This document shows, in pieces, positions 1-64,000 of a stretch of 64,000 nucleotides of DNA. The stretch's first letter is position 1; the number at the start of each line of letters is the position of its first letter. The stretch spans positions 1 to 64,000 of the forward strand of contig NZ_BAKI01000007.1 in NCBI RefSeq assembly GCF_000583655.1. Direction: 5' to 3'. The notes under the pieces were generated by a model that saw only the letters and a list, made by a program, of their open reading frames with translations, made no database searches and was not told where the DNA came from. Source of the DNA: Lentilactobacillus farraginis DSM 18382 = JCM 14108 (GTDB taxonomy: Bacteria > Bacillota > Bacilli > Lactobacillales > Lactobacillaceae). The position numbers were made by a program, and so were the translations under genes.

Positions 1-131
1 AAAAACAAATCAAAAAAAGTTGCAAACAAGGGCCAAAACACCCTTACTTACAACCTTTATTAACTACTGAAAGTAGCAAATTACATTAAATTGGTCTAGC
101 TGCATTCCTTACGATTAATTATCGCTGCCGC

Positions 132-1388
132 TTACTTCACTCGGGCAAGAAAATAATGCTTCTTACCACGTCGAACGATGACGAATCGGCCATCAAATTT
201 TTGAGCGGGGTCAATTTCAAAATTGGTATCCTGAATCTTTTCGCCATTAATGCGGATAGCGCCATTAGTAATATCCTCTCTGGCCTGACGGCGGGAGGAT
301 TCAATTTTGGTAGCGTCTACCAGCCATTGAACAATATTTAAAGGTTCTGAAGAAACCTCAACAGTTGGCATGTTCTTGAATCCCTGTTCAATTTCTGTTG
401 TTGTTAAATCAGCAACTTCTCCGGAAAAAAGCGCTTTGGAAATTCTTTCAGCCGATTCAACCGCTTTTTGGCCATGAACAAATTTGGTTACTTCTTGGGC
501 AAGTCGTCGTTGTGCTTCCCGTTTCTCCGGTTGTTTCTCGACTTTCTCAGCCAAGTCATCAATCTCATCTTTGTCCAGGAAGGTGAAGTACTTCAAATAT
601 TTAATAACATCCCGATCATCCTGATTCAACCAGAATTGATAGAACTCATAGGGCGTTGTTTTTTCCGCGTCAAGCCAAACGTTACCACCCTCACTCTTAC
701 CGAATTTGGTACCATCCGCCTTGAGCAGCAGCGGAATTGTCATTCCGTACGCTTTAGCATCCGAACCTTCTACCTTATGAATCAAATCGATCCCGGAAGT
801 AATGTTTCCCCACTGATCGGCACCGCCTAATTGCACCTGAACATCGTTATGACGATACAAATGCAGAAAATCAATTCCCTGCAGGATTTGATAAGTAAAT
901 TCTGTAAATGAAATACCGGCTTCCAGACGACTCGCAATAATTTCCTTGCGAATCATCGTATTGATATTAAAAAGTTTTCCATAGTCGCGTAGAAAATCCA
1001 ATAATGATAATTTTGACAGCCAATCATAATTGTTAACAATTTCAAACGAACCGTCCTGGCCAAACAGCTTTTCCATTTGGCGGGTCAAGGCTTCCTGGTT
1101 ATGACGAACCTGATCCATTGTCTGCAGAACCCGCTCGGATTTTTTACCACTGGGATCGCCAATTGAACCAGTTCCACCACCAATAACGATTACTGGATGA
1201 TGGCCGGCCAATTGAAATCGTTTTAAAATCATAAATGGAATTAAGTGACCAATATGCATACTGTCACCGGTCGGATCAATCCCAACATAAAGGCCGACCG
1301 ACTTATGATTAACCAAATCATAAAGGCCATCATGATCGGTTTCCTGATTGATCGCGCCACGCCATTTTAAATCATCTAAAATATTCAT
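132..1388 (-). CDS. tyrS: Tyrosine--tRNA ligase
   Basis: Cytoplasmic class I aminoacyl-tRNA synthetase that charges tRNA-Tyr. The 418-residue product has the usual length. The HIGH motif is at residues 45-48 (MHIGHLI), the KMSKS-equivalent KFGKS at about 228-232, the tyrosine/tRNA-binding core QLGGADQWGN lies between them, and an S4-type RNA-binding domain fills the C-terminus (SSRRQAREDI onward). The reading frame stays open 56 codons further upstream, but that stretch is the T-box leader. The ATG at 1388 was chosen because a GGAGGA ribosome site lies about 8 bases before it. Transcription is controlled by the T-box immediately upstream. Identity is certain. Confidence 0.98.
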   Translation of the reverse strand: MNILDDLKWRGAINQETDHDGLYDLVNHKSVGLYVGIDPTGDSMHIGHLIPFMILKRFQLAGHHPVIVIGGGTGSIGDPSGKKSERVLQTMDQVRHNQEALTRQMEKLFGQDGSFEIVNNYDWLSKLSLLDFLRDYGKLFNINTMIRKEIIASRLEAGISFTEFTYQILQGIDFLHLYRHNDVQVQLGGADQWGNITSGIDLIHKVEGSDAKAYGMTIPLLLKADGTKFGKSEGGNVWLDAEKTTPYEFYQFWLNQDDRDVIKYLKYFTFLDKDEIDDLAEKVEKQPEKREAQRRLAQEVTKFVHGQKAVESAERISKALFSGEVADLTTTEIEQGFKNMPTVEVSSEPLNIVQWLVDATKIESSRRQAREDITNGAIRINGEKIQDTNFEIDPAQKFDGRFVIVRRGKKHYFLARVK

Positions 1389-1605
1389 GCTAATTCTCCT
1401 CCAAATTAAAACGTCCCTGACAATCAATATGACTGTCAGGGACGAAATTTCCGCGTTACCACCCAAGTTACCGCTAAAAAGCGGTCTCTTAACCCATTGG
1501 TAACGAAATGACTCGTCTATTACGCATAGAAAGCTCCACAGGCGTAATTTCATCAATTGACCGCTTGGCTCACATCAACCGCCAAGTTTCTGACTTCCCG
1601 ATTCA
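1389..1605 (-). promoter_or_regulatory. T-box riboswitch (tyrosine) upstream of tyrS
   Basis: On the minus strand the leader carries the conserved T-box motif TGGGTGGTAACGCGG (1451-1465), followed by a strong terminator stem GTCCCTGACA...TGTCAGGGAC (1413-1443) and a T-rich run just before the tyrS ribosome site. A TAC triplet (1544-1546) follows TGAAAT in the position expected for the specifier loop, matching tyrosine. Uncharged tRNA-Tyr should stabilise the antiterminator. The 5' boundary is approximate. Confidence 0.93.
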
Positions 1606-1809
1606 ATCAACTACGGTGCCTGCTTCAACACTTTTAAGATAATAACCTTATCATAATCATAATTGCTGGACGAATTGTTGTCAATCCAAACCCGTGGATA
1701 AATTACCGCGTAATAAAACAGCAAGTTAGTTGTAATTTAAAATTCGAAACCCTAGAATAAAACTGGAATAATGATTTGGCAGAGATTTGCCAAAATTTGA
1801 AAGAAAGAA

Positions 1810-2028
1810 GTGGCAAAAATGCTTAAAATTGTTTATGAAAGCGGGACTTCTCACGAAACGATCACTTACAAATCGGTGGCTGATTTTATGGCTAACCAAC
1901 GTTTGGAAGTTCCCGACCTTGAAGATTACTATAAAATCAATCAGGTAACGTTGGACGACAAATCGGTTGATTTAACCGACAAAACGATTATCGGCCTATA
2001 TAAGAAGTTTGACAGCGAAGGCTATTAA
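1810..2028 (+). CDS. DUF4649-like small protein
   Basis: Small acidic cytoplasmic protein of 72 residues with no signal peptide or membrane segment. The pattern of an aromatic and charged N-terminus, a central DYYKINQVTL segment and a C-terminal LYKKF resembles the DUF4649 family seen in lactobacilli and streptococci; function unknown. The start is GTG at 1810 or ATG at 1819, both close to a purine-rich AAGAAAGAAG. It stands alone, transcribed away from tyrS. Family assignment is from memory of the family and is moderate. Confidence 0.7.
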   Translation: MAKMLKIVYESGTSHETITYKSVADFMANQRLEVPDLEDYYKINQVTLDDKSVDLTDKTIIGLYKKFDSEGY

Positions 2029-2076
2029 TTTTCAATTCGTAACCATATTTATGATTAAATCAAAATCCAAACAAAA

Positions 2077-2117
2077 GACAGGAACCACCTCGATAACTAA
2101 ACCGTAGCGTTCCTGCC
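2077..2117 (+). terminator. Probable terminator after the DUF4649-like gene
   Basis: GACAGGAAC pairs with GTTCCTGCC across a 23-base loop, followed by a T-rich tract. The stem is modest, so confidence is limited. Confidence 0.45.
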
Positions 2118-2209
2118 TTCTTTAGCTTTTTCTGCCCAGTTCCACTGGCCAAAACCAATCTTGTATCTACTTGGAAAACTATCTGACGTCACAACCATAC
2201 ATACCGCAA

Positions 2210-2647
2210 TCAGTCATCCACGTTTTTAATTTCAAAATACGTTTTGTCACCTTCAACGATGCCGTAAACTCGTTGCTGATGCGTATCGTCTTTAAAACCA
2301 AAGTCAATGACGCTTCTATCCTCGGCAACTTCAACGCCGTGAAGCTGTGCTTTGACAAACGTTCGCAAAATCGGCATTTGTTTTTCAAATTCATTGGCCT
2401 TCTCAACCGCTGTCTGCAGTGTAAAGCCCTGAGATAAATAACGCTGAATATGAAAGATCAAAAAGAGCGTCCGGAATGAATACTGGCGTTGGGTCCCTTT
2501 TTGCTGGGCAATCGGCGTAATATAACGCTGTTCTTCCCAGTACCGTAACTGCCTTCCGGAAACCCCGGTTATTTTTTGGACCTGACCAATTCCAAAAATT
2601 AGTTTGCTGCTATCAATAAGTGGCTCGTTTTGGTTCTCTTTTGCCAT
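2210..2647 (-). CDS. MerR-family transcriptional regulator
   Basis: DNA-binding regulator of 145 residues. An N-terminal winged helix-turn-helix of MerR type is visible at about residues 18-80 (FGIGQVQKITGVSGRQLRYW, then the wing region TQRQYSF). A short C-terminal part contains no cysteines, arguing against metal sensing. The family includes GlnR/TnrA-like nitrogen regulators of similar size, but no adjacent glnA is present here, so the target is unknown. The ATG at 2647 is preferred over the upstream GTG because AAGGTG lies 7 bases before it. It is divergent from the small membrane protein gene at 2871. Confidence 0.85.
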   Translation of the reverse strand: MAKENQNEPLIDSSKLIFGIGQVQKITGVSGRQLRYWEEQRYITPIAQQKGTQRQYSFRTLFLIFHIQRYLSQGFTLQTAVEKANEFEKQMPILRTFVKAQLHGVEVAEDRSVIDFGFKDDTHQQRVYGIVEGDKTYFEIKNVDD

Positions 2648-2831
2648 GACGTTCACCTTTTTAATTTACTATTGACCATAATTTTATCAAGTACGAAGTT
2701 ATTATAACAAATCCGGCAGTTGCATTTCCAAATTGTTTTTCAAGCAATCAATCCTTTGTCCCTCACTAATTAAACAAGAGATTTAAGTTATTTTACCGAC
2801 AATTTATGCTTAAATCAAAATCAACATCTGG

Positions 2832-2837
2832 TATAAT
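2832..2837 (+). promoter_or_regulatory. -10 promoter box upstream of the 2871 gene
   Basis: A perfect TATAAT lies 33 bases before the start codon of the small membrane protein. No convincing -35 box was seen at the expected distance. Confidence 0.5.
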
Positions 2838-2870
2838 GCTTGCGTAGCCACACTGAAAGGACTGAATAAA

Positions 2871-3071
2871 TTGGGATTCTCACCAAAATTAATTGTCGCT
2901 GACATTGCACTGATCCTGTCCATTGCCATAGCTTTTTATGGTCAGTCAGCCCACCTTGCCAATAACGTTAAAATCGGCTTGATCATCCTTGCCAGCATTT
3001 TTTTAACCATTTCAATTGTTATTAATGTCGTTAACGCTGTGCAAAAACGCCGTGAGCAAAAAAATAAATAA
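2871..3071 (+). CDS. Small two-helix membrane protein
   Basis: A 66-residue protein with two predicted membrane helices (about residues 6-24 and 33-54) and a basic C-terminus (QKRREQKNK) that should face the cytoplasm. Starts with TTG at 2871, 10 bases after GAAAGGA. No family or function recognised. It has its own promoter-like TATAAT upstream and a terminator immediately downstream, so it is a monocistronic unit. Confidence 0.75.
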   Translation: MGFSPKLIVADIALILSIAIAFYGQSAHLANNVKIGLIILASIFLTISIVINVVNAVQKRREQKNK

Positions 3072-3085
3072 TGATTTCAATAACG

Positions 3086-3124
3086 AAGGTCGAGACTGCA
3101 TTAGAATTGTCCCGGCCTTTTTTA
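3086..3124 (+). terminator. Rho-independent terminator
   Basis: AAGGTCGAGAC pairs with GTCCCGGCCTT (allowing G-T pairs) and is followed by seven T, 15 bases after the stop of the small membrane protein gene. Confidence 0.85.
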
Positions 3125-3148
3125 ATTGCAGCTTAATAAATACCGCTG

Positions 3149-4015
3149 TTATTTGGTTTTGTAAATATTAATCAGTCCCTGGGTCCCCAAATTCCCCAAC
3201 CCAAATTGATCAACCATTGCCTCATACAATTTTTTTGCCTGTTGTGTGGCAGGCAGTTTTAAGTTCATTTCAGCCGCAACGTCCAAAGCAATTCGCAAAT
3301 CTTTCAAAAAATGTTTGGCATAAAAGCCCGGTTTGAAATCACCTTTGAGAATTCTCGGGCCATAGGTGCCCATGCTCCAGTTACCTGCACCACCGCCTTG
3401 AATTGTTTCAATCATTTGGGATTGATCCAATCCGGCTTTTTTGGCAAATACCAACGCTTCTGTTAATCCGGTCATCGTCCCGGCAATCATAATCTGATTA
3501 GACATTTTGGCATTCTGACCTTGCCCGGCATTTCCAAATCGGTTGACTGAAGAGCCCATCGCTTTAAAAATCGGCAGCATTTTATCATAAACTGCCGGCT
3601 GGCCGCCGACCATAATCGTCAATGTACCGTTTTTTGCACCAACATCCCCACCGGAAACCGGCGCGTCCAGAACATCAATTTTCCGTTTTGTGCCATAATC
3701 AAAAATTTGCTTAGCCAAAATCGGTGAGCTGGTCGTCATATCAATCAGTGTCTGACCAGCCGTTGCCGTTTTAAAAATACCGGCATCCCCAAAATACACG
3801 TCTTTAACATCCTTTGGGAAACCTACAATCGTTATTACGACATCACTGACTTTAGTGAGAGCAGCCGGTGTTTCCTGCCAGGTTGCGCCATTGCTCAGCA
3901 CCGCTTTGGCATGCGCCTTGGTTCGATTATAAACGGCAACCTCGAATCCCGCTTTCATCAAATTATTAATCATTCCGGTACCCATAACGCCGGTACCAAT
4001 AAAACCGATCTTCAT
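3149..4015 (-). CDS. NAD(P)-dependent beta-hydroxyacid dehydrogenase (MmsB/GarR family)
   Basis: 288-residue oxidoreductase of the 3-hydroxyisobutyrate / 2-hydroxy-3-oxopropionate reductase family, expected to oxidise a beta-hydroxyacid using NAD(P). The N-terminal Rossmann motif GFIGTGVMGTGM is at residues 4-15, the substrate-loop signature DAPVSGGDVGAKNGTL near 120, and the catalytic-lysine region GQGQNAKMSNQ near 170. Length fits the family. The start is the ATG at 4015 with GAGGTG 7 bases upstream; an in-frame TTG two codons earlier is less likely. The true substrate cannot be read from sequence. The neighbouring rfbB lies just upstream on the same strand (16-base gap), so the two could be co-transcribed. 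Confidence 0.9.
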   Translation of the reverse strand: MKIGFIGTGVMGTGMINNLMKAGFEVAVYNRTKAHAKAVLSNGATWQETPAALTKVSDVVITIVGFPKDVKDVYFGDAGIFKTATAGQTLIDMTTSSPILAKQIFDYGTKRKIDVLDAPVSGGDVGAKNGTLTIMVGGQPAVYDKMLPIFKAMGSSVNRFGNAGQGQNAKMSNQIMIAGTMTGLTEALVFAKKAGLDQSQMIETIQGGGAGNWSMGTYGPRILKGDFKPGFYAKHFLKDLRIALDVAAEMNLKLPATQQAKKLYEAMVDQFGLGNLGTQGLINIYKTK

Positions 4016-4031
4016 AGCCAATCACCTCAAG

Positions 4032-5014
4032 TTATCTATTTTTAACATTTTTCAACAGCGGCCGCCACCACTCTGGATGGATGACATACCAGTCAATTGT
4101 GTCACCAATTCCGGTCTCAAAGTCAAATTCCGGTTGCCAACCCAACTGTCGGCGAATCTTAGTATCATTAATGGCATAACCAGTATCGTTGGCTGGGCGA
4201 TCCGCCACAAATTTAATTTGTGGCTGCCAGGCCGCCAACTGTTTTTTAATTCTATTCACAACCTGCAGATTTGTTCGATACTGATGCGCAGCGACATTAT
4301 AAATCTCACCGGGCCGGCCGTTTTCCATCACCAGCTCGATTGCCCGACAATTATCGTCAACATTGAGCCAATCCCGCTGTTTTGACCGTTACCGTATATC
4401 GGCAATGTTCGCCCACGTAATGTGTTTGTAACCATTAAGGGAATCAATTTTTCGGGAAACTGATAGCGGCCATAATTATTAGCCGATCGCGTAATACATA
4501 GTGGCACCCCAAATGTTTTAAAGTAAGACAACGCCAACAAGTCGGCCGCCGCTTTACTGGCAGCATACGGTGAACTGGGATTCAGCCGAGCATTTTCATC
4601 GGCCGGGAAGCGACTGGTTGTCGGCCCGTAAACTTCGTCGGTAGAAATCTGAATAAACTTTTTAAGCCGATACTTTCGGACCGCTTCCAACAATGTTTTC
4701 ACACCTAAAAAGTTACTGTGAATAAACGGGGCTGCATCCAGGATTGAACGATCCACATGCGATTCAGCCGCAAAATTAACGACAACATCAATTTGATTAT
4801 CGTAAATAACAGCTTCAGCAGCCTGCCGGTTCGCAATATCTCCTTTCACAAAAACATAGTTGGCCTGCGGTGAAATGTCAGCCAGGTTGGATAAATGACC
4901 AGCATAAGTCAATAAATCAAAATTAACTATCCGATCGTCAGGGTGGTTACGCAATAATTGGCGAATAAAATTTGAACCGATAAACCCGGCACCACCGGTA
5001 ACAAGAATGTTCAC
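4032..5014 (-). pseudogene. rfbB: dTDP-glucose 4,6-dehydratase, frameshifted
   Basis: Catalyses the second step of dTDP-L-rhamnose synthesis. The N-terminal part (5014 down to about 4384) shows the Rossmann motif GGAGFIGSN, the catalytic Thr (QISTDEVYG) and YxxxK (YAASK). It then runs into an aberrant tail. The following frame, up to the stop at 4032, supplies the missing DWLNVDDNCRAIELVMENGR and GEIYNVAAH. The two frames join by restoring one C in a CC pair near 4373-4384. The complete protein would be about 328 residues, normal for the family. GTG start with AAAGGAAG upstream. No rfbA, rfbC or rfbD lies alongside, so this is an orphan copy. The break may be a sequencing indel or a true mutation. 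Confidence 0.9.
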
Positions 5015-5097
5015 CGGGAGTCACTTCCTTTAATTTATAGTTGCAGCGTGAGCCATTTCTTATAATGTATCACAAATTTAAAAATATCCGAAACCCG

Positions 5098-5232
5098 GAG
5101 CGTGGGCCGAAAAGCGGTTAACTTTCAGAGCGTAATCGAATTATTCGAATATTTCAGGCTGGAATGTTTGGATAATTTGATTATGTGGCAGGAAGTTGCC
5201 TTTCGGCGCACGTTTTCGCTTAGTAATAATCG
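5098..5232. repeat. Palindromic intergenic repeat, family 1, copy 1
   Basis: About 130 bp that match the repeat at 60589 with roughly 85-90% identity from GGTTAACTTTCAGAGC onward. The core is an imperfect palindrome around a 7-base centre CAGGCTG (5155-5161), with arms such as TAATCGAATTATTCGAATAT and TTTGGATAATTTGATTAT. A short open frame exists here and in the other copy, but the differences between copies mostly change amino acids, so the hairpin, not a peptide, appears to be what is kept. Confidence 0.85.
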
Positions 5233-5314
5233 CGATCACACACAAAAGGCTGGACAAAATTACTTTGCCTCAGCCCCATGTTTCCTACGATTATTACCGA
5301 GTGAGAATGTGCGC
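5206..5314. repeat. Second inverted repeat attached to repeat copy 1
   Basis: Two 27-bp arms (5206-5232 and 5288-5314, beginning GCGCAC and ending TAATAATCG / its complement) match with about 6 differences and flank a smaller GGCTG...CAGCC hairpin. The left arm is also the right end of the family-1 palindrome, so this is a compound element. Confidence 0.75.
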
Positions 5315-5384
5315 TAAATAGTAACTTTCCGTCCCACTCTTTTAAATTAATTGCCCCGATACTAAAATTATTATCCCAATTAAT

Positions 5385-5891
5385 TTAATCATCTTCAATG
5401 GCATCTTCATTAACCCAATATTTCTGAGCCGACGCTGATTTGGCAGTTCGAATTCTGTAAAAATCTTCGGACTCACGCTCACCATCGTCGTCACGGTAAT
5501 AAGCTTTTGCTTTCATATCCACATAAACCCGTTTCCCCGTCCGGGCTTTAATTCGTTTCCAACTGTAAGTTCGATTATTTTTCTTGGAACCGGGCACGTA
5601 TCGGTATAACTTTTCTTCCCGATAATCATCATCTAAGACCGTTTTAAAATTAGTCTTTGCGTATTTTACCCGATAAACCCGGGAAGCCGTAAAATCAAGC
5701 TTTTGAAGTTGATTGGTATTTAGAGCGCTGTTTTGCGTGTACTCCGTATCCGTCGTCGTCTGAATAATGTTATTTTGAGCGGTTGTCTGCCGCGGCAGCT
5801 TGGGATGCGTATCCGAAGTCATTGAGAAGGCAATGATCCCGGCCGGAATCAGAAACAGCAGGCCAGCATCAATCAAAAGATTCTTTTTCAT
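5385..5891 (-). CDS. Membrane-anchored or secreted hypothetical protein
   Basis: 168-residue protein with a lysine-rich start and a hydrophobic segment at about residues 4-24 (signal anchor or signal peptide), then a Thr/Gln/Asn-rich linker and a basic-acidic extracellular domain (repeated YR, KKN, DDD runs). No domain recognised. The ATG at 5891 is preferred because GGAGGGG lies 5 bases upstream; the frame extends five codons further up. It is monocistronic, with the family-1 repeat about 70-150 bases beyond its stop codon. Confidence 0.75.
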   Translation of the reverse strand: MKKNLLIDAGLLFLIPAGIIAFSMTSDTHPKLPRQTTAQNNIIQTTTDTEYTQNSALNTNQLQKLDFTASRVYRVKYAKTNFKTVLDDDYREEKLYRYVPGSKKNNRTYSWKRIKARTGKRVYVDMKAKAYYRDDDGERESEDFYRIRTAKSASAQKYWVNEDAIEDD

Positions 5892-6020
5892 TACAAACCC
5901 CTCCATATCAAGAATCGTTAGTCTACTGTACAGCTAATACTTATCATTATCATAATAATAACCAAATTTTTAGAAGAAAGTGTGATGAAAGTATGAATTT
6001 TTAAATAATATTTATTTCAC

Positions 6021-6063
6021 AAAAGGCGTTAACCACTTTTCAAGTGAATCAGCGCCTTTGCAT
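6021..6063 (-). terminator. Terminator of dhaT
   Basis: On the minus strand AAAGGCGCTGATTCACTT pairs with AAGTGGTTAACGCCTTT around a GAA loop, 24 bases after the dhaT stop, followed by a short T run. Confidence 0.75.
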
Positions 6064-6086
6064 GTTTCTTTTAGAAGAACCACCAA

Positions 6087-7256
6087 CTATTTTTGATCGT
6101 ACGCTTCTTGGAACAACCGGACAATTTCTTCTTTGGTTCCCTTTCGAGGGTTTGAGAAGGCATTGCCATCCTTCAAAGCATTCTCAGCCATCATCTCAAA
6201 ATCTTCCGGTTTGGCACCGATTGCTTTAATGCTTCGTGGAATGTTCACGTCATCACACATTTGCCGCATTGCTTTAATTGATAAGTTGGCTGCGTCACGG
6301 GTCGACAAACCGGCCGTATTCTCACCCATAATCTCAGCTAATTGGGCAAACCTTTCCGGTGCGGCAATAATATTGTATTTTTCAACAATCGGCAGCAGCA
6401 TCGCGCAGCAAACGCCATGCGGTGCGTCGTACTGGCCGCCAAGTTGATGGGCCATCGCATGGACGTATCCCAAATCCGCATTATTAAAAGCCATGCCACC
6501 AAGCATCTCCGCTTCGACCATTTTGGTTCGGGCTTCGATGTTATGACCATTGGCAACAGCTTCCCGCAGACTTTCCTCAACCAACTTGATTGCTTCGACA
6601 CATTGACCGTCCGTTATTTCGTTGCGGTTGGTCGAAACATAGGGTTCGATTGCCTGAACAAACGTATCCATACCGGTAGCTGCCGTTAAGGATGCCGGAA
6701 CATCAAGCATTAACATTGGATCATTAAATGAAACCAGCGGCACGTTTCGCCACGAAACCACGACAAATTTCAACTTGGTTTTTTCATTTGTAATCACACA
6801 ATGGCGGGTCAGCTCTGAAGCCGTTCCAGCCGTTGTATTAACTGCCATTAATGGCGGTAATGGATTTGCCAGTGTTTCAATGCCCGCCAGCTTGGTGATA
6901 TCGTCACCATTAGTTAAAATAATCCCGGTCCCTTTTCCGGCATCATGTGACGAGCCACCGCCAACTGTGATAATACTGTCACAGTTATTATCCAAATAAA
7001 CTTTTTTGGCTTCTTCAATATTTCGGATTTTTGGATTGGGTTCAACGCCGTCATAAATGGCATAAGGCACCCCAGCGGCCTCAAGCGACGCCAGCGTCTG
7101 TGCGACGGGGCCATTTTCCATCCCCCGTAGAAATTTATCCGTGACAATTAACGGCTTTTTCATATTCAACATGTCGGCTCGAGCACCAATCTTCTTGATA
7201 ACCCCTTTACCAAAAAAGTTAACACTCGGCATTAAGAAATCAAAATTTTCTTTCAT
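6087..7256 (-). CDS. dhaT: 1,3-propanediol dehydrogenase (iron-containing alcohol dehydrogenase)
   Basis: Group III alcohol dehydrogenase of 389 residues that would reduce 3-hydroxypropionaldehyde to 1,3-propanediol, regenerating NAD+ in heterofermentative lactobacilli growing with glycerol. The nucleotide-binding GGGSSHD is at 99-105. In FucO-type enzymes the metal is held by one Asp and three His. Here Asp197, His266 and His280 (HAMAHQLGGQYDAPHG) are present, but the position of the first His reads Gln201 (GMDTFVQAIE). The rest of the sequence matches DhaT closely. A cre-like site upstream suggests CcpA control. No glycerol dehydratase genes are in the window, although glpF lies 2.5 kb away. 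Confidence 0.92.
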   Translation of the reverse strand: MKENFDFLMPSVNFFGKGVIKKIGARADMLNMKKPLIVTDKFLRGMENGPVAQTLASLEAAGVPYAIYDGVEPNPKIRNIEEAKKVYLDNNCDSIITVGGGSSHDAGKGTGIILTNGDDITKLAGIETLANPLPPLMAVNTTAGTASELTRHCVITNEKTKLKFVVVSWRNVPLVSFNDPMLMLDVPASLTAATGMDTFVQAIEPYVSTNRNEITDGQCVEAIKLVEESLREAVANGHNIEARTKMVEAEMLGGMAFNNADLGYVHAMAHQLGGQYDAPHGVCCAMLLPIVEKYNIIAAPERFAQLAEIMGENTAGLSTRDAANLSIKAMRQMCDDVNIPRSIKAIGAKPEDFEMMAENALKDGNAFSNPRKGTKEEIVRLFQEAYDQK

Positions 7257-7321
7257 CTTAAAAACTTCCTCCTAGATGGTTATGATTTAAACCAATTTCA
7301 TAATATCACCTTAATAGGATA

Positions 7322-7336
7322 ATGTAAACACTTTCA
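7322..7336. promoter_or_regulatory. cre (CcpA) site upstream of dhaT
   Basis: ATGTAAACACTTTCA matches the cre consensus WTGNAANCGNWNNCW at every fixed position but one (G to A). It is 66 bases before the dhaT start. Confidence 0.6.
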
Positions 7337-7362
7337 CAAACTCGCAGTCAGTCTTTTTTACG

Positions 7363-7391
7363 TTGATTATCAGCCTAAATTAGTTTAAAAT
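7363..7391 (+). promoter_or_regulatory. Promoter of the T-box/cystathionine lyase transcript
   Basis: TTGATT, 17-base spacer, TAAAAT, about 30 bases before the T-box leader begins. Confidence 0.6.
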
Positions 7392-7419
7392 GGAGAAGAT
7401 TTTAATGAATTGAGGCTTT

Positions 7420-7716
7420 GATGAGAAGAGTAGCTTTGATCACCGGTAAAGAAAGTTTCGGTAGCTGAAAAGAAACCCGGCAGTATTAAAGTGAAGATGA
7501 GCTCGGAGCCGGTGTTGCGGTTGTTTGGCTGTTACACCGCTGGCAGACGTTACCTGCCGAGTCTGACCGGCTCTCAATCGGTTGGAACTCAATGAGGTCG
7601 GCATTGCGAAATGCCGATAAATTCAGGTGGTATCGTGAATCAACCGTCACCCTGAAAACGATTCTATTCGTTTATCAGGATGGCGGTTTTGTTTTTAAAA
7701 CTATTTTTTGGAGGAA
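7420..7716 (+). promoter_or_regulatory. T-box riboswitch upstream of the cystathionine lyase/synthase gene
   Basis: The T-box motif AGGTGGTATCGTG is at 7625-7637, followed by a terminator stem AACCGTCACCCTGA...TCAGGATGGCGGTT and a T run ending about 7696. The 5' part begins with the GATGAGAAGAGTAG pattern typical of stem I. An ATG follows TGAAG near 7495, where the specifier should be, suggesting methionine, but the alignment there is less clear than in the Tyr and His leaders of this window; cysteine is the alternative. Confidence 0.88.
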
Positions 7717-7724
7717 CTTTTCAC

Positions 7725-8858
7725 ATGACTGAGGAAAAACAATTTGATATTGACACATTATTGGCTCAAGCCGGTAATCGAGATAACCATGACCAAAATA
7801 ACGCTATTTCAACCCCGATTTATTTGGCATCCAACTTCCGTCATCGGGATTTGGAAGATGTCGAAAATTTCGATCCCAAAAAACAATATTCCTATTCCCG
7901 TCTCGCAACGCCAACCAGACACGTCTTGGAAGAGACCCTGGCCAAACTGGAAAATGGTACGGCGGCATTTGCAACCAGCTCAGGAATGGCGGCCATTCAA
8001 TTAGTTTTTTCACTATTTAGTTCAGGAGACGAAATTGTTACTTCCGATGACCTTTATGGCGGCTCTTTTCGTTATTTTGACTACCTGGCCGAACATTACG
8101 GCGTCAAGTTCAGTAAATGGAACGGTCGAGACTATAACAAATTAGCAGCTTTGATTACCCCAAAGACAAAAGCAGTCTGGCTTGAAACACCATCCAACCC
8201 AACTATGAAAATCATCGATATTAACAGGGTCGCCACCATCGCCCACCATGCCAATGCGAATATTCTGGTTTGTGTGGACAACACCTTTTTAACGCCGGTT
8301 TATCAGCAGCCGATTCTTAGTGGCGCCGACATTGTCGTTCACAGTGCCACCAAATATCTATCAGGCCACAATGATATGCTGGCTGGTGCGGTCATTGCCA
8401 AATCAGCAGAAATCGGTGAAACCCTCGCTTTTAATTTCAATACGACCGGCGCAACCCTGGATCCTTTTGATTCATGGCTGTTACTGCGAAGCTTGAAGAC
8501 CCTTTCTGTCAGAATGACCCGGCATACGGCCAACGCCAAATATGTTGCAGCCAGTTTGGCAAAATTACCTCAGGTTCAAAAAGTACTTTACCCCGGTCAG
8601 GGTGGCATGATCAGCTTTTATGTTCAAAATTTGGACCAGGTTGACCAGTTATTCAAACGTCTTAAAATTATTTCATTTGCGGAAAGCCTGGGTGGCGTTG
8701 AATCTCTGCTGACAATTCCGGCTATGCAAACCCATAAAGACATGGCTGAAGCTGCCCGCCTTAAATTGGGGATTACCGATGAACTTCTACGCCTATCTGT
8801 CGGCCTTGAAAACCCCGCAGATTTAGCTGCCGATCTTACACAAGCACTTGGTGATTAA
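7725..8858 (+). CDS. Trans-sulfuration PLP enzyme (cystathionine gamma-lyase/beta-lyase/gamma-synthase family)
   Basis: PLP-dependent enzyme of 377 residues of the Cys/Met metabolism family, acting in interconversion of cysteine, cystathionine and methionine. The family signature with the PLP lysine is SATKYLSGHND (about residues 207-217). Other visible motifs are YSRLATPTR near 63, SSGMAAI near 86, ETPSNPT near 155 and the C-terminal RLSVGLE. The start is the ATG at 7725, 9 bases after GGAGG; the frame extends further up into the leader but without a ribosome site. Which of the three activities it has cannot be read safely. Control by a T-box indicates an amino-acid supply role. Confidence 0.9.
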   Translation: MTEEKQFDIDTLLAQAGNRDNHDQNNAISTPIYLASNFRHRDLEDVENFDPKKQYSYSRLATPTRHVLEETLAKLENGTAAFATSSGMAAIQLVFSLFSSGDEIVTSDDLYGGSFRYFDYLAEHYGVKFSKWNGRDYNKLAALITPKTKAVWLETPSNPTMKIIDINRVATIAHHANANILVCVDNTFLTPVYQQPILSGADIVVHSATKYLSGHNDMLAGAVIAKSAEIGETLAFNFNTTGATLDPFDSWLLLRSLKTLSVRMTRHTANAKYVAASLAKLPQVQKVLYPGQGGMISFYVQNLDQVDQLFKRLKIISFAESLGGVESLLTIPAMQTHKDMAEAARLKLGITDELLRLSVGLENPADLAADLTQALGD

Positions 8859-8867
8859 ATAACTGCC

Positions 8868-8929
8868 AAAGCCAAAAATGACTGTCTTCTTCGCACATAA
8901 GGTGCTGGAAGACAGTCATTTTTGGCTTT
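8868..8929. terminator. Bidirectional terminator between converging genes
   Basis: A very strong stem: AAAGCCAAAAATGACTGTCTTC pairs perfectly with its complement across an 18-base loop, with A and T runs on both sides. It serves the lyase gene on the plus strand and the DUF975 gene on the minus strand. Confidence 0.92.
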
Positions 8930-9721
8930 ATTTTGAATCGTGCGGCGAGGAATCATCCGACTTTTCTGATTTATTTGGGTCAGAAAAAATGGTGGCAAAT
9001 GCTTCGCCTGATCATCATGAATCTTAACGTAGAAATTGGCGATCGCCAGATTGTAGTAAGGAATCACCCATAAGTCCAACAAATTAAGGGTCAAACTGGA
9101 AAGAAGAAACCAGCCAATATAACTTAATCCCAGAACAAACAAATCGACTTTATGACCGTTCATCAATTGCCGGCTTCGGTCAATTGCTTCAAAGTAGCCG
9201 ATCTTTTCGCCTTTATCGAGCGCATCACGATAAATAAAGATTGCCTGAGAATAGGCATACCCCTTAATAATACCCGGAATAATAAGCAGAAATGACCAAA
9301 GAAAGGTCAAAATGCCAGTGATAATACTGATCATCAGCGTTCCGATAAAGTATTCACCATTATTAAAAATCGTAAATGATTTGGTGACCGGCTGTTCAAA
9401 AGTTGTTTCATTTCGAAGTAAATCAATCCCAACAAATTGAATTCCGGTCATCAACAGGCCACTAATGAGACTGATTAAAAATACGAATCCAAACAAGCCG
9501 ACAGCCAATTTGATATTAACGGTTGAGGCTACAGTGGAATAACTATTCGATCCCAAATAATTATTGAAACTCCAAATAGAATTAAGCCCGACACCACTTG
9601 AATACTGGGCAGCTATCATACCAAATTCGAGTATCAATACAGGCAAAAACAATAAAAGGAAAAACGGAAAATGACTATTCAACATTTCCCGCACCTCAAG
9701 TTTAAGTTGTGGTCTGTCCAC
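8928..9721 (-). pseudogene. DUF975 family membrane protein, frameshifted near the C-terminus
   Basis: Polytopic membrane protein of unknown function with about five or six hydrophobic segments and the conserved patterns FLLIIPGIIKGYAYSQA, IYRDALD and EAIDRSRQLMNGHK. It is a clear paralogue of the gene at 16011. The annotated-looking frame runs straight into the terminator hairpin. A one-base correction (GG for G near 9005-9008) gives a sensible hydrophilic tail ending SSPHDSK and a stop at 8928 just before the hairpin. The start is placed at GTG 9721, 8 bases after GAGGG, which aligns with the paralogue's start. Only the last 35 or so residues are affected, so the protein may be functional if the indel is a sequencing error. 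Confidence 0.8.
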
Positions 9722-9798
9722 TAAGAACGCCCTCATTTCATTTTTAATTTATGATGTTGAGTATATTTACTTGATCAGCAATTGTCAACCCGGTCAAA

Positions 9799-10503
9799 CT
9801 AATGACAAACCGTTTGAACAAGCGTCGCAGCAATCCCGCCGACCAATGGGCCAAACATCGGCACCCATGCATAATTCCATTCAGCACTGCCTTTGTTGGG
9901 AACCGGCAGTAGGGTGTACGCTAATCTTGGCCCCCAGTCCCGGGCAGGATTCAGAGCAAATCCGGTTGTTGTTCCAAGCCCCATGCCAACTACCATAATC
10001 AACAAGCCAACTACCAGCGGTTTTAACCCTTGCGAAAAATCGCCTAAATTTAATAATGCAAACACAAATACAAATGTCGCAACCACTTCAGAAAAGAAAT
10101 TAGCCAACGGTGCCTTAATGGCTGGTCGAGTCGCAAAAATACCGACTGTATTGCCTTCATCAGCTTTGGTTTGCTTGAACTGTGGGCCAAACATCCCGAT
10201 AATAACGGCGGCACCTAAGAAAGCACCACAAAATTGGCCAAATAAATATGGCAAAACCTGATGCCAGGGAAAAAGACCAAATAAAGCGTATGGAATGGTT
10301 ACGGCGGGATTTAAATGCCCCAGTGAGCCGAACGACGCCGCAACATAAACCCCCATTGTAACGGCCATTCCCCATGCCAAACTGATAAACGTCCAATCGG
10401 ATCCGTGGCCGTAAGTCTGTTTCAAGTTTACCCCGGCACCGGTTCCGGCACCCAACACGATTAAGACAAAAGTTCCAAATAATTCTCCAAGAAAGCCATC
10501 CAT
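9799..10503 (-). CDS. glpF: Glycerol uptake facilitator / aquaglyceroporin
   Basis: MIP-family channel of 234 residues with six membrane helices for passive glycerol and water transport. Both half-helix signatures are present: NPAVT (about 67-71) and NPARD (about 187-191). The Asp after the second NPA box marks the glycerol-conducting subgroup rather than pure aquaporins. ATG start at 10503. With dhaT nearby this fits glycerol use as an electron sink, though the two genes are separate units. The broken MFS gene ends 20 bases upstream on the same strand. Confidence 0.93.
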   Translation of the reverse strand: MDGFLGELFGTFVLIVLGAGTGAGVNLKQTYGHGSDWTFISLAWGMAVTMGVYVAASFGSLGHLNPAVTIPYALFGLFPWHQVLPYLFGQFCGAFLGAAVIIGMFGPQFKQTKADEGNTVGIFATRPAIKAPLANFFSEVVATFVFVFALLNLGDFSQGLKPLVVGLLIMVVGMGLGTTTGFALNPARDWGPRLAYTLLPVPNKGSAEWNYAWVPMFGPLVGGIAATLVQTVCH

Positions 10504-10523
10504 GGCTCATCCCCACTTTCAGT

Positions 10524-11680
10524 TTACAAACTTTGCGGGGCAAACTTCCGATTCAGTCGATTCAGCCAAACAACCAAAATAAACGTTACCAACGTATAGC
10601 CGGCGCCCCCTGGCCCAACCGAACTCATGCCAAAATTACTAACCAGCATCCCGCCCGTTGCCGATCCGAGCGCAATCCCAAAATTGGAAAAAATCGAATT
10701 TAAAGAAGATGCCAGCACAATTGACTGCGGGTAAGCTTTTTCCGCCACCTGCAGAAATTGAATTTGAATCGGTGAATTTAACAGCGGCATGCTAATAATC
10801 AACATCATCAAAAGAATTGCACCAAACCAACTATAATGGAACGAAAGCGGCATGACAACCATCAAAATAAACTGGCCGGTATAAACTTTGGGCATTGCAG
10901 ACAACCCTGGTCCTTCCGTTAACTTCCCACTGACCTGATTACCAATAATATTGGCAACGCCGAAAACAAACAGCAATACCGTTAACATCGTTGTTGAAAA
11001 GTGCAGCCGGGTAGTAATAATTGGTCGTAAATAAGTATAAAATACATAAATCGCCGCCAGATTAAACATCGGTAAAAACATCCCGATTTGAATACGATGA
11101 TCCTTTAATAGGGCCAGTTGGCCACGAATGCTGCTACTTTTTTGCTTAAAATCACGCGGTAGCACGCCCAAAATCAAAACCATTGTGATCAGTGAAATCC
11201 CGATAATCGTTAAAAACGAAATCCGCCAGCCAAAATTGGTTGAAATCCAGGTTCCCAATGGCACCCCAAGTACTGAGGCAATGCTGAAACCGGAAAATAC
11301 CCATGACAGCAGCCAGCCTCTTTTTGGCCATTGGCGAAATATAACCGACAAACGAAAGAGCAATGGAAATCGTTACGCCGGAAACCAACGCGGTAATCAT
11401 CCGTGAAATCACCAAAAAAGTAAAGTTTTTTGCGATAAAGCTCAAGATATTGCCAACTGTAAAGATCCCCATCAAAGCCAACAAGCTCCAAAAAGGATGA
11501 TAAACGGTGTGCTAACCGCATACACCATCGCAAAAATCATAACCAGATAGCCACTGCGGCAACAGAGACATTAAACTGGTTTAAAAGGTCATCCCAAATC
11601 CCCACAATCAAGAATTCACTGAACCCCAACGTAAATGCAATCAATACCAATACAAAGCTTTGTACTTTGAACTGCTTCAT
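10524..11680 (-). pseudogene. MFS transporter (DHA1-type), multiply frameshifted
   Basis: Major facilitator permease of roughly 390 residues when reconstructed, starting at ATG 11680 (MKQFKVQSFVLVLIAFTLGF), 9 bases after AAGGAAG. At least three single-base shifts break it: one G missing near 11558, one T missing near 11497 and one extra G near 11308. The joined protein reads continuously as a 12-helix DHA1-type exporter similar to AraJ/PbuE-like members. The substrate is unknown. Upstream lies a short leader ORF with its own promoter and a terminator, and a cre-like site. Clustering of three shifts in one gene makes true decay somewhat more plausible here than elsewhere. Confidence 0.8.
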
Positions 11681-11785
11681 GTATTTTCACTTCCTTTTCC
11701 AATCTTTTTGAGCCCGCAAAATTCGCAGGCTCAGCCATGTCACAGGCTTTACCGGCCAACGTCTAGTAGGAAGTTTAAAAAATAA

Positions 11786-11800
11786 ATGAAAGCGTTTTTA
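11786..11800. promoter_or_regulatory. cre-like site upstream of the MFS gene
   Basis: ATGAAAGCGTTTTTA matches the cre consensus except for one position; 106 bases before the MFS start. Confidence 0.45.
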
Positions 11801-11810
11801 TTTTAATCAC

Positions 11811-11845
11811 AAAAAAACCGGCGATTTTTTAATTTCGCCGGCTTT
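11811..11845 (-). terminator. Terminator between leader ORF and MFS gene
   Basis: On the minus strand CCGGCGA pairs with TCGCCGG around an AT-rich loop and is followed by a run of T. It lies between the 17-residue leader ORF and the MFS gene, so it would end the short transcript unless read through. Confidence 0.85.
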
Positions 11846-11861
11846 TCCTCTGAAACATCAA

Positions 11862-11915
11862 CTATTTTAAATCGTTCTCCACAGCTGATGCTTTCTGAGA
11901 TATTCCACTAGTCAA
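11862..11915 (-). CDS. Putative 17-residue leader peptide
   Basis: TTG-initiated ORF encoding MTSGISQKASAVENDLK, too short for routine gene calling. It is preceded 9 bases upstream by the exceptionally strong ribosome site AAGGAGGTG and by a good promoter (TTGCAA, 17 bases, TATTAT). The start region lies in a hairpin: GATGCTTT before the start pairs with AAAGCATC inside the ORF. An intrinsic terminator follows 17 bases after its stop, and the MFS gene follows that. This layout resembles ribosome-mediated attenuation of efflux genes; alternatively it is an independent small protein gene. Translation itself is inferred. Confidence 0.55.
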   Translation of the reverse strand: MTSGISQKASAVENDLK

Positions 11916-11945
11916 AAAGCATCACCTCCTTTTTTGATTGTCCAA

Positions 11946-11974
11946 ATAATACAATGATTCAAAATAAATTGCAA
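11946..11974 (-). promoter_or_regulatory. Promoter of the leader ORF transcript
   Basis: TTGCAA (11969-11974), exact 17-base spacer, TATTAT (11946-11951) on the minus strand; predicted transcript start near 11940. Confidence 0.75.
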
Positions 11975-11985
11975 GAACTTTGTTC

Positions 11986-12106
11986 AGTGTGCGAAGCAAA
12001 ACGGTTAGCACCCGGCGCATAAGGCGTCAAAGCGAGAAATCCCGAGCTTGGATTTTTCGCTTTGATCCCTTATGCTCCGGGTGTTAACCACTTTGCTCCG
12101 CACACT
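11986..12106. repeat. Palindromic repeat, family 2, at the hisD stop codon
   Basis: A 121-bp palindrome: two 57-base arms (11986-12042, 12050-12106) with about 7-8 differences around the 7-base centre CGAGCTT. The outer end AGTGTGCG overlaps the hisD stop, so that TAG TGTG is shared between gene and repeat. The same element is present in three tandem units after corA (62187-62497). As RNA it would form a very long hairpin at the 3' end of the hisD transcript. Confidence 0.9.
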
Positions 12107-13381
12107 AATCAAACCTACTCTCGATCGCTCTTGCGTGCGCCTCCAAGCCCTCTACTCTAGCCAGCGTTGTGATAGCCTCGGCCTCCTTTTTGAGTGCTGG
12201 GCGCGTATAAGAAACAAACTGGGTTCGCTTTACGAAATCCTGCACGCCTAACGGGGAGAAGAAACGAGCGGTTCCTCCCGTTGGTAGAATGTGATTAGGG
12301 CCGGCAATGTAATCACCAACCGGTTCAGATGCAGAGAAGCCTAGAAAGACTGAGCCGGCATTTTGAATTTGGTTTAAATAAGAAATTGCATCTGGTAATT
12401 GAACTTCCAAATGTTCCGGCGCAACTGCATTCATTAATGTAAAGGCGTCATCGATATCTTTGACAACGGCAATGAAGCTTCATTATCCATTGCCGCCTGG
12501 GCAATCTCTTGCCGTGGCAATAGTTTAACTTGTCGATCCAGTTCGGCATTAACATTGATAGCCAATTCTTTGTCATCCGTTACCAAAATCGGTCGGGCCA
12601 GCTTATCATGTTCAGCTTGTGATAATAAATCTGCGGCTACTTGGCTGGGAACTGCCGGTTTGCTGGCGATAACACCAATTTCAGATGGCCCTGCAATCAT
12701 ATCGATGTCGACCTGACCGAAAACCTGCTTTTTGGCTGTTGCAACATACGCATTACCAGGACCGGTAATCTTATCGACTCGTGGAATTGTTTCTGTTCCA
12801 TAAGCCAAACTGGCAATGGCTTGTGCGCCGCCAACCGTATAGATTTCGTCAACCCCGGCAATTTTAGCAGCTGCCAAAACAGCCTTATTTAGACCATCGG
12901 TTTGGGGTGGTGTCACCATCACTACCCGTTTAACACCGGCAATTTTAGCCGGAATAACATTCATTAAAATTGAAGATGGATAAGCTGCCGTACCACCTGG
13001 GACGTAAACTCCGACTGCTGCCAATGGGGCAATTTTTTCACCCCGAATAACCCCTTTTTGCTTTGCGTCAACAAAGCTATCTTCAACTTCCATTTTGTGA
13101 AATGAGGTAATATTTTTTTTAGCCAATTCCAGTGCATCAATAACCGACTGATCGGTATCATTATACGCCGCTTCAATTTCAGCCTGCGTAACCGCCAAAC
13201 TGTCCAGCTCAACCCGGTCAAATTTCTTTTCGTAATCCTTAACGGCTTGATCACCGTTTTGAATCACGTTTGCGATGATTTCCCGAACCGACTTTTCAAC
13301 TTCCTCACGATTGGCAACCTTACTTGTCCGAATTTCAACCTGTTTCAACATTTGTTCCAAGGGTTCTTCAATAATTTGCAT
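12105..13381 (-). pseudogene. hisD: Histidinol dehydrogenase, frameshifted orphan
   Basis: Zinc- and NAD-dependent enzyme for the last two steps of histidine synthesis. Family motifs are clear: KITGPGNAYVATAKKQVFG, DMIAGPSEIGVIA, LLSQAEHD and, in the second frame, APEHLEV and GPNHILPT. The first frame ends in an aberrant tail at 12434; restoring one T (TTT for TT near 12476-12480) joins it to FIAVVKDIDDAFTLMNAVAP. The rebuilt protein is about 425 residues, normal for HisD. ATG at 13381 chosen because GGAG lies 8 bases upstream. A histidine T-box precedes it, but no other his gene is adjacent; normally hisD sits inside a his operon. The gene ends inside a palindromic repeat. Confidence 0.92.
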
Positions 13382-13720
13382 TCCTGTCACTCCGTTCCCA
13401 ATAAATAATCAGCTGCGGTCAGACTTTTTAACAATAAAAAATCGTCCTCAGATATTGTTATCCAATACCTGAGGACGATTTCTCGCGGTCCCACCTCATT
13501 TTGCCGCCACCTCACGATGAAACGACCTTACACTGTCTGCAACTAGTCGTCCATTAGTAATGAAGAACAGTTACAGCAGCCGTGGTAACGCTCACTAGCG
13601 GGACAACCTACTTGGTTCAATTATCCAGTTCATAGATGTGTTTTCAGCAATACCAACAATCCGTTCTCACCGCCGGGACTCTCTTTATGTTAGTTCATCG
13701 CTTACTTTTCTAATCGTAAC
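13382..13720 (-). promoter_or_regulatory. T-box riboswitch (histidine) upstream of hisD
   Basis: The T-box motif AATGAGGTGGGACCGCGAG is at 13482-13500 and is followed by a terminator stem ATCGTCCTCAG...CTGAGGACGAT (13441-13479) and a T run. A CAC triplet (13638-13640) after TGAAAA, followed by ATC, sits in the specifier position and encodes histidine. The upstream boundary is approximate. Confidence 0.93.
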
Positions 13721-13893
13721 TTCATATTTATTATTAGTTTTTAATTTGTGATTACCATTACAATACCATGATTATTTTGAATGTCAACAGCAAACAGAGT
13801 TTTTTACTAACTTCATACGCTCCAGGGTTGTCGTATTAACGATCATATTTTCAAAGGTCCTGCGAAACCGTCCAGCTTAAACGTTGCCGGCAC

Positions 13894-13980
13894 TTAATAT
13901 TTGGCCAATCGTTTTCTTCCCCACGCATACATCTGATCAAGAATCGGCAGTAACGAGCGGCCATGCAAATCGATAAAAAT
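13894..13980 (-). pseudogene. C-terminal remnant of an HxlR-type regulator
   Basis: An open stretch ending at 13894 reads DLHGRSLLPILDQMYAWGRK before the stop, which resembles the last helix of HxlR-family winged-helix regulators (LTxxGxxLxPILxxMxxWG). Nothing upstream continues the gene; an inverted repeat begins at 13977. It is best read as a leftover end of a deleted or interrupted gene. Confidence 0.45.
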
Positions 13981-14066
13981 AGGCTAACGTCACCACTAAT
14001 CAGTTAGCGGGCAATCGATTTTTATCCTCGATAGCTGTCACCTGAGGTGGTTACGTCAGCCTATTT
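13977..14066. repeat. 90-bp element with 20-bp terminal inverted repeats
   Basis: The arms at 13977-13996 (AAATAGGCTAACGTCACCAC) and 14047-14066 are inverted copies with two mismatches. The element abuts the truncated HxlR-like remnant. It could be a miniature inverted-repeat element or simply a terminator-like hairpin; no second copy was noticed in the window. Confidence 0.55.
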
Positions 14067-14120
14067 CATTTTTAAATTGATCTAAACATTATCATGATCA
14101 GTTATTTTAAATCAGGCTAT

Positions 14121-14773
14121 TTAAATATTCATATAAATTGATAAAAACATTGTCAATGTCCCGGCCATCACGAAGAAGTGCCAAATTAAATGCAGGCTGG
14201 AATTCGGGGGAAACTGTAGATCACTGCGCCAAGCGTAAAGATAACACCGCCACTAACTAGCAGCCAAAATCCGTTGGCACTTAAATTAATATACAGTTGC
14301 TTGCCTAAAAGCAGACAAAGCCACCCCATCACAACGTAAATCGTTGTTTCGGTTTTTTGATATTTGCCGTGAAAAACAACGTGACTGACGATTCCGGAAA
14401 TTGCCAGAAACCAAACTGCGGCCAGTAAAATATTTCCCGCTAAATTATGAATGAAAATCACACAATATGGCGTATATGTCCCGGCAATCAGCAAAAAGAT
14501 GTTACTATGATCCAAAATTTGAAAAACCCGTTTTGCCCTTGTAAAGACAAAACAGTGCAGTAGCGTGGAGGCTAAATACAGCATCAAAACACTGACACAA
14601 TAGACTACCAAACTGGTTGTCGCGGCAGCCGAAAGATGGTCATGGGCAGCCCTGATTAGTAGAAGGACGGTTAAAATTCCGCCAGCCACAAACGAAACGC
14701 CATGTGTCACGGCATTTAAAACCTCATAAACAATTTGTTGCCGTTTCAAATGATGAAGAGATTGATTAGTCAT
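14121..14773 (-). pseudogene. Hemolysin III / PAQR family membrane protein, frameshifted
   Basis: Seven-helix integral membrane protein of the YqfA/TrhA (hemolysin III, PAQR) family, about 217 residues when rebuilt. The N-terminus (EVLNAVTHGVSFVAGG), STLLH and DHSNIFLLIAGTYTPYC are family hallmarks. The frame stops at 14186 after FPRIPACI. Restoring one T (TTG for TG near 14190) continues it as LHLIWHFFVMAGTLTMFLSI, which carries the family's C-terminal WHxF motif, and ends at 14121. Divergent from the DUF1836 gene. Its physiological role in bacteria is poorly defined. Confidence 0.88.
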
Positions 14774-14898
14774 TAAGGCACCTCCTAAGTAATATCATAA
14801 GATAAAACAAAACGATAGTCAACATAACATAGATATTAAATCTATTTGTCTGAATGCTGCCTCCTGTGAGATAATGTGATTATTTAAGTATAAAGAAG

Positions 14899-15372
14899 GT
14901 GAGCATAATTACAGAAAATTCAGTTAACCGATTTGCCCGACTTTCATTCCCCTTATACGCCGAGCTGCCCAGCTTGAATCTTTACATGGACCAAGTCATT
15001 GATGAAGTCAATCAATTTCTGGTACCGTTAACGGGAACTAAAATTACCAAGTCAATGATTAACAGTTATGTTAAGCAGGGATTGGTTGAACGACCGGAAA
15101 AAAAGCGCTACTCCAAGCAACACCTGGCAGAAATTTTGGTGGTCAGCCTAATGAAGCCCATTTTGTCCCTTGATACCATTAAAAAAGCAATTAAAATTGC
15201 GGTAAAAATGGATCCGGTTAATATTGCCTATGATCAATTTATTCGCGCCTTCAACGAAGAACTGGGTAAAACGCAAACCCATCAGTTAAAAGCCGTTGAT
15301 TATCAACATATGGCCATTCGATCGCTGCTCTATAAGCTGCTGGTTGAAGACCTGGTTAATCAAAATCTTTAA
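14899..15372 (+). CDS. DUF1836 domain protein
   Basis: Cytoplasmic protein of about 157 residues. The central part (about residues 35-75: LTGTKITKSMINSYVKQGLV, then KKRYSKQHLAEILV) is a winged-helix-like, MerR-related fold typical of DUF1836; these are usually regarded as regulators of unknown target. The start is uncertain: GTG at 14899 sits inside the AAGAAGG purine run, and no ATG follows for many codons, so a non-standard start a few codons later is possible. Divergently arranged with the hemolysin III gene. Confidence 0.75.
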   Translation: MSIITENSVNRFARLSFPLYAELPSLNLYMDQVIDEVNQFLVPLTGTKITKSMINSYVKQGLVERPEKKRYSKQHLAEILVVSLMKPILSLDTIKKAIKIAVKMDPVNIAYDQFIRAFNEELGKTQTHQLKAVDYQHMAIRSLLYKLLVEDLVNQNL

Positions 15373-15502
15373 CCGGTTTGGGTTTCATCATTGGAAAACA
15401 CCTGTTACACTAATAGAATTGAAAAGAAACTCAGCAGTTGGCCGTTTTTTCAGCCGACTGCAATTAAAGTAGTTTAACATTATTGATAATGGAGGCATTT
15501 TG

Positions 15503-15898
15503 ATGAAAAAAATGGCAACAATTTTTGCCGGAATTGTGCTTGCACTACCCCTATTGGCAGCCGCACCAACTTCAACCGTTTCGGCAGCGAAAGCCAAGAC
15601 TTATTCATTTTCAATTTTAACGGCTGATTTCTATGATAAACTAACACTTTATCATACAACCAACCACAAAGTAACGGTCTATCGCGCGGCAATTGGTGCG
15701 GACAATCCCAGTATCTCATTTACGGCTAAAGGTAAATTAAAACCAAACACCACATATCGGGTAACCCGTTATGTAAAAGCCAAAAGCGATGTAACCAAGA
15801 AGAATCGCGCCTTTCTGTACGTTAAAGGACATGGTTGGGTTCAAAAGGCCAAATTAGTCAAGGGAACATTGACACCGAATAATCAGGCAGCCGATTAG
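15503..15898 (+). CDS. Small secreted protein
   Basis: 131-residue exported protein. A signal peptide is obvious: MKKMATIF, a hydrophobic core, then a likely cleavage after TVSA near residue 29. The mature part is rich in Lys, Thr and Tyr and would be strongly basic, as is common for cell-wall-associated proteins of lactobacilli. No domain recognised. ATG at 15503 has GGAGG 7 bases upstream. Followed by a terminator, so monocistronic. Confidence 0.8.
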   Translation: MKKMATIFAGIVLALPLLAAAPTSTVSAAKAKTYSFSILTADFYDKLTLYHTTNHKVTVYRAAIGADNPSISFTAKGKLKPNTTYRVTRYVKAKSDVTKKNRAFLYVKGHGWVQKAKLVKGTLTPNNQAAD

Positions 15899-15926
15899 AA
15901 ATGCCTTTCAGATCTACTTATCTGAT

Positions 15927-15967
15927 AAGCGGTGTATCCTTGATGCAAGGATACCTGCCGTTTTTTG
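15927..15967 (+). terminator. Rho-independent terminator
   Basis: GCGGTGTATCCTTG pairs with CAAGGATACCTGCCG (one internal loop) followed by six T, after the small secreted protein gene. Confidence 0.8.
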
Positions 15968-16010
15968 TTGCGCTTAAAACAGCTGAATAATCCGAAGGGA
16001 GCGAATAATA

Positions 16011-16676
16011 ATGAACCGTGTCGCGTTAAAAGAAGACGCCAAAAGCATTTTAAACACGCATTTTTCATTTTACTTTTTGTTATTTTTACCGTATTTTATT
16101 CTGGAAATAATTTCGGGATACCTCGTGGGACTAAACGAATCGAGCGATTTAGCACCAACAGACGGGGTCGGCTCATTAATTGCCTGGGCAGCCTATGTTG
16201 TCATGGTCGGTCTATCCTTTGTTTGCCTGGATGCAATGCGGGAAAAGCTGACTTATGAGCAGCCAATGCAGAAATCACTTTTTGTTTTCAACAACGGTGA
16301 CTACTTCATCGGCGCTGTTCTGATCAGCATCCTAAAATATATTTTCATTACTTTATGGACCTTTTTATTGATTGTTCCTGGAATTATTAAAATGATGGCC
16401 TATTCGCAAACCTTTTATATTTATCGTGATGCCATCGACAATGGCGAGCATATTGGCTATACAGAAGCAATTACCCGCAGTCGGCAAATGATGGACGGCC
16501 ATAAGGCAGAATATTTTGTTCTGCAGCTAAGCTTTATCGGCTGGTACCTGCTAATTGTCGTGACACTAGGATTGGCAGCCATTTGGGTTCAGCCATATAT
16601 AAGTCTTAGCCTTGCCAATTACTATAACGAATTGTCACTTCAACAGGCCGGTACAGCCGAAACCAATGCTTCATAA
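16011..16676 (+). CDS. DUF975 family membrane protein
   Basis: 221-residue polytopic membrane protein of unknown function, intact paralogue of the damaged copy at 8928-9721. Shared blocks include NTHFSFYFLLFLP, TYEQPMQKSLFVFNNGDYFI, FLLIVPGIIKMMAYSQTFYI, IYRDAIDNGEHIGYTEAI and SRQMMDGHK. About five membrane segments are predicted. ATG start at 16011 with GGGAG upstream. The two paralogues lie 6 kb apart in opposite orientation. Confidence 0.85.
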   Translation: MNRVALKEDAKSILNTHFSFYFLLFLPYFILEIISGYLVGLNESSDLAPTDGVGSLIAWAAYVVMVGLSFVCLDAMREKLTYEQPMQKSLFVFNNGDYFIGAVLISILKYIFITLWTFLLIVPGIIKMMAYSQTFYIYRDAIDNGEHIGYTEAITRSRQMMDGHKAEYFVLQLSFIGWYLLIVVTLGLAAIWVQPYISLSLANYYNELSLQQAGTAETNAS

Positions 16677-16710
16677 ACAATCATTGATCTGGGTTATTTA
16701 AAATTAAAGA

Positions 16711-16748
16711 GCGAACTTAATTCCTTTCGAATTGGGTTCGTTTTTTTA
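16711..16748 (+). terminator. Rho-independent terminator
   Basis: CGAACTTAATTC pairs with GAATTGGGTTCG followed by seven T, downstream of the DUF975 gene. Confidence 0.85.
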
Positions 16749-17019
16749 ATGGTATGGATGCCACGATTGCTTCGCTATAACCTTTCATAGCAATTATCTC
16801 GGCATTAAATTGTTACGCTTTAATAGTTATTGATACATGTCATAAAACAGTAATCTTTTTGATAAAAAGTAAGTTGAAAGTTGCGGTAATCGTTCCGGAA
16901 GGTGTAATATTACAGTCTATGGCTTAATCACAGGTTGCCCTATCGGCTCAATTAGGTTAGTTTATACGGTGAAGTTATTTAAAGATATGCTAAAAATTTA
17001 CATAAAAGCGAGGATCAAT
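16749..17019. other. Intergenic stretch without a gene
   Basis: AT-rich sequence between the DUF975 terminator and the lysozyme start. No open frame or repeat was seen; it presumably holds the lysozyme promoter, but no convincing -35/-10 pair was identified. Confidence 0.6.
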
Positions 17020-17952
17020 ATGATAAAGCAGAAAATTGCCTATTGTTTAGCAACACTCGGCGTCAGCTTAGGGATCTTTGGCGCCGCTGCCACTAACACA
17101 CATGCAGCTGCCGCTATCCCCGATGTATCGGAATGGCAGGGAAAAATGACAAGTTTGCAAGCTCAAAACTTAAAAAATCAGGTTTCATTTATCATTAACC
17201 GTCGCCAGTACGGCAGCGGTTATGTTGATAAATACGCCACTAACAATACGGCACTCTACGTTAAATACGGTATCCCGTTCGGCGAATACGACTATGCAAT
17301 GTTTACCAGTTCAGCCAGCGCCCGTACAGAGGCCAAAAATTTTTATAATCGATCAAATAAAAATGCCAAGTTCTACGTACTGGATTACGAACAAAACAAC
17401 GTCACTTCCGGTTCCTCAAAATCAGCTGTTAAAGCTTGGTATAATGAAATGCGGTCATTAACAAACAAGAAACTGATCTTTTACTCCTATCAGTCCTTTG
17501 CGACTCAATACGCCGGCAGTGCCCGCAATAACTTTGACGCGCAGTGGATCGCCAACTACTCAGCTAAGCCAACTATCACAACTGACCTTTGGCAGTACAC
17601 CAACAAATATTATTTAGCTGCTCTCGGAAAATACGTTGATAATAGTAAAGTTGTCACTCATCCCGCTTCATGGTGGACCGGAACCAGCACCGCAAGTACG
17701 GCACTTGCTGATACGTCCAGCAGCACGACCAAATACTATCATGCGTTGAACGCCGCTAAAAGCGTAACGGTCAACAAAAAGATTTATCTCTACGACTCGG
17801 CAACTTTTTCCAAAGCTAATCGGGTTAAAGCTTTAAGCGCTGGTGATTCAGTCAGCATTCAGTCCGTCACAAAACGGGCCAGCGGGTCCTATTACTTTAC
17901 CACGACAACCGGTCAATATATCACAGCTAATCGCTCATACGTCAGCGAATAA
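17020..17952 (+). CDS. Secreted GH25 lysozyme (muramidase)
   Basis: Peptidoglycan hydrolase of 310 residues that cleaves beta-1,4 bonds between MurNAc and GlcNAc. Signal peptide at 1-30 (hydrophobic core, cleavage near THA-AA). The GH25 domain runs from PDVSEWQG (Asp35) through the catalytic DYE motif (YVLDYEQN, near 125) to WQYT near 195. After a Ser/Thr linker, a C-terminal module (YYHALNAAKSVTVNKKIYLY to ITANRSYVSE) resembles the cell-wall-binding DUF5776/SLAP-type domains of lactobacilli. ATG at 17020 preferred over the upstream frame because of GCGAGGA. It leads a three-gene set with the paralogous secreted proteins (14-base gap, new ribosome site). Confidence 0.9.
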   Translation: MIKQKIAYCLATLGVSLGIFGAAATNTHAAAAIPDVSEWQGKMTSLQAQNLKNQVSFIINRRQYGSGYVDKYATNNTALYVKYGIPFGEYDYAMFTSSASARTEAKNFYNRSNKNAKFYVLDYEQNNVTSGSSKSAVKAWYNEMRSLTNKKLIFYSYQSFATQYAGSARNNFDAQWIANYSAKPTITTDLWQYTNKYYLAALGKYVDNSKVVTHPASWWTGTSTASTALADTSSSTTKYYHALNAAKSVTVNKKIYLYDSATFSKANRVKALSAGDSVSIQSVTKRASGSYYFTTTTGQYITANRSYVSE

Positions 17953-17966
17953 GGAGGGTTATCGAC

Positions 17967-18628
17967 ATGCAACTTAAGAAGAAACTACTTGGCTCATTCA
18001 TTGCCGTGGCCGGTACCGCCTTATTGACTTTTGGCGGTTACGCAACTGTTAATCACACTGTCTTTCATGCAAACAGCGGCATTAGTTCTGCCCAACAGAC
18101 GCCTGCCCCGCAAACGTTAACGGTTGACGGCACCAAATTAACGGCTTCAGTAACCAATTCGAATCCAAAAGATTACCAGCTTGATTATAATGACGATAAT
18201 AATAATCGTCATGCAACCTTTGAAAAACAAACCTACGATGATTCCCAAGCGGCCGCAAATGCCCTTGATTATCTTGGCCAACAAGCCGGTACAAAGGATG
18301 AATTAAAAAACGGTAATGCTGCTGTTTCTCAGGGGACATTAGGCCACGTTTATACCCACTGGAATCAAGGCAACTGGTCAATTACTACCGTAACACCTTC
18401 ACAGGCTGCCGGCGGTCCCAATCCAACGACCTTTGCCAATCAGGTCGCAAACCAAATCAAACAATCATCACTTCCTGTCAAGAATGTTAATCATGGTGCG
18501 ATCGTGTTATACTCCAATAATGAACAAGAATTAGCCAATACGGTAAAATGGCAGGCAGATAATCACGTCTACCAAGTGGCAAGTGATCAACCAACCTGGC
18601 TATTCAACTCAGCCACAGTGCCAATTAA
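17967..18628 (+). pseudogene. Exported protein, paralogue 1 (frameshift at the last residues)
   Basis: About 220-residue exported protein with an N-terminal signal peptide or anchor (KKKLLGSFIAVAGTALLTF). The mature domain shares blocks with the lipoprotein that follows: ATFEKQTYDDSQAAANALDY, HWNQGNWSIT, a GAIVLYSNN strand and TVKWQADNHVYQV. The frame passes beyond its natural end; restoring one T near 18598 gives LAIQLSHSAN and a TAA at 18626-18628, immediately before the next gene's GGAGG site. Ribosome site AGGAGGG. Function unknown; linkage to a lysozyme suggests a cell-envelope role. Confidence 0.75.
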
Positions 18629-18640
18629 GGAGGATCCTCT

Positions 18641-19522
18641 ATGCATCACAAGAAATTAATCGGTTTAGCTGCCGGATTACTTTTGGTAGTTGGCGCCTTA
18701 GCGGCTGTAATTCCAATAAACAGGGTCAGGGAAGCAACGACAACAGTTCTTCTTCCAAGGTTTCCAAATCATCCAAGGCCGATATGCAAAATTCAAGTAG
18801 TGACCAGGCGGCTTCAAGCACAGATCAATCACAGTCCAGCAGTCAATCAGCTGGAAGTAACACCGACAGCGCTTCTTCCAGCCAGTCAACAACCGGCTCC
18901 AGAATCAGCACCCTGAACAATCAGATTGCGCAAAAGTTGGGCAACGTTAAATTACCGAGTGCGGACGGACTCAGTTCAGGCAGTGCCAACTTAAACATTC
19001 GTTATGCCGGTAATCAAAATAACTATGCTTTTTACTATAGCGTTGGTAATCAAGCATTAAACTTAAATGATAGTGCTATTCAAAAAGAAAACGCCGTACG
19101 CGACTTTCCAAAAGAAAACCTACGCAACCCAAAGTCAAGCAGCTGCTGCAGTTGATTATTCTCAGGTTTCAACCAATAAAGGCCTGCCGAAAGTTAAATT
19201 AAACAGCAAAATTACCGGCTACGAAAATGCCGGCGGCGGTCAACGTTACATCGCCTGGAATGAGGGTCGCTGGTCAATTACCGTTCACGGCAGCGTCGTT
19301 AACAATACCGATCCCAAAAAGACGGCCGTCCAAGCAGCCAACCTGTTTGAACAGTACATGTTACCGGCACCTCAAAAATACGGTGCAATTGAATTTAATG
19401 TTCATTCATCAAATGATCATACCAGAGATCAAACCATTACTTGGCAAGACGGCTTAAGTGTTTACACCTTAAAAGCTGCCGATATGAATACAGCTATTCA
19501 AATGGCCGCTAGTGTTAAGTAA
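18641..19522 (+). pseudogene. Lipoprotein, paralogue 2 (two frameshifts)
   Basis: Rebuilt, this is a lipoprotein of about 293 residues. It starts at ATG 18641 with GGAGG 8 bases upstream. A hydrophobic signal is followed by a lipobox that is intact only after adding one C near 18700 (VGALSGC). Next comes a long Ser/Gln/Asn-rich linker (about 70 residues), then the domain shared with the preceding gene (ATFQKKTYATQSQAAAAVDY, WNEGRWSIT, GAIEFNV, TITWQDGLSVYTL). A second one-base shift is near 19095. Third gene of the lysozyme set; terminator downstream. Confidence 0.8.
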
Positions 19523-19552
19523 CTTTTAAAGCATTGATAATCATGCACCATT

Positions 19553-19591
19553 AAAACGCAATGAAAACTTTAACGAGTTCATTGCGTTTTT
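19553..19591 (+). terminator. Terminator of the lysozyme operon
   Basis: AAAACGCAATGAA pairs perfectly with TTCATTGCGTTTT, followed by T. Confidence 0.9.
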
Positions 19592-19673
19592 GATTGCAGT
19601 CGATTTCAAAGATTAAGTTCCCAAAAAATAATTAACAGGGCGCATACAAATCAGTTACAAATCCATTAAAACA

Positions 19674-19703
19674 TTGAGCAAATTCCTCGCAGCATGGTAC
19701 AAT
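19674..19703 (+). promoter_or_regulatory. Promoter of the D,D-carboxypeptidase gene
   Basis: TTGAGC, 18-base spacer, TACAAT, about 30 bases before the start codon. Confidence 0.65.
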
Positions 19704-19732
19704 TTTAAACAGAAGCTGGAGGGAGAATGTAT

Positions 19733-20932
19733 ATGATGAAAATAAATAAATGGCTGCGTGCGGTCATGATTTCGTGCGCAACAGCATTAACTTTTGGAAT
19801 TGGGCTGGGATTTCAGTCCCAATCATCTCACGTCGAAGCGGCAACCACTACATACAAAATGGTATCAACCACTTCAATGACCAAGGCACCTTATCATAAA
19901 AAATCTTCAACGGGTGTCGTTTGGAATGCCTCACACACTAAGAAAGTTGCAACCTTAAAAGGCTATCCGTATACGACTTGGTACGCTACCAAGAAAGCCG
20001 TTCTTCAAAAGAGCAGCGGCTCCAAAGCAGTTTACTACCAAGTTAAAAACGGTGCGGGAACCGTGTCGGGATACGTCTGGCATAATTATCTAACGCCGGG
20101 TAAAGCACCCTTTGGCTTAAAATATGCCAAGGGCGCCGTTGCCTTGGATGTCAATACAAACGGTGTTGTCTGGTCAAAGGCTGCCAATACACCGCGGCCG
20201 ATTGCGTCCGTTTCCAAACTGATGACACTTTATCTGGTTCAACAAAAGATCAGCAATGGCGGCGGTTCTTGGACATCCAAAGTCAACACCAGTAATGCCG
20301 GTCTTAAGAAATTGGGTAAAGACAGTACCTTTGGTGGCTTTAAGTTCACCAAGAATTCCTACACGGTTCGAGATCTCTACCTGGCCGCATTGATTGAATC
20401 TTCAAACAACGCTGCTATCGCCTTGGGCCAGTGGGTTGCCGGTGGTTCAACACCAGCCTACAACAAGAAGTTCGTTTCAATGATGAATGACCAAGCTAAA
20501 TCATGGGATTTGGAAAACACGTCATTTGTTTCGGCATCCGGCATGGAGCAAAACAGCTTGAAGCCATTCGGTTACAGTATCGGTGGTGCAAACGCCAATA
20601 TGGTCTCTGCAGCCGACGTTGCACAAATTGCGCGTCATTTAATTACCGACTACAATGACGTCTTAAAAGATGCTTCAATTGGTTCAATGAATCTGGACGG
20701 CCAAAAGTTGTACAATTACAACAACCTGTTACCAGGTCGCAAGTATTATCAAAAATCATTGAACGTCGACGGCCTAAAGACCGGCTACACCGATCCAGCC
20801 GGCTACTGCTTCGTGGGTACCGGTCGTAAAACCGGTCACGATCGAATCATCACGGTTGTACTCCACGATGAAAACGAGTTTACTGAAACTCGTTCGTTGA
20901 TGAACTATGTTTATAATAAAAATCTGGCTTAA
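19733..20932 (+). CDS. Serine-type D-alanyl-D-alanine carboxypeptidase (low-molecular-weight PBP)
   Basis: Exported penicillin-binding protein of 399 residues that trims the terminal D-Ala of peptidoglycan stem peptides. Signal peptide at about 1-37 (cleavage near VEAA). An N-terminal SH3/GW-like module (SMTKAPYHKK to YVWHNYLTPG) precedes the S11 peptidase domain. Its three active-site motifs are SVSK (SxxK), SNN (SxN, in ESSNNAA) and KTG (DGLKTGYT). No C-terminal amphipathic anchor is evident. The frame also allows an ATG at 19727, but that is only 3 bases from the GGAGGG site, so 19733 is preferred. Monocistronic, with a strong terminator. Confidence 0.93.
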   Translation: MMKINKWLRAVMISCATALTFGIGLGFQSQSSHVEAATTTYKMVSTTSMTKAPYHKKSSTGVVWNASHTKKVATLKGYPYTTWYATKKAVLQKSSGSKAVYYQVKNGAGTVSGYVWHNYLTPGKAPFGLKYAKGAVALDVNTNGVVWSKAANTPRPIASVSKLMTLYLVQQKISNGGGSWTSKVNTSNAGLKKLGKDSTFGGFKFTKNSYTVRDLYLAALIESSNNAAIALGQWVAGGSTPAYNKKFVSMMNDQAKSWDLENTSFVSASGMEQNSLKPFGYSIGGANANMVSAADVAQIARHLITDYNDVLKDASIGSMNLDGQKLYNYNNLLPGRKYYQKSLNVDGLKTGYTDPAGYCFVGTGRKTGHDRIITVVLHDENEFTETRSLMNYVYNKNLA

Positions 20933-20959
20933 CCGGAAATTTAATTGATTAATAATTTG

Positions 20960-21012
20960 AAAACAGCTATCGTGAATACCGAACAAAATCGGTACTTACG
21001 ATAGCTGTTTTT
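20960..21012 (+). terminator. Rho-independent terminator
   Basis: AAACAGCTATCGT pairs perfectly with ACGATAGCTGTTT, with an inner stem and a T run. Confidence 0.9.
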
Positions 21013-21129
21013 GTTGGTCCTCCAAAAAAGTTTGATCTTGCTTATTTTACATTCAAAAAAAAATAGTGGTATGATATCAATAAATCTTAATGACATCATT
21101 AAATTATTATTGTTCAGGAGCTTCGTTTA

Positions 21130-21806
21130 ATGCGGATCAACATCTTACAACATACGCCTAATGAAGGACCGGGTTCGATTTTAGACTGGTCCCAAGCTCA
21201 TGGCCACCAAGCCTATATTTATCATCCCTATCAATTCGGCTTTTTACCAAAGGCAGCTGACACCGATCTGCTGGTTGTCTTGGGCGGGCCCATGAGTCCC
21301 AACGATGATCTCGACTGGATCAGGCAGGAACGTAACTTAATTAACGAGCTACTGGCTAAGAACGTACCAATATTTGGCGCCTGCTTTGGCGCTCAGCAAA
21401 TTGCCAAGCACTGGGGTATCCAGTTACCAATGCACCGGTTAAAGAAGTCGGCTGGGCACCGGTTTATCTGAAAAGTCACGTTATCCCCGGAATCCCCGAT
21501 AAATTACTGGCGCTTCATTGGCATCAGGAAATGTTTGAGGTTCCCAACGAAGCAACCCTGTTATTTTCCAGTGATCGGGTTAGAAACCAAGGATTCGTGA
21601 TGAATCATCGTGTCGTCGGCCTTCAATTTCATTTCGAACCACAGTCGGATAACGTCAGGGAAATGGTGGTTAATGATTTTCCCTATATCAAGGGATCTGT
21701 TTTTAATCAAACTAAGGCAGACATTTTAAAAACCCCTGTCCCTGCAGAAAATAAAACCGTGATGTTTCATATTTTGGATTATATAACAGCAACCAGCAAC
21801 CGCTAA
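21130..21806 (+). pseudogene. Class I glutamine amidotransferase-like protein, frameshifted
   Basis: About 226 residues when rebuilt, of the GMP-synthase-like GATase1 family that releases ammonia from glutamine. Visible are the LVVLGGPMSPNDD block, the nucleophile elbow GACFGAQQIA and the catalytic His in GLQFHFEP. The frame breaks at 21432: adding one G (ATGGCACC) restores PMAPVKEVGWAPVYLKSHVI and joins to the second part ending at 21806. As a stand-alone protein it may act on gamma-glutamyl compounds, but the substrate is unknown. ATG at 21130 with AGGAG upstream. Confidence 0.85.
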
Positions 21807-21937
21807 CCTTTTAGAATTTGATGCCAAGTGATTTTTATTTTGACCTTCATATTGACTTATTCACAGAAATAGCCTAATCTTCTCTTTGTGTAATTAATTC
21901 AAGTTTAATATCAAACCATGGGGGAATTAAGGGAATT

Positions 21938-22195
21938 ATGTTTGAGAATAACAGTAATTATGATTTATTTCAGCGACTTCATCCACACGGCTTTTCTGAG
22001 GCTATGGTAGCCCATTATGCAAAGGATGAGTTAAAACGCCGGGCTGCGAATGGTGATGGTGAAGCCAAAATGCTGTTGGCAATCAGGGAAAGTGAACTTC
22101 GTGAAGAGGATCAGTCCATTAAACGCGGTCCCATTCAAAATATTAAGAATTCTGTACCAACTCTGAAGTTTATTTTCAGATTACGCTTAAGCTAA
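21938..22195 (+). CDS. Hypothetical small protein
   Basis: 85-residue, highly charged, helical-looking cytoplasmic protein without membrane segments (NYDLFQRLHPHGFSEAMVAH, then KDELKRRAANGDGEAKML). AAGGGA lies 4 bases upstream of the ATG, with GGGGGA further up. Terminator directly downstream, so a single-gene unit. No family recognised. Confidence 0.7.
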   Translation: MFENNSNYDLFQRLHPHGFSEAMVAHYAKDELKRRAANGDGEAKMLLAIRESELREEDQSIKRGPIQNIKNSVPTLKFIFRLRLS

Positions 22196-22200
22196 AAGAT

Positions 22201-22247
22201 AAGCAGTTGAGATGATGAGTAGGTTCCTCACATCTCAACTGCTTTTT
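22201..22247 (+). terminator. Rho-independent terminator
   Basis: AAGCAGTTGAGATG pairs with CATCTCAACTGCTT, followed by T. Confidence 0.9.
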
Positions 22248-22318
22248 AATTGTTGAAGCGAAAAAGCAACTCAAAAATCCAAGTGACAACAGTTCGTCTT
22301 TAACGGACTGGCTTGCGT

Positions 22319-23053
22319 TTATTGCGCCGTTAAACCACCATCAACCACAAATTCAGAACCGGTTGAATAGCTGGCATCATCGGAAGCCAGGAATAAGACC
22401 ATTTTCGAAACTTCTTCAGGCTCGGCCACCCGCTGAAGCGGAATCGCTTTTGCAAATTCTTTAATAACTGCTTCACTATCCCCTTGATGAATCATTGGTG
22501 TTGAAATAACACCCGGGTGAACTGAATTAACCCGAATACCAAAGTGAGCCAATTGTAAGGCAGCTGCTTTTGTAAAGCCCCGAACAGCAAACTTGGTATC
22601 TGTGTAGCCAACTGCACCGCCAACCAACCCGTTCATTGACGAAATATTGACAATGCTGCCAGAACCGTTTTGTTTCATTGCTTCAGCGGCATATTTGGTT
22701 CCAAGAAAGACCGATAATTGATTGATTTTAAAAATCTTCAAATAATCATCCGTTGTAATTTCTTCAAGTGATTTATTAAAGCTGATGCCTGCATTATTAA
22801 CCAAAATATCCAGCTTGCCGAATTTAGTCAACGTTGTTTGAATCACATGCTTCCAATCGTTTTCACTGGCAACATCTTGTTTGACAAAAACAGTATCATG
22901 ACCAAGTTCGTTGGCCAATTGGGTGCCCTTGTCCGCATTGATATCTGTGATGACTACGTGAGCATCTTCTTCAACGAATAACTTGGCGTGACTGGCTCCC
23001 ATTCCCTGAGACGCACCGGTGATAATGGCAACTTTTTGATCTAATTTGCCCAT
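22319..23053 (-). CDS. Short-chain dehydrogenase/reductase
   Basis: Classical SDR of 244 residues, NAD(P)-dependent alcohol/ketone oxidoreductase. The cofactor motif TGASQGMG is at 13-20, NNAG near 89, the catalytic Ser in NISSMNG near 139 and YxxxK (YTDTK) near 154-158. The C-terminus TGSEFVVDGGLTAQ is very like that of Lactobacillus (R)-specific alcohol dehydrogenases, but the rest is different enough that the substrate is open. ATG at 23053 with GGAGG upstream. Separate unit from the quinone-oxidoreductase-like gene 109 bases upstream. Confidence 0.9.
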   Translation of the reverse strand: MGKLDQKVAIITGASQGMGASHAKLFVEEDAHVVITDINADKGTQLANELGHDTVFVKQDVASENDWKHVIQTTLTKFGKLDILVNNAGISFNKSLEEITTDDYLKIFKINQLSVFLGTKYAAEAMKQNGSGSIVNISSMNGLVGGAVGYTDTKFAVRGFTKAAALQLAHFGIRVNSVHPGVISTPMIHQGDSEAVIKEFAKAIPLQRVAEPEEVSKMVLFLASDDASYSTGSEFVVDGGLTAQ

Positions 23054-23161
23054 AATAAAACCTCCTAAATATAGCGAAACCGGTTACTAATTCCAATTTC
23101 ATTATATCGTGTCTTAGTCCTTGGCTTAAGTTATTTGTCTGGAAATTCTGGCTTAATCGGT

Positions 23162-24133
23162 TTAAAACTTTAAAACCAGTCGCTGCCTGACTTCATTTTT
23201 TTCCAAGGCTTTATGAGCCCAAGCTGCGTCATCAACCGACTTTTCAATAATGTCGTCATCCAGTAAAAAGCCGTCAACCATTCGTTGATTCAACAACTTG
23301 GCCGCGTCCGTGAATTGATCGACCGTTGCGTGGCTGAGAACAAAGCCACGAATTGCCTTATCGGTTGTATAGAACTTTCGAACGTTAAAGGTGAATTTAT
23401 TGTCTTCAGGTGCCGTAATTAAACCAACGGTGCCCCGTTCGTTTAGCGCGTTAATGTTTTCCTGCAGGGCAACTTTTCCGGAAGTATCAACCACATAGTC
23501 AACGCCGGCTACGTCATTTTTTTCCAACTGCTTAGACAAGGACTTTCGATAATCCAACGCCAAGTCGCTGCCAAACCGATCCATCTTGTCAAAATCCTGC
23601 TCACTTGAAGTAGTCACAACCTTTAACCCCATTGTGTGCGCCAGCTGAACCAACTTGGTGCCAACGTGGCCGGCAGCCCCTTCGATTAAAATGGTCTCTG
23701 CGCTCTTAGCTTGAAAAACATGATTGATCAAAATGGCCGCAGTCGCTGACGAATGCACAGACGCTACCAGCTTAATCGGATCAACACCGGCTGGGATATG
23801 AAACAGCCGCTCTGCCGGCACAGCAACATAACGGCTGGTGGTTCCCTGTCGGCCATCATAACCCATACTGTTAGTCCAAACCTGGTTGCCAACCGCAAAC
23901 CGATCCACATTGGCTCCCACCTTCACGACTTCGCCGACCGCGTCTCGACCAATGACAAACGGGAAATTTAATGCCGTCTTGTAGGAACCAGCCCTGACAA
24001 AGGTATCGACGTGGTTGACCGAAACGGCAGTCACTTTGACCAACACATCATTATTTTCAATTTCCGGTTCCGGTAGATCACCAATAATAATGTTCTTACT
24101 GCTACCGGTTGCTTTAATGTATGCTGCTTTCAT
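23162..24133 (-). CDS. Zinc-independent quinone oxidoreductase / MDR-family alcohol dehydrogenase
   Basis: Medium-chain reductase of 323 residues. The GroES-like N-terminal domain (MKAAYIKATG, EVLVKVTAVSVN-type block) and Rossmann domain (EGAAGHVGTKLVQLAHTMG, the AxxGxxG-type motif of quinone reductases) are clear; the zinc-binding Cys/His pattern of true alcohol dehydrogenases is absent. It would reduce quinones or activated alkenes with NADPH. ATG at 24133 chosen, with GAGAGGGG upstream; eight extra codons are open before it. Not obviously in an operon. Confidence 0.88.
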   Translation of the reverse strand: MKAAYIKATGSSKNIIIGDLPEPEIENNDVLVKVTAVSVNHVDTFVRAGSYKTALNFPFVIGRDAVGEVVKVGANVDRFAVGNQVWTNSMGYDGRQGTTSRYVAVPAERLFHIPAGVDPIKLVASVHSSATAAILINHVFQAKSAETILIEGAAGHVGTKLVQLAHTMGLKVVTTSSEQDFDKMDRFGSDLALDYRKSLSKQLEKNDVAGVDYVVDTSGKVALQENINALNERGTVGLITAPEDNKFTFNVRKFYTTDKAIRGFVLSHATVDQFTDAAKLLNQRMVDGFLLDDDIIEKSVDDAAWAHKALEKNEVRQRLVLKF

Positions 24134-24379
24134 TTTATTGTGCCCCTCTCTTATCATTGTTTTCGTCCCCCATTATATGCCGAAAGCCTTTTGGGTTGGT
24201 CAGCGACGCTTGTGCAATTAATTGGCACACCACAATTTAAAAATAAAAGAACCGGGTGCCATTTAACATTGGTCCGGTCCTTCTCAAGTGTCAACAATTC
24301 AAACAACAACTGCTTAATGTTTACTCATAAGCTTATTTATTCAGCCATCATCAAGCTAACGATACCCTAATAAATAAAC

Positions 24380-24616
24380 TTACGAGATCCATTCGATCTT
24401 GAAAGTTTGCTTGCCATCAATTGAATGAACATTTTCAACATCCCCATTTACGGGCTTGTGCTTCATAATAAATCCAGGGTGCATATGATTCGTAAAATTA
24501 AATTGGTAGGCAATGCCTGCCTTTTCTTTTTTTGGCTTCATCACGCCATAACTGCCATCGGACAACTTCACAATTTGGTCATGTTTCTTCTTAGGATCTA
24601 CATAAATTGTTGTCAA
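24380..24616 (-). CDS. Hypothetical 78-residue protein
   Basis: Small cytoplasmic protein beginning (M)TTIYVDPKKKHDQIVKLSDG. The TTG at 24616 is the likely start: GGAGGTG lies 6 bases before it, and an upstream in-frame ATG overlaps that ribosome site. The compact mix of beta-forming segments (YQFNFTNHMH, FKIEWIS) suggests a small beta domain. No family recognised. Confidence 0.65.
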   Translation of the reverse strand: MTTIYVDPKKKHDQIVKLSDGSYGVMKPKKEKAGIAYQFNFTNHMHPGFIMKHKPVNGDVENVHSIDGKQTFKIEWIS

Positions 24617-24693
24617 TCCAAACACCTCCATTTTTATTATAGTCCGTGATAAGTAAATAAACCCATTATTTACAAATAATTTCTGTAATAAAA

Positions 24694-24727
24694 AAGGCCA
24701 AACCAAATTATTTTAGTTTGGTCCTTG
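24694..24727 (-). terminator. Terminator downstream of the TetR gene
   Basis: On the minus strand AAGGACCAAAC pairs with GTTTGGCCTT, followed by six T. Confidence 0.75.
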
Positions 24728-24829
24728 GCAAGGGTCCTAATAAACCTCAAATTATATAAAAGCATTAATCCAATCTTGCAAGCCGCGATATCCCCAGTAT
24801 CCCAGTGACATGACCACTACTAATAGCTG

Positions 24830-25387
24830 TTAAGCAAGTGATGCCAAAAACTCATCCACAACTCCTGAAAAGCTTTCTCCATCAGTTAAGTCTCCATTTT
24901 GAAAATAGCCTAATTGCTCTAAAATAATGTACCCATTTAATAAACTGCGAAAAGCTCTACTCTTAATAAGTAGCTCTTTGTTGGATAAGTTAAACGTTTC
25001 AAGTAATTTCAATATAATTTGATTATTTTTGCGGCCAATTTTTTCCAATTCAGCATTATTAAAACTTGGAACCGTGTTTAATAATTCATAAACATGCCGA
25101 TATTCGTCAGCAAATTGCCGATAATCCATTGCATAGATTCGAAGTCCCTGACGACCGGACTGACCAATCAAATCTTCGGTTAGCCGTTTATTTAAAGTGG
25201 TGTGTAAATAAATGGCCGTTTGAACTTTTAAATCAGTGAGATTTTTAAAGTGATTGTATAGCGACGGCGTTTTGATTCCCAGCTTTTCAGCAAGTCTTGG
25301 AAATGTGGCCGCAGACAGCGTTATTTCATTAGCTAACGCAATATACACCTCGATAATCTTTTGATCTGTTAAATCTCTTTTTGTCAT
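24830..25387 (-). CDS. TetR-family regulator of the isochorismatase/MFS genes
   Basis: 185-residue repressor-type regulator. The N-terminal helix-turn-helix spans about residues 10-55 (FPRLAEKLGIKTPSLYNHFK) and the C-terminal ligand domain is of the TetR_C/WHG kind (LRIYAMDYRQFADEYRHVYE). ATG at 25387 with GGGAGG upstream. It is divergent from the hydrolase gene at 25563, and a near-perfect inverted repeat in the gap overlaps the promoter of that gene. This makes it the probable local repressor and its own regulator. Confidence 0.88.
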   Translation of the reverse strand: MTKRDLTDQKIIEVYIALANEITLSAATFPRLAEKLGIKTPSLYNHFKNLTDLKVQTAIYLHTTLNKRLTEDLIGQSGRQGLRIYAMDYRQFADEYRHVYELLNTVPSFNNAELEKIGRKNNQIILKLLETFNLSNKELLIKSRAFRSLLNGYIILEQLGYFQNGDLTDGESFSGVVDEFLASLA

Positions 25388-25434
25388 ATTCAGCCTCCCT
25401 CTATACCTTAAAATATTGTAACACAGTCTAAAAT

Positions 25435-25474
25435 AAACTACTAAAAATAGTTGACAAACTATTATTAGTAGTTT
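25435..25474. promoter_or_regulatory. TetR operator and promoter candidate
   Basis: Two 18-base arms, AAACTACTAAAAATAGTT (25435-25452) and its inverted copy at 25457-25474, differ at a single position around a 4-base centre. A TTGACA -35 box (25451-25456) lies at its centre, with a weak -10 (TAATGT, 25474-25479) at its edge, so a bound repressor would block RNA polymerase. Confidence 0.8.
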
Positions 25475-25562
25475 AATGTGTTGAATTATGGTAAAAGCTG
25501 ATTTTAACCAGTCTAAATTTGCTAAAAATTTGAAGACCATATTAGAAAGGAATAATCGTGTA

Positions 25563-26153
25563 ATGCTATTAAATCACTTGACGTTAAGTAAGACCGCATT
25601 GGTAACAATTGATTTGCAACGTGGCATCTTACTAGAAGGGCAATTCCAACCACATAATAATCAAAAAGTTTTAGCAGCATCAAACGAAATTGCATCTGCG
25701 TTAAAAAACACGGATGCCTTAATTTCATTGGTTAATGTTAATCCTGCTACCATTGGCTATCTTCATCCGTTTAAAGGTCGCCAAAATGAAGCCCCGAATT
25801 TCCCGGCTGACTACTCGGATTTAATGATGACAATTGCTGATGACGATACGCCTCAAAATGTTATTAAAGTAACCAAACACAATCCAGGCGCCTTTTTTGG
25901 TACCGACTTGGACCTGCAGCTTCGTCGAAGAGGAATTGACACCGTTATTCTAACAGGTGTTGTGACCAGCAACGGTGTTTACGCAACCGCTCTAGATGCT
26001 TTTCAATATGGCTACAAGGTTATTGTTATTGAAGATGCCTGTACAGACCGGGACAAACAATTACATGACATCTTTTTTAAAAAGATGATACCCAAAATTG
26101 CGCTGGTAGCTTCAAAAAATCGGATTTTGACAGAAATCAAAATAGCCGATTAG
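25563..26153 (+). CDS. Isochorismatase-family hydrolase lacking the catalytic cysteine
   Basis: 196-residue protein with the isochorismatase/nicotinamidase fold. Asp17 (TIDLQ) and Lys105 (VTKHNPGAFFGTDLD) of the usual Asp-Lys-Cys triad are present. The Cys position reads Gly138 (GVVTSNGVYATALDA). Cys replaced by Gly also occurs in true isochorismatases such as PhzD, which hydrolyse a vinyl ether rather than an amide; whether this one is active is unknown. The ATG at 25563 is used, 12 bases after GAAAGG, a loose spacing. Followed after 46 bases by an MFS exporter, divergent from a TetR gene. Confidence 0.85.
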   Translation: MLLNHLTLSKTALVTIDLQRGILLEGQFQPHNNQKVLAASNEIASALKNTDALISLVNVNPATIGYLHPFKGRQNEAPNFPADYSDLMMTIADDDTPQNVIKVTKHNPGAFFGTDLDLQLRRRGIDTVILTGVVTSNGVYATALDAFQYGYKVIVIEDACTDRDKQLHDIFFKKMIPKIALVASKNRILTEIKIAD

Positions 26154-26199
26154 CAGTTAAAATCTATTCAAGACACTTTAATTTTAAAGGAGCGTTATT

Positions 26200-27588
26200 G
26201 TGAAGATCACAAAAAAACAGAAGCCGTTTAATTGGCATTTCCTGATGCCCTTGATGTTGGCAGCTTCCTTAAACCCGTTAAATAGTTCAATGATTGCAAC
26301 CGCTCTGCCCAAAATCTCGGAATCCTTGAAGATTTCGGCAGGAACAGCAACCCTACTGGTTAGTATTCTTTATCTGGTAAGTGCGGTTGCCCAACCAACT
26401 TTTGGTAAACTGGCTGAGATTTTCGGCCCCCGGAAAATTCTAATTATAGGAAGTGGTTTTGCTGCCTGTGGTGGCCTTATTGGTGGCACAATCCATACTT
26501 TTATCAGTTTACTGATTGCCAGAATCTTTATCGGCCTTGGAACTTCGAGCGGCTATCCATCCGCAATGCTAATAATAAGCCGACGGGCAAACCACCTTGA
26601 GAATAAAACCATTCCCGGCAATGTTCTTGGCAATCTCCAAATTGCATCCATGGCAACGTCGGCTTTGGGCTTACCTTTAGGAGGTGTCTTGGTTGGCTTG
26701 TTTGATTGGCCGTCAATCTTCTACATTAATATCTTGATTGCAGTCATCATTTTAACAACCACCCTCGCCTGGCTGCCGGCTGACATGAAAACAGCTGATT
26801 TTAATAATAGTCAACTACTAAAACAACTTGACCTGCCGGGAATTGGGTTATTTGCGGCTACCGTTATCACATTGCTCGTATGGCTATTTAATCTGCCTAC
26901 TTTTAATTTACCAATATTCGTGATCATGATGTTTTGCATCGTTAGTTTAATCATTTGGGAACGCCATGCCAAGGTGCTATTTTTTGATGTCAAATTTTTA
27001 TGGCATCACCAAGATGTTGTCTTAACACTGATTCGAATCCTTTTATTAAGCATTTGTGTTTACACCATCATGTACGGTGTTAGTCAGTGGTTGGAAGCAA
27101 CTCATGCTTCCTCAGCTGAAGTCACCGGACTACTTTTATTACCCATGAGTGTGGTTTCAGCTATCACCATTCCCCCGATTGCATCGCGAAACCTAGTCCG
27201 GCTGCCACTGATGGTTGCGACATTGGCATCATTGGTAGGATCAGTCGGATTGCTTTTCTTTTATGCCCAAACACCACTTTTATTTATCATTATTGTTACC
27301 ACTGGTTTTGGCATTGTCTTGGGAGCTATGTCACAAGGCAGCCAGTTGGCATTGTATCTTCAGGTACCCGTTAAAATAATGGGGACTGCCTCGGGATTAT
27401 TACGAACATTTGGCTATATCGGTTCCATTATGTCTTCTTCACTCATTAATATTGGCTTTCGTTCAGAGGCTACTACCTCAGGACTGCATTTAATTGCCTT
27501 TTTAATGATTATCGTTAGTTTAATTGTTGCAGTGATTACGATTTTCGATCAGTCTCTCAAACAGGCACGAAAAAGGTCAAAGGCTTAG
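26200..27588 (+). CDS. MFS drug-efflux transporter (DHA2-like)
   Basis: 462-residue multi-helix exporter. The N-terminus carries the family pattern MIATALPKISESL followed by a motif-A-like region (GKLAEIFGPRKILIIG), and GYPSAMLI with ALGLPLGGVLVG corresponds to the antiporter motif C region. Proton-driven efflux of a hydrophobic compound is the expected role. GTG start at 26200, 8 bases after AAAGGAG. Co-transcribed with the isochorismatase-like gene under the divergent TetR regulator, suggesting a detoxification pair; the inducer is unknown. Confidence 0.88.
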   Translation: MKITKKQKPFNWHFLMPLMLAASLNPLNSSMIATALPKISESLKISAGTATLLVSILYLVSAVAQPTFGKLAEIFGPRKILIIGSGFAACGGLIGGTIHTFISLLIARIFIGLGTSSGYPSAMLIISRRANHLENKTIPGNVLGNLQIASMATSALGLPLGGVLVGLFDWPSIFYINILIAVIILTTTLAWLPADMKTADFNNSQLLKQLDLPGIGLFAATVITLLVWLFNLPTFNLPIFVIMMFCIVSLIIWERHAKVLFFDVKFLWHHQDVVLTLIRILLLSICVYTIMYGVSQWLEATHASSAEVTGLLLLPMSVVSAITIPPIASRNLVRLPLMVATLASLVGSVGLLFFYAQTPLLFIIIVTTGFGIVLGAMSQGSQLALYLQVPVKIMGTASGLLRTFGYIGSIMSSSLINIGFRSEATTSGLHLIAFLMIIVSLIVAVITIFDQSLKQARKRSKA

Positions 27589-27660
27589 CGGCATTAAAAG
27601 CCTGCTCAACAGAAAAATATTTTTTGCAAATTTTTCTAAAATTATCGGTAATTAAAAGCT

Positions 27661-28272
27661 TCACTCGTTAATGCCCAACAAATCAAACGGGCTCATATAC
27701 CTGGTTTTCATAATAATATCGGAAATTATCGCGGGGCTTTCAGGATTCCCTTCCGCCAGCCAAACTTTGATGATACTCATTAATCCCGACACAATGATTT
27801 CATGGGCAAAATTATCCGGAATTTTCGTGGTCATTCCGGTCCGGCCTTTCAATCTAAATAAATCTGCATCAATAATTTTTGTTAACAGCAATTTGACCCG
27901 TTCTTCCAGCTGACCATCTCCCTTTGGACCAAGCAAGGCTCGAATCATATCAAAATTGCGATTAATATACTGAATTATTTTGTCAACGACCGGATATGTT
28001 TGTGGTTTACCAACCGCAACATTTTGATACTGCATGGTATCAGCCAAATTAGCTTTCATTATTTTTCGAATATCATTTAAAATTTGATTTTCAAAGTGAT
28101 CGACCATGGCAAACTTATCCTGATAGTGTGCGTAAAAAGTACTTCGGTTAATTTTGGCATATTTCGTAATATCACTAACCGTAATGTGGTCAACCCCTTT
28201 TGTTTCCACTAAATAAATAAACGCCCTACGAATTTTTTCTTCAGTCTGAGCGACTTTTTGATGAACCGTCAT
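27661..28272 (-). CDS. TetR/AcrR-family regulator of the ABC exporter
   Basis: 203-residue regulator with an N-terminal TetR helix-turn-helix (IRRAFIYLVETKGVDHITVS, then YAKINRSTFYAHYQDK at about 30-52). The C-terminal domain resembles the TetR_C domains of DhaS/YezE-like low-GC Gram-positive regulators. The ATG at 28272 is preferred (AGGAAG upstream) over 20 further open codons. Divergent from an ABC exporter; a 29-base palindrome in the gap is the likely operator. Confidence 0.87.
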   Translation of the reverse strand: MTVHQKVAQTEEKIRRAFIYLVETKGVDHITVSDITKYAKINRSTFYAHYQDKFAMVDHFENQILNDIRKIMKANLADTMQYQNVAVGKPQTYPVVDKIIQYINRNFDMIRALLGPKGDGQLEERVKLLLTKIIDADLFRLKGRTGMTTKIPDNFAHEIIVSGLMSIIKVWLAEGNPESPAIISDIIMKTRYMSPFDLLGINE

Positions 28273-28318
28273 TAATTGACACTTCCTAACTGTTTTGCTT
28301 ATCATATCGTTTTTTAAA

Positions 28319-28347
28319 TTTAAAATCAACATTATGTCGATTTTAAA
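28319..28347. promoter_or_regulatory. Palindromic operator candidate for the TetR regulator
   Basis: TTTAAAATCAACAT, one central T, then ATGTCGATTTTAAA: two 14-base arms with one mismatch, 47 bases before the regulator start and 171 before the ABC gene. Confidence 0.75.
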
Positions 28348-28517
28348 TCTTTTTTAGCAAAATCTATTTTATATTAAAATATGATAGGCCAGTTAAAAGC
28401 CGTGAATAACGAGTTTTAAACCAACACTTTTTAATTTTTTGCTGGTTGTCTTTCCCTAAGCAACCAAGTATTCTTTTTATAAGCAACAACGTGTTGATTT
28501 AAAAAGGGGAGGATTTT

Positions 28518-29219
28518 ATGGCATACATTGAAGTACGTAATGAATCAAAAATTTACGGGAGTGGCGAGCAGGAAGTTCGCGCTAATGATAACGTCAACTT
28601 CACAATCAGCAAGGGTGAACTAACGGTAATTGTTGGCGCCTCAGGGGCTGGAAAGTCAACATTACTCAATATTTTAGGCGGCATGGATTCCCCTACCAAA
28701 GGGCAGGTTATTATTAACGGCAAAGATATTGCCAACTATTCCTCCCGAAAAATGACAACTTTTCGCCGTCGATCGATCGGATTTGTTTTTCAATTTTATA
28801 ATCTAATCCCCAATCTGACGGCACTGGAAAATGTTGAACTGGCATCGCAAATTTCCCCTGATGCTTTAGACGTCAAAAAAGTGATGGCAGATGTTGGCTT
28901 AAAGCAACGGATGGCTAATTTCCCAGCACAATTATCAGGCGGTGAACAACAACGGGTGGCCATTGCACGGGCGATTGCCAAGAATCCCGAATTATTATTA
29001 TGTGATGAACCAACTGGCGCTTTAGACTATCAAACCGGTAAAAGTATCTTGACGCTGCTTCAGAATTTTAGCCGACAGACCAAGAAAAACGTGATTATTG
29101 TTACGCATAACGGCATGATCAAATCCATGGCCGATCACGTTATTGAAATTGGGGATGGCAAAGTCAAACAAGATATTTTGAATTCCAAGCCAACACCAGT
29201 CGAACAGATTGAATGGTAG
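28518..29219 (+). CDS. ABC exporter ATP-binding protein (MacB/LolD/BceA type)
   Basis: 233-residue ATPase that powers the permease encoded directly downstream. Walker [10 protein letters not shown] is at about 41-49, the signature [14 protein letters not shown] near 140, and Walker [13 protein letters not shown] near 163. Q-loop and H-loop (VTHN) are also present. FtsX-partnering ATPases of this length serve antimicrobial-peptide resistance or lipoprotein/peptide export. ATG at 28518 after GGGGAGG. The permease GTG follows the stop without a gap, so translation is coupled. Confidence 0.92.
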
Positions 29220-31891
29220 GTGAGCAAATTGAAAAAAGCCTTACGGAAAAATATTTTTAGAGAGTTCCGGTTTTCCTTTGCCCGCTTTATCTCAATTACT
29301 ATGTTGCTTGCGCTTGGTGTTTTCGTTTTAATCGGTTTAAAGGTTACCGGTCCGGATATGCGGACAACCGGGAACAATTATTATACCGCGCATAAAATGG
29401 CCGATGCATGATCACCAGCAACACCGGTATTACCAAAGCCGATCAAAATTATATGCGCAAGCTGCCGCATATTAAAACAATTGAATTTGGGACCAGAAAA
29501 GACGCGGTTATTAAGGGAACTGACAAGAGCATCCGCTTATCGTCGAACACAACCAAGCTGTCTACCAATAAAGTTGTTTCTGGCCGTTTACCAAAGGAGT
29601 CTAATGAAGTTGCCCTTAGCAATCGTGAAAAAAGTAATTATAAAATCGGCCAAACAATTCAGCTGGTCAATAACAAAGGAAAGGCCAATATTTCAGGCCT
29701 GAAAAATACGACTTACAAAGTTGTCGGCTTTGTGACCTCCAGCGATTATTTAAAAAAGGAAAATCTGGGAGTTACTTCAGCCGGAACCGGTCAATTAGCT
29801 ACTTTTGGGATTGTTAATAGACGCGCCTTCTCAAGCAAACAGCCAACCGTTGCCCGCATCAGTTATGACAACGTTCACGGTAACAGCTACTCATCAGCGT
29901 ATGAAAATCAGGTTCAAAAAAACGTTGATAATACGGAAAAGCGTTTAAATGACCGGGCCAAAAAACGACACGCCCAGATAAAAGCAGCCGGATTGGCCAA
30001 ACTGGATACCGCTCAAACCAGGCTTAATCAGCAAAAGCAGAAACTCAGCCAAACCAAAAACCAGCTAAAAGCCGCGTCGGCTCAGGCAGTTCAGCGTTCA
30101 CAGCTAAAGGCAGCTCAAAAACAGGTTGCCGCCAACCAGGCTAAACTCCAGAAAGCCCAAAGCAAACTTACCACCCAGCGGCAAACACTAACCAATCTGC
30201 CGGCTATTACCTATCAGATTCAAAGTCGAAACGATTATAACGAAGGTTACAATCAATTTGGTGAAGACGCCAAACGAATCGATGTCTTATCCAATACTTT
30301 CCCAATCATTTTCTTTGCCGTTGCAATTCTGGTTAGTTTGACAACTATGTCTCGAATGGCCGAGGAAAAACGACAGGAAATCGGTACTTTACGAGCATTG
30401 GGCTATTCGAAATTCGATACACTGAAGATTTTCCTGATTTATGGAACAGCTTCCGGTCTTTTAGGATCGGCACTGGGAGCCTGGCTTGGAACCGGCCTGC
30501 TCCCAAGGAGGATCTTCGCTGCCTACGCCGCAAACTTCGTCATCCCCAACTTTCAAACACCACCATCCGGCTTTTGGATCAGTCTTTCAATTATCATTTC
30601 ATTACTATGCACGATCGCGCCGGCAGTCTGGTCGGCCTTCTTAATGTTGAAGGATCAACCAGCGGTCTTAATGCTGCCCAAACCGCCAAAGTCGGGTTCA
30701 AAAGTGCTATTGGAAAGAATGCCGTTTATTTGGAATCACCTTTCCTTTAACTACAAGGTAACCATTCGAAACCTTGCCCGTTACAAAGAGCGGATGTTTA
30801 TGACCATTCTTGGTGTACTGGGATGTACAGCACTGCTGATCACCGGTTTTGGTATTCGGGATTCGCTAAACGGCATTGTTGACACGCAATATAAAGACAT
30901 TATTCACTACGATGTTATTGGTGTCTATAATCCGGATGCAGCTCAAAATAAAAAGGCTGACTACCTAAAAACGGTCGATGACTTGGCCGGTGTTAAACAC
31001 GACACAACAGTTTACTACGAGTCCGTTACCTCTCGGCCTAAGAGGATTGATCATAATCAAAACATTTCAATGATCGTGCCTAAATCGACAACTAATTTCA
31101 ATCAATTTGTAACACTCAGAAATCCAAGTACGAAAAAAACATTGCGGTTGACTGATAACGGTGTTGTGATCACCCAGAAACTTGCGACACTAAGTCATAT
31201 AAAAGTCGGTGATTACTTAATGGTTAAAAATGCCAATGGTGACAAGCATCGGGTTAGCGTCTCCGGGATTACTGAAATGTATGCCGGTCACTCGCTTTAT
31301 ATGAGCCCAGCTTACTACCACAAAGTCTTTGGCCACAGTGTCAACTACAATGCCAAAATGCTAATGCTAAAGGATCGGTCAGCCAAAAATATTGATCGGG
31401 TGTCCCGCGAGTTGACCCGTCAAGATGCATCAATAACGGCTATTCAGTCTGATGACGCCAAAGCAACGATTAATAATATCCTGTCAGGTCTCAACCATTT
31501 GGTATTAATTATCATTGTCGCCGCATCAATGCTGGCCTTCGTTGTGCTGTTTACGTTGACCAACATCAACGTTTCCGAACGAATTCGTGAATTATCTACT
31601 ATTAAGGTGCTTGGCTTTTATCCAATGGAAGTTGTGATGTATGTTTATCGGGAAACCTTCATTTTAAGTTTGGCAGGTGTCCTACTCGGCTTCATTGGCG
31701 GTGCCTGGCTGCATAATTACATCATGCAAACACTGCCGCCGGAAACCGCGATGGCTGATCTGACACTTCTGTGGACTAATTTCACCACCTCAGGGGTTAT
31801 GACACTGATCTTCTCAATTATCGTCATGGCAATTATGGCTTATAAGATCAACCGAGTGGATATGCTGGGTGCTTTGAAATCGGTTGATTAA
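29220..31891 (+). pseudogene. ABC exporter FtsX-type permease, frameshifted near the N-terminus
   Basis: Large permease of about 890 residues when rebuilt. The first 63 residues (GTG start, ALRKNIFREFRFSFARFISI, first membrane helix) end at an ATGA junction (29408-29411); adding one base restores HKMADAMITSNTGITKADQN. There is no ribosome site for a separate second start, so a frameshift is the better reading. After helix 1 comes a large extracytoplasmic domain with a Gln/Lys/Ala coiled coil (about residues 240-325), then a FtsX core (SRMAEEKRQEIGTLRALGYS), a second extracytoplasmic domain and a second FtsX core (NINVSERIRELSTIKVLGFY). Partner of the upstream ATPase; strong terminator follows. 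Confidence 0.87.
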
Positions 31892-31931
31892 ACCACCTAA
31901 TTAAGTATTCAATTTCTATTCCCAGAACCAG

Positions 31932-31983
31932 CGCGAACTGCCTGTCAGGATAATCAATTCTGACAGGCAGTTCGCGGTTTGTT
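31932..31983 (+). terminator. Terminator of the ABC exporter operon
   Basis: CGCGAACTGCCTGTCA pairs perfectly with TGACAGGCAGTTCGCG around a 13-base loop, followed by a T-rich run. Confidence 0.92.
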
Positions 31984-32043
31984 GGATCTATTTTAATTCG
32001 CCAATAAATAAGAATTTAACAACGATATCCGAGCTTTAATCTT

Positions 32044-32507
32044 TCAGGAATTAATAATCCGGTTAAATACAACCATGTCCTGCAACGTAATGCCATTTGA
32101 AACTATTGGACGCGCGTATTCTTTGAAAAATTTTTCCTGATACCGTAAAATCTGAAACCATTTTTTAAATAAAAATATATATTTTGGATATCAGCATCCC
32201 CAGTCCCCACAATTAACTGTTCAAGACTTTTAGGAGATTTACTTACAACAAACGAAATTAACTGTGTACCAATTCCGTTGCCTTGGTATTTTGGCAATAC
32301 GGATATGTTTTTTATTTCTGCATTCCCTTTATCATCAAAAATCATCAAGAGTGCCGCAACAATTTTAGACTGAATTTTGGCAACAAAAATTTTTCCTAAG
32401 TTAAGATAACCCATTACTTTTTCTTTATCTTCATCACCGACTAACAATAACGGTAGCAGTGTCATCCGTTCCTGATTCTTAAATTCAAAATATTGGACAT
32501 TCTCCAT
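32044..32507 (-). pseudogene. GNAT-family N-acetyltransferase, frameshifted at the C-terminus
   Basis: About 154 residues when rebuilt. The acetyl-CoA-binding motif A is NISVLPKYQGNGIGTQLI (about 70-87), and NIYFYLKNGFRFYGIRKNF is the typical C-terminal motif B. The frame stops at 32103 with a charged nonsense tail. Adding one T to a T run near 32128 continues it as FKEYARPIVSNGITLQDMVV to the stop at 32044, as in other GNAT proteins of lactobacilli. ATG at 32507 with GGAAG upstream. Substrate unknown. Confidence 0.82.
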
Positions 32508-32542
32508 TCGGCCCACTTCCAATCAACTTATCCAAAATAATT

Positions 32543-33487
32543 TTAGTCCCTTGGCTGATTTACCGGCCATTTCGGATTCTCACCGTCCAGCACTCGGACC
32601 ACCTCACTAGCGGCATCAACCGCCATACGAGAAAAGCTTTCGACAGTGCTGGAGCCAATATGCGGCGTTAATAACACATTGTCAAATTGAAACAGTTTGC
32701 TAGTCATTGGCAGCGGCTCCTCCTCAAAGACGTCCAACGCGACACCGGCAAGTCGGTGGCTGGTCAGTGCCGCAATTAAGGCATCGGTATCAACCAAGCT
32801 GCCACGACTCAAATTAACCAGTACACTTGACGGCTTCATCATTGCCAACTGCTCGTCACCAATAATATGGCGGGTTTGCGGATTAGCAGCCAAATGCAGG
32901 GTTACCACGTCAGCCGTTTTCAGCAGGGTTGTTAAATCAACAAATTTACCGTAGGGTGACTGCTTTTGCGAACGATTATAAATCAGAATTTCCATGTCCA
33001 AAGCACTGGCCTTTTTGGCAACCTGTTGACCAATGTGACCGTAACCAATAATCCCCAACGTTTTCCCAGCTAAATCAAAGCCCAGATGGGATTGCGAATA
33101 GGTGCTGTTTCCCTCACGCATCTCCATTGAAATTTTAGTCAAGTTCTTGGAAAGATCAAAGATTTCAGCTAAGGTTGTCTCGGCAACGGTTGCCGCGTTT
33201 GCATTCGGCGTATTGGTCACCCACACACCATGCTTGGCACTTGCAGCCAAGTCAACGTTATCATAACCAACCCCATGACGGGCAATTATCTTCAGCTTTG
33301 GCAGCTGGGAGAGGACCGCTTCGCCAATATGATTAAGAAAAATAATCATGCCATCCGCATCTCGTCCGTGTGCAAGCAAACTGCTGGTTGAATGCCCATC
33401 AACTTCAATTAATTCAATTCCCCGATCGGTTAAATAGTCCTTTCCCGCCTGCGATAAGGTTTTGGGAACAATTACTTTTTTACTCAT
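32543..33487 (-). CDS. D-2-hydroxyacid dehydrogenase (phosphoglycerate dehydrogenase-like)
   Basis: 314-residue NAD-dependent dehydrogenase. Rossmann motif GYGHIGQQ is near 147, and the catalytic Arg (NLSRGSLVD), Glu (DVFEEEPL) and His (LTPHIGSST) are all present. The ARHGVGYDNVD block is typical of the SerA/hydroxypyruvate-reductase branch, but the C-terminal ACT domain of SerA is missing, so the substrate is open. ATG at 33487. It lies 11 bases downstream of a Nudix hydrolase gene on the same strand and is probably co-transcribed with it. Confidence 0.9.
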   Translation of the reverse strand: MSKKVIVPKTLSQAGKDYLTDRGIELIEVDGHSTSSLLAHGRDADGMIIFLNHIGEAVLSQLPKLKIIARHGVGYDNVDLAASAKHGVWVTNTPNANAATVAETTLAEIFDLSKNLTKISMEMREGNSTYSQSHLGFDLAGKTLGIIGYGHIGQQVAKKASALDMEILIYNRSQKQSPYGKFVDLTTLLKTADVVTLHLAANPQTRHIIGDEQLAMMKPSSVLVNLSRGSLVDTDALIAALTSHRLAGVALDVFEEEPLPMTSKLFQFDNVLLTPHIGSSTVESFSRMAVDAASEVVRVLDGENPKWPVNQPRD

Positions 33488-33498
33488 TTCAAATCTCC

Positions 33499-33957
33499 TT
33501 ATTTCGTTAATTTTTGGTTCGCATATGCCAACATGTCGGCGGTTTGCTGATTCAGCAGTGGTGGTAAGTCATCAAAATCAAAATAGGCTACTCGAACCGT
33601 CTCATCAGTTTTAGCCTGCAATGGCTGACCGCCAATTTGTCTTACATGATAAAGTGCAGTAATCGTTTGCGCGATATCCCCATTAGGATAACGGGTCTCA
33701 CCCTGATCAAAGATTTTTAACAGGTTCACAATCTCAACATCAATCCCGCTATCTTCTTTGTATTCTCGAACGCATGCCTGCGCGTAAGTTTCACCATATT
33801 CCAAATAACCGCCTGGCAAGCTCCAATTATGCGTATCGGTTCGCAAATTTAATAAGACCTGTCCGTTACTATTTAACAAAATCCCACCAGCAGTGTTCAT
33901 AATGATCGGTGTATGCCCAACCAGTGACCGGATCTTGGCAACATAACCTTTCGCCAT
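33499..33957 (-). CDS. Nudix hydrolase
   Basis: 152-residue enzyme that hydrolyses a nucleoside diphosphate linked to another moiety. The Nudix box is GGYLEYGETYAQACVREYKE followed by DSGI (about residues 48-71); the second Glu of the REUxEE segment is Asp here, a conservative change. The preceding WSLPGG is typical. ATG at 33957 with GAGAGGGG upstream. First gene of a probable two-gene unit with the hydroxyacid dehydrogenase; a functional link is not evident. Confidence 0.9.
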   Translation of the reverse strand: MAKGYVAKIRSLVGHTPIIMNTAGGILLNSNGQVLLNLRTDTHNWSLPGGYLEYGETYAQACVREYKEDSGIDVEIVNLLKIFDQGETRYPNGDIAQTITALYHVRQIGGQPLQAKTDETVRVAYFDFDDLPPLLNQQTADMLAYANQKLTK

Positions 33958-34046
33958 CGTTACGACCCCTCTCTTATTTTAGTTGTTAAAGATATGATAC
34001 ATTTTTGGTGAAAGTTAGTAAAATTAATTCACAAGGCTGTTGCTGT

Positions 34047-34133
34047 GGCGCCGTTGATCGGTTTATTATGGGGTCTACTACAGCCTATGTCGTTCGAAAT
34101 GCCAATGTCCAAGTTCTAGTGGTTAACGATTAA
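34047..34133 (+). pseudogene. 3' remnant of a universal stress protein gene
   Basis: Twenty-eight codons before the TAA at 34131 read GAVDRFIMGSTTAYVVRNAN and then VQVLVVND, which is the characteristic C-terminus of UspA-family proteins (G-x-V-x-R-F-x-x-GS-x-x-x-x-V-x-x-x-A-x-x-x-VLVV). No matching N-terminal part precedes it. A leftover fragment of a deleted usp gene. Confidence 0.65.
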
Positions 34134-34167
34134 TTTTTTTAATTACCAAAATTAAAATACTAAAAAT

Positions 34168-34214
34168 AAAAGTTATGCGTTTAATGTTTCCTACGTTAAG
34201 TGCATAACTTTTTT
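34168..34214 (+). terminator. Terminator, probably of the lost usp gene
   Basis: AAGTTATGC pairs with GCATAACTT (inner partial pairing) and is followed by a T run. It is 35 bases after the usp remnant's stop and has no other upstream gene to serve. Confidence 0.75.
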
Positions 34215-34422
34215 GTTAATACGCAAAAACAAAGCTATTCTTCTATATCAAATTTTAATACCTCACCTGAGTAACAAACAACTTGTTTTCAGATATATAG
34301 GCTTGAATCATTTTATCGATCAATAATTAAAAGAATTCTGTTGCCGTATCAGCAATACTGGTTCACAATGAACGTATTCCTTACATCACAACCACAGTAT
34401 CTTGAAAGAGAGGATAGCGTTA

Positions 34423-35382
34423 ATGAAAATTGTTTTGTTAGATGGCTATGCATTGAACAACGATCTGAATTGGCAGCCCTTAAAAGCATTAGGTGAATGC
34501 CACCTGTATGCCCGGACACCAGTTGACGATTCTCAAGAAATCTTAAACCGGATTGAAAATGCCGAAATCGTGATTACTCATAAAACTCCATTAACGGCCG
34601 AAATTATTCAACAGGCGCCCAATCTTAAGTACATTGGCGTGATGGGAGACGGCTACGACGTGGTTGACACACAAGCCGCGGCAAAAAGAAATATTCCAGT
34701 AACCAACATTCCCGTTTACGCAACTGATGCCGTTGCCCAAGCCACCTTTGCTTTGCTTTTGGAAATCGCCAACCAAGTTGGCCGCCATAATCAATTGGTC
34801 CACGAAGGGCGATGGGCAGCCAGTCCCGATTTCACTTTTTGGCAAAAGCCCTTAATTGCGTTGAAGGGTAAAACACTGGGCCTAATTGGTTACGGCCGAA
34901 TAGCCCAAAGAGTTGCTGAAATTGCTCGGGCTTTTTCAATGAACGTTATTTTCTATAATCATCGGCCAACTGCACACTCGCCAAAAACAATTCAGCAGGT
35001 TAGTTTAACAACGCTACTGAAAACGGCCGATATTATCAGCCTTCACGTCCGACTGACCCCCGAAACAACCAATTTGATTCGAAAAGAAACAATCAACGAA
35101 ATGAAACCCGGTGTTATTTTATTAAATACTGCCCGCGGTAAGCTGGTTAATGAAGCCGATCTGGCCAATGCTTTAAAAAGCGGCAAGATTCGGGCAGCTG
35201 CTGTCGATGTTGCCGCAAAAGAACCCATCCCCAATACCAGTCCACTTTTAAACGCGCCCAATTGTTATTTGACACCACACATTGCCTGGGCCGCTTTTGA
35301 AACCAGAACCGACCTGTTAAAAATGACCATCGAAAACTTAAAGGCCTTCCTGTCCGGGCACCCGGCTAACGTTGTCAATTAA
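34423..35382 (+). CDS. D-2-hydroxyacid dehydrogenase (glycerate dehydrogenase-like)
   Basis: 319-residue NAD-dependent dehydrogenase, a distant relative of the one at 32543. It has GLIGYGRIAQRVAEIA as the nucleotide motif (the last Gly of GxGxxG is Ala), catalytic Arg in NTARGKLVN, Glu in DVAAKEPIP and His in LTPHIAWA. The HIAWA ending and length resemble glycerate dehydrogenases/hydroxypyruvate reductases. The ATG at 34423 is used, 9 bases after GAGAGGA; seven extra open codons precede it. Monocistronic. Confidence 0.9.
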   Translation: MKIVLLDGYALNNDLNWQPLKALGECHLYARTPVDDSQEILNRIENAEIVITHKTPLTAEIIQQAPNLKYIGVMGDGYDVVDTQAAAKRNIPVTNIPVYATDAVAQATFALLLEIANQVGRHNQLVHEGRWAASPDFTFWQKPLIALKGKTLGLIGYGRIAQRVAEIARAFSMNVIFYNHRPTAHSPKTIQQVSLTTLLKTADIISLHVRLTPETTNLIRKETINEMKPGVILLNTARGKLVNEADLANALKSGKIRAAAVDVAAKEPIPNTSPLLNAPNCYLTPHIAWAAFETRTDLLKMTIENLKAFLSGHPANVVN

Positions 35383-35423
35383 CTTAAAAAGCCGATTTTA
35401 TTTGAGTAAGGAAGCACTATATT

Positions 35424-35780
35424 ATGACAAACCCAACTGATTGAAAAGCAGCACTGAACTCAAAAGAAGATTTCAAGAACTTTATTACTGATTAATTCGC
35501 AAAACATGAAGAATTAACCGGCAATTACGAAAATTCATCTTATTATGAATATTACACGGTTCGTTTGGACAGCAAGCAAGGGCTCATCATCACCCTGACA
35601 ACTGGCATTAACACGACAGGCAATATCGGAGTCAGCCCAATGCCGTTTAAAGATGCTGAAAAGCTTTCAATTGAGCAATTCCGTTAATTTATTCTCCACA
35701 AGAAGTTTGCTGACATGCACACTTCTTTGGCCGACGTTTTCAAGACGGTTGCCGGCGTACCGGATGCTGTTAACGAATAA
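35424..35780 (+). pseudogene. 118-codon gene with three in-frame nonsense codons
   Basis: A single continuous frame from ATG 35424 (AAGGA upstream) to TAA 35780 is interrupted at 35442 (TGA), 35493 (TAA) and 35685 (TAA) but has no frameshift. Between them it reads as a normal soluble protein (HEELTGNYENSSYYEYYTVR, LDSKQGLIITLTTGIN, FADMHTSLADVFKTVAGVPD). Each stop is one transition from a likely sense codon: TGA from TGG, TAA from CAA. This is a different kind of damage from the one-base indels elsewhere and looks like real gene decay. Product family not recognised. Confidence 0.75.
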
Positions 35781-35805
35781 TCATTAACTAAAATTAAGCC
35801 AAAAA

Positions 35806-35842
35806 TACTGACTCGAGGTTTATCTCCAGTCAGTGTTTTTTA
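35806..35842. terminator. Terminator between the decayed gene and kup
   Basis: ACTGACT...AGTCAGT stem with a T run on the plus strand and a partly T-rich flank on the minus strand; may serve both. Confidence 0.75.
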
Positions 35843-35943
35843 TTAGCTAATTTTTCGTTCAAACTTTTTCAAGTGAAATAACTGATCGATCCGCTTAAAA
35901 TAATTACCAGAAATTGTCAGTAAGATTACCCTTAAATTATTTT

Positions 35944-37992
35944 TCAATTTAATGAGTGTCGTTTCTCTTCATCATCCGCAACATAATGATATATCTTTCG
36001 CTGAACCAAATATTGGTCCTTTTCTTGGACAATAAACAATGGCGAGCTTTCCTCCACCACATTGCTAAACTCCAACCCATACCAGGAAGTTGGTGATGCG
36101 GTAATGTTTTGCAGGTAGATTCGACCGCCAATCAATCGTTTATCCAAGGCGCTTAATTGATCATTGGCAACTAAATCGGCAGGCTGTTCATTGATAATCA
36201 CAAACTTAAAGTCACCGACTTTACGGTGTCGCTGAGTTGAATACTTCGGCACCTGCGGCTCCAAAACGCCCTGGTCAACTAAGTGGTCCACAATCTGGTG
36301 GAGATAGACACTGACGGACTGCGACTTACGAAAGCCCAAATACAGCTGAATGTTAACGATGTTATTAGTCCCCAACATGTTAACCGTATAGTTGCTTTCA
36401 TATGGCACGTTGGTTTCATTAACGGTCACGAACCAATAAACTTTGGCTCGTTTAGGTTCCTGATCCAAAATGGAATACATGGTACTTCGCTTAATCTGGT
36501 AATCACCTTTAATTTTGGTCATGTAAACCAGATTCGTCGTAAACATCGGCACTGTTTCATCCTTGCTCAATTCCTGGAGCTGATCCCGATAATCCATAAG
36601 CGACACATACTCGCTTTCCCGTTCATAATGTTCACGGCGTTTATTGCCGAAATACCAAACCCACATAACATATAGAATTGCCAGCATGATGGCCAGCGTC
36701 ACATAGCCGCCATGGACAAACTTAACCAGACTAGCAATCAGAAAAACTGCTTCAATCATGCCAAAAAACAACGCTGTTGCCAGCGCCAAGCCTTGGTGAA
36801 CTCGACTTTTCAAAAATTCATAAAGCAAAATGGTCGTCATCAGCATCGTTATGGTAATTGCCAAGCCATAAGCTGCCTCCATTTTTTGTGAACTTTCAAA
36901 ATACCAGACAACACTCAACGTTACAATACACAAAATCCAATTAACATTTGATATATATATCTGATTTTTGACGTTGCTGGGATGCTTAACAATTAACCTT
37001 GGCAAAAACTTCAAACCAATTGCCTCGTCAACCAGCGTGTAAGACCCGGTAATCAACGCTTGCGAAGCAATAATAGCAGCCAACGTCGCTACGATAATGC
37101 CAAATAATCGCCAGTGCCCCGGCAGCATCTCATAAAACGGGTTCAAATCGGATAAATTCCGATAAGCAGCATCATTGGCGTGATTAATCACCCAGGCCCC
37201 CTGCCCCAAATAATTTAAAAACAAGGCACCGTATACCAATGGCCAAGTGGCGTAAACATTTTTCTTACCGACATGTCCCATATCTGAATATAAGGCTTCG
37301 GCCCCGGTCGTTGCCAGGAAAATACTGCCGAGAATAAAGATGCCCACTTTGTTCGCGGGGCTGAATAAAATTTCAATCGCATAGTACGGCGATAACGCCT
37401 TCAAGATAACCGGATAGTCCAACAAGTTGATGACACCAAAAACGGCCAGGAAACCGAACCACAAAACCATCACCGGCCCAAAAGATTTACCAATTGCGCC
37501 GGTACCAAATCGCTGAATCACAAATAAAATCAGTAAAACAGCCGTGGTTATCAATAAAACATCATGCTGAGAATTACCAAATGTTATCGGGCCGATTTGC
37601 TGATTTTTTAGACCTTCAATCGCCGAGGTCACCGTTACGGCAGGCGTTAAGGTGCCATCAGCAAGGATCGCCGCGCCACCAATTAACGCCGGAAAAATCA
37701 ACCACTTGGCATTTTTCCGAACCAACGCGTACAACGCAAAAATGCCGCCTTCATGGTTGTTATCGGCTTGCATGGCAATCACAACATATTTCAAAGTCGT
37801 GATAATCATCAACGTCCAAAAAATCAATGAAATTGAGCCAATGACGTAATTCGGTGAAATGTTGCCCATTCTACCGGCATCACCAATTAAAGCGTTCATT
37901 ACATATAATGGTGATGTGCCGATATCGCCATAAACAATGCCTAAAGTAACCAACATCCCGGCGAGTGAAATATGTTCCAGTTGCTTATTCAT
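35944..37992 (-). CDS. kup: KUP-family potassium transporter
   Basis: 682-residue potassium:proton symporter. The N-terminus [20 protein letters not shown] is the KUP signature, and the first 440 or so residues contain about 12 helices including [17 protein letters not shown] and [17 protein letters not shown]. The remaining 230 residues form the soluble cytoplasmic domain. Full length for the family. ATG at 37992 with GGAGG upstream; the frame extends five codons beyond. Monocistronic. KUP genes are often controlled by c-di-AMP, but no riboswitch was seen here. Confidence 0.95.
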
Positions 37993-38123
37993 TGTCAGAG
38001 CCTCCAAGCAATCCCTCAGGATTTAATATGAAGCATATTATGCCAAATCAACCAATAAGGCAACCCCATTCATCAAATTGTCATAATTAAGTTTTAATCC
38101 GATAATTCAGCAGCGGCTCGGCT

Positions 38124-39599
38124 TTAATTGATCACCTTTTTATTTGGGTCCAACCAATTAATCAACAAAACAATTACCAATATCACCACGACACAGGTAA
38201 AAACCGCATGTAAAGCCGTTAAGACAATTGGATCTACCAACGCAGAATTGGCAACTGACTGAGAATGCGCGGAACTAATAACATTATTAACCTGTGAAAA
38301 GGAAATGCCACCATGCAGGTTAAGCCGAATCACCAAGTTTAAAATTGCACCGTAAACGCCAGCCATAACCGTTTGGCCCAGTGAACGCCCCAGCGTCAAA
38401 ATGGAGGTCGCCGAGCCAACCATCCCAGCCGGTACCAAGTGCTGACTGAGCACCGTATTCATACTAATGACAATTCCCATGCCAGTTCCGTTAATCATGG
38501 CAATCACGTAGAATGCCCAAACCGGAAACGAACTACCGGCAAAGACCAGCTCAACGTATCCCAATAACATGACGACAATCAGGACAATGGCGATCCATTT
38601 GGGCACATATTTAGCAATCAACGTGCCGACCAGAAATGACGCAATCAGCCACATAATTGAACTCGAAGTAACTACCAGACCGGCTGTGGTTGCTGAAACC
38701 CGATATAATGATTGAAGCCAAATCGGAAAGTAAACCTGATAACCGATTAAGACCCCGCTTAAAACTGTGGCCGTAATAATTTGAATGCTGAACGTGGCCG
38801 AATGAAACATTTTTGGCGACAACAGCGGATTTTCAAACCGGCGTTCCTGTCTAACCAGCAGCCACAAGCTGATGACGGCAATCAGCAAAAGACCAACGGC
38901 CAAGAACGGTTGCCTGTCCAGAACCTGAATGGCCAATAACAATCCCACTAAACAAACTGCCAGCCAAACAATCCCCCACCAATCAATTGTCAATTGCTTT
39001 CGTAAACGCACTTTCTCATGATAGCCGAACCAAACCAGCAGCATGACGCCAATTCCCAGCGGCACATTGACAAAGAAAACCCAGTGCCAGGATAATCGAT
39101 CAACCAGAAAGCCACCGATCAACGGGCCAACCAATGCCGAAAGCCCCCAAGCCGTGTTATTGAAAGCCAGCACATTAGCCCGTTCCTTAAAACTAAAGTT
39201 ATCCGCGATAATCGTAAACGTTAGTGGCATCACCGCGCCGGCACCGATTCCCTGAAGCGCCCGTGATATAATCAGCAGTAAAATTGACGGTGACAAGCCA
39301 CTCAACAGTGATCCCAATGTAAAGACTATGACGCCCCACTGAAAAATATTCCGGCGTCCCATCATATCAGCCAATTTACCATAAATCGGTGTTGTAATTG
39401 CCGTCGTCAATAAATACGCACTCATAATCCAACTTTGAAAAGCTAAACCGTGTAATTCACTGATAATTGACGGCAGCGCGGTTGTGACGATGGTGACTTC
39501 CACCGACGTCATAAAAGTCGCGATAAAAACGGCGGTCATAATCAACCACCGCTTGTTTCGAATCGGGCTTTCACCGACTTGATTTGTTTCGTGATTCAT
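38124..39599 (-). CDS. MFS multidrug exporter (DHA2, EmrB/QacA family)
   Basis: 491-residue transporter with 14 predicted helices. Motifs: the D1 region VTIVTTALPSIISELHG, motif A GKLADMMGRRNIFQWG and motif C (GAGAVMPLTF, then GPLIGGFLVDRLSWHWVFFV). Proton-coupled efflux of drugs or other amphipathic compounds is expected. The start is ATG 39599 with AGAAGGGA upstream; the open frame extends 25 codons further but lacks a ribosome site. Divergent from a GNAT gene at 39697. No regulator is adjacent. Confidence 0.9.
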   Translation of the reverse strand: MNHETNQVGESPIRNKRWLIMTAVFIATFMTSVEVTIVTTALPSIISELHGLAFQSWIMSAYLLTTAITTPIYGKLADMMGRRNIFQWGVIVFTLGSLLSGLSPSILLLIISRALQGIGAGAVMPLTFTIIADNFSFKERANVLAFNNTAWGLSALVGPLIGGFLVDRLSWHWVFFVNVPLGIGVMLLVWFGYHEKVRLRKQLTIDWWGIVWLAVCLVGLLLAIQVLDRQPFLAVGLLLIAVISLWLLVRQERRFENPLLSPKMFHSATFSIQIITATVLSGVLIGYQVYFPIWLQSLYRVSATTAGLVVTSSSIMWLIASFLVGTLIAKYVPKWIAIVLIVVMLLGYVELVFAGSSFPVWAFYVIAMINGTGMGIVISMNTVLSQHLVPAGMVGSATSILTLGRSLGQTVMAGVYGAILNLVIRLNLHGGISFSQVNNVISSAHSQSVANSALVDPIVLTALHAVFTCVVVILVIVLLINWLDPNKKVIN

Positions 39600-39696
39600 A
39601 AAATCCGCATCCCTTCTCTCAAAATACTTTACATAGAAAATTTTACCATCATCCGCTAAAATGAAAACAAACAATCAAATAGACAGGAGATTTAAA

Positions 39697-40188
39697 ATGA
39701 AGATCACTTTCGATCACGCCCAACCACAAGCACTATCCGACATCATGCGGATTGAACATACCGGCTTTTCAGACGCTGAGGCTGCTACTACCAAAGCTAT
39801 GAAAGACCGAATCCGGCTGTACCCGGATACATTCATCGTTGCCAAAAATGATCAAGGCCAAATTGTCGGCTACATTGTAGGCCCTTCCTTTAATCAACGC
39901 TATTTAACCGACGAATTATATGAAAAAGCGACGCCAAACAATCCAAACGAAAGTTATCAAACCGTCCTTAGTTTGGTTGTTGATCCCGCCTATCAGCATC
40001 ACGGCATTGCCGGCCAATTGTTGGATAAACTGGCCAAGGTGGCTAAGAACCAGGGGCGGACTGCCATTAGCCTGACATGCTTAAAGAAATTGATTCCTTT
40101 CTACGAGGACCACGGCTACAAAAACGAGGGAATAGCTGATTCCGATCATGCAGATGAAGTTTGGTATAATATGGTGCTGGATTTATAA
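39697..40188 (+). CDS. GNAT-family N-acetyltransferase
   Basis: 163-residue acetyltransferase, complete. Motif A is SLVVDPAYQHHGIAGQLLDK (about 92-111), followed by ISLTCLKKLIPFYEDHGYKN. The N-terminal DIMRIEHTGF resembles the arylalkylamine acetyltransferase-like subgroup. ATG at 39697 with AGGAG 7 bases upstream. The substrate cannot be inferred. It is divergent from the exporter gene; terminator downstream. Confidence 0.88.
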   Translation: MKITFDHAQPQALSDIMRIEHTGFSDAEAATTKAMKDRIRLYPDTFIVAKNDQGQIVGYIVGPSFNQRYLTDELYEKATPNNPNESYQTVLSLVVDPAYQHHGIAGQLLDKLAKVAKNQGRTAISLTCLKKLIPFYEDHGYKNEGIADSDHADEVWYNMVLDL

Positions 40189-40312
40189 AAATTATGGTGC
40201 AACTTGTTCTTGCCCTCATATATTAACGACATCCATTCTTGAAAATATGTAAAAATAATAGTTACTAAAACGAGCCGGCCAAATTCTCAAGTATTTGATT
40301 ATTTTCATCCCA

Positions 40313-40357
40313 AAAACCGCCCAGACAAGTATCTTAAATACTCGTTTGAGCGGTTTT
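40313..40357 (+). terminator. Terminator between converging genes
   Basis: AAAACCGC pairs with GCGGTTTT around an internal AGTAT...ATACT stem. Confidence 0.75.
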
Positions 40358-40422
40358 ATAATCAGTTTTTCGATTAGTTTTGAATCACCCACTAGTCAAA
40401 AAACTACTTAAACACTTCTTGC

Positions 40423-41244
40423 TTACGTGGCTTGCTTTCGAAATGACACCAGTGATGTGCCATAGTGCTTTTTGAATACTTTTGTCAACGATTCCGGCCG
40501 TTGATAACCACATTTTTCAGCAATCTCTTCAACCGACAAGGCAGAAGACTCTAAGTAATGCCGAGCCATAGTCAGCCGAAAATTTTGAATATACTTTGCC
40601 GGCGACATCCCAGTGACTTCCTTAAACTTGGCAGTAAAATAACTTCGATCCAATCCAACCAAGTCAGCCAGCGCTTCAACCGTTAACGTTTCGGCAATGT
40701 GTGCCTGAATATAAGCAACTGCCTTATTAACGTAAGGATTCAAAATCAGCGTTGGCAGCGTTTCTTTATTTGAAGCTGCTACACAGCTAAAGAATTGGTA
40801 CAAATTACCGATTCTTGCCATATTATCAACGACGTTATCTTTAGCATGGTCAATAATATTTTCAGTATACTGATAAAGCAACCGACTGAATTTTGCGGCC
40901 TCAAAGACCGGCTCTTCCTGAGTTAATCCCGCTGAAGAAATCACCTGTGGCGCATTTTGGCCGCCAAAGCCCAACCAAAGATATTTCCAGGGGTCCTTTT
41001 CGTCCGCAATATAAAAGGTTTGCACATTCGGCGTAATTAAAAATCCCTGACCGGCGTGCAGTGAATATGTCACACCATCCACTAAGAAAGTGCCCTTACC
41101 CTTGAGAATGTAATGCACCACAAAGTAACTTCGAACAGCAGGACCGTATTGATGTTTGGGAAATGTCTGGGAAATTCCCGCACAGGAAAGCGACAATGGT
41201 TGGTCTGAATATAATTTTAAAGAAATTGCGTGCGCGTTTTCCAT
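40423..41244 (-). CDS. AraC-family regulator of the alpha-galactoside operon
   Basis: 273-residue regulator. An N-terminal cupin-like sugar-sensing domain (VHYILKGKGTFLVDGVTYSL, LHAGQGFLITP) is joined to a C-terminal double helix-turn-helix (IAETLTVEALADLVGLDRSY, ARHYLESSALSVEEIAEKCG, YQRPESLTKVFKKHYG). This is the MsmR/RafR type. The ATG at 41244 is chosen (AAAGGGG upstream) over 33 extra open codons. It is third gene after the permease and alpha-galactosidase genes, 43 bases downstream, and probably activates them. Confidence 0.9.
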   Translation of the reverse strand: MENAHAISLKLYSDQPLSLSCAGISQTFPKHQYGPAVRSYFVVHYILKGKGTFLVDGVTYSLHAGQGFLITPNVQTFYIADEKDPWKYLWLGFGGQNAPQVISSAGLTQEEPVFEAAKFSRLLYQYTENIIDHAKDNVVDNMARIGNLYQFFSCVAASNKETLPTLILNPYVNKAVAYIQAHIAETLTVEALADLVGLDRSYFTAKFKEVTGMSPAKYIQNFRLTMARHYLESSALSVEEIAEKCGYQRPESLTKVFKKHYGTSLVSFRKQAT

Positions 41245-41287
41245 GTCCGTTTTCCCCTTTATAATTTCTGAAATACCTTGTTGACTG

Positions 41288-43522
41288 TTAGTCACTGACG
41301 GCTTTGAAATGATACATATGTGAACTAAAGTCAAATTTATCAATTGTTTCGTAAAAACCGGTATTCATTAGTTCATCACCACCAATAACTTTTCCGGTAG
41401 CAATGTTTTGATAATCCCAATTACCGTTTAATCCTGCTAATTTTAACACATTAAAGGCGGGTTGCGCTGATGATAAGACTTGAAACGAAAAGACAACCGC
41501 CTCACTTTTATCTGCCGTCACAAACAGCCATGCGCACCGATTCCCCTGACTTGGATTGATCAGCCGAATGAAATCGCCAAATTGAATAATTGGTCGAATT
41601 GCCTTGTAGGTAGCGACCTGTTTGGCAATTGCTGCTTTTTCAGCAGCCGACATTTTAGTTAGATCAAGCTCATAACCGAAGACCCCACTCATAGCAACAT
41701 CAGCTCGGGTTTGAAGCGGTGTTGCCCGGCCGGTTTGCTGGTTGGGTGATTCAGAAACATGGGCAGTCATTGACGAAATCGGGTAAGCCAAAGAAGTCCC
41801 ATATTGAATTGTTAACCGGGCAATTGCATCCGTATTATCACTTGTCCAGGATTGTGGCATATAGTACATCATACCGGCATCAATTCTGCCACCGCCACCA
41901 GAACAGCCTTCCCAGAGAATGTCCGGAAATTCACTGGTTAATCGTTCCAATAACTCATAAAGCCCCAAAACATATCGATGGAGGGTTTCGCCCTGTTGCT
42001 GTGGCGGCAAAACCGATGAGTATACATCAGTAATATGGCGGTTCATGTCCCATTTTACATAGTCGATATCCGCATCCTTTAAAACCTGTTTCATCTGATT
42101 AAAGAGATTGTCGCGAACCGCCTGGCGCCCCATATCCAACACATATTGATCACGAGAAGGGGTTGGTTCTCTATCAGGTACCCTTAGCATATAGTCCGGA
42201 TGCTGGCGATATAAGTCAGAATCATAAGAAATCATTTCCGGTTCAAACCAAATTCCCATTTTCATCCCCTGTTGATGAACATAATCAGAAAATTTTTTCA
42301 GGCCATGAGGAAACTTCTTCTTAAAGACCCGCCAGTCTCCCAAAGATGAATCATCGTTGTCACGATGGCCAAACCAGCCATCATCTAAGACAAACATTTC
42401 AATGCCAACGTTTTTAGCCTCATCTACAATCTTTTTTAATTTTAATTCATTGAAATCAAAGAAAGTAGCTTCCCAATTATTAATCACAATCGGCCGCTGA
42501 CGGAATTGGTTTTTACCGCGGCTAACCCGTTCCCTTAATAAATGATGATAAGTCTGACTCAAATCATTTAAGCCGTGGTCAGAGTACGCTAACAAAACTT
42601 CAGGCGTTTGGAAACTTTCATCTGGCCCCAACTGCCAGTCAAATTGATCGTCATTGATCCCTACCGTCAGCCGGGTTTGCTTAAATTGATCTCTTTCAAC
42701 TGATTCCTTGTGATTTCCGGAATAAACAAAATTAAAGCCGTACACCTCACCATGAAATTCATCCGTCTTGGGCTCACACAAAGCAATAAACGAGTTCATC
42801 TGATGGCTGGTAGTTCCTCGAGAGCTTGAAAACACCTTTGAACCAAAGCCAACCTTTTCACGTTGTTCATGGCGTTCATTGACATGAGCGCCGGGTAGTG
42901 AAATAACATCCAACGTTCGATTATGAAAATCAATTTGCAAAGACGCTGCTTTTTCTAAATGAACCGTTGTCTGGCCAGCATTTTTTATTTTTACGGAGCG
43001 GGCAATCACTTTTCGATCCCGATAAATCGTATAGGTTAACGCCACTTCCAAGGATGTCAGTTGATCAACAAGCGTTATGATCAACGTCTGGGCTTCTTCA
43101 TCGTCCTTAACATAAGCTGCCGGCAGGCCCTTAAGGCGTGGCTTTCCGGCAATGATTTGATAAGATTGGTACGTCAGGAAAACCGATCGGGATCCGTCCG
43201 CCTGTCGAACAATTAAGGCCGGCGTTCGAAAGTCACCATCCCCCTGCCCACTGTATTCTCGCAATAACGAATCCAGGGAGTAAGTCCGATCAGTTGTCCC
43301 GGGGAGGTTCCCGGAAAACCCGCGGTCAAGTCTGGGACTTTGCCGCTGACCATGATAATGTCTAACCGCCCGACCAAAGTAAAGGTGGCTCATAATCCCA
43401 CCCTCATCAATGGCCAACAGATAAGAAATATACTGATTGTGTAAGTGAAAGACCCGGTTTTCCTGATCAAAGGTTATTAAAGGATCACTTACCTTGCGTG
43501 AGTGATTATTAGCTTTTGTCAT
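41288..43522 (-). CDS. aga: Alpha-galactosidase (GH36)
   Basis: 744-residue enzyme that removes alpha-1,6-galactose from melibiose, raffinose and stachyose. Catalytic nucleophile Asp at about 492 (YVKWDMNRH) and acid/base Asp at about 562 (SDNTDA) are present, as are DDGWFGHRDND, WFEPEMIS and CSGGGGRID. Length and domain order (N-terminal beta-sandwich, barrel, C-terminal beta domain) match GH36. No signal peptide, so it works in the cytoplasm on sugar imported by the permease encoded 20 bases upstream. ATG at 43522 with GGAGG; five upstream codons are also open. Confidence 0.95.
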   Translation of the reverse strand: MTKANNHSRKVSDPLITFDQENRVFHLHNQYISYLLAIDEGGIMSHLYFGRAVRHYHGQRQSPRLDRGFSGNLPGTTDRTYSLDSLLREYSGQGDGDFRTPALIVRQADGSRSVFLTYQSYQIIAGKPRLKGLPAAYVKDDEEAQTLIITLVDQLTSLEVALTYTIYRDRKVIARSVKIKNAGQTTVHLEKAASLQIDFHNRTLDVISLPGAHVNERHEQREKVGFGSKVFSSSRGTTSHQMNSFIALCEPKTDEFHGEVYGFNFVYSGNHKESVERDQFKQTRLTVGINDDQFDWQLGPDESFQTPEVLLAYSDHGLNDLSQTYHHLLRERVSRGKNQFRQRPIVINNWEATFFDFNELKLKKIVDEAKNVGIEMFVLDDGWFGHRDNDDSSLGDWRVFKKKFPHGLKKFSDYVHQQGMKMGIWFEPEMISYDSDLYRQHPDYMLRVPDREPTPSRDQYVLDMGRQAVRDNLFNQMKQVLKDADIDYVKWDMNRHITDVYSSVLPPQQQGETLHRYVLGLYELLERLTSEFPDILWEGCSGGGGRIDAGMMYYMPQSWTSDNTDAIARLTIQYGTSLAYPISSMTAHVSESPNQQTGRATPLQTRADVAMSGVFGYELDLTKMSAAEKAAIAKQVATYKAIRPIIQFGDFIRLINPSQGNRCAWLFVTADKSEAVVFSFQVLSSAQPAFNVLKLAGLNGNWDYQNIATGKVIGGDELMNTGFYETIDKFDFSSHMYHFKAVSD

Positions 43523-43542
43523 TGTCAATTCCTCCATTTTAA

Positions 43543-45513
43543 CTACTTCTCATCATTAGTTGGTTTCGCATCCTGATTGCCGGCAGTGATTTGCATGACT
43601 GCCTGGTTATTCGCGGTTACGGTTTTGCCAATCGGTTCAATCAGTTTAAAATCTTTAAACTGATCTGAGTTTGTCACCGTTACGATTACCGTATCGTCCA
43701 GTCCGGCTTTTTGAATTGCCGGTTGCCAAAATTCAATTAATTCAGTGCCTTTTTTAACCCGCTGGCCTTTTTCCAGAACTGAAGTAAAACCGGTTCCCCG
43801 CATCGCCACCGTGCCAATTCCAATATGAATTAACAGGGCCACACCGTTATCACCAACTAAGCCAACAGCATGCCGGGTTGAAAAAACTTGGGCGACGGTC
43901 GCATCAAAGGGTGCCAATATTCGACCATCACTGGGCTTAACAGCGAACCCGTTTCCTGCCTGACCAGATGCAAATGTCTGATCGGAAACATCCTTTAAGG
44001 AAATCAAACTCCCAGCAACCGGCGAGGTAATCTGAATCGAAGTCGCATCCGCTTTAACTGCTTCGTCAACTAAGACTTCTTTTCCCCACGTTTTCTCCAA
44101 TTCATTGACAATTTCCGCATGCCGCTTTTCAGTTAATGTCGATTTTTTCCAAAAGATTGTCAATGCAATCAGTAAAAACACTGCCGGAACAGCAAACATC
44201 ATTAATTTAAAAACAAAAACCCCATGGCCAGTAATCGAAGCGGCAGTGGCGCCGGTTGTCATTCCCGCTAATACGGCGATTTGCCCAACAACCCCGTTTG
44301 AAACGGCCCCACCTAATTTATCAAGCAATGGCCGCACCGATAATGTCAGCGATTCATCCCGATGGCCAAGCTTCCATTGGCCGTATTCTACAGAATCCGA
44401 AATAATCATTAGAACAACCAGAAAAATCACAGCTTGCGGGACCTGGAACAATTCAGCGGCTATTAAGACCAACAAGAAGGATTTTCCAGCAAAGGTGAAC
44501 AGCAGAATACCGCTAAGCATTAATGCAATACATACTGCAAAGACATTCCGTCGGTTGAACTTATCAACCAACTTTGGAAAAATGGATACCGAAATCAAGC
44601 TAACAACGATATTTAACATTTGAAAAATCGAAAATTTGGTTGATGCCCCCATAATAAACGTAAAGTAATAAAGCACCAATGAATTTAAAATGTTGATTCC
44701 AATCGCATAAATACCATAGGTTAGTGCAATCCACATCAACTGATCATTTTTTGTCAATGCGCCGATAATCTGCTTAAAGCCAACCGTATTTTCTTTGTTT
44801 TTTCGAATATCAGACTGCACTTCATGCGTTCCAAAACCAACGGCCAGTGCTGTCACAATTCCAACAATTGCGACCATTAACGCAAAGCTGAACCAACCGC
44901 GGGCATCACCGGTACCGCCTGCTTTATTTAATGAAAAGAATAAAACCAGCGGCATGACAATCACCCCAACCAGGCCACCGCCCAATGTTGAGCCAATACG
45001 TGCAGAAGAAGCAGTCCGTTCCCGTTCATGAGAACTTAACGACAAGGCGGGAATCATTGACCAAAAAGCAACGTCTTTAAAAGAATAAAAGATATCCATT
45101 GTAATATATAAAATAGCAAAAATAGTTAAATATAAAATCGGATTTGTTCGGTTAATACCGCCTAAATTCGTAAATAGAACCAGTAGAATGATTGAAGTAA
45201 TCGTTCCCCCAACAACAACCCACGGTTTAAATTGCCCAAATCTGGTTTTGGTTCGATCAATCAAATTACCGATAAATGGGTCAATAAACAATTCAACAAT
45301 TCTTAATACCGTAATAATCATCGTAATATAGACAATCATTTGATTGTTTTGAGCCTTGTTGCCGGTATTAAATAAATGGGTCGTGATAAACATAATAAAA
45401 TATGTTGATAGCGCCCCGTAAAACATATCATTTCCAAATGCACCAAATGCATATGAAATTCTCGAAACTGCTGTTTTACCCGAAGCAGGCTTTACTGCAA
45501 CACTTTTTTCCAT
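43543..45513 (-). CDS. Galactoside permease, GPH family with C-terminal PTS EIIA domain (LacS/RafP type)
   Basis: 656-residue sugar:cation symporter. The first 460 or so residues have about 12 helices with the GPH patterns FGAFGNDMFYG, DPFIGNLIDRTKTRFGQFKP and GQWKLGHRDESL. The C-terminal 160 residues are a glucose-type EIIA domain (DGRILAPFDATVAQVFSTRH, then the phosphorylatable His in LLIHIGIGTVAM) that lets HPr regulate transport. With the alpha-galactosidase gene next to it, raffinose or melibiose is a likelier substrate than lactose. ATG at 45513 with GGAGG 7 bases upstream. A cre site lies about 100 bases upstream. Confidence 0.92.
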   Translation of the reverse strand: MEKSVAVKPASGKTAVSRISYAFGAFGNDMFYGALSTYFIMFITTHLFNTGNKAQNNQMIVYITMIITVLRIVELFIDPFIGNLIDRTKTRFGQFKPWVVVGGTITSIILLVLFTNLGGINRTNPILYLTIFAILYITMDIFYSFKDVAFWSMIPALSLSSHERERTASSARIGSTLGGGLVGVIVMPLVLFFSLNKAGGTGDARGWFSFALMVAIVGIVTALAVGFGTHEVQSDIRKNKENTVGFKQIIGALTKNDQLMWIALTYGIYAIGINILNSLVLYYFTFIMGASTKFSIFQMLNIVVSLISVSIFPKLVDKFNRRNVFAVCIALMLSGILLFTFAGKSFLLVLIAAELFQVPQAVIFLVVLMIISDSVEYGQWKLGHRDESLTLSVRPLLDKLGGAVSNGVVGQIAVLAGMTTGATAASITGHGVFVFKLMMFAVPAVFLLIALTIFWKKSTLTEKRHAEIVNELEKTWGKEVLVDEAVKADATSIQITSPVAGSLISLKDVSDQTFASGQAGNGFAVKPSDGRILAPFDATVAQVFSTRHAVGLVGDNGVALLIHIGIGTVAMRGTGFTSVLEKGQRVKKGTELIEFWQPAIQKAGLDDTVIVTVTNSDQFKDFKLIEPIGKTVTANNQAVMQITAGNQDAKPTNDEK

Positions 45514-45607
45514 ATTGGTTTCCTCCAGCATCATTCCCGGCTGCCAACCGGTTCTTTTTCCATTTCCACTAATCCTACGTGGTATGCTTCTAATCTTAGC
45601 CAAATAA

Positions 45608-45622
45608 AGAAAGCGCTACCAG
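45608..45622. promoter_or_regulatory. cre (CcpA) site upstream of the alpha-galactoside operon
   Basis: On the minus strand CTGGTAGCGCTTTCT matches the cre core (TGNNANCGNTNNCT) well; catabolite repression of the operon is expected. Confidence 0.65.
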
Positions 45623-45715
45623 CTCTATTTGTGATGTAAAACTGTCCATTTGTGGGATTATAGACAACACTACCAATTTAAAAATTGAATTCGCCAATGT
45701 TTTGGTCAACCTTTC

Positions 45716-45744
45716 TTGAACCGCCTCTCTGATAGTGTTATGAT
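45716..45744 (+). promoter_or_regulatory. Promoter of the metalloprotease gene
   Basis: TTGAAC, exact 17-base spacer, TATGAT, 45 bases before the start codon. Confidence 0.75.
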
Positions 45745-45789
45745 TCGACTAACTTATAATGGATTTTATGCAAGGAGCATTTAATAAAA

Positions 45790-46629
45790 ATGACTAAAAA
45801 ACATTTGCTTGCCGGGTTACTGGCATCCCTGACAATCGCCGCCGCACTGCCAATTACTTTTGGCGCCGCCTTTCAATCACCGGCATACGCCAAAACAGCC
45901 ACGAAAGCTACGGTGATTTCACAAATTAAAAAGACCCCTGATCTAAATCCAACCAGTAGCGTTCGTGCTTTTTCAAAAACAACTTACCAGCAGTACAAAG
46001 CAACTTTTAACAAGGACTACAACGTCGACAAAATGAGTCCATCATCTGTTTTTAATCATCATCAGGCGCTGGTATACACAGCTTCGCCAACACTTCGAAA
46101 ATACCTGGCCGTTTCGATGAAAACTTGGAACCATGCATTGGGCAGAACCGTCTTTAAAACCGGAACCAGCAATAACTACACGATTCGAGTCGGCTTTGGA
46201 ACTGGTGGTAAAGACCATAGTTTATGGGACGGCCTCTACAAGACCAACAAACTGTGGGTCAATAAGTCCCATTTCAATAGTGACAGTTACATTTTGACCG
46301 TTTTACAAGCGGTTAGTGGTAAAAAAGTAACCAAGCCTAAAACAGCCGCTGATAAAGCTGCCTATGTCAAATATTACCGTGGTTTCTGGGAGGCCACGAT
46401 TACCCACGAATTGGGTCACAGCTTAGGTTTGGATCACACACCGTATTTGGATGATATTATGTACGCGCAATCAGGCGATAGTTCTAGTAGCATTAAGTAC
46501 ACTTGGACAACTTCCAAGAAAGGTAACGGTTCATTTGCCGGTTTCACCAATAAATTATCCAGTCGGGATATCAACCGGGCAAAAATTAACCAAACTATTG
46601 GGATACTGGTGAAATTAAAGTTTAACTAA
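45790..46629 (+). CDS. Secreted metzincin-type zinc metalloprotease (M10-like)
   Basis: 279-residue exported protease. Signal peptide at about 1-35 (cleavage near AYA-KT). The zinc site HELGHSLGLDH, near 206-216, is the extended HExxHxxGxxH of metzincins, and DIMYA about 8 residues later is the Met-turn. The remainder (a roughly 100-residue N-terminal part, FGTGGKDHSLWDGLY) fits the matrixin/M10 catalytic fold of small secreted Lactobacillus proteases. ATG at 45790 after AAGGAG. Monocistronic, with good promoter and terminator. Its substrate is unknown; no propeptide cysteine switch is evident. Confidence 0.88.
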   Translation: MTKKHLLAGLLASLTIAAALPITFGAAFQSPAYAKTATKATVISQIKKTPDLNPTSSVRAFSKTTYQQYKATFNKDYNVDKMSPSSVFNHHQALVYTASPTLRKYLAVSMKTWNHALGRTVFKTGTSNNYTIRVGFGTGGKDHSLWDGLYKTNKLWVNKSHFNSDSYILTVLQAVSGKKVTKPKTAADKAAYVKYYRGFWEATITHELGHSLGLDHTPYLDDIMYAQSGDSSSSIKYTWTTSKKGNGSFAGFTNKLSSRDINRAKINQTIGILVKLKFN

Positions 46630-46632
46630 GTC

Positions 46633-46665
46633 AAAAAACGCGACCATAACCTGGACGCGTTTTTT
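46633..46665 (+). terminator. Rho-independent terminator
   Basis: AAAAAACGCG pairs with CGCGTTTTTT after the metalloprotease stop. Confidence 0.88.
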
Positions 46666-46751
46666 GTAACCGTAATATTAAGATGTGGTTTTTACAAAAT
46701 TTCCCCAATCAATAGATTCAACCAAATTAAAATCTGATTGTTTTTAGCACC

Positions 46752-46976
46752 TCATTTATATTTTTCAAAAAGCATTGTCAACCAGATACTCAAGATATAG
46801 CCTGTCGCCACAACCATTATCAAGAAAGTTTTATCAAATGCGTGAAATGACGTCGTAATATAAAGAAGCCAAAATAGTGCCAAAATAGTTGGTGTTGATT
46901 TAATAATAAAGTCTTTCAATTCATTCAGCTTCCCTTGCACGGCATTATTCGCCGGCATCCCTGCTAATAATGCCAT
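46752..46976 (-). CDS. Small membrane protein downstream of the CPBP protease
   Basis: Up to 74 residues with two predicted helices (about 30-47 and 51-69) and a charged end (LFEKYK). It begins 15 bases after the stop of the CPBP protease on the same strand, so it is probably co-transcribed. The start is uncertain: no ribosome site precedes the ATG at 46976, whereas CAAGGGAAG lies inside the frame and could serve a later TTG. Function unknown. Confidence 0.55.
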   Translation of the reverse strand: MALLAGMPANNAVQGKLNELKDFIIKSTPTILALFWLLYITTSFHAFDKTFLIMVVATGYILSIWLTMLFEKYK

Positions 46977-46991
46977 TTACTGTGCTGATTT

Positions 46992-47807
46992 TCAAAGAAA
47001 TGTCAACCCGGAATGCCGCCATATATTTCGATCAAAACCAATCACGTATGCCAATCCGATCAGCAGAAGCGGTGTCCAAACAATCAAGAACGCTGGCCAC
47101 GGGCTACTGCCGGCCACTACATGTGAGAAAATCGCCTGCTGCCAGTCAATGAAGAAATGAATTACAATCACCCAAATTAACGAATTGGTTGTCAGTCGGA
47201 CCGCGACAAACAAGATGCCCAAAACAAAGGCATAAATTGCCTGCTGGATAGTCGCTTTAACACCTTGGCCGGCCAGAATGTTGAATAAGTGAAGCAAACC
47301 GAAGCAGGCTCCGGAAGTCACGGCTGCCCAAGTATAACGATGCCGACTCAGCCGAAAAGCATCCGCAAAGGCCGACAGCAGCAAGCCCCGACAGGTAAAT
47401 TCTTCGAAGATACCTGCTGATAACGCGACCAAGGTGTCGGCAATGAAAAATTTTGAATGAACCATTGCGACCAGTCGGTATGGAAAATTACTTAGGACCA
47501 GTAACAACACCAACAGCACCCCAATAATGGTAATCATTGTTTTCAAAAAAACGTTCAATGGCGTCGGGCGCTTTAAAAGCTTTGTACCGCCAAGACCATA
47601 ATAAACAATTCCGGCCGCAATCAATGCATATGTAAATCGAATGACCGCTCGGATATAAATAACAGTCGTCCCATGACCGGGAAACAAAAGCCCCTTAGAA
47701 ACAAAATCTACGCCGAATAATAATGCGAATAAGCCGACAGCGACAAGTAATAATTGTTGCCAGGACCAACGTGTCTGTATCAAGTTATCCCTACTTTCTT
47801 TATCCAT
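46992..47807 (-). CDS. CPBP-family intramembrane metalloprotease
   Basis: 271-residue membrane protein with about seven or eight helices, of the CAAX/Abi (CPBP) family. The three active-site motifs are EEFTCRG (about 140-146), FGLLH (about 168-172) and HFFID (about 217-221). In lactobacilli such proteins are often tied to bacteriocin self-immunity or to regulated proteolysis, but no bacteriocin gene is adjacent. The ATG at 47807 has a poor ribosome site. Followed by a small membrane protein gene. Confidence 0.88.
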   Translation of the reverse strand: MDKESRDNLIQTRWSWQQLLLVAVGLFALLFGVDFVSKGLLFPGHGTTVIYIRAVIRFTYALIAAGIVYYGLGGTKLLKRPTPLNVFLKTMITIIGVLLVLLLVLSNFPYRLVAMVHSKFFIADTLVALSAGIFEEFTCRGLLLSAFADAFRLSRHRYTWAAVTSGACFGLLHLFNILAGQGVKATIQQAIYAFVLGILFVAVRLTTNSLIWVIVIHFFIDWQQAIFSHVVAGSSPWPAFLIVWTPLLLIGLAYVIGFDRNIWRHSGLTFL

Positions 47808-47932
47808 ACTGACAGGGTATCATATTTTTGTGCCAGATAAAATTTAGATTTTCTATCGACAACGTGGTTTTACCAGGTCCGACTTGTTATAATGCCAGTG
47901 TAGACATTTCGAATGGAGATGGATAATCCTTG

Positions 47933-48238
47933 ATGAATTCCAAATTAAAACAGCGCTTGATCAGCCCAAAGTTCATGACCAAATTTGCAGTCATGTATTT
48001 AATCGGCAGCGCGCTCATGCTCGGTTGCGCACCATTAGCCTTGTTATACGGTTCTTTCGATGATAGTTTGATTTACGGATTCTTATTGACATTGCTGCCG
48101 TTAAGCTGGTTTCATACGTTCTTTAATAAAAATTACGCCAACTCATATTTCTTAAAGCTTACCAACCGACTGCACGTCATTATTTTCGCGTTGGGGGTCC
48201 TTTATCTCGGCTTTATTCTACTGAATCGATTTCTGTGA
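47933..48238 (+). CDS. Small three-helix membrane protein
   Basis: 101-residue integral membrane protein. A basic N-terminus (KLKQRLISPKFMTKF) is followed by three hydrophobic segments (about 20-40, 46-62, 80-99). A TATAAT box lies 42-47 bases upstream and GGAGATGG before the ATG at 47933; a TTG one codon earlier is also in frame. No family recognised. Divergent from the CPBP gene. Confidence 0.7.
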   Translation: MNSKLKQRLISPKFMTKFAVMYLIGSALMLGCAPLALLYGSFDDSLIYGFLLTLLPLSWFHTFFNKNYANSYFLKLTNRLHVIIFALGVLYLGFILLNRFL

Positions 48239-48278
48239 CCAGGTTTCAAAAATACTTACGCACCATTGATATAGTGGT

Positions 48279-48320
48279 CAACTTATCACCTTTAGTGCTG
48301 ATAAGTTGGCTGCTATTTTT
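48279..48320 (+). terminator. Probable terminator
   Basis: CAACTTATCA pairs with TGATAAGTTG around a 10-base loop; the T run follows after a short gap. Confidence 0.6.
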
Positions 48321-48362
48321 GTTAACCACTTTAAGCTGACCAAATCGAGGCTTAAAAAAGAA

Positions 48363-48460
48363 TTGCATTAAATTTTAATTAAAGTATAATGAGTTTAAAT
48401 GTGATATGTTCTGACATTTAAGTATTACTTTTTGGAGTTTTTTAATTAAAATATAATGAA
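48363..48460 (+). promoter_or_regulatory. Duplicated promoter region upstream of oppA
   Basis: Two direct copies of TTTTAATTAAARTATAATGAR (48373-48392 and 48439-48459), each with a perfect TATAAT. The first has TTGCAT 16 bases before its -10. The second would start transcription only about 30 bases before the oppA ATG. Confidence 0.6.
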
Positions 48461-48491
48461 TAGTCATGAACACAATTCGGGAGGGTATTTT

Positions 48492-50114
48492 ATGCGTGCA
48501 TGGAAGCAGGTTTCTTTATTATTAAGTGTCACCGGCGTGTCACTAATTCTGGTCGGCTGTGGCAAGGCCAAACAAAGTGCCAACAAACAGATCATTCGAA
48601 CGTCAATTGATTCCGAGCTGACCTCGGTTGATCTATCGAAAACAACGGCCCTCAACAGTTTCACCGTTTTAAACAACGTTGATGAGGGGCTTTTCCGGTT
48701 GGGTAAAAACAGTAAAATCGAACCAGGAATCGCTAAAAGCTATACTGAATCCAAAGATGGCAAAACTTATACGTTTAATCTCAGAAAAAATGCCAAATGG
48801 AGTAACGGTGATCCGGTTACCGCTCAGGATTTCGTTTATTCCTGGCGGCGGACTTTAAACCCTAAGACCTCTTCACAGTATGGTTACCTTTTCTCGGGAA
48901 TTAAGAACGCTGATAAAATTCAAAATAGTAAGGCCCCGGTTTCTTCTCTGGGAATTAAGGCCAACGGCAAATATAAGCTTACCGTTACCCTCGAAAATCG
49001 CTTGCCATTCTTCAAACTACTGATGGGCTTTCCGGTCTTCTTCCCGCAAGATGCCAAAGCCGTTCAAAAGTACGGCAGCCGCTATGGAACTTCAGCCAAT
49101 CGGCAAGTCTACAACGGACCGTTTACCTTAACCAAATGGACCGGCAGCAATCTTTCCTGGACACTAAAGAAAAACCCTTATTATTGGGATAAAAAGCACG
49201 TCAAGCTGGATCAGGTTAAATACAGCGTAATCAAGGACCCAACAACCGGCTTGAATCTCTATAATCAAAAGAAGCTCGATATGAACGGCCTCTCAAATGA
49301 TCAGGCCAAACAATACAGTAAAAATAAGAATATCGTCACTCGAAAGCAGTCATCCAGCTACTACATTGCCTTCAATCAAAAGAAAAAAGTCTTCGCTAAC
49401 TTAAAGATCCGGCAAGCCATTTCAATGGCTATTAATCGAAAGGTCATGGTTAATAAAGTGGTCGGTGGCGGTGCCATTCAAAATACCAACTTTGTATCAA
49501 AAGGCTTGGCGGTTTCGCCAACGACCGGCAAAGACTTTACCAGTGAGACGACTATTCCGGCGTCAATGTCTTACAACTTGCCAAAGGCCAAGCAATTATT
49601 CAAACAGGGCTTGGCTGAGGAAGGCCGCAAATCGTTAAGCTTTACGTTAATGGCTGGGGATGACTACGCAACCAAGCAGTTGACGGAATACCTGCAAAGC
49701 GCACTGGAAAAACTGCCAGGCTTGAAAGTCTCTCTAAACAATATCCCCGCCAGAGTGGTCCTCTCACGCCAAGCAGATCAACAATTCCAAGTAACCGTTG
49801 CGGACTGGTTTGCCGACTACTCCGATCCGGTCACTTTCCTAAACATTTTGACTTCAAAGAACCCCAGCAACATTTCCAAATGGCAAAACACCGCCTATGA
49901 TAAATTGATTGCCAAAAGTAACGGTCAGGACGCTGCCAAGCCACAAGCCCGCTGGAACGACATGATTGCTGCCCAAAATCTGGCTTTAAAGGACCAAGCG
50001 ATTGTCCCGCTTTATCAATCAGGCGAAAAATGGTTGATTAACCCGAAAGTCAAAGATGTAATTTATAATACTGCCGGACCAAATTACAACTATAAGGATG
50101 CTTACGTAAAGTGA
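48492..50114 (+). CDS. oppA: Oligopeptide ABC transporter substrate-binding lipoprotein
   Basis: 540-residue lipoprotein of the SBP_bac_5 family, the extracytoplasmic peptide receptor of an Opp transporter. A lipobox is visible (LILVGC, Cys near residue 22), then the family signature region (GLFRLGKNSKIEPGIAKSYT, KDGKTYTFNLRKNAKWSNGD, DFVYSWRRTLNP) and the late DWFADYSDP. ATG at 48492 with GGGAGGG 7 bases upstream; 12 earlier codons are open but lack a ribosome site. No oppBCDF genes are adjacent, so this is an orphan receptor that would work with a transporter elsewhere. Confidence 0.93.
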   Translation: MRAWKQVSLLLSVTGVSLILVGCGKAKQSANKQIIRTSIDSELTSVDLSKTTALNSFTVLNNVDEGLFRLGKNSKIEPGIAKSYTESKDGKTYTFNLRKNAKWSNGDPVTAQDFVYSWRRTLNPKTSSQYGYLFSGIKNADKIQNSKAPVSSLGIKANGKYKLTVTLENRLPFFKLLMGFPVFFPQDAKAVQKYGSRYGTSANRQVYNGPFTLTKWTGSNLSWTLKKNPYYWDKKHVKLDQVKYSVIKDPTTGLNLYNQKKLDMNGLSNDQAKQYSKNKNIVTRKQSSSYYIAFNQKKKVFANLKIRQAISMAINRKVMVNKVVGGGAIQNTNFVSKGLAVSPTTGKDFTSETTIPASMSYNLPKAKQLFKQGLAEEGRKSLSFTLMAGDDYATKQLTEYLQSALEKLPGLKVSLNNIPARVVLSRQADQQFQVTVADWFADYSDPVTFLNILTSKNPSNISKWQNTAYDKLIAKSNGQDAAKPQARWNDMIAAQNLALKDQAIVPLYQSGEKWLINPKVKDVIYNTAGPNYNYKDAYVK

Positions 50115-50183
50115 TCAGCTGACACATCTCGAAGCTTTTGTTTATATTTTAGTTAAAGATATTTAGTTGATAAATTCAAATTT

Positions 50184-50217
50184 AAAAGTTCTAGTCACCT
50201 AGTGATTGGAACTTTTT
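50184..50217 (+). terminator. Terminator of oppA
   Basis: AAAGTTC...GAACTTT stem with an inner TCAC/GTGA stem, followed by T. Confidence 0.75.
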
Positions 50218-50218
50218 T

Positions 50219-50404
50219 AGTATGAATACGTAAAACACCAAAATCCCGGGTCCGGAAACAGGAGAACCCACGATATAAAAAGGACCATTTCACAAAATAA
50301 TTATTTAAGACGCCGTTTTAACTTCGATAGCGCAACCCTAACGATTTACTTCTGCATATTTAGTGATTATTTACGACTTGTTGATTACTTCGTCCATTCA
50401 TAAC
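50219..50404. other. Intergenic stretch without a gene
   Basis: Between the oppA terminator and the promoter of the surface protein no open frame, RNA or repeat was recognised. Confidence 0.55.
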
Positions 50405-50434
50405 TTGACCGATCTTAGAGTATCCATGTATATT
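50405..50434 (+). promoter_or_regulatory. Promoter of the large surface protein gene
   Basis: TTGACC, 18-base spacer, TATATT, 59 bases before the start codon. Confidence 0.65.
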
Positions 50435-50492
50435 ATCTACAGGTAAACAATACATGGTATTAATTAAATGCAAAGCTTGGAGGCTTTTTTCA

Positions 50493-52841
50493 ATGAAATT
50501 GATGCACTCATTACTATTGTGTTCAGCTGTTGTTCTCACAGGAACAGCGATTATCTCAACTACTGGCATTACATATGCGAATGCTGTCGAAGCGCAGTCT
50601 ACTGCTGCCGCACTAAATCCCGACACTAACATTCAGATTTTAACCAAACCGACGCTAAAGCAACGCCCAGAAAATGGAATGAAGGTGACTGGCGGTCAGT
50701 ATGTTCCTTTCAGAAAAGGGTTTGTAGCAGGAACGCTCGGTGATTTAATGCATCCCGGTGAAAACATCGAGGTAACTGGTACCGGCTACATCAGGATCCG
50801 AACCGAATTGGAGTTTTGGTATCATACCGGAAAAGTTTCAATGCCGGAAATTACCGCCCAAACTAAAGACACCAAAGTTCAGCCAGTAGGCGAAGGGTAT
50901 CAATTCTTTTCAGAATCTGCATTTAATATGAGCAGCGATACACCTGAAGTTGGTTATAATGATCGATTCATTTGGTTTTCAGGGACGATCAAAGTTGGTC
51001 AATTAGAAAACGATGCATCTTATAACATTGGTGTTAGTGGTGTTGATTTTAATCAAGTGAAAAATGGCACTGCAGTTGTATATGACACTGACAATGATAT
51101 ATTGCCTCCCTATAGTTATAAATTAATCTCCCGTGGAACCGACCCCAATGGCTACATGGACGATCAATTAGTTGAAGCAAGAGACCGGCAATTCGATACG
51201 ACCGGTAAATATGATGCAACCACTTCCGATAACGGCGCTACCACTCAAAACGTTATTTACAAGGGGGCTGACGAAGATACCGCCAATCAATGGTGGACCT
51301 TTATTTATGCGGGAGATCAAGATGGTAAGCATTATTATCGCTTATTGAATGATTTAACCGGAAAATATCTATCAGTCGCTAACAATAATCCAGGCTATAA
51401 CGTTATTACGGAAGATAAAAAAGATAACGATCCCAGCCAACTTTGGGCCATCAGTAAAGCCGACGGCGAAAGCAACCCGTCACTCTCAACCCACATTTCA
51501 AATGCCATTTATAACACTCTCCAAAATAAAGCCAGTCAACTTTATTTAACGGATGATGGCAGCACAATTAGTCAACAACCGCTAGGAAAAATAGGGACGG
51601 CACTTTTTGAGGCAAGATACACCCGGGGCTATACAGACCACAACGGTGATCATTTTCCAGACAGTCTCTCAGATGTCTTTAGGTTGGATTCAAGCAAATA
51701 TAAGCGCTACGAAGCTGAATCGCTTTCTACAAGTAAATATTCAGCTCAAGGAACCGATACAGAACGAAATTGGCGTGGCAACTCAGATATTTCGGGGACT
51801 CGATTTGTTAGACTAAACCAAGCTAATCCAACACTCACCCAAACTATTGATGTCCCGCAAACCGGCCCTTATAACGTACTAATTCATTATGGATCCAACG
51901 CCGATGTTAAGACACCCGTTTATGTAAAAAGTAATGCGTCAGGTGGACCTGGCGCTTACATTTCAAACAATGGTAATTTAACCACCACTGCCAACGACAC
52001 TTTGGACAGCCAGCTAGCCCAGCAAACTATCAACTTTTCAAACAACGCCACCTTCCCAATGGGCCCTCACGGTAAAACCAGTCAAAAATCCATGCTGCCA
52101 TTTTCTGACGGCAGCATCAAACAAGCGCAAATCTATTTGCATGCTGGTAAAAATGACATTACTTTTAGCAACCCTACCTCGTCAGCCTTGGATATTGACT
52201 ATATTGATGTTGGCTTACAGAGTACGAATCCCGTAGCTGATACAACTGCTACTACCGGTGCTGGTACCTCCTCTACTGCTACAGTAACGACGCCTACCAC
52301 CAGTAATAACAATAATGCTACTGATGCTTCGATTGCCAGTACCAGCACTAGCCAATCTTCAAGCACAGCATCGGTAAGCCAACCGGTCACGACTACGCCA
52401 ACGACCCCTAATCAATTCAAACCCAAATCACTGGTTGTTTATAATAAGTATCCCATTTACGAATATAAAAAATTAGTTTTTTCAAAAACCAATCGCTTAT
52501 CCAAGGTAAAAAAGAAGACTGTCTTAAAAGTCGTTGGCTCTCAAAAATCACCGTCCGGGTTACGCCGATATCGGTTAACTAATGGCCACTACATTACTGC
52601 TAATGCTAGGTTTATTGCCCCACTCTATATATACGCCATGAAAAAGAAAGCCGTCATCATTAACAACCAAGGCGCATATGAATATGCCAGTGCGGCACTT
52701 CACAAAAAAGATCGAATAAAGCACTTAAAAAAGGGAACCCGCCTTCATATTAAACGAATCGTTAAATTCCATTCAACAACTCGCTTAGAGCTTACAAATG
52801 GGCACTATATCAGCGGTAATAAATTTATCGTTCACAATTAA
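50493..52841 (+). CDS. Large secreted surface protein with ricin-like and carbohydrate-binding-like domains
   Basis: 782-residue exported protein. Signal peptide at about 1-33 (cleavage near TYANA). Then: a domain of about 190 residues with no match; a ricin-B-like stretch (ANQWWTFIYAGDQDGKHYYR, LTGKYLSVANN, DPSQLWAIS; about 250-320); a CBM6/35-like domain beginning YEAESLSTSKYSAQGTD (about 405-570) with TQTIDVPQTGPYNVLIHYG; a Ser/Thr linker (about 575-640); and two C-terminal repeats ending in RLTNGHYITANARFI and ELTNGHYISGNKFI, like the module on the GH25 lysozyme. No catalytic domain or LPxTG seen. A wall-bound glycan-binding adhesin is a reasonable inference. ATG 50493 follows GGAGG. Confidence 0.82.
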   Translation: MKLMHSLLLCSAVVLTGTAIISTTGITYANAVEAQSTAAALNPDTNIQILTKPTLKQRPENGMKVTGGQYVPFRKGFVAGTLGDLMHPGENIEVTGTGYIRIRTELEFWYHTGKVSMPEITAQTKDTKVQPVGEGYQFFSESAFNMSSDTPEVGYNDRFIWFSGTIKVGQLENDASYNIGVSGVDFNQVKNGTAVVYDTDNDILPPYSYKLISRGTDPNGYMDDQLVEARDRQFDTTGKYDATTSDNGATTQNVIYKGADEDTANQWWTFIYAGDQDGKHYYRLLNDLTGKYLSVANNNPGYNVITEDKKDNDPSQLWAISKADGESNPSLSTHISNAIYNTLQNKASQLYLTDDGSTISQQPLGKIGTALFEARYTRGYTDHNGDHFPDSLSDVFRLDSSKYKRYEAESLSTSKYSAQGTDTERNWRGNSDISGTRFVRLNQANPTLTQTIDVPQTGPYNVLIHYGSNADVKTPVYVKSNASGGPGAYISNNGNLTTTANDTLDSQLAQQTINFSNNATFPMGPHGKTSQKSMLPFSDGSIKQAQIYLHAGKNDITFSNPTSSALDIDYIDVGLQSTNPVADTTATTGAGTSSTATVTTPTTSNNNNATDASIASTSTSQSSSTASVSQPVTTTPTTPNQFKPKSLVVYNKYPIYEYKKLVFSKTNRLSKVKKKTVLKVVGSQKSPSGLRRYRLTNGHYITANARFIAPLYIYAMKKKAVIINNQGAYEYASAALHKKDRIKHLKKGTRLHIKRIVKFHSTTRLELTNGHYISGNKFIVHN

Positions 52842-53121
52842 AAGGATTAAAGCAAACGGTCGTACTAGAATCTTAATTATCTTTTTGCTTGGTTTCCTAA
52901 TTGCCTGCCCGCTGCGAACACCACTTCAAGTTGCCGTTCACACTGGACCACCGCTGTCTTTGATGTTAATCGTTCCAACTTTTACAATTTTCATGATATG
53001 GTTGCTTCACAAAATTGCGAGATCCAACAACTTTTGGCCAACTATTGGCACCTTTGTTATTGGCATGTTTGTCGGTATCGACGCTGATTCAATATTGCAA
53101 ATTTTGACTTCATTGTTTTAA
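52798..53121 (+). CDS. Small membrane protein overlapping the surface-protein gene
   Basis: Up to 107 residues with three hydrophobic segments (ILIIFLLGFLIACPL; PLSLMLIVPTFTIFMIWLL; TIGTFVIGMFVGIDADSILQ). The only ATG (52798) lies inside the preceding gene and has a weak ribosome site. AAAAGGA just after that gene's stop (52841) suggests a start near 52855, but no standard start codon is there. The frame and hydrophobicity pattern support a real gene; the start is unresolved. Function unknown. Confidence 0.55.
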   Translation: MGTISAVINLSFTIKRIKANGRTRILIIFLLGFLIACPLRTPLQVAVHTGPPLSLMLIVPTFTIFMIWLLHKIARSNNFWPTIGTFVIGMFVGIDADSILQILTSLF

Positions 53122-53143
53122 CAATATTTCTTAAAATAGAATT

Positions 53144-53187
53144 AAAGAAGCACGATCTTCTTTACTACTAAGAAACGTGCTTCTTTG
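53144..53187 (+). terminator. Rho-independent terminator
   Basis: AAAGAAGCACG pairs perfectly with CGTGCTTCTTT. Confidence 0.82.
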
Positions 53188-53329
53188 CGTGATTGCAGCG
53201 GTTGTGCTATGCTTTCCTGCGGTATTGAATCATTTGCCAAATTATTTCAACAAGGTAAATTGCGAGCTGTAAAAACATCAAACTTCCCCTTTTTATTGCA
53301 CCATATTTTTAAGAAAGCAGGTCTTCAAT

Positions 53330-53770
53330 ATGTGGCTTACCAAATCTTTTAACGAACTAACAACCGAAGAACTTTTCAGCATTCTCTATCTGCGAACCCG
53401 AATCTTTGTGGTCGAACAAAACCGGGTTTATCAAGAAGTTGATTTAAATGATCGGCAGGCAATTCACATTTTTAATTGGATTGACGGCCAAGTTGCCGCC
53501 TATGCCCGGGTTTTCAAAGACGGCCAGCAAGTCACCTTTGGCCGGGTGGTAACAGCCCCTGAATACCGGGGAAAGGGGTATGGCAGAGACTTGATGGATC
53601 ACGTCATGGACACAATCAAGTCACACTTTCCCAACCTGCCTATTAAGATTGAAGCTCAGGTTCAAGTTGCGGATTTATATAAAAAGTTCGGCTTTATGCC
53701 ACAGGGTGCTCCCTTTATCTTCCACTCGACTTCTCATATCCGAATGACTCATAAACCACTTGCCGGCTAA
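53330..53770 (+). CDS. ElaA-like GNAT acetyltransferase
   Basis: 146-residue acetyltransferase of the ElaA subgroup. Characteristic blocks: LYLRTRIFVVEQNRVYQEVD at 19-38, FGRVVTAPEYRGKGYGRDLM for acetyl-CoA binding near 70-89, KIEAQVQVADLYKKFGFMPQ near the end. Full length. ATG at 53330 with AGCAGG upstream. Biological substrate of ElaA proteins is not established. Monocistronic, with a shared terminator. Confidence 0.9.
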   Translation: MWLTKSFNELTTEELFSILYLRTRIFVVEQNRVYQEVDLNDRQAIHIFNWIDGQVAAYARVFKDGQQVTFGRVVTAPEYRGKGYGRDLMDHVMDTIKSHFPNLPIKIEAQVQVADLYKKFGFMPQGAPFIFHSTSHIRMTHKPLAG

Positions 53771-53782
53771 AACCGGCATTCA

Positions 53783-53832
53783 AAAAGCACGGCTTAGCCA
53801 CCCAATCAGAAAGTGGTTAAGCCGTGTTTTAT
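53783..53832. terminator. Bidirectional terminator
   Basis: AAAGCACGGCTTAGCCAC pairs with GTGGTTAAGCCGTGTTTT (one mismatch) between the converging ElaA-like and hydrolase genes. Confidence 0.88.
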
Positions 53833-53846
53833 TAACTCGTTTAACT

Positions 53847-54639
53847 TTAAACTGTTCGCTTGAAGAAAGCTGCCAGATCATCCCAGACGTCGTCCAAATA
53901 GCCCTTTGCATGCCGGCTGCCCGACAACATTCTTGTCGTGTAAGGAATCTGATGGGCCGTCAACGTATCGGCCATCATCAAGACACCGCTGGTCGGTACA
54001 AATTCATTTAGTGAATTGGCCAAATACATCGACCCGGTATCATCGGTTACCCGATGATACGGCGTTGCCGCTTCGTATTGATCCGTTCGGCCATTAAAAT
54101 AATTGGTCACAAACCATTTGTAAAACGGATCGTTGGCTCCGGTCTGATTAATTTTAGCACTGGCTGTCGAATTAAATCCACTGGTATCCCCTTCAGCCGC
54201 AATCACCGATTCATGTTTTGCCAGCCAATCATCAATATCTAAAATTCCGGAAAGAGAAACGATCGGAATGCCGTATTTAATGGCCAGTTCTACACCATAT
54301 TGCCACCGGCAGACGACCCGAAAGCACCGATACGATCGTGATCAAATGGTAGATCCGCCTGCTTCAGCCAGTTAAATAGTCGATCCATATCCAACAAAGG
54401 TGCCGGATAATAGCTTGCGGTGTGATTCGATATGCCGGGGTAACTACCAGATAGCCCAGCGCCGCCAAGCGTTTGGAGGAGTCGGCATCCTTGGCCTTAT
54501 CACCGCGAAACCAGCCGCCACCGTGAATATCAATGATGGCACCACGAGCTTCTTTAGCATCCCCGTCATAGTAAATATCCGTTTTTTGATGATTAACCGG
54601 ATCATATTCAACGTCTGTTTTAATAACCAAATTTACCAT
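53847..54639 (-). pseudogene. Alpha/beta hydrolase (esterase/lipase), two frameshifts
   Basis: About 265 residues when rebuilt. The oxyanion-hole motif HGGGW is near residue 39, the nucleophile elbow GSSAGG near 110 and a likely catalytic His in SRHAKGYLDD near the end, typical of the hormone-sensitive-lipase-like/carboxylesterase family. The first frame fails near 54413 (add one T to give YYPAPLLDMDRLFNWLKQAD), and the second near 54297 (add one base after NMV to give ELAIKYGIP). ATG at 54639 with AGGAGG upstream. Substrate unknown. Confidence 0.85.
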
Positions 54640-54879
54640 GCTAACGGCCTCCTGAATTAAAAATCCTTATTCGCTTATCTCATTCAAGAGCAGTATCTAC
54701 CCAAGCAATGTTTAAAGCAATTAAAGTGCCTTGAAAAAGTGGCTTTTCCATGATAACTTATCTTTAAGTAATTAACTAATTGACCCAATAAACCATTAAA
54801 CTAATCGACTATTTCGAGCAATTAAAATTTTTTCTAACTTAACAAATGTCCTTTCCATCCAAAATTATCAAAAAGAAGG

Positions 54880-55140
54880 TTGATCGCCATTTTCATTAAC
54901 CAGCTTGAAAAACAAATCCGTTTCAAACGAAAAACGTCTTTGTCCTTTAGGTACTCGTTTGACATTATATCCGGTTTGATAATCTGCTTATTCATTCAAT
55001 TCATCTTTGAATTGTTAGGTTGGTCCTCGAAAAGCACCAATTTAATCGCCTTTTTCAGTACAACACTGTCTTGGGCGATTCCGATGATTCTCATTGCGTT
55101 TACCATTGATGTTTTTTCGGGGTCCAACGACGATAGATGA
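54880..55140 (+). CDS. Small two-helix membrane protein
   Basis: 86 residues with a basic N-terminus (EKQIRFKRKTS) and two hydrophobic segments (about 28-46 and 55-78). The TTG at 54880 directly abuts AAGAAGG, too close for an ideal ribosome site, so the true start may be slightly downstream. Terminator follows. No family recognised. Confidence 0.6.
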   Translation: MIAIFINQLEKQIRFKRKTSLSFRYSFDIISGLIICLFIQFIFELLGWSSKSTNLIAFFSTTLSWAIPMILIAFTIDVFSGSNDDR

Positions 55141-55150
55141 TAGATAACTA

Positions 55151-55188
55151 AAGGACGCTTCCCCTATAAACCGGGTTAGCGTCCTTAT
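55151..55188 (+). terminator. Rho-independent terminator
   Basis: AAGGACGCT pairs with AGCGTCCTT after the small membrane protein. Confidence 0.78.
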
Positions 55189-55204
55189 AACAATTAATTC
55201 AAAT

Positions 55205-55372
55205 CTAGTAAAGTTGGTCCGCTTGATAAACTGTATAGCCAAAAAGCACGATTAGTCCAGCCAGTGAGAAAAGCCGGGCTCGTTTAGTGTGGCCGGTTCG
55301 CCAGTAATCAACCGGGATTACTAAGACAGCCACCAAAATTATGACGGCAAATATAGGTAATAACAATGTCAT
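55205..55372 (-). CDS. 55-residue two-helix membrane protein
   Basis: Short gene easily missed by length cut-offs. ATG at 55372 is 7 bases after AGGAG, and the frame runs to TAG at 55205. The product begins MTLLLPIFAVIILVAVLVIP, then a charged loop (DYWRTGHTKRARL), a second hydrophobic segment (FSLAGLIVLFGYTVYQ) and ADQLY. The ribosome site and the clean helix-loop-helix pattern support coding. Function unknown. Confidence 0.7.
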   Translation of the reverse strand: MTLLLPIFAVIILVAVLVIPVDYWRTGHTKRARLFSLAGLIVLFGYTVYQADQLY

Positions 55373-55462
55373 GGTGTTTCTCCTATTAGCGATAAATATA
55401 GATAATGAAACAATGTTTATAAGGTATCACAGTAAAAGCGATTCGCGCAACGTCACCCACCC

Positions 55463-55510
55463 AAAACGGGTCGCCCAATCGGTATCCATGACCGGCTGTA
55501 CGACCCGTTT
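55463..55510 (-). terminator. Terminator of lacLM
   Basis: AAACGGGTCG pairs with CGACCCGTTT with an inner CCGGT/ATCGG stem, about 90 bases after the lacM stop; the minus-strand T run is short. Confidence 0.65.
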
Positions 55511-55601
55511 AATAATTTAGATTTGATTTAAATTCTTCGAAACCCCATTCGAAAATTCGCAAAAATTTGAAATTGGTTAACTAAAATCAACAGTTTGTCC
55601 G

Positions 55602-56558
55602 TTAACCTCTTTTAATCATAAAATCAAAGTCAATATCCTGATCAGCCGGGATATGGTACTGTGGTTCAACATCCGCGCCCCAACTGTCAATCCCGCCGAC
55701 ACCACGAACAGCTCCCAGGATTGAAACAACGGTCCTTCTTGGCAGCGGCAGTTCTTCAATGTGCGTTGCGTTCTCCAGTTCTTCGGCCGTATATGGCAAT
55801 GCACTGAAGGCAAACGGCTGACCGATCTTTTCAAATTTCAGACTGAACGGTGCTGTTGATGAATCGGCATTGTTTTTGGTACTGTTGCGGGTGATTGCTA
55901 CCCAGTTGGTCTGCATATGAACGCCATTATCTTCGGGAACCAGATACTTGGCGACCGGCAGACCATCTACATGATAGACGCCCGGAATCCCACCGGCCAT
56001 TCGATCGGGATAGGTTTCTCCGGATAGGCCGTCATAGTCGTAGCCGACTGCTTTAGTCGGCATGATGAACCGCATGCCAAAGACCGGCAGTTCGGGTAAG
56101 TCCTTCTTACCGGCATAATGAACCGCCACCTTAATGGCCCCATCCGGCGTAATCGTGTAGCCGACCGTTACCGTCGTGCTTGGAATCGTCAGCGTTTCAT
56201 AATGATAGGTAATCGCTACTTGATCCGCGAATTCATGATTTGAATATCGATTATTTACTGGCGCTCCCGGAAATGCAATCGGTTGGTCATTGATTTTGAT
56301 CTCAATCGACTTGGCATCGATAAACATATCGGCCCCCAGCCACTGAATCGATTTCTTGGAAAAGCCGTTTCCCCGGTCATTATCGGTGGTTGCCCGCCAA
56401 AAAGTCGGTTTGGGTTCCCGGTACAGCCATTCTTTGCCACCAATAACCAACGATTCCAAGCCGCTTCTTGAATAACTGAAAATATAGTGAAAATCATTGC
56501 CACCAACGCCGAGGGTACCATCGCCGTAAATGACTTTTAACTGATTAGTATTTGCCAT
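55602..56558 (-). CDS. lacM: Beta-galactosidase small subunit
   Basis: 318-residue small subunit of the heterodimeric GH2 lactase typical of lactobacilli and Leuconostoc. It corresponds to the C-terminal domain of single-chain LacZ enzymes ([50 protein letters not shown]). It has no catalytic Glu itself and completes the active site of LacL. It overlaps the end of lacL by 14 bases, with its own GGAGG site inside lacL, indicating translational coupling. Full length. Confidence 0.95.
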
Positions 56559-58449
56559 AATAGTATCTTACCTCCTGCATGGCCGGTTTTTCGGTTCGAT
56601 CGGCAAACATTAAGCCGTCACCGGAGAATTCATAATCGGAAACCCGATCATCAAAATCACCGCCGTAACGCAGGACTTTTTGACCGGTTACCTCGTCTTT
56701 GACTGCAACGGCCTGATCAATAAAGTCCCAAATAAAGCCGCCTTGATACATCGGATATTTATCAAGCAGATCCATATACGATTTCATACCGCCGATTGAA
56801 TTTCCCATATCATGCATATACTCACACAATAGAAACGGCTTTTGAGGATTATCTTTCAGGTAGTCTTCAATTTCAGCTGGTGTCGCGTACATCCGGCTTT
56901 CAACATCCGAAATGGTTGGCTTGTATTTCGGATTATGGAAAACGCCCTCGTAATGGACGAGCCGTGATGGATCAACCTGCTTATAGTAATGGTTCATCGC
57001 TTCGATATCATCACCGGCATATGATTCATTACCAAGCGACCAGAATAAAATACTGGTGTGGTTTTTAAATGTCTCATAATTGTTCTTTGCCCGGTCAAGA
57101 ACGGCAGCCTGCCATTGCGGTACCGACCCCGGGACGTTATAAGACGGCTCAACGGCCCCTAATTTCTGCCAAGTGCCGTGAGATTCCAGGTTGTTTTCGG
57201 CCATCATGTAAATGCCGTTCGTATCACACAAATAATACCAGGAAATGTGATCCGGATAATGACAGGTTCGAACGGCGTTGATATTGTTTTTCTTAAACGT
57301 TGCAATATCCTGCTGCATGTCAGCCATCGTGACAACCCGACCGGATTCGGCATCCCACTCATGGCGGTTAACACCTTTGATAATCAAGCGCTTGCCATTT
57401 AGAACGATGACTTTATCTTGATTGATTTCAATTCTTCGAAAGCCAAATTGGTAGGGCACGACTTCCAACACCTGACCAGTCTGATCGGTTAGCGTAATGG
57501 TCAATTGATACAGATAAGGATCATCGTTATCCCAAAGATGCACTTTTTCAAATGGCGTATCCGTCAAACGAACATCGCCATCAGCCGAGCTGCTGGTTTC
57601 ATATAGTTGGTTGCCAGCTGCGTCTGCTACGCTAAGATGGGCAACAACGCCGGCCTGTTGCCCGCTAAATTCAGCATCGACTGTCAGCCGGCCGGATTGA
57701 AAGTCATCGTTGACCGTTGGCTTGATGGCCAGATCTTCCAAATGAACCGCCGGCTGCGCAATCAGTGATACGTCCCGAAAAATACCAAAGAAACGAAACA
57801 TATCCTGGTCTTCCAAGAAACTAGCCGTACTGCGATTAAAGACCTCTACCGCCAATGTATTTTCGCCATCAGTTAAATAAGGCGTCAAATCAAATTCATG
57901 CGGGGTAAAACTATCTTCAGCATAACCCAGAAAATGACCATTCAGCCAAGCATACATCGCTGTTTCAACCCCTTCGAACCGAATCCGGACCGAATGATTG
58001 GCCAAGGCTGGGGCAAGCGTAAATTTTTTGACATAGGCGCCGACATGATTGTCTTTGCCTTCACTAAACATACCGGGTTCCTTTTGATCCGGCCCCATCG
58101 TGTAGGCCGGTCGGCGGAATTCCTTGCCTTCCCATGGATACAGGGTATTAATATAGTGAATTTTATTGTACCCGGCAAACTCGATTAGGCCGGGAACTCG
58201 AATCGTATCAAAGTTACTGGTATCATAATCAGCTTGGTAAAAGTCCGCCTGGCGACTCATCGGATCCTTGGCGTAAGCGAATCGCCAATCGCCATTCAAA
58301 GTCTGCACGTAACTGCTGTGACCCTGCTGCGCTTCACGCTGGCTTTGATAAAACCGATGGTCACTGTGTGCCGGCAATTCATTCACCCGAAAGACTTCCG
58401 GATCGTCCAACCAACGAATGTCTGCCTGCGTTATCGTTTCATGACGCAT
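56545..58449 (-). CDS. lacL: Beta-galactosidase large subunit
   Basis: 634-residue catalytic subunit (GH2) that hydrolyses lactose to glucose and galactose in the cytoplasm. Catalytic acid/base Glu at about 475 (SLGNES) and nucleophile Glu at about 543 ([12 protein letters not shown]) are present, as are [14 protein letters not shown] and [15 protein letters not shown]. Ends with the usual LacL C-terminus at RYYYGKY. ATG at 58449 after GGAG/GAGGG. A 15-base palindromic cre-like site lies 45 bases upstream, and a LacI-type regulator is divergent, giving likely double control. Confidence 0.97.
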
Positions 58450-58492
58450 GCACCCTCACACTCCTATGTTTAAAATTTAAGTCCTAACAATA

Positions 58493-58509
58493 ATGTAAGC
58501 GCTTTACAA
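58493..58509. promoter_or_regulatory. cre-like / LacI-family operator upstream of lacL
   Basis: TGTAAGCGCTTTACA is a near-perfect palindrome around GCGC. It fits both CcpA cre and LacI/GalR-family operators, so it may bind the divergently encoded LacI-type protein, CcpA or both. Confidence 0.75.
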
Positions 58510-58741
58510 AATTCTGTCAACAGGTTATTAAAAATTTTTTGAAACATTTAATTATGTTGCATTAAAATTGCAAAAAATTGCAAAATTTTAGTTTGGCAAT
58601 AACGAATAATAAGGTGCTTCAAGTCAATGACTACCGGTGGGCTGCTGCCTTATGTTGCCATTCATCTTACTACCAATAAAATTTAACTAACTGAATATGT
58701 TAAACTACTAATTAATAACTTTATTTTCAAGAAAGAAAGTG

Positions 58742-59734
58742 ATGATTCTGGGGACTACTATTAAAGACATCGCCAAGTTAGCAGGCGTTTCTCCGGCAAC
58801 AGTTTCCCGGGTACTTTCCGGTCAAACTGATTTTTATTCGGAAAAAACAGCCAAGAAGGTCCAACAAGCTGTTAAAAAGCTCGGCTATCGAAAAAACACC
58901 AATGCTGTGGAACTGGTTACCCAAAAAAGCCATGTTTTGGCTGTTATTATCAGCACAATCCAAACCAATGCAGCTGATCAGATCATCAATGGAATCCAAG
59001 AAACCGCCATTAAAAACAATTTAGATGTTATTATCCTGTATGCCGGCGAAAAAAACGCTGATCTTCAAAAAAAGGCCTTGAAAACCGTTATCGAACGCTC
59101 GGTCATGGGGATCCTACTGGTCGCAATCGATTTAAATCTTCAAAATGAAGCCTTACTGAAATCGGCCAAAATTCCCTTTTTGTTTCTCTCGATCGGTTTC
59201 TTAGAAAACCGCTTTCCTTTCATTTCATCTGATGATTTCAAAGTTGGTCAGGAAGCGACGCAATACCTGATTAATAAAGGACATACCAAAATTGGCTTTG
59301 CGGCTGCCAATTCAGAATCCAATATCGGTCAACTTCGGCTGGCCGGTTACTGGAAAGCTCTGTCACAACATCACATTAAGCCAAAACTAGATTGGGCGTA
59401 CGATGGCGAATACACGTACGAAGACGGCATTCAAGCAATGAACTACTACCATCAGCACACCGACTTAACTGCCGCAGTGGCCTCCAGTGACTTGGCAGCG
59501 ATCGGCATGCTGAATCAGGCAAAGAGTTTGGGAATTCGAATACCTGAAGATTTTGCCGTTATCAGTATTGATGGCACCTTTCTCTGTACAATTATGCGGC
59601 CACAAATTACCAGTGTTACGCAAGTATTTCGTGAAATGGGCGTTAAAGGCGTTGAAACGCTTGTCAAACAAACTTCAAAACCATTTAAGTCTTTATACAC
59701 ACCAATTAAAATTACTGAACGTGAAAGTAGCTGA
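58742..59734 (+). CDS. LacI-family regulator of lacLM
   Basis: 330-residue regulator. The N-terminal helix-turn-helix TTIKDIAKLAGVSPATVSRV (about 5-24) and hinge are followed by a periplasmic-binding-protein-like effector domain (VLAVIISTIQTNAADQIING, IGFAAANSESNIGQLRLAGY, SSDLAAIGMLNQAKSLGIRI). Usual length. It is divergent from lacL, making lacLM the likely target, with lactose, allolactose or galactose as inducer. The start is ATG 58742 or GTG 58739; the ribosome site (AAGAAAG) is close. A few codons later TTIKDIA is where most relatives begin. Confidence 0.9.
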   Translation: MILGTTIKDIAKLAGVSPATVSRVLSGQTDFYSEKTAKKVQQAVKKLGYRKNTNAVELVTQKSHVLAVIISTIQTNAADQIINGIQETAIKNNLDVIILYAGEKNADLQKKALKTVIERSVMGILLVAIDLNLQNEALLKSAKIPFLFLSIGFLENRFPFISSDDFKVGQEATQYLINKGHTKIGFAAANSESNIGQLRLAGYWKALSQHHIKPKLDWAYDGEYTYEDGIQAMNYYHQHTDLTAAVASSDLAAIGMLNQAKSLGIRIPEDFAVISIDGTFLCTIMRPQITSVTQVFREMGVKGVETLVKQTSKPFKSLYTPIKITERESS

Positions 59735-59755
59735 TCAATGGGAAGAGATGATTGA

Positions 59756-59890
59756 ATAGCACCAGGGCTGGGTGCTGTAAAGGATCGCAACAAACCTCTA
59801 AGCAGTCAACGGTCCTATGATCAGCTCAATTTAATATTGGCTGAAGAGGATCCATTAGTATCGGAATTTCCGGATAGTTTTGTAGATTAA
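59756..59890 (+). pseudogene. Open segment of 44 codons, possible gene remnant
   Basis: A frame between two stops reads GLGAVKDRNKPLSSQRSYDQ and then LNLILAEEDPLVSEFPDSFVD before TAA. It looks protein-like but has no start codon or ribosome site and was not recognised. It could be the tail of a deleted gene. Confidence 0.3.
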
Positions 59891-60164
59891 TCTTGGGAAT
59901 TCCAATTACGATTATTTATTGACTTTGCAATTGCTGCCAGTGTCACTAAATTGACTATTTCTAGTAACCTTGAACTAGCCCGCAGCCGAAATCGAACAAC
60001 TGGCAGCCAGGCGGATCAGCAATGAATCACTAATGCCTAAATTATAAATAACCTTTGTCAGGCGTCATATACTAATTAGCCGGCAGTCACGACTTCGTTT
60101 ACCGGATTATCTTTAGGGTGTATACTCAAAAAGTAATGATCTAGCAATGGAGGTGGCTATTCTA
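59891..60164. other. Intergenic stretch upstream of the secreted protein gene
   Basis: No gene recognised. A TATACT box near 60121 with TTTACC 17 bases before it may be the promoter of the next gene; GGAGGTGG precedes its ATG. Confidence 0.5.
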
Positions 60165-60586
60165 ATGACAAAAACGCAAATGTTCCAATTTTGATTGGAC
60201 TAACATTAGGCACGCTTCTAACAGCCGGTTCGGCAGCCTCAGCCAAAAACATCCCCACTAAGCCAATCCCGGCAGCACTGCGAGGTACTTGGAAGGGCGC
60301 CTATCGAGCTTCAGATGCTGGTTACCCCTTTAAAATGATAATTTCAAAGTACGCGTTATCTCAAAATGGGAACCGCTTCTACCTGCAGTCAAATCCTACC
60401 AGTAAGAATCCCCATGATTTTATAATGAGCGCCAAACCAAATAAAAAAGGTTATTGGAAATTTACACTAACAGCCAGTCACGATAATATGTATCTAAAAA
60501 GAATCCGTAAGAACGGTAAACCAGTTCTCATCAGGTATTCCTACGACACTCACAAAAAACCGGTTATTCAATATCTTTATCATTAA
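60165..60586 (+). pseudogene. Small secreted protein, frameshifted in the signal peptide
   Basis: About 140 residues when rebuilt. ATG at 60165 with GGAGGTGG upstream; the first codons MTK run out of frame at an A5 tract. Adding one A gives MTKNANVPILIGLTLGTLLT followed by a normal cleavage region (AGSAASAKN). The mature part begins IPAALRGTWKGAY and looks like the small lipocalin-like/beta-barrel secreted proteins common in lactobacilli. The stop at 60584-60586 is followed two bases later by the family-1 palindromic repeat. Confidence 0.75.
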
Positions 60587-60588
60587 AA

Positions 60589-60705
60589 GAGTGAAACGAA
60601 AGGCGGTTAACTTTCAGAGCATAATCGAATTATCCGAATATTCCGGGCTTGAATGTTTGGATAATTTGATGATGTGGCAGGAAGTTGGCTTTCGCTCCAC
60701 GTTTC
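60589..60705. repeat. Palindromic intergenic repeat, family 1, copy 2
   Basis: 117 bp beginning two bases after a stop codon. Two 55-base arms surround the 7-base centre CGGGCTT (60644-60650). The inner 23 bases of each arm pair with four differences; the outer parts pair with small bulges. It matches the copy at 5098 and shares the GGTTAAC block, the GAGCATAA block and the loop type with family 2. Confidence 0.87.
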
Positions 60706-60727
60706 CAATCGGTAATAACAGCAGGAG

Positions 60728-60763
60728 CGGGGCTGGGACAAAAGTAATTTTGTTCCAGCCCCG
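60728..60763 (+). terminator. Terminator hairpin at the end of repeat copy 2
   Basis: CGGGGCTGG pairs perfectly with CCAGCCCCG, with an inner ACAAAA/TTTTGT stem, followed by a T-rich stretch. The GGGGCTGGGACAAAA sequence is a common intergenic motif in lactobacilli. Confidence 0.82.
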
Positions 60764-60788
60764 TTCTTTAAAGTCTTAAAGCGGCCAA

Positions 60789-61033
60789 TTATCTAGTTAA
60801 ATTCTTTTTTCGCTTTAAGTATTCGTCTTCATCAATCTTACCAGTTGCATACTGTTCATCCAGAATTGTTATTGCGGACGATTGACGGTTCGGCTTATGG
60901 TTGGCACGATAGGCCATGTAAAGGACTACCAGCAGCACAGCAATTAAGCAATTGTCAAATAGCCAAAGCCGCCCATCCAGCCCATGTGACCAAATCCAGA
61001 CCAACCGGAACCACAGCCCCATGATCTCATCAT
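60789..61033 (-). pseudogene. SHOCT-domain small membrane protein, frameshifted
   Basis: About 80 residues when rebuilt. The true start appears to be ATG 61033 (AGAGG upstream), giving the Gly/Trp/Met-rich N-terminus MMRSWGCGSGWSGFGHMGWM usual for this family. Restoring one T near 60947 joins it to the membrane helix (LIAVLLVVLYMAYRA) and the C-terminal SHOCT motif (AITILDEQYATGKIDEDEYL). The longer open frame on its own replaces the Gly-rich start with an unrelated one. SHOCT proteins are of unknown function, perhaps oligomerisation modules. Confidence 0.78.
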
Positions 61034-61113
61034 TTAAATCAGCCTCTTTCCTTGATTTACTCTGCCCTTATCATACCCCCTACCGTATTTAAAATTCAAC
61101 CCCATAAAAAAAC

Positions 61114-61141
61114 ACTCAAGTTGATATCCCCAACCTGAGTA
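61114..61141 (-). terminator. Terminator of the phosphatase gene
   Basis: On the minus strand ACTCAGGTTG pairs with CAACTTGAGT, followed by seven T. Confidence 0.85.
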
Positions 61142-61160
61142 CTTTTTAACCTATTATTAT

Positions 61161-62014
61161 TTAAATTAAATACATTTTTCGAAGCCGCCGTTGCTGGCGC
61201 TTAGAAACTTTTAAACCGTTGACCAAATACTGATCAACTGAACCAAATTCTTTTTTCATTTCGTCAAACGCCGCGTGCAGGTATGAACGATCAACCCGCC
61301 GTCAATTTTAGCCATCGCTAACTCTTCAGCAGTGGCACCAGCCTGTTTCATTAAAGTAAGCCGGTTTTGATTATGGGCTCTTAAAAAATCATTTGAAGCA
61401 TCGTAATCATTAAAGATAGTTGCCATATCAATTCCCAAGACATACATAATCAAGGCGCCTGCCAAACCGGTTCGGTCCTTGCCGGAAGCACAGTGCCAAA
61501 GAATCGCCTTGCCATTGGTATTCAGTAAAGTCATAAAGAGGTCGTGATAGGCTTCTCGGGCACGCTGGTTGGCAATATATGATCGGTAATGTTTCCGGTT
61601 GTTTCGATCATTAATGTGATAATGAAAGCTTTCATCAGTATCAACTGAATCGTTTATATACTTAACACCCGGCATTTTAACATCCGGGGCATCGGCTACT
61701 TCCTGTGGACGCCGTAAATCAAAATCAATCCCAACGTTATAATCATGAATAAGTATTTGGACATCTTTTTTTGTTAAGTGATTTAATCGGGCAGAACGCA
61801 ATAAAGCCCGGTCTTTAATCCGATGACCATCCTTGGTAACAAAACCACCAAGGTCACGAACATTAAATGCACCGGTCAACTTAATTTCATGATCTGCTTC
61901 AGCCTTGGCCGGTGTCAGTGTTTTAATCTGAACATTTTGGGACTCGGAGATTGGGATTGCACCTGTTTCAAATGACGATTCTGAAGCTGCAAATGCTGCA
62001 GGATTATTTTTCAT
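61161..62014 (-). pseudogene. Protein-tyrosine/serine phosphatase family, frameshifted near the C-terminus
   Basis: About 284 residues when rebuilt. The P-loop HCASGKDRTG at 174-183 is the CxxxxxR active site of the Y_phosphatase3 (bacterial tyrosine/serine phosphatase) family; NVRDLGG and LRSARLNHLT earlier are also typical. The frame ends at 61256. Adding one base in the GGG run near 61297 continues it as DRSYLHAAFDEMKKEFGSVD and QYLVNGLKVS to the stop at 61161, which fits the family. ATG at 62014 with GAGGAG upstream. May act on phosphoproteins or phosphoinositides; unknown here. Confidence 0.85.
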
Positions 62015-62186
62015 TGTTAATCACACTCCTCTTTCAGTCTCACAACATCTAATGTAACACCATTATTGTAATTCGTTCAGTGATTTGTTTGGTGAAGAGA
62101 CCGTAAAGATTGTGTAAAAGTTAGGTGTTGGCAAATCGACATGGTGATGTTAGGTGGGGGATTGAAAAAACCACTGCGTAACATTA

Positions 62187-62497
62187 GTACAGGACTGCTG
62201 TGCTAACCCGCAAGCCCACTCCGAACGTTAACTGTTTTGTTTCGCACACTGGTTGAGGACTGCTTCACAAAGCAACGTTCTGCATGTAAGGGATTTATTT
62301 CAAAAATCCAAGCCCGGGATTTTCGAAATAAACGCCTTACACTCCGAACGTTAACCGCTTTGTTTCGCACACTGGTTGAGGACTGCTCCGCAAAACAACA
62401 CCACTCCACATAAGGGATCAAATCGAAAAATCCAAGCCCAGGATTTCCCGCTTTGACGCCTTATGCTCCGGGTGTTAACCGTTTTGCTCCGCACACT
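62187..62497. repeat. Three tandem family-2 palindromic repeats after corA
   Basis: Two complete units (62253-62373 with centre AAGCCCG, 62377-62497 with centre AAGCCCA) and one internally shortened unit ending at 62250 (centre AAGCCCA). Right ends repeat every 123-124 bp and are joined by GGTTGAGGACTGC. Each complete unit has 57-base arms; the inner 25 bases pair well, the outer parts are more diverged. The last unit overlaps the corA stop codon by two bases, exactly as at hisD. Confidence 0.88.
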
Positions 62498-63404
62498 ATA
62501 TCTTGTGCCTCATTCTCAACATGACCAGCAGCCAAACAATTAGCGTGATTGATATCAAAATCACAATAATCCAAGCATCAGCCATTTTTGACAGCGGTAA
62601 CGCCACGTTCATGCCATAAAAGCCCGTAATAATAGTTGGTACTGCCATTGTTAATGACCAAATCGTCAGAAATTTCATAGTATCGTTCAAGTTATTGTTG
62701 GCAATATTATTAAAGGTATGATCGATTCGATCGACCACTTGTGTTTCAATTTCAATCATTCGTTGAACCTGTTCAGCTTCAATTTGAACGTCCTCAAATA
62801 AATCCTTCTTATCCTGATCGGCATCCCGGCCAAAATACGTTCTCGGCAGTCGATTCAGCAGATTTAAATTAATTTGGGTTGCACTGGACAAAAACGTCAG
62901 CGTCTGCTGAAGATGGGATAACGCGATCAAGTCGGTATTTTTAGTTTTTTGGTTTAACATTTTGTCCAAGTGATTCCGTTTTTTAGACGCCTCTCTGGAA
63001 ATCGGAATGTAACTGTCAGCCAAAGAAAATAAGGCTTCCAGAATAAACGCGTCCACATTTTGAACTTCCGGATTATCAACTGCATCCCGAAAAGCAGCGT
63101 TCACTTCCCGAATGCCGCTTTCATTAAAGGTAAATAATCGGCCTTTATGAAGCAAAATCGCAAACGGCCTGGTAATATAACGTAGATTTTTTCGATCAAG
63201 CGGATAAGGTGCCAAAAAAATAAATAATTGATCGCCCTCATTAATATCGTGAACATAATTGGCACTTTCATCTTTATCAGTTACGTATGTCATAATATCT
63301 TCGTCAATCGCATACCGATCTTGAAGCAGCTGCCGTTCTTCAGCGGTTAATCGTTCCGTTTCAATCCATTTAATACCGGCAACTTGCCGTTCCGGTCTTA
63401 TCAT
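62496..63404 (-). CDS. corA: CorA-family magnesium transporter
   Basis: 302-residue divalent cation channel. A large cytoplasmic N-terminal domain is followed by two C-terminal helices with the diagnostic YGMN loop (FYGMNVALPL) between them and a basic tail (MLRMRHKI). The preceding LTIWSLTMAVPTIITGFYGM is the pore helix. ATG at 63404 with GGGGGG upstream; 15 earlier codons are open without a ribosome site. The TAG stop (62496-62498) overlaps the end of a palindromic repeat. Magnesium or cobalt transport inferred from family. Confidence 0.93.
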   Translation of the reverse strand: MIRPERQVAGIKWIETERLTAEERQLLQDRYAIDEDIMTYVTDKDESANYVHDINEGDQLFIFLAPYPLDRKNLRYITRPFAILLHKGRLFTFNESGIREVNAAFRDAVDNPEVQNVDAFILEALFSLADSYIPISREASKKRNHLDKMLNQKTKNTDLIALSHLQQTLTFLSSATQINLNLLNRLPRTYFGRDADQDKKDLFEDVQIEAEQVQRMIEIETQVVDRIDHTFNNIANNNLNDTMKFLTIWSLTMAVPTIITGFYGMNVALPLSKMADAWIIVILISITLIVWLLVMLRMRHKI

Positions 63405-63685
63405 TAGCCAACCCCCCAATACCTTTTCAATTTTAATATTCAAGTTCATTTTAACGAAATAAGTCGCTCAGGTCGACTACAAAATTGCTTTTTGACCGAT
63501 CATATCAGTCATTCTTATCATCGTTAACCGCCTTAATCTCTTAGATTGGGGTTATCATTGGAATTACCGCCAATAAGTTCGGGCAGCTTAAAATATTCAT
63601 TCATTAGTTGTAAAAAATCGATTAACAGGTATACTAAAAAATATAAAAGTTGCTTTTTAACTATGCAAAGGAGGTGTCATCGATT

Positions 63686-64000
63686 TTGTTAACCAAGGTC
63701 TCCTACAAACTCTTTACTGAAAATCATATTTTTGATGACATGACCGATAAACAATCTAAAATTTTAATCGCCGCTATCAAGGTTTTTTCCGAGAAAGGAT
63801 ACGCGAACGCCAGTACAAAAGAAATTGCCGAGGAAGCCGGTGTTTCAGAAGGCAACATTTTTAGCCGCTTCACCAGTAAATACGGCCTACTGCAAGCTAT
63901 TATTCAACCAGTTACCCATGCCATTTTTCCAACAGCTTTCGGGAAGTTCAGCGATACCAAGATAACCGACATTTATCCAACTCTCCAAGACTTTGTGGAA
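63686..64000 (+). CDS. TetR-family regulator, truncated by the window end
   Basis: The first 105 codons of a TetR/AcrR regulator. TTG start at 63686, 9 bases after AAAGGAGGTG. The helix-turn-helix is clear: KILIAAIKVFSEKGYANAST, then KEIAEEAGVSEGNIFSRFTS and KYGLL (about 24-68). An N-terminal extension of about 20 residues (TKVSYKLFTENHIFDDMT) precedes it. The ligand domain continues beyond 64000. Divergent from corA; target unknown. Confidence 0.85.
   Translation, partial: MLTKVSYKLFTENHIFDDMTDKQSKILIAAIKVFSEKGYANASTKEIAEEAGVSEGNIFSRFTSKYGLLQAIIQPVTHAIFPTAFGKFSDTKITDIYPTLQDFVE

Follow-up and report, generated by a model that had tools for sequence, protein, structure and literature searches.

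A palindrome behind hisD of Lentilactobacillus farraginis is one copy of a Lactobacillaceae hairpin-repeat family often placed at stop codons

The window analyzed here is a stretch of 64,000 nt from Lentilactobacillus farraginis DSM 18382 = JCM 14108 (contig NZ_BAKI01000007.1, positions 1 to 64,000). Directly behind hisD, which is encoded on the minus strand and ends GAT TAG, positions 11986..12106 form a 121-nt palindrome with two arms of 57 nt each (11986-12042 and 12050-12106) and a 7-nt loop. The arms are complementary at 49 of 57 positions, and none of 200 shuffled sequences folded as well as the palindrome (minimum free energy -85.7 kcal/mol, z -15.7), which confirmed the initial annotation on this point. 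The AG of the hisD stop codon coincides with the first two bases of the repeat. The corA gene, also on the minus strand, ends ATA TAG, and its AG overlaps the first unit of an array (62497-62191). The repeat features of the window are as follows:

11986..12106, plus strand: mirrored (fully palindromic) unit behind hisD; covariance model score 86.9 bits on the plus and 78.4 bits on the minus strand
12105..12107, minus strand: hisD stop codon TAG, its AG shared with the repeat end
62496..62498, minus strand: corA stop codon TAG, its AG shared with unit 1
62379..62497, minus strand: unit 1 of the corA array, 130.2 bits
62374..62378, minus strand: first linker of the corA array, CAACC, separating its units 1 and 2
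62256..62373, minus strand: unit 2 of the corA array, with a different mid-stem type, 130.4 bits
62251..62255, minus strand: second linker CAACC of the corA array, identical to the first
62191..62250, minus strand: unit 3 of the corA array, internally deleted, 27.7 bits
60588..60704, plus strand: sister-form unit (AGAGTG..ACGTTT), 52.4 bits, starting one base 3' of the TAA of the ORF 60191-60586
5099..5215, plus strand: sister-form unit, 50.0 bits, 84 nt before the divergent ORF 4328-5014 (minus strand)
5284..5340, minus strand: facing piece (AGAGTGGGACGG..TCGGTAATAATCG), recognized by eye without a model match

The facing piece is probably a truncated sister-form unit. It shares the inverted tail CGGTAATAATCG with the sister-form unit on the plus strand, and the two form an inverted repeat at 5184-5336. 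Six of the 51 arrays of this genome belong to the sister form (L137, L145, L149, L153, L154, and L186).

The T|AG junction that had been noted at both genes was verified from the stop positions (12107-12105 and 62498-62496). The further claim that corA shows the same arrangement as hisD held for this junction but not for the palindrome, as the corA array consists of two full units and one internally deleted unit. In addition, a normal unit ends with GCAGTCCT, whereas the hisD copy shows the mirrored CGCACACT instead. The latter copy is atypical. Its core lies in unit orientation on the plus strand, and the outer 38 nt of its 3' arm are the reverse complement of a 5' arm, as though one arm had served as the template for the other. 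The repeat was also said to supply the AG of the hisD stop. The bases are indeed shared, but they may be native to the gene, since hisD of an array-free relative (G003) already has the end RFD-TAG. NCBIfam matches support hisD as two fragments in different frames, and the match of corA is below the cut-off. The named sequence neighbors of hisD belong to Lentilactobacillus; across the C-terminal part, identity to L. parafarraginis is 96%. The two hisD ORFs (window 12105-13390) are separated by a break near 12434, and an MFS transporter gene at about 10160-11530 is similarly broken in several places; the broken frames represent either assembly errors or pseudogenes.

In a blastn search, the palindrome had 82 matches in its own genome, which comprises 2.84 Mb in 129 contigs. 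These resolve to units of ~119 nt that run from AGTGTGCGgAgC to GCAGTCCT and are arranged head to tail with linkers of 4-7 nt. The covariance model R1 was built from 39 aligned units, which are 114-119 nt long, start with AGTG, and end with GTCCT. The search of the genome and its relatives with such a model, as the initial annotation had proposed, revealed at least 122 matches in the own genome at E <= 0.01. Leaving out 33 of them (32 opposite-strand overlaps and one 36-nt piece), the genome holds at least 89 unit-strand copies in at least 51 arrays of 1-4 units (25 single, 15 double, 10 triple, and 1 quadruple), with one orientation per array. This count is a lower bound: 150 of 1461 candidates were scored, and an unfiltered scan of the window added two units (60588-60704 and 5099-5215). 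The sister species (G019) gave 55 matches, from which 18 opposite-strand overlaps were subtracted.

At E <= 1e-6, R1 detected copies in at least 79 of 301 Lactobacillaceae genomes and at least 18 of 40 genera. Under stricter filters, copies were present in at least 16 of 24 genomes of the genus and at least 4 of 13 genomes from other genera of the family, several genomes carrying at least 60 units; among the matches listed, none fell into the 23 genomes of other families of the order. Eight of the 24 genus genomes had no copies among the matches listed under these filters, and the element is thus dispensable. A diverged three-unit array was found 3' of the hisD stop of a Lactobacillus sp. MAG (L066), before a gene that we take from its sequence and place to be hisB. 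A further unit start, mostly truncated or decayed, follows on the 3' side in 44 of 76 arrays. Scaffold gaps (N runs) of G019 partly begin inside arrays (L242, L243, L256, and the L267-L269 region). Short-read assemblies break in arrays, and units are therefore probably undercounted in drafts. We conclude that the palindrome is one copy of a hairpin-repeat family that is restricted to Lactobacillaceae in this search.

Each unit folds into one long rod of four stacked helices with conserved bulges, and the first four and last five consensus bases are unpaired. In the 39 units of the own genome, 97.2% of the cells are paired, and slid controls fall to 38-46%. Within this genome, 25 of 42 pairs have changed on both sides (239 cells vs 65 in shuffles). 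Across species, 40 of 42 pairs have changed on both sides in 93 distinct units, which were aligned to R1 and hence lean towards the model. In both sets, the outermost variable pair is T-A, A-T, or C-G depending on the unit. Wobble cells (GU+UG) outnumber A-C cells (AC+CA) by 216 to 2 in the 39 own units and by 386 to 53 in the 93 cross-species rows. This excess indicates that the written strand folds, as RNA or as single-stranded DNA; in a cruciform both strands would fold, and no such asymmetry would be expected. Thus, the fold of the units is conserved through paired changes on one strand, which supports the conserved structure that had been offered as an alternative to site-preferred insertion. 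Paired changes could also arise without selection if quasi-palindromes are corrected during replication, and the hisD copy looks like such a case. As a general cause, however, this is disfavored by the conservation of wobbles and bulges and by how few A-C cells occur.

In 800 kb of G019, 15 of 25 arrays start at -2..+6 of a sense stop, compared with 2.16% of random intergenic positions and 6.6% of intergenic TAG sites. Nine of these starts lie exactly at T|AG (-2), where 0.26% are expected. The copies are therefore clearly not random relative to genes. Under a second ORF rule, the starts at sense stops amounted to 20 of 51 in the own genome, 16 of 25 in G019, and 13 of 31 in other genomes; the ORF calls are mechanical, and the own assembly contains frameshifts. 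The sample from other genomes comprised 31 of the 37 loci L028-L056 and L275-L282, six being excluded because they came from the own genome or G019, overlapped, or gave no hit. Pooled, the starts of 49 of 107 arrays fall within -2..+6 of a sense stop, with 20 exactly at T|AG, and 58 arrays lie away from sense stops by the same test. The proposal of site-preferred insertion at gene ends hence holds as a tie to stop codons, but not as an absolute one. An array 3' end falls at an antisense stop in one of the 107 cases (none in the own genome, one in G019, none in the others). Where the neighboring genes are codirectional, sense arrays outnumber antisense ones by 35 to 14 in the own genome and G019 (one-sided p 0.002) and by 11 to 5 in other genomes.

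Away from stops, TA[AG] is not enriched at array starts (18 of 50 vs a background of 28%, p 0.15; 8 of 107 arrays had been dropped because of a short flank or another unit). Six of the 50 off-stop arrays (L030, L031, L050, L054, L178, and L028) adjoin, with their 5' ends, the apparent ribosome-binding site of a divergent gene, against a motif background of 5.6%. Solo 5' repeats outside the listed arrays occurred in eight rows in the 800 kb of G019. Seven were array pieces or stood beside scaffold gaps, and the single isolated one (AGAGTGCGGATC, block B2 317702) lies away from stops; solo repeats were thus rejected as landing sites.

An array stands at the stop of corA in 3 of 15 orthologues (G000, G003, and G019), always as T|AG. 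The other 12 genes end with TAA (5), TGA (5), or TAG (2, of which that of G004 is perhaps part of a remnant), at the same place or within about a codon. Four of these 12 relatives (G005, G006, G008, and G021) carry R1 matches further 3' of corA and antisense to it (L198 2502-2620, L199 1005-1332, L200 1285-1403, and L201 2532-2815), which argues against a purely sense, stop-bound role. For hisD, 6 of 16 orthologues have an array at the stop (G000, G019, G014, G011, G017, and G004); G011 and G017 use as their stop the TGA contained in AGTGAGC. The ten hisD genes without an array at the stop include that of G005, with an antisense unit about 230 nt behind the gene, and that of G013, whose contig breaks off 71 nt past the stop. 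The ends of the hisD orthologues differ by no more than a few codons, whether an array is present or not. Taken with the antisense arrays (14 of 49), the antisense units behind corA and hisD indicate that sense transcription is not required for persistence.

Seventeen of the 51 own array sites were compared by eye with G019. A recognizable element, sometimes decayed or broken by a gap, was present at 15 of them and absent from two (L141 and L158); L143 and L145 carry the main form in one species and the sister form in the other. The empty sites at L158 and corA showed no obvious deleted hairpin (by eye, few cases), and none of the empty/filled site pairs compared had a fixed-length duplication. 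Array sites thus persist between the two species but are occupied by different units, which are similar to units at other places of their own genome. Identity is 43-89% between units at the compared orthologous sites and up to 98% between own paralogues. Of 121 units, 100 had their best match at a different locus of the same genome and 21 in the other genome (121 of 126 units were kept and shorter ones dropped; 87 of the 121 stem from the own genome, which inflates the same-genome excess).

The linkers carry traces of the flanking genes. Linker and flank could be compared in 42 of 76 arrays; in 10 of these, the first linker ends with the same four bases as the gene flank (0.87 expected; 0 of 10000 shuffles), and successive linkers are identical in 11 of 31 pairs (1.2 expected). 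Behind hisD of G019, the gene end AGCAGATTTAAGTA recurs before the second unit; this repeat of the last 14 nt (L220 2763-2930) is apparently a tandem duplication joined at the common GCAG. Insertion polarity was not supported, the first linker being no more flank-like than later ones: in 23 arrays with at least two linkers, judged by eye on the last two bases, only the first linker was flank-like in 3, only the last in 2, both in 4, and neither in 14. Mid-stem identity is lower within arrays (0.647) than between arrays (0.708), and 4997 of 5000 shuffles gave within-array values at least as high. Arrays are thus mixtures rather than simple duplications, and tandem duplication as the sole origin was rejected. 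The basal stem showed no clear array effect (409 of 5000 shuffles); array-specific basal pairs were seen by eye only (all A/T in L138, all C/G in L176). The signal for a fixed order of unit types was weak (192 of 10000 shuffles, with rough pattern typing that left 21 of 121 units untyped) and was set aside.

Several known systems resemble the family in part. EFAR of Enterococcus faecalis is a palindromic, modular, intergenic element of about 170 bp that inserts into stem-loop targets. As far as its description goes, EFAR matches the present family in being palindromic, modular, intergenic, and native to Lactobacillales. The present units, however, form head-to-tail rows of one rod type, terminator-like sites remain behind the arrays, and R1 matched none of the 23 genomes of other families of the order among the matches listed. 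Bacterial MITEs typically combine terminal inverted repeats of a known IS with a target duplication, whereas the present units are tandem, with array-specific linkers and unpaired ends; no autonomous IS relative was noticed in the loci read. The attC sites of integrons fold on one strand, have conserved ends and bulges around a free core sequence, and lie behind stop codons. The units share all of these traits, but there are no cassettes between them. Stem-loop repeats of about 100-150 bp near genes are also known as RUP, NEMIS, ERIC, BOX, and other MITEs. The RNA of NEMIS has been proposed to be cut by RNase III (PMC2229807). In PMC3733652, EFAR is counted among the MITEs, and REP elements are given as 20-40 bp long with a GTAG or CGTC tag; BIMEs alternate in orientation (PMC2817692). 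Like REP and BIME, the units are clustered extragenic palindromes of high copy number, but their length of 114-119 nt, AGTG start, and GTCCT end differ from the REP pattern.

Our preferred reading, to which we give barely more than an even chance, is that of a mobile-like hairpin-repeat family of Lactobacillaceae that spread by DNA copying and whose rod has an RNA-level role at gene ends. Arrays would grow and spread by a duplication that takes along a few flank bases, and units or cores would pass between arrays, the repeats being mobile-like and largely tolerated. As many arrays start at a stop codon, they would be transcribed as a 3' or intercistronic part of the mRNA. The rod would probably act in processing or stability, as an RNase III substrate or as a block to 3' exonucleases. 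The placement further suggests that transcription passes through the array, which would then not be a terminator. Transcription, cleavage, and an effect on mRNA are what we infer from placement and fold. Because of the antisense copies, our confidence in this reading was slightly reduced and two of its rivals were raised. The spread likely proceeds without a Y1 transposase or a reverse transcriptase. Y1 (PF01797) occurs in 7 of 24 genus genomes and is absent from 10 of the 16 array-bearing ones; reverse transcriptase (PF00078) occurs in 8 of 24 and is absent from 11 of the 16 (mostly drafts in both cases). Neither was found in 8 of the 16, and with no consistent RAYT or reverse transcriptase gene, a spread by either route was rejected.

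Stop-codon insertion by an attC-like recombinase or transposase, with new units entering next to the gene end, would account for the T|AG and TA|A junctions, the occupation of the same sites in different species, and the flank bases in the linkers. We nevertheless regard it as rather unlikely, as no enzyme was identified, 58 of 107 arrays lie off sense stops and without a motif, and the first linker was not the more flank-like one in the 23 arrays judged by eye. If units instead inserted anywhere and the harmless copies survived, the AG start would make insertion at gene ends harmless: depending on frame, the unit start itself gives a stop (T|AG, AG|TGA, or GGT|TAA), and both the hisD orthologues that end within a few codons regardless of an array and the antisense copies behind corA agree with such tolerance. 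It predicts, however, copies throughout the 3' intergenic region and on both strands, whereas the starts cluster at -2..+6 in sense and a 3' end at an antisense stop is seen in 1 of 107 arrays, and we consider this neutral explanation improbable. A non-autonomous single-stranded-DNA transposon, with the hairpin strand as the intermediate for a Y1 (HUH) transposase as in REP/RAYT or IS200/IS605, appears equally improbable. One-strand folding with conserved mismatches, the high copy number, the mobile-like distribution, the flank bases in the linkers, and a Y1 match in 6 of 16 array-bearing genus genomes are all consistent with it. On the other hand, the remaining ten, mostly drafts, lack PF01797; one of these ten is G006 (two contigs, at least 48 unit matches), which points to spread without an HUH enzyme. 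The single Y1 match of the own genome looks to us like a tnpA of the IS605 type with a tnpB-like frame behind it, its locus (L188) contains no unit, and the units lack the GTAG tag.

A role as transcription terminators or attenuators is very improbable, although stable hairpins directly behind stop codons are described as common in low-GC Firmicutes (PMC1590033). An intrinsic terminator is a GC-rich hairpin followed by a U-tract; the units end with GTCCTAAAA or similar and are followed by TAAAA, TAGAA, TCAACC, and similar sequences. By a simple detector, terminator-like sites are about as frequent behind arrays (6 of 15) as at other gene ends (131 of 416), and one array lies between hisD and hisB (L066). 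The terminator reading was rejected on these grounds.

A bolder version of the preferred reading, which we think unlikely, would see in the family a modular 3'-UTR system: stop-anchored rows of RNA rods that are interchangeable and exchange their cores among gene ends genome-wide, through a process that recognizes such ends. If true, a whole bacterial family would have a common, fast-evolving layer of post-transcriptional control. The preferred reading itself would mean that a large repeat family has molded the gene ends of lactic acid bacteria, a group with many members used in food; no recognizable description of such a family in Lactobacillaceae was found in the open-access literature. The family could then also serve to study how palindromic repeats spread when no transposase is recognized and why many settle exactly at stop codons.

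No Rfam 15 family matched the units, either in the window at gathering scores or in six array loci at E 0.1. The same searches returned a PyrR binding site at L164 3897-4014 (42.6 bits, below the cut-off of 54) and a T-box leader (RF00230, 99.3 bits) on the minus strand at 1435-1637 of the window.
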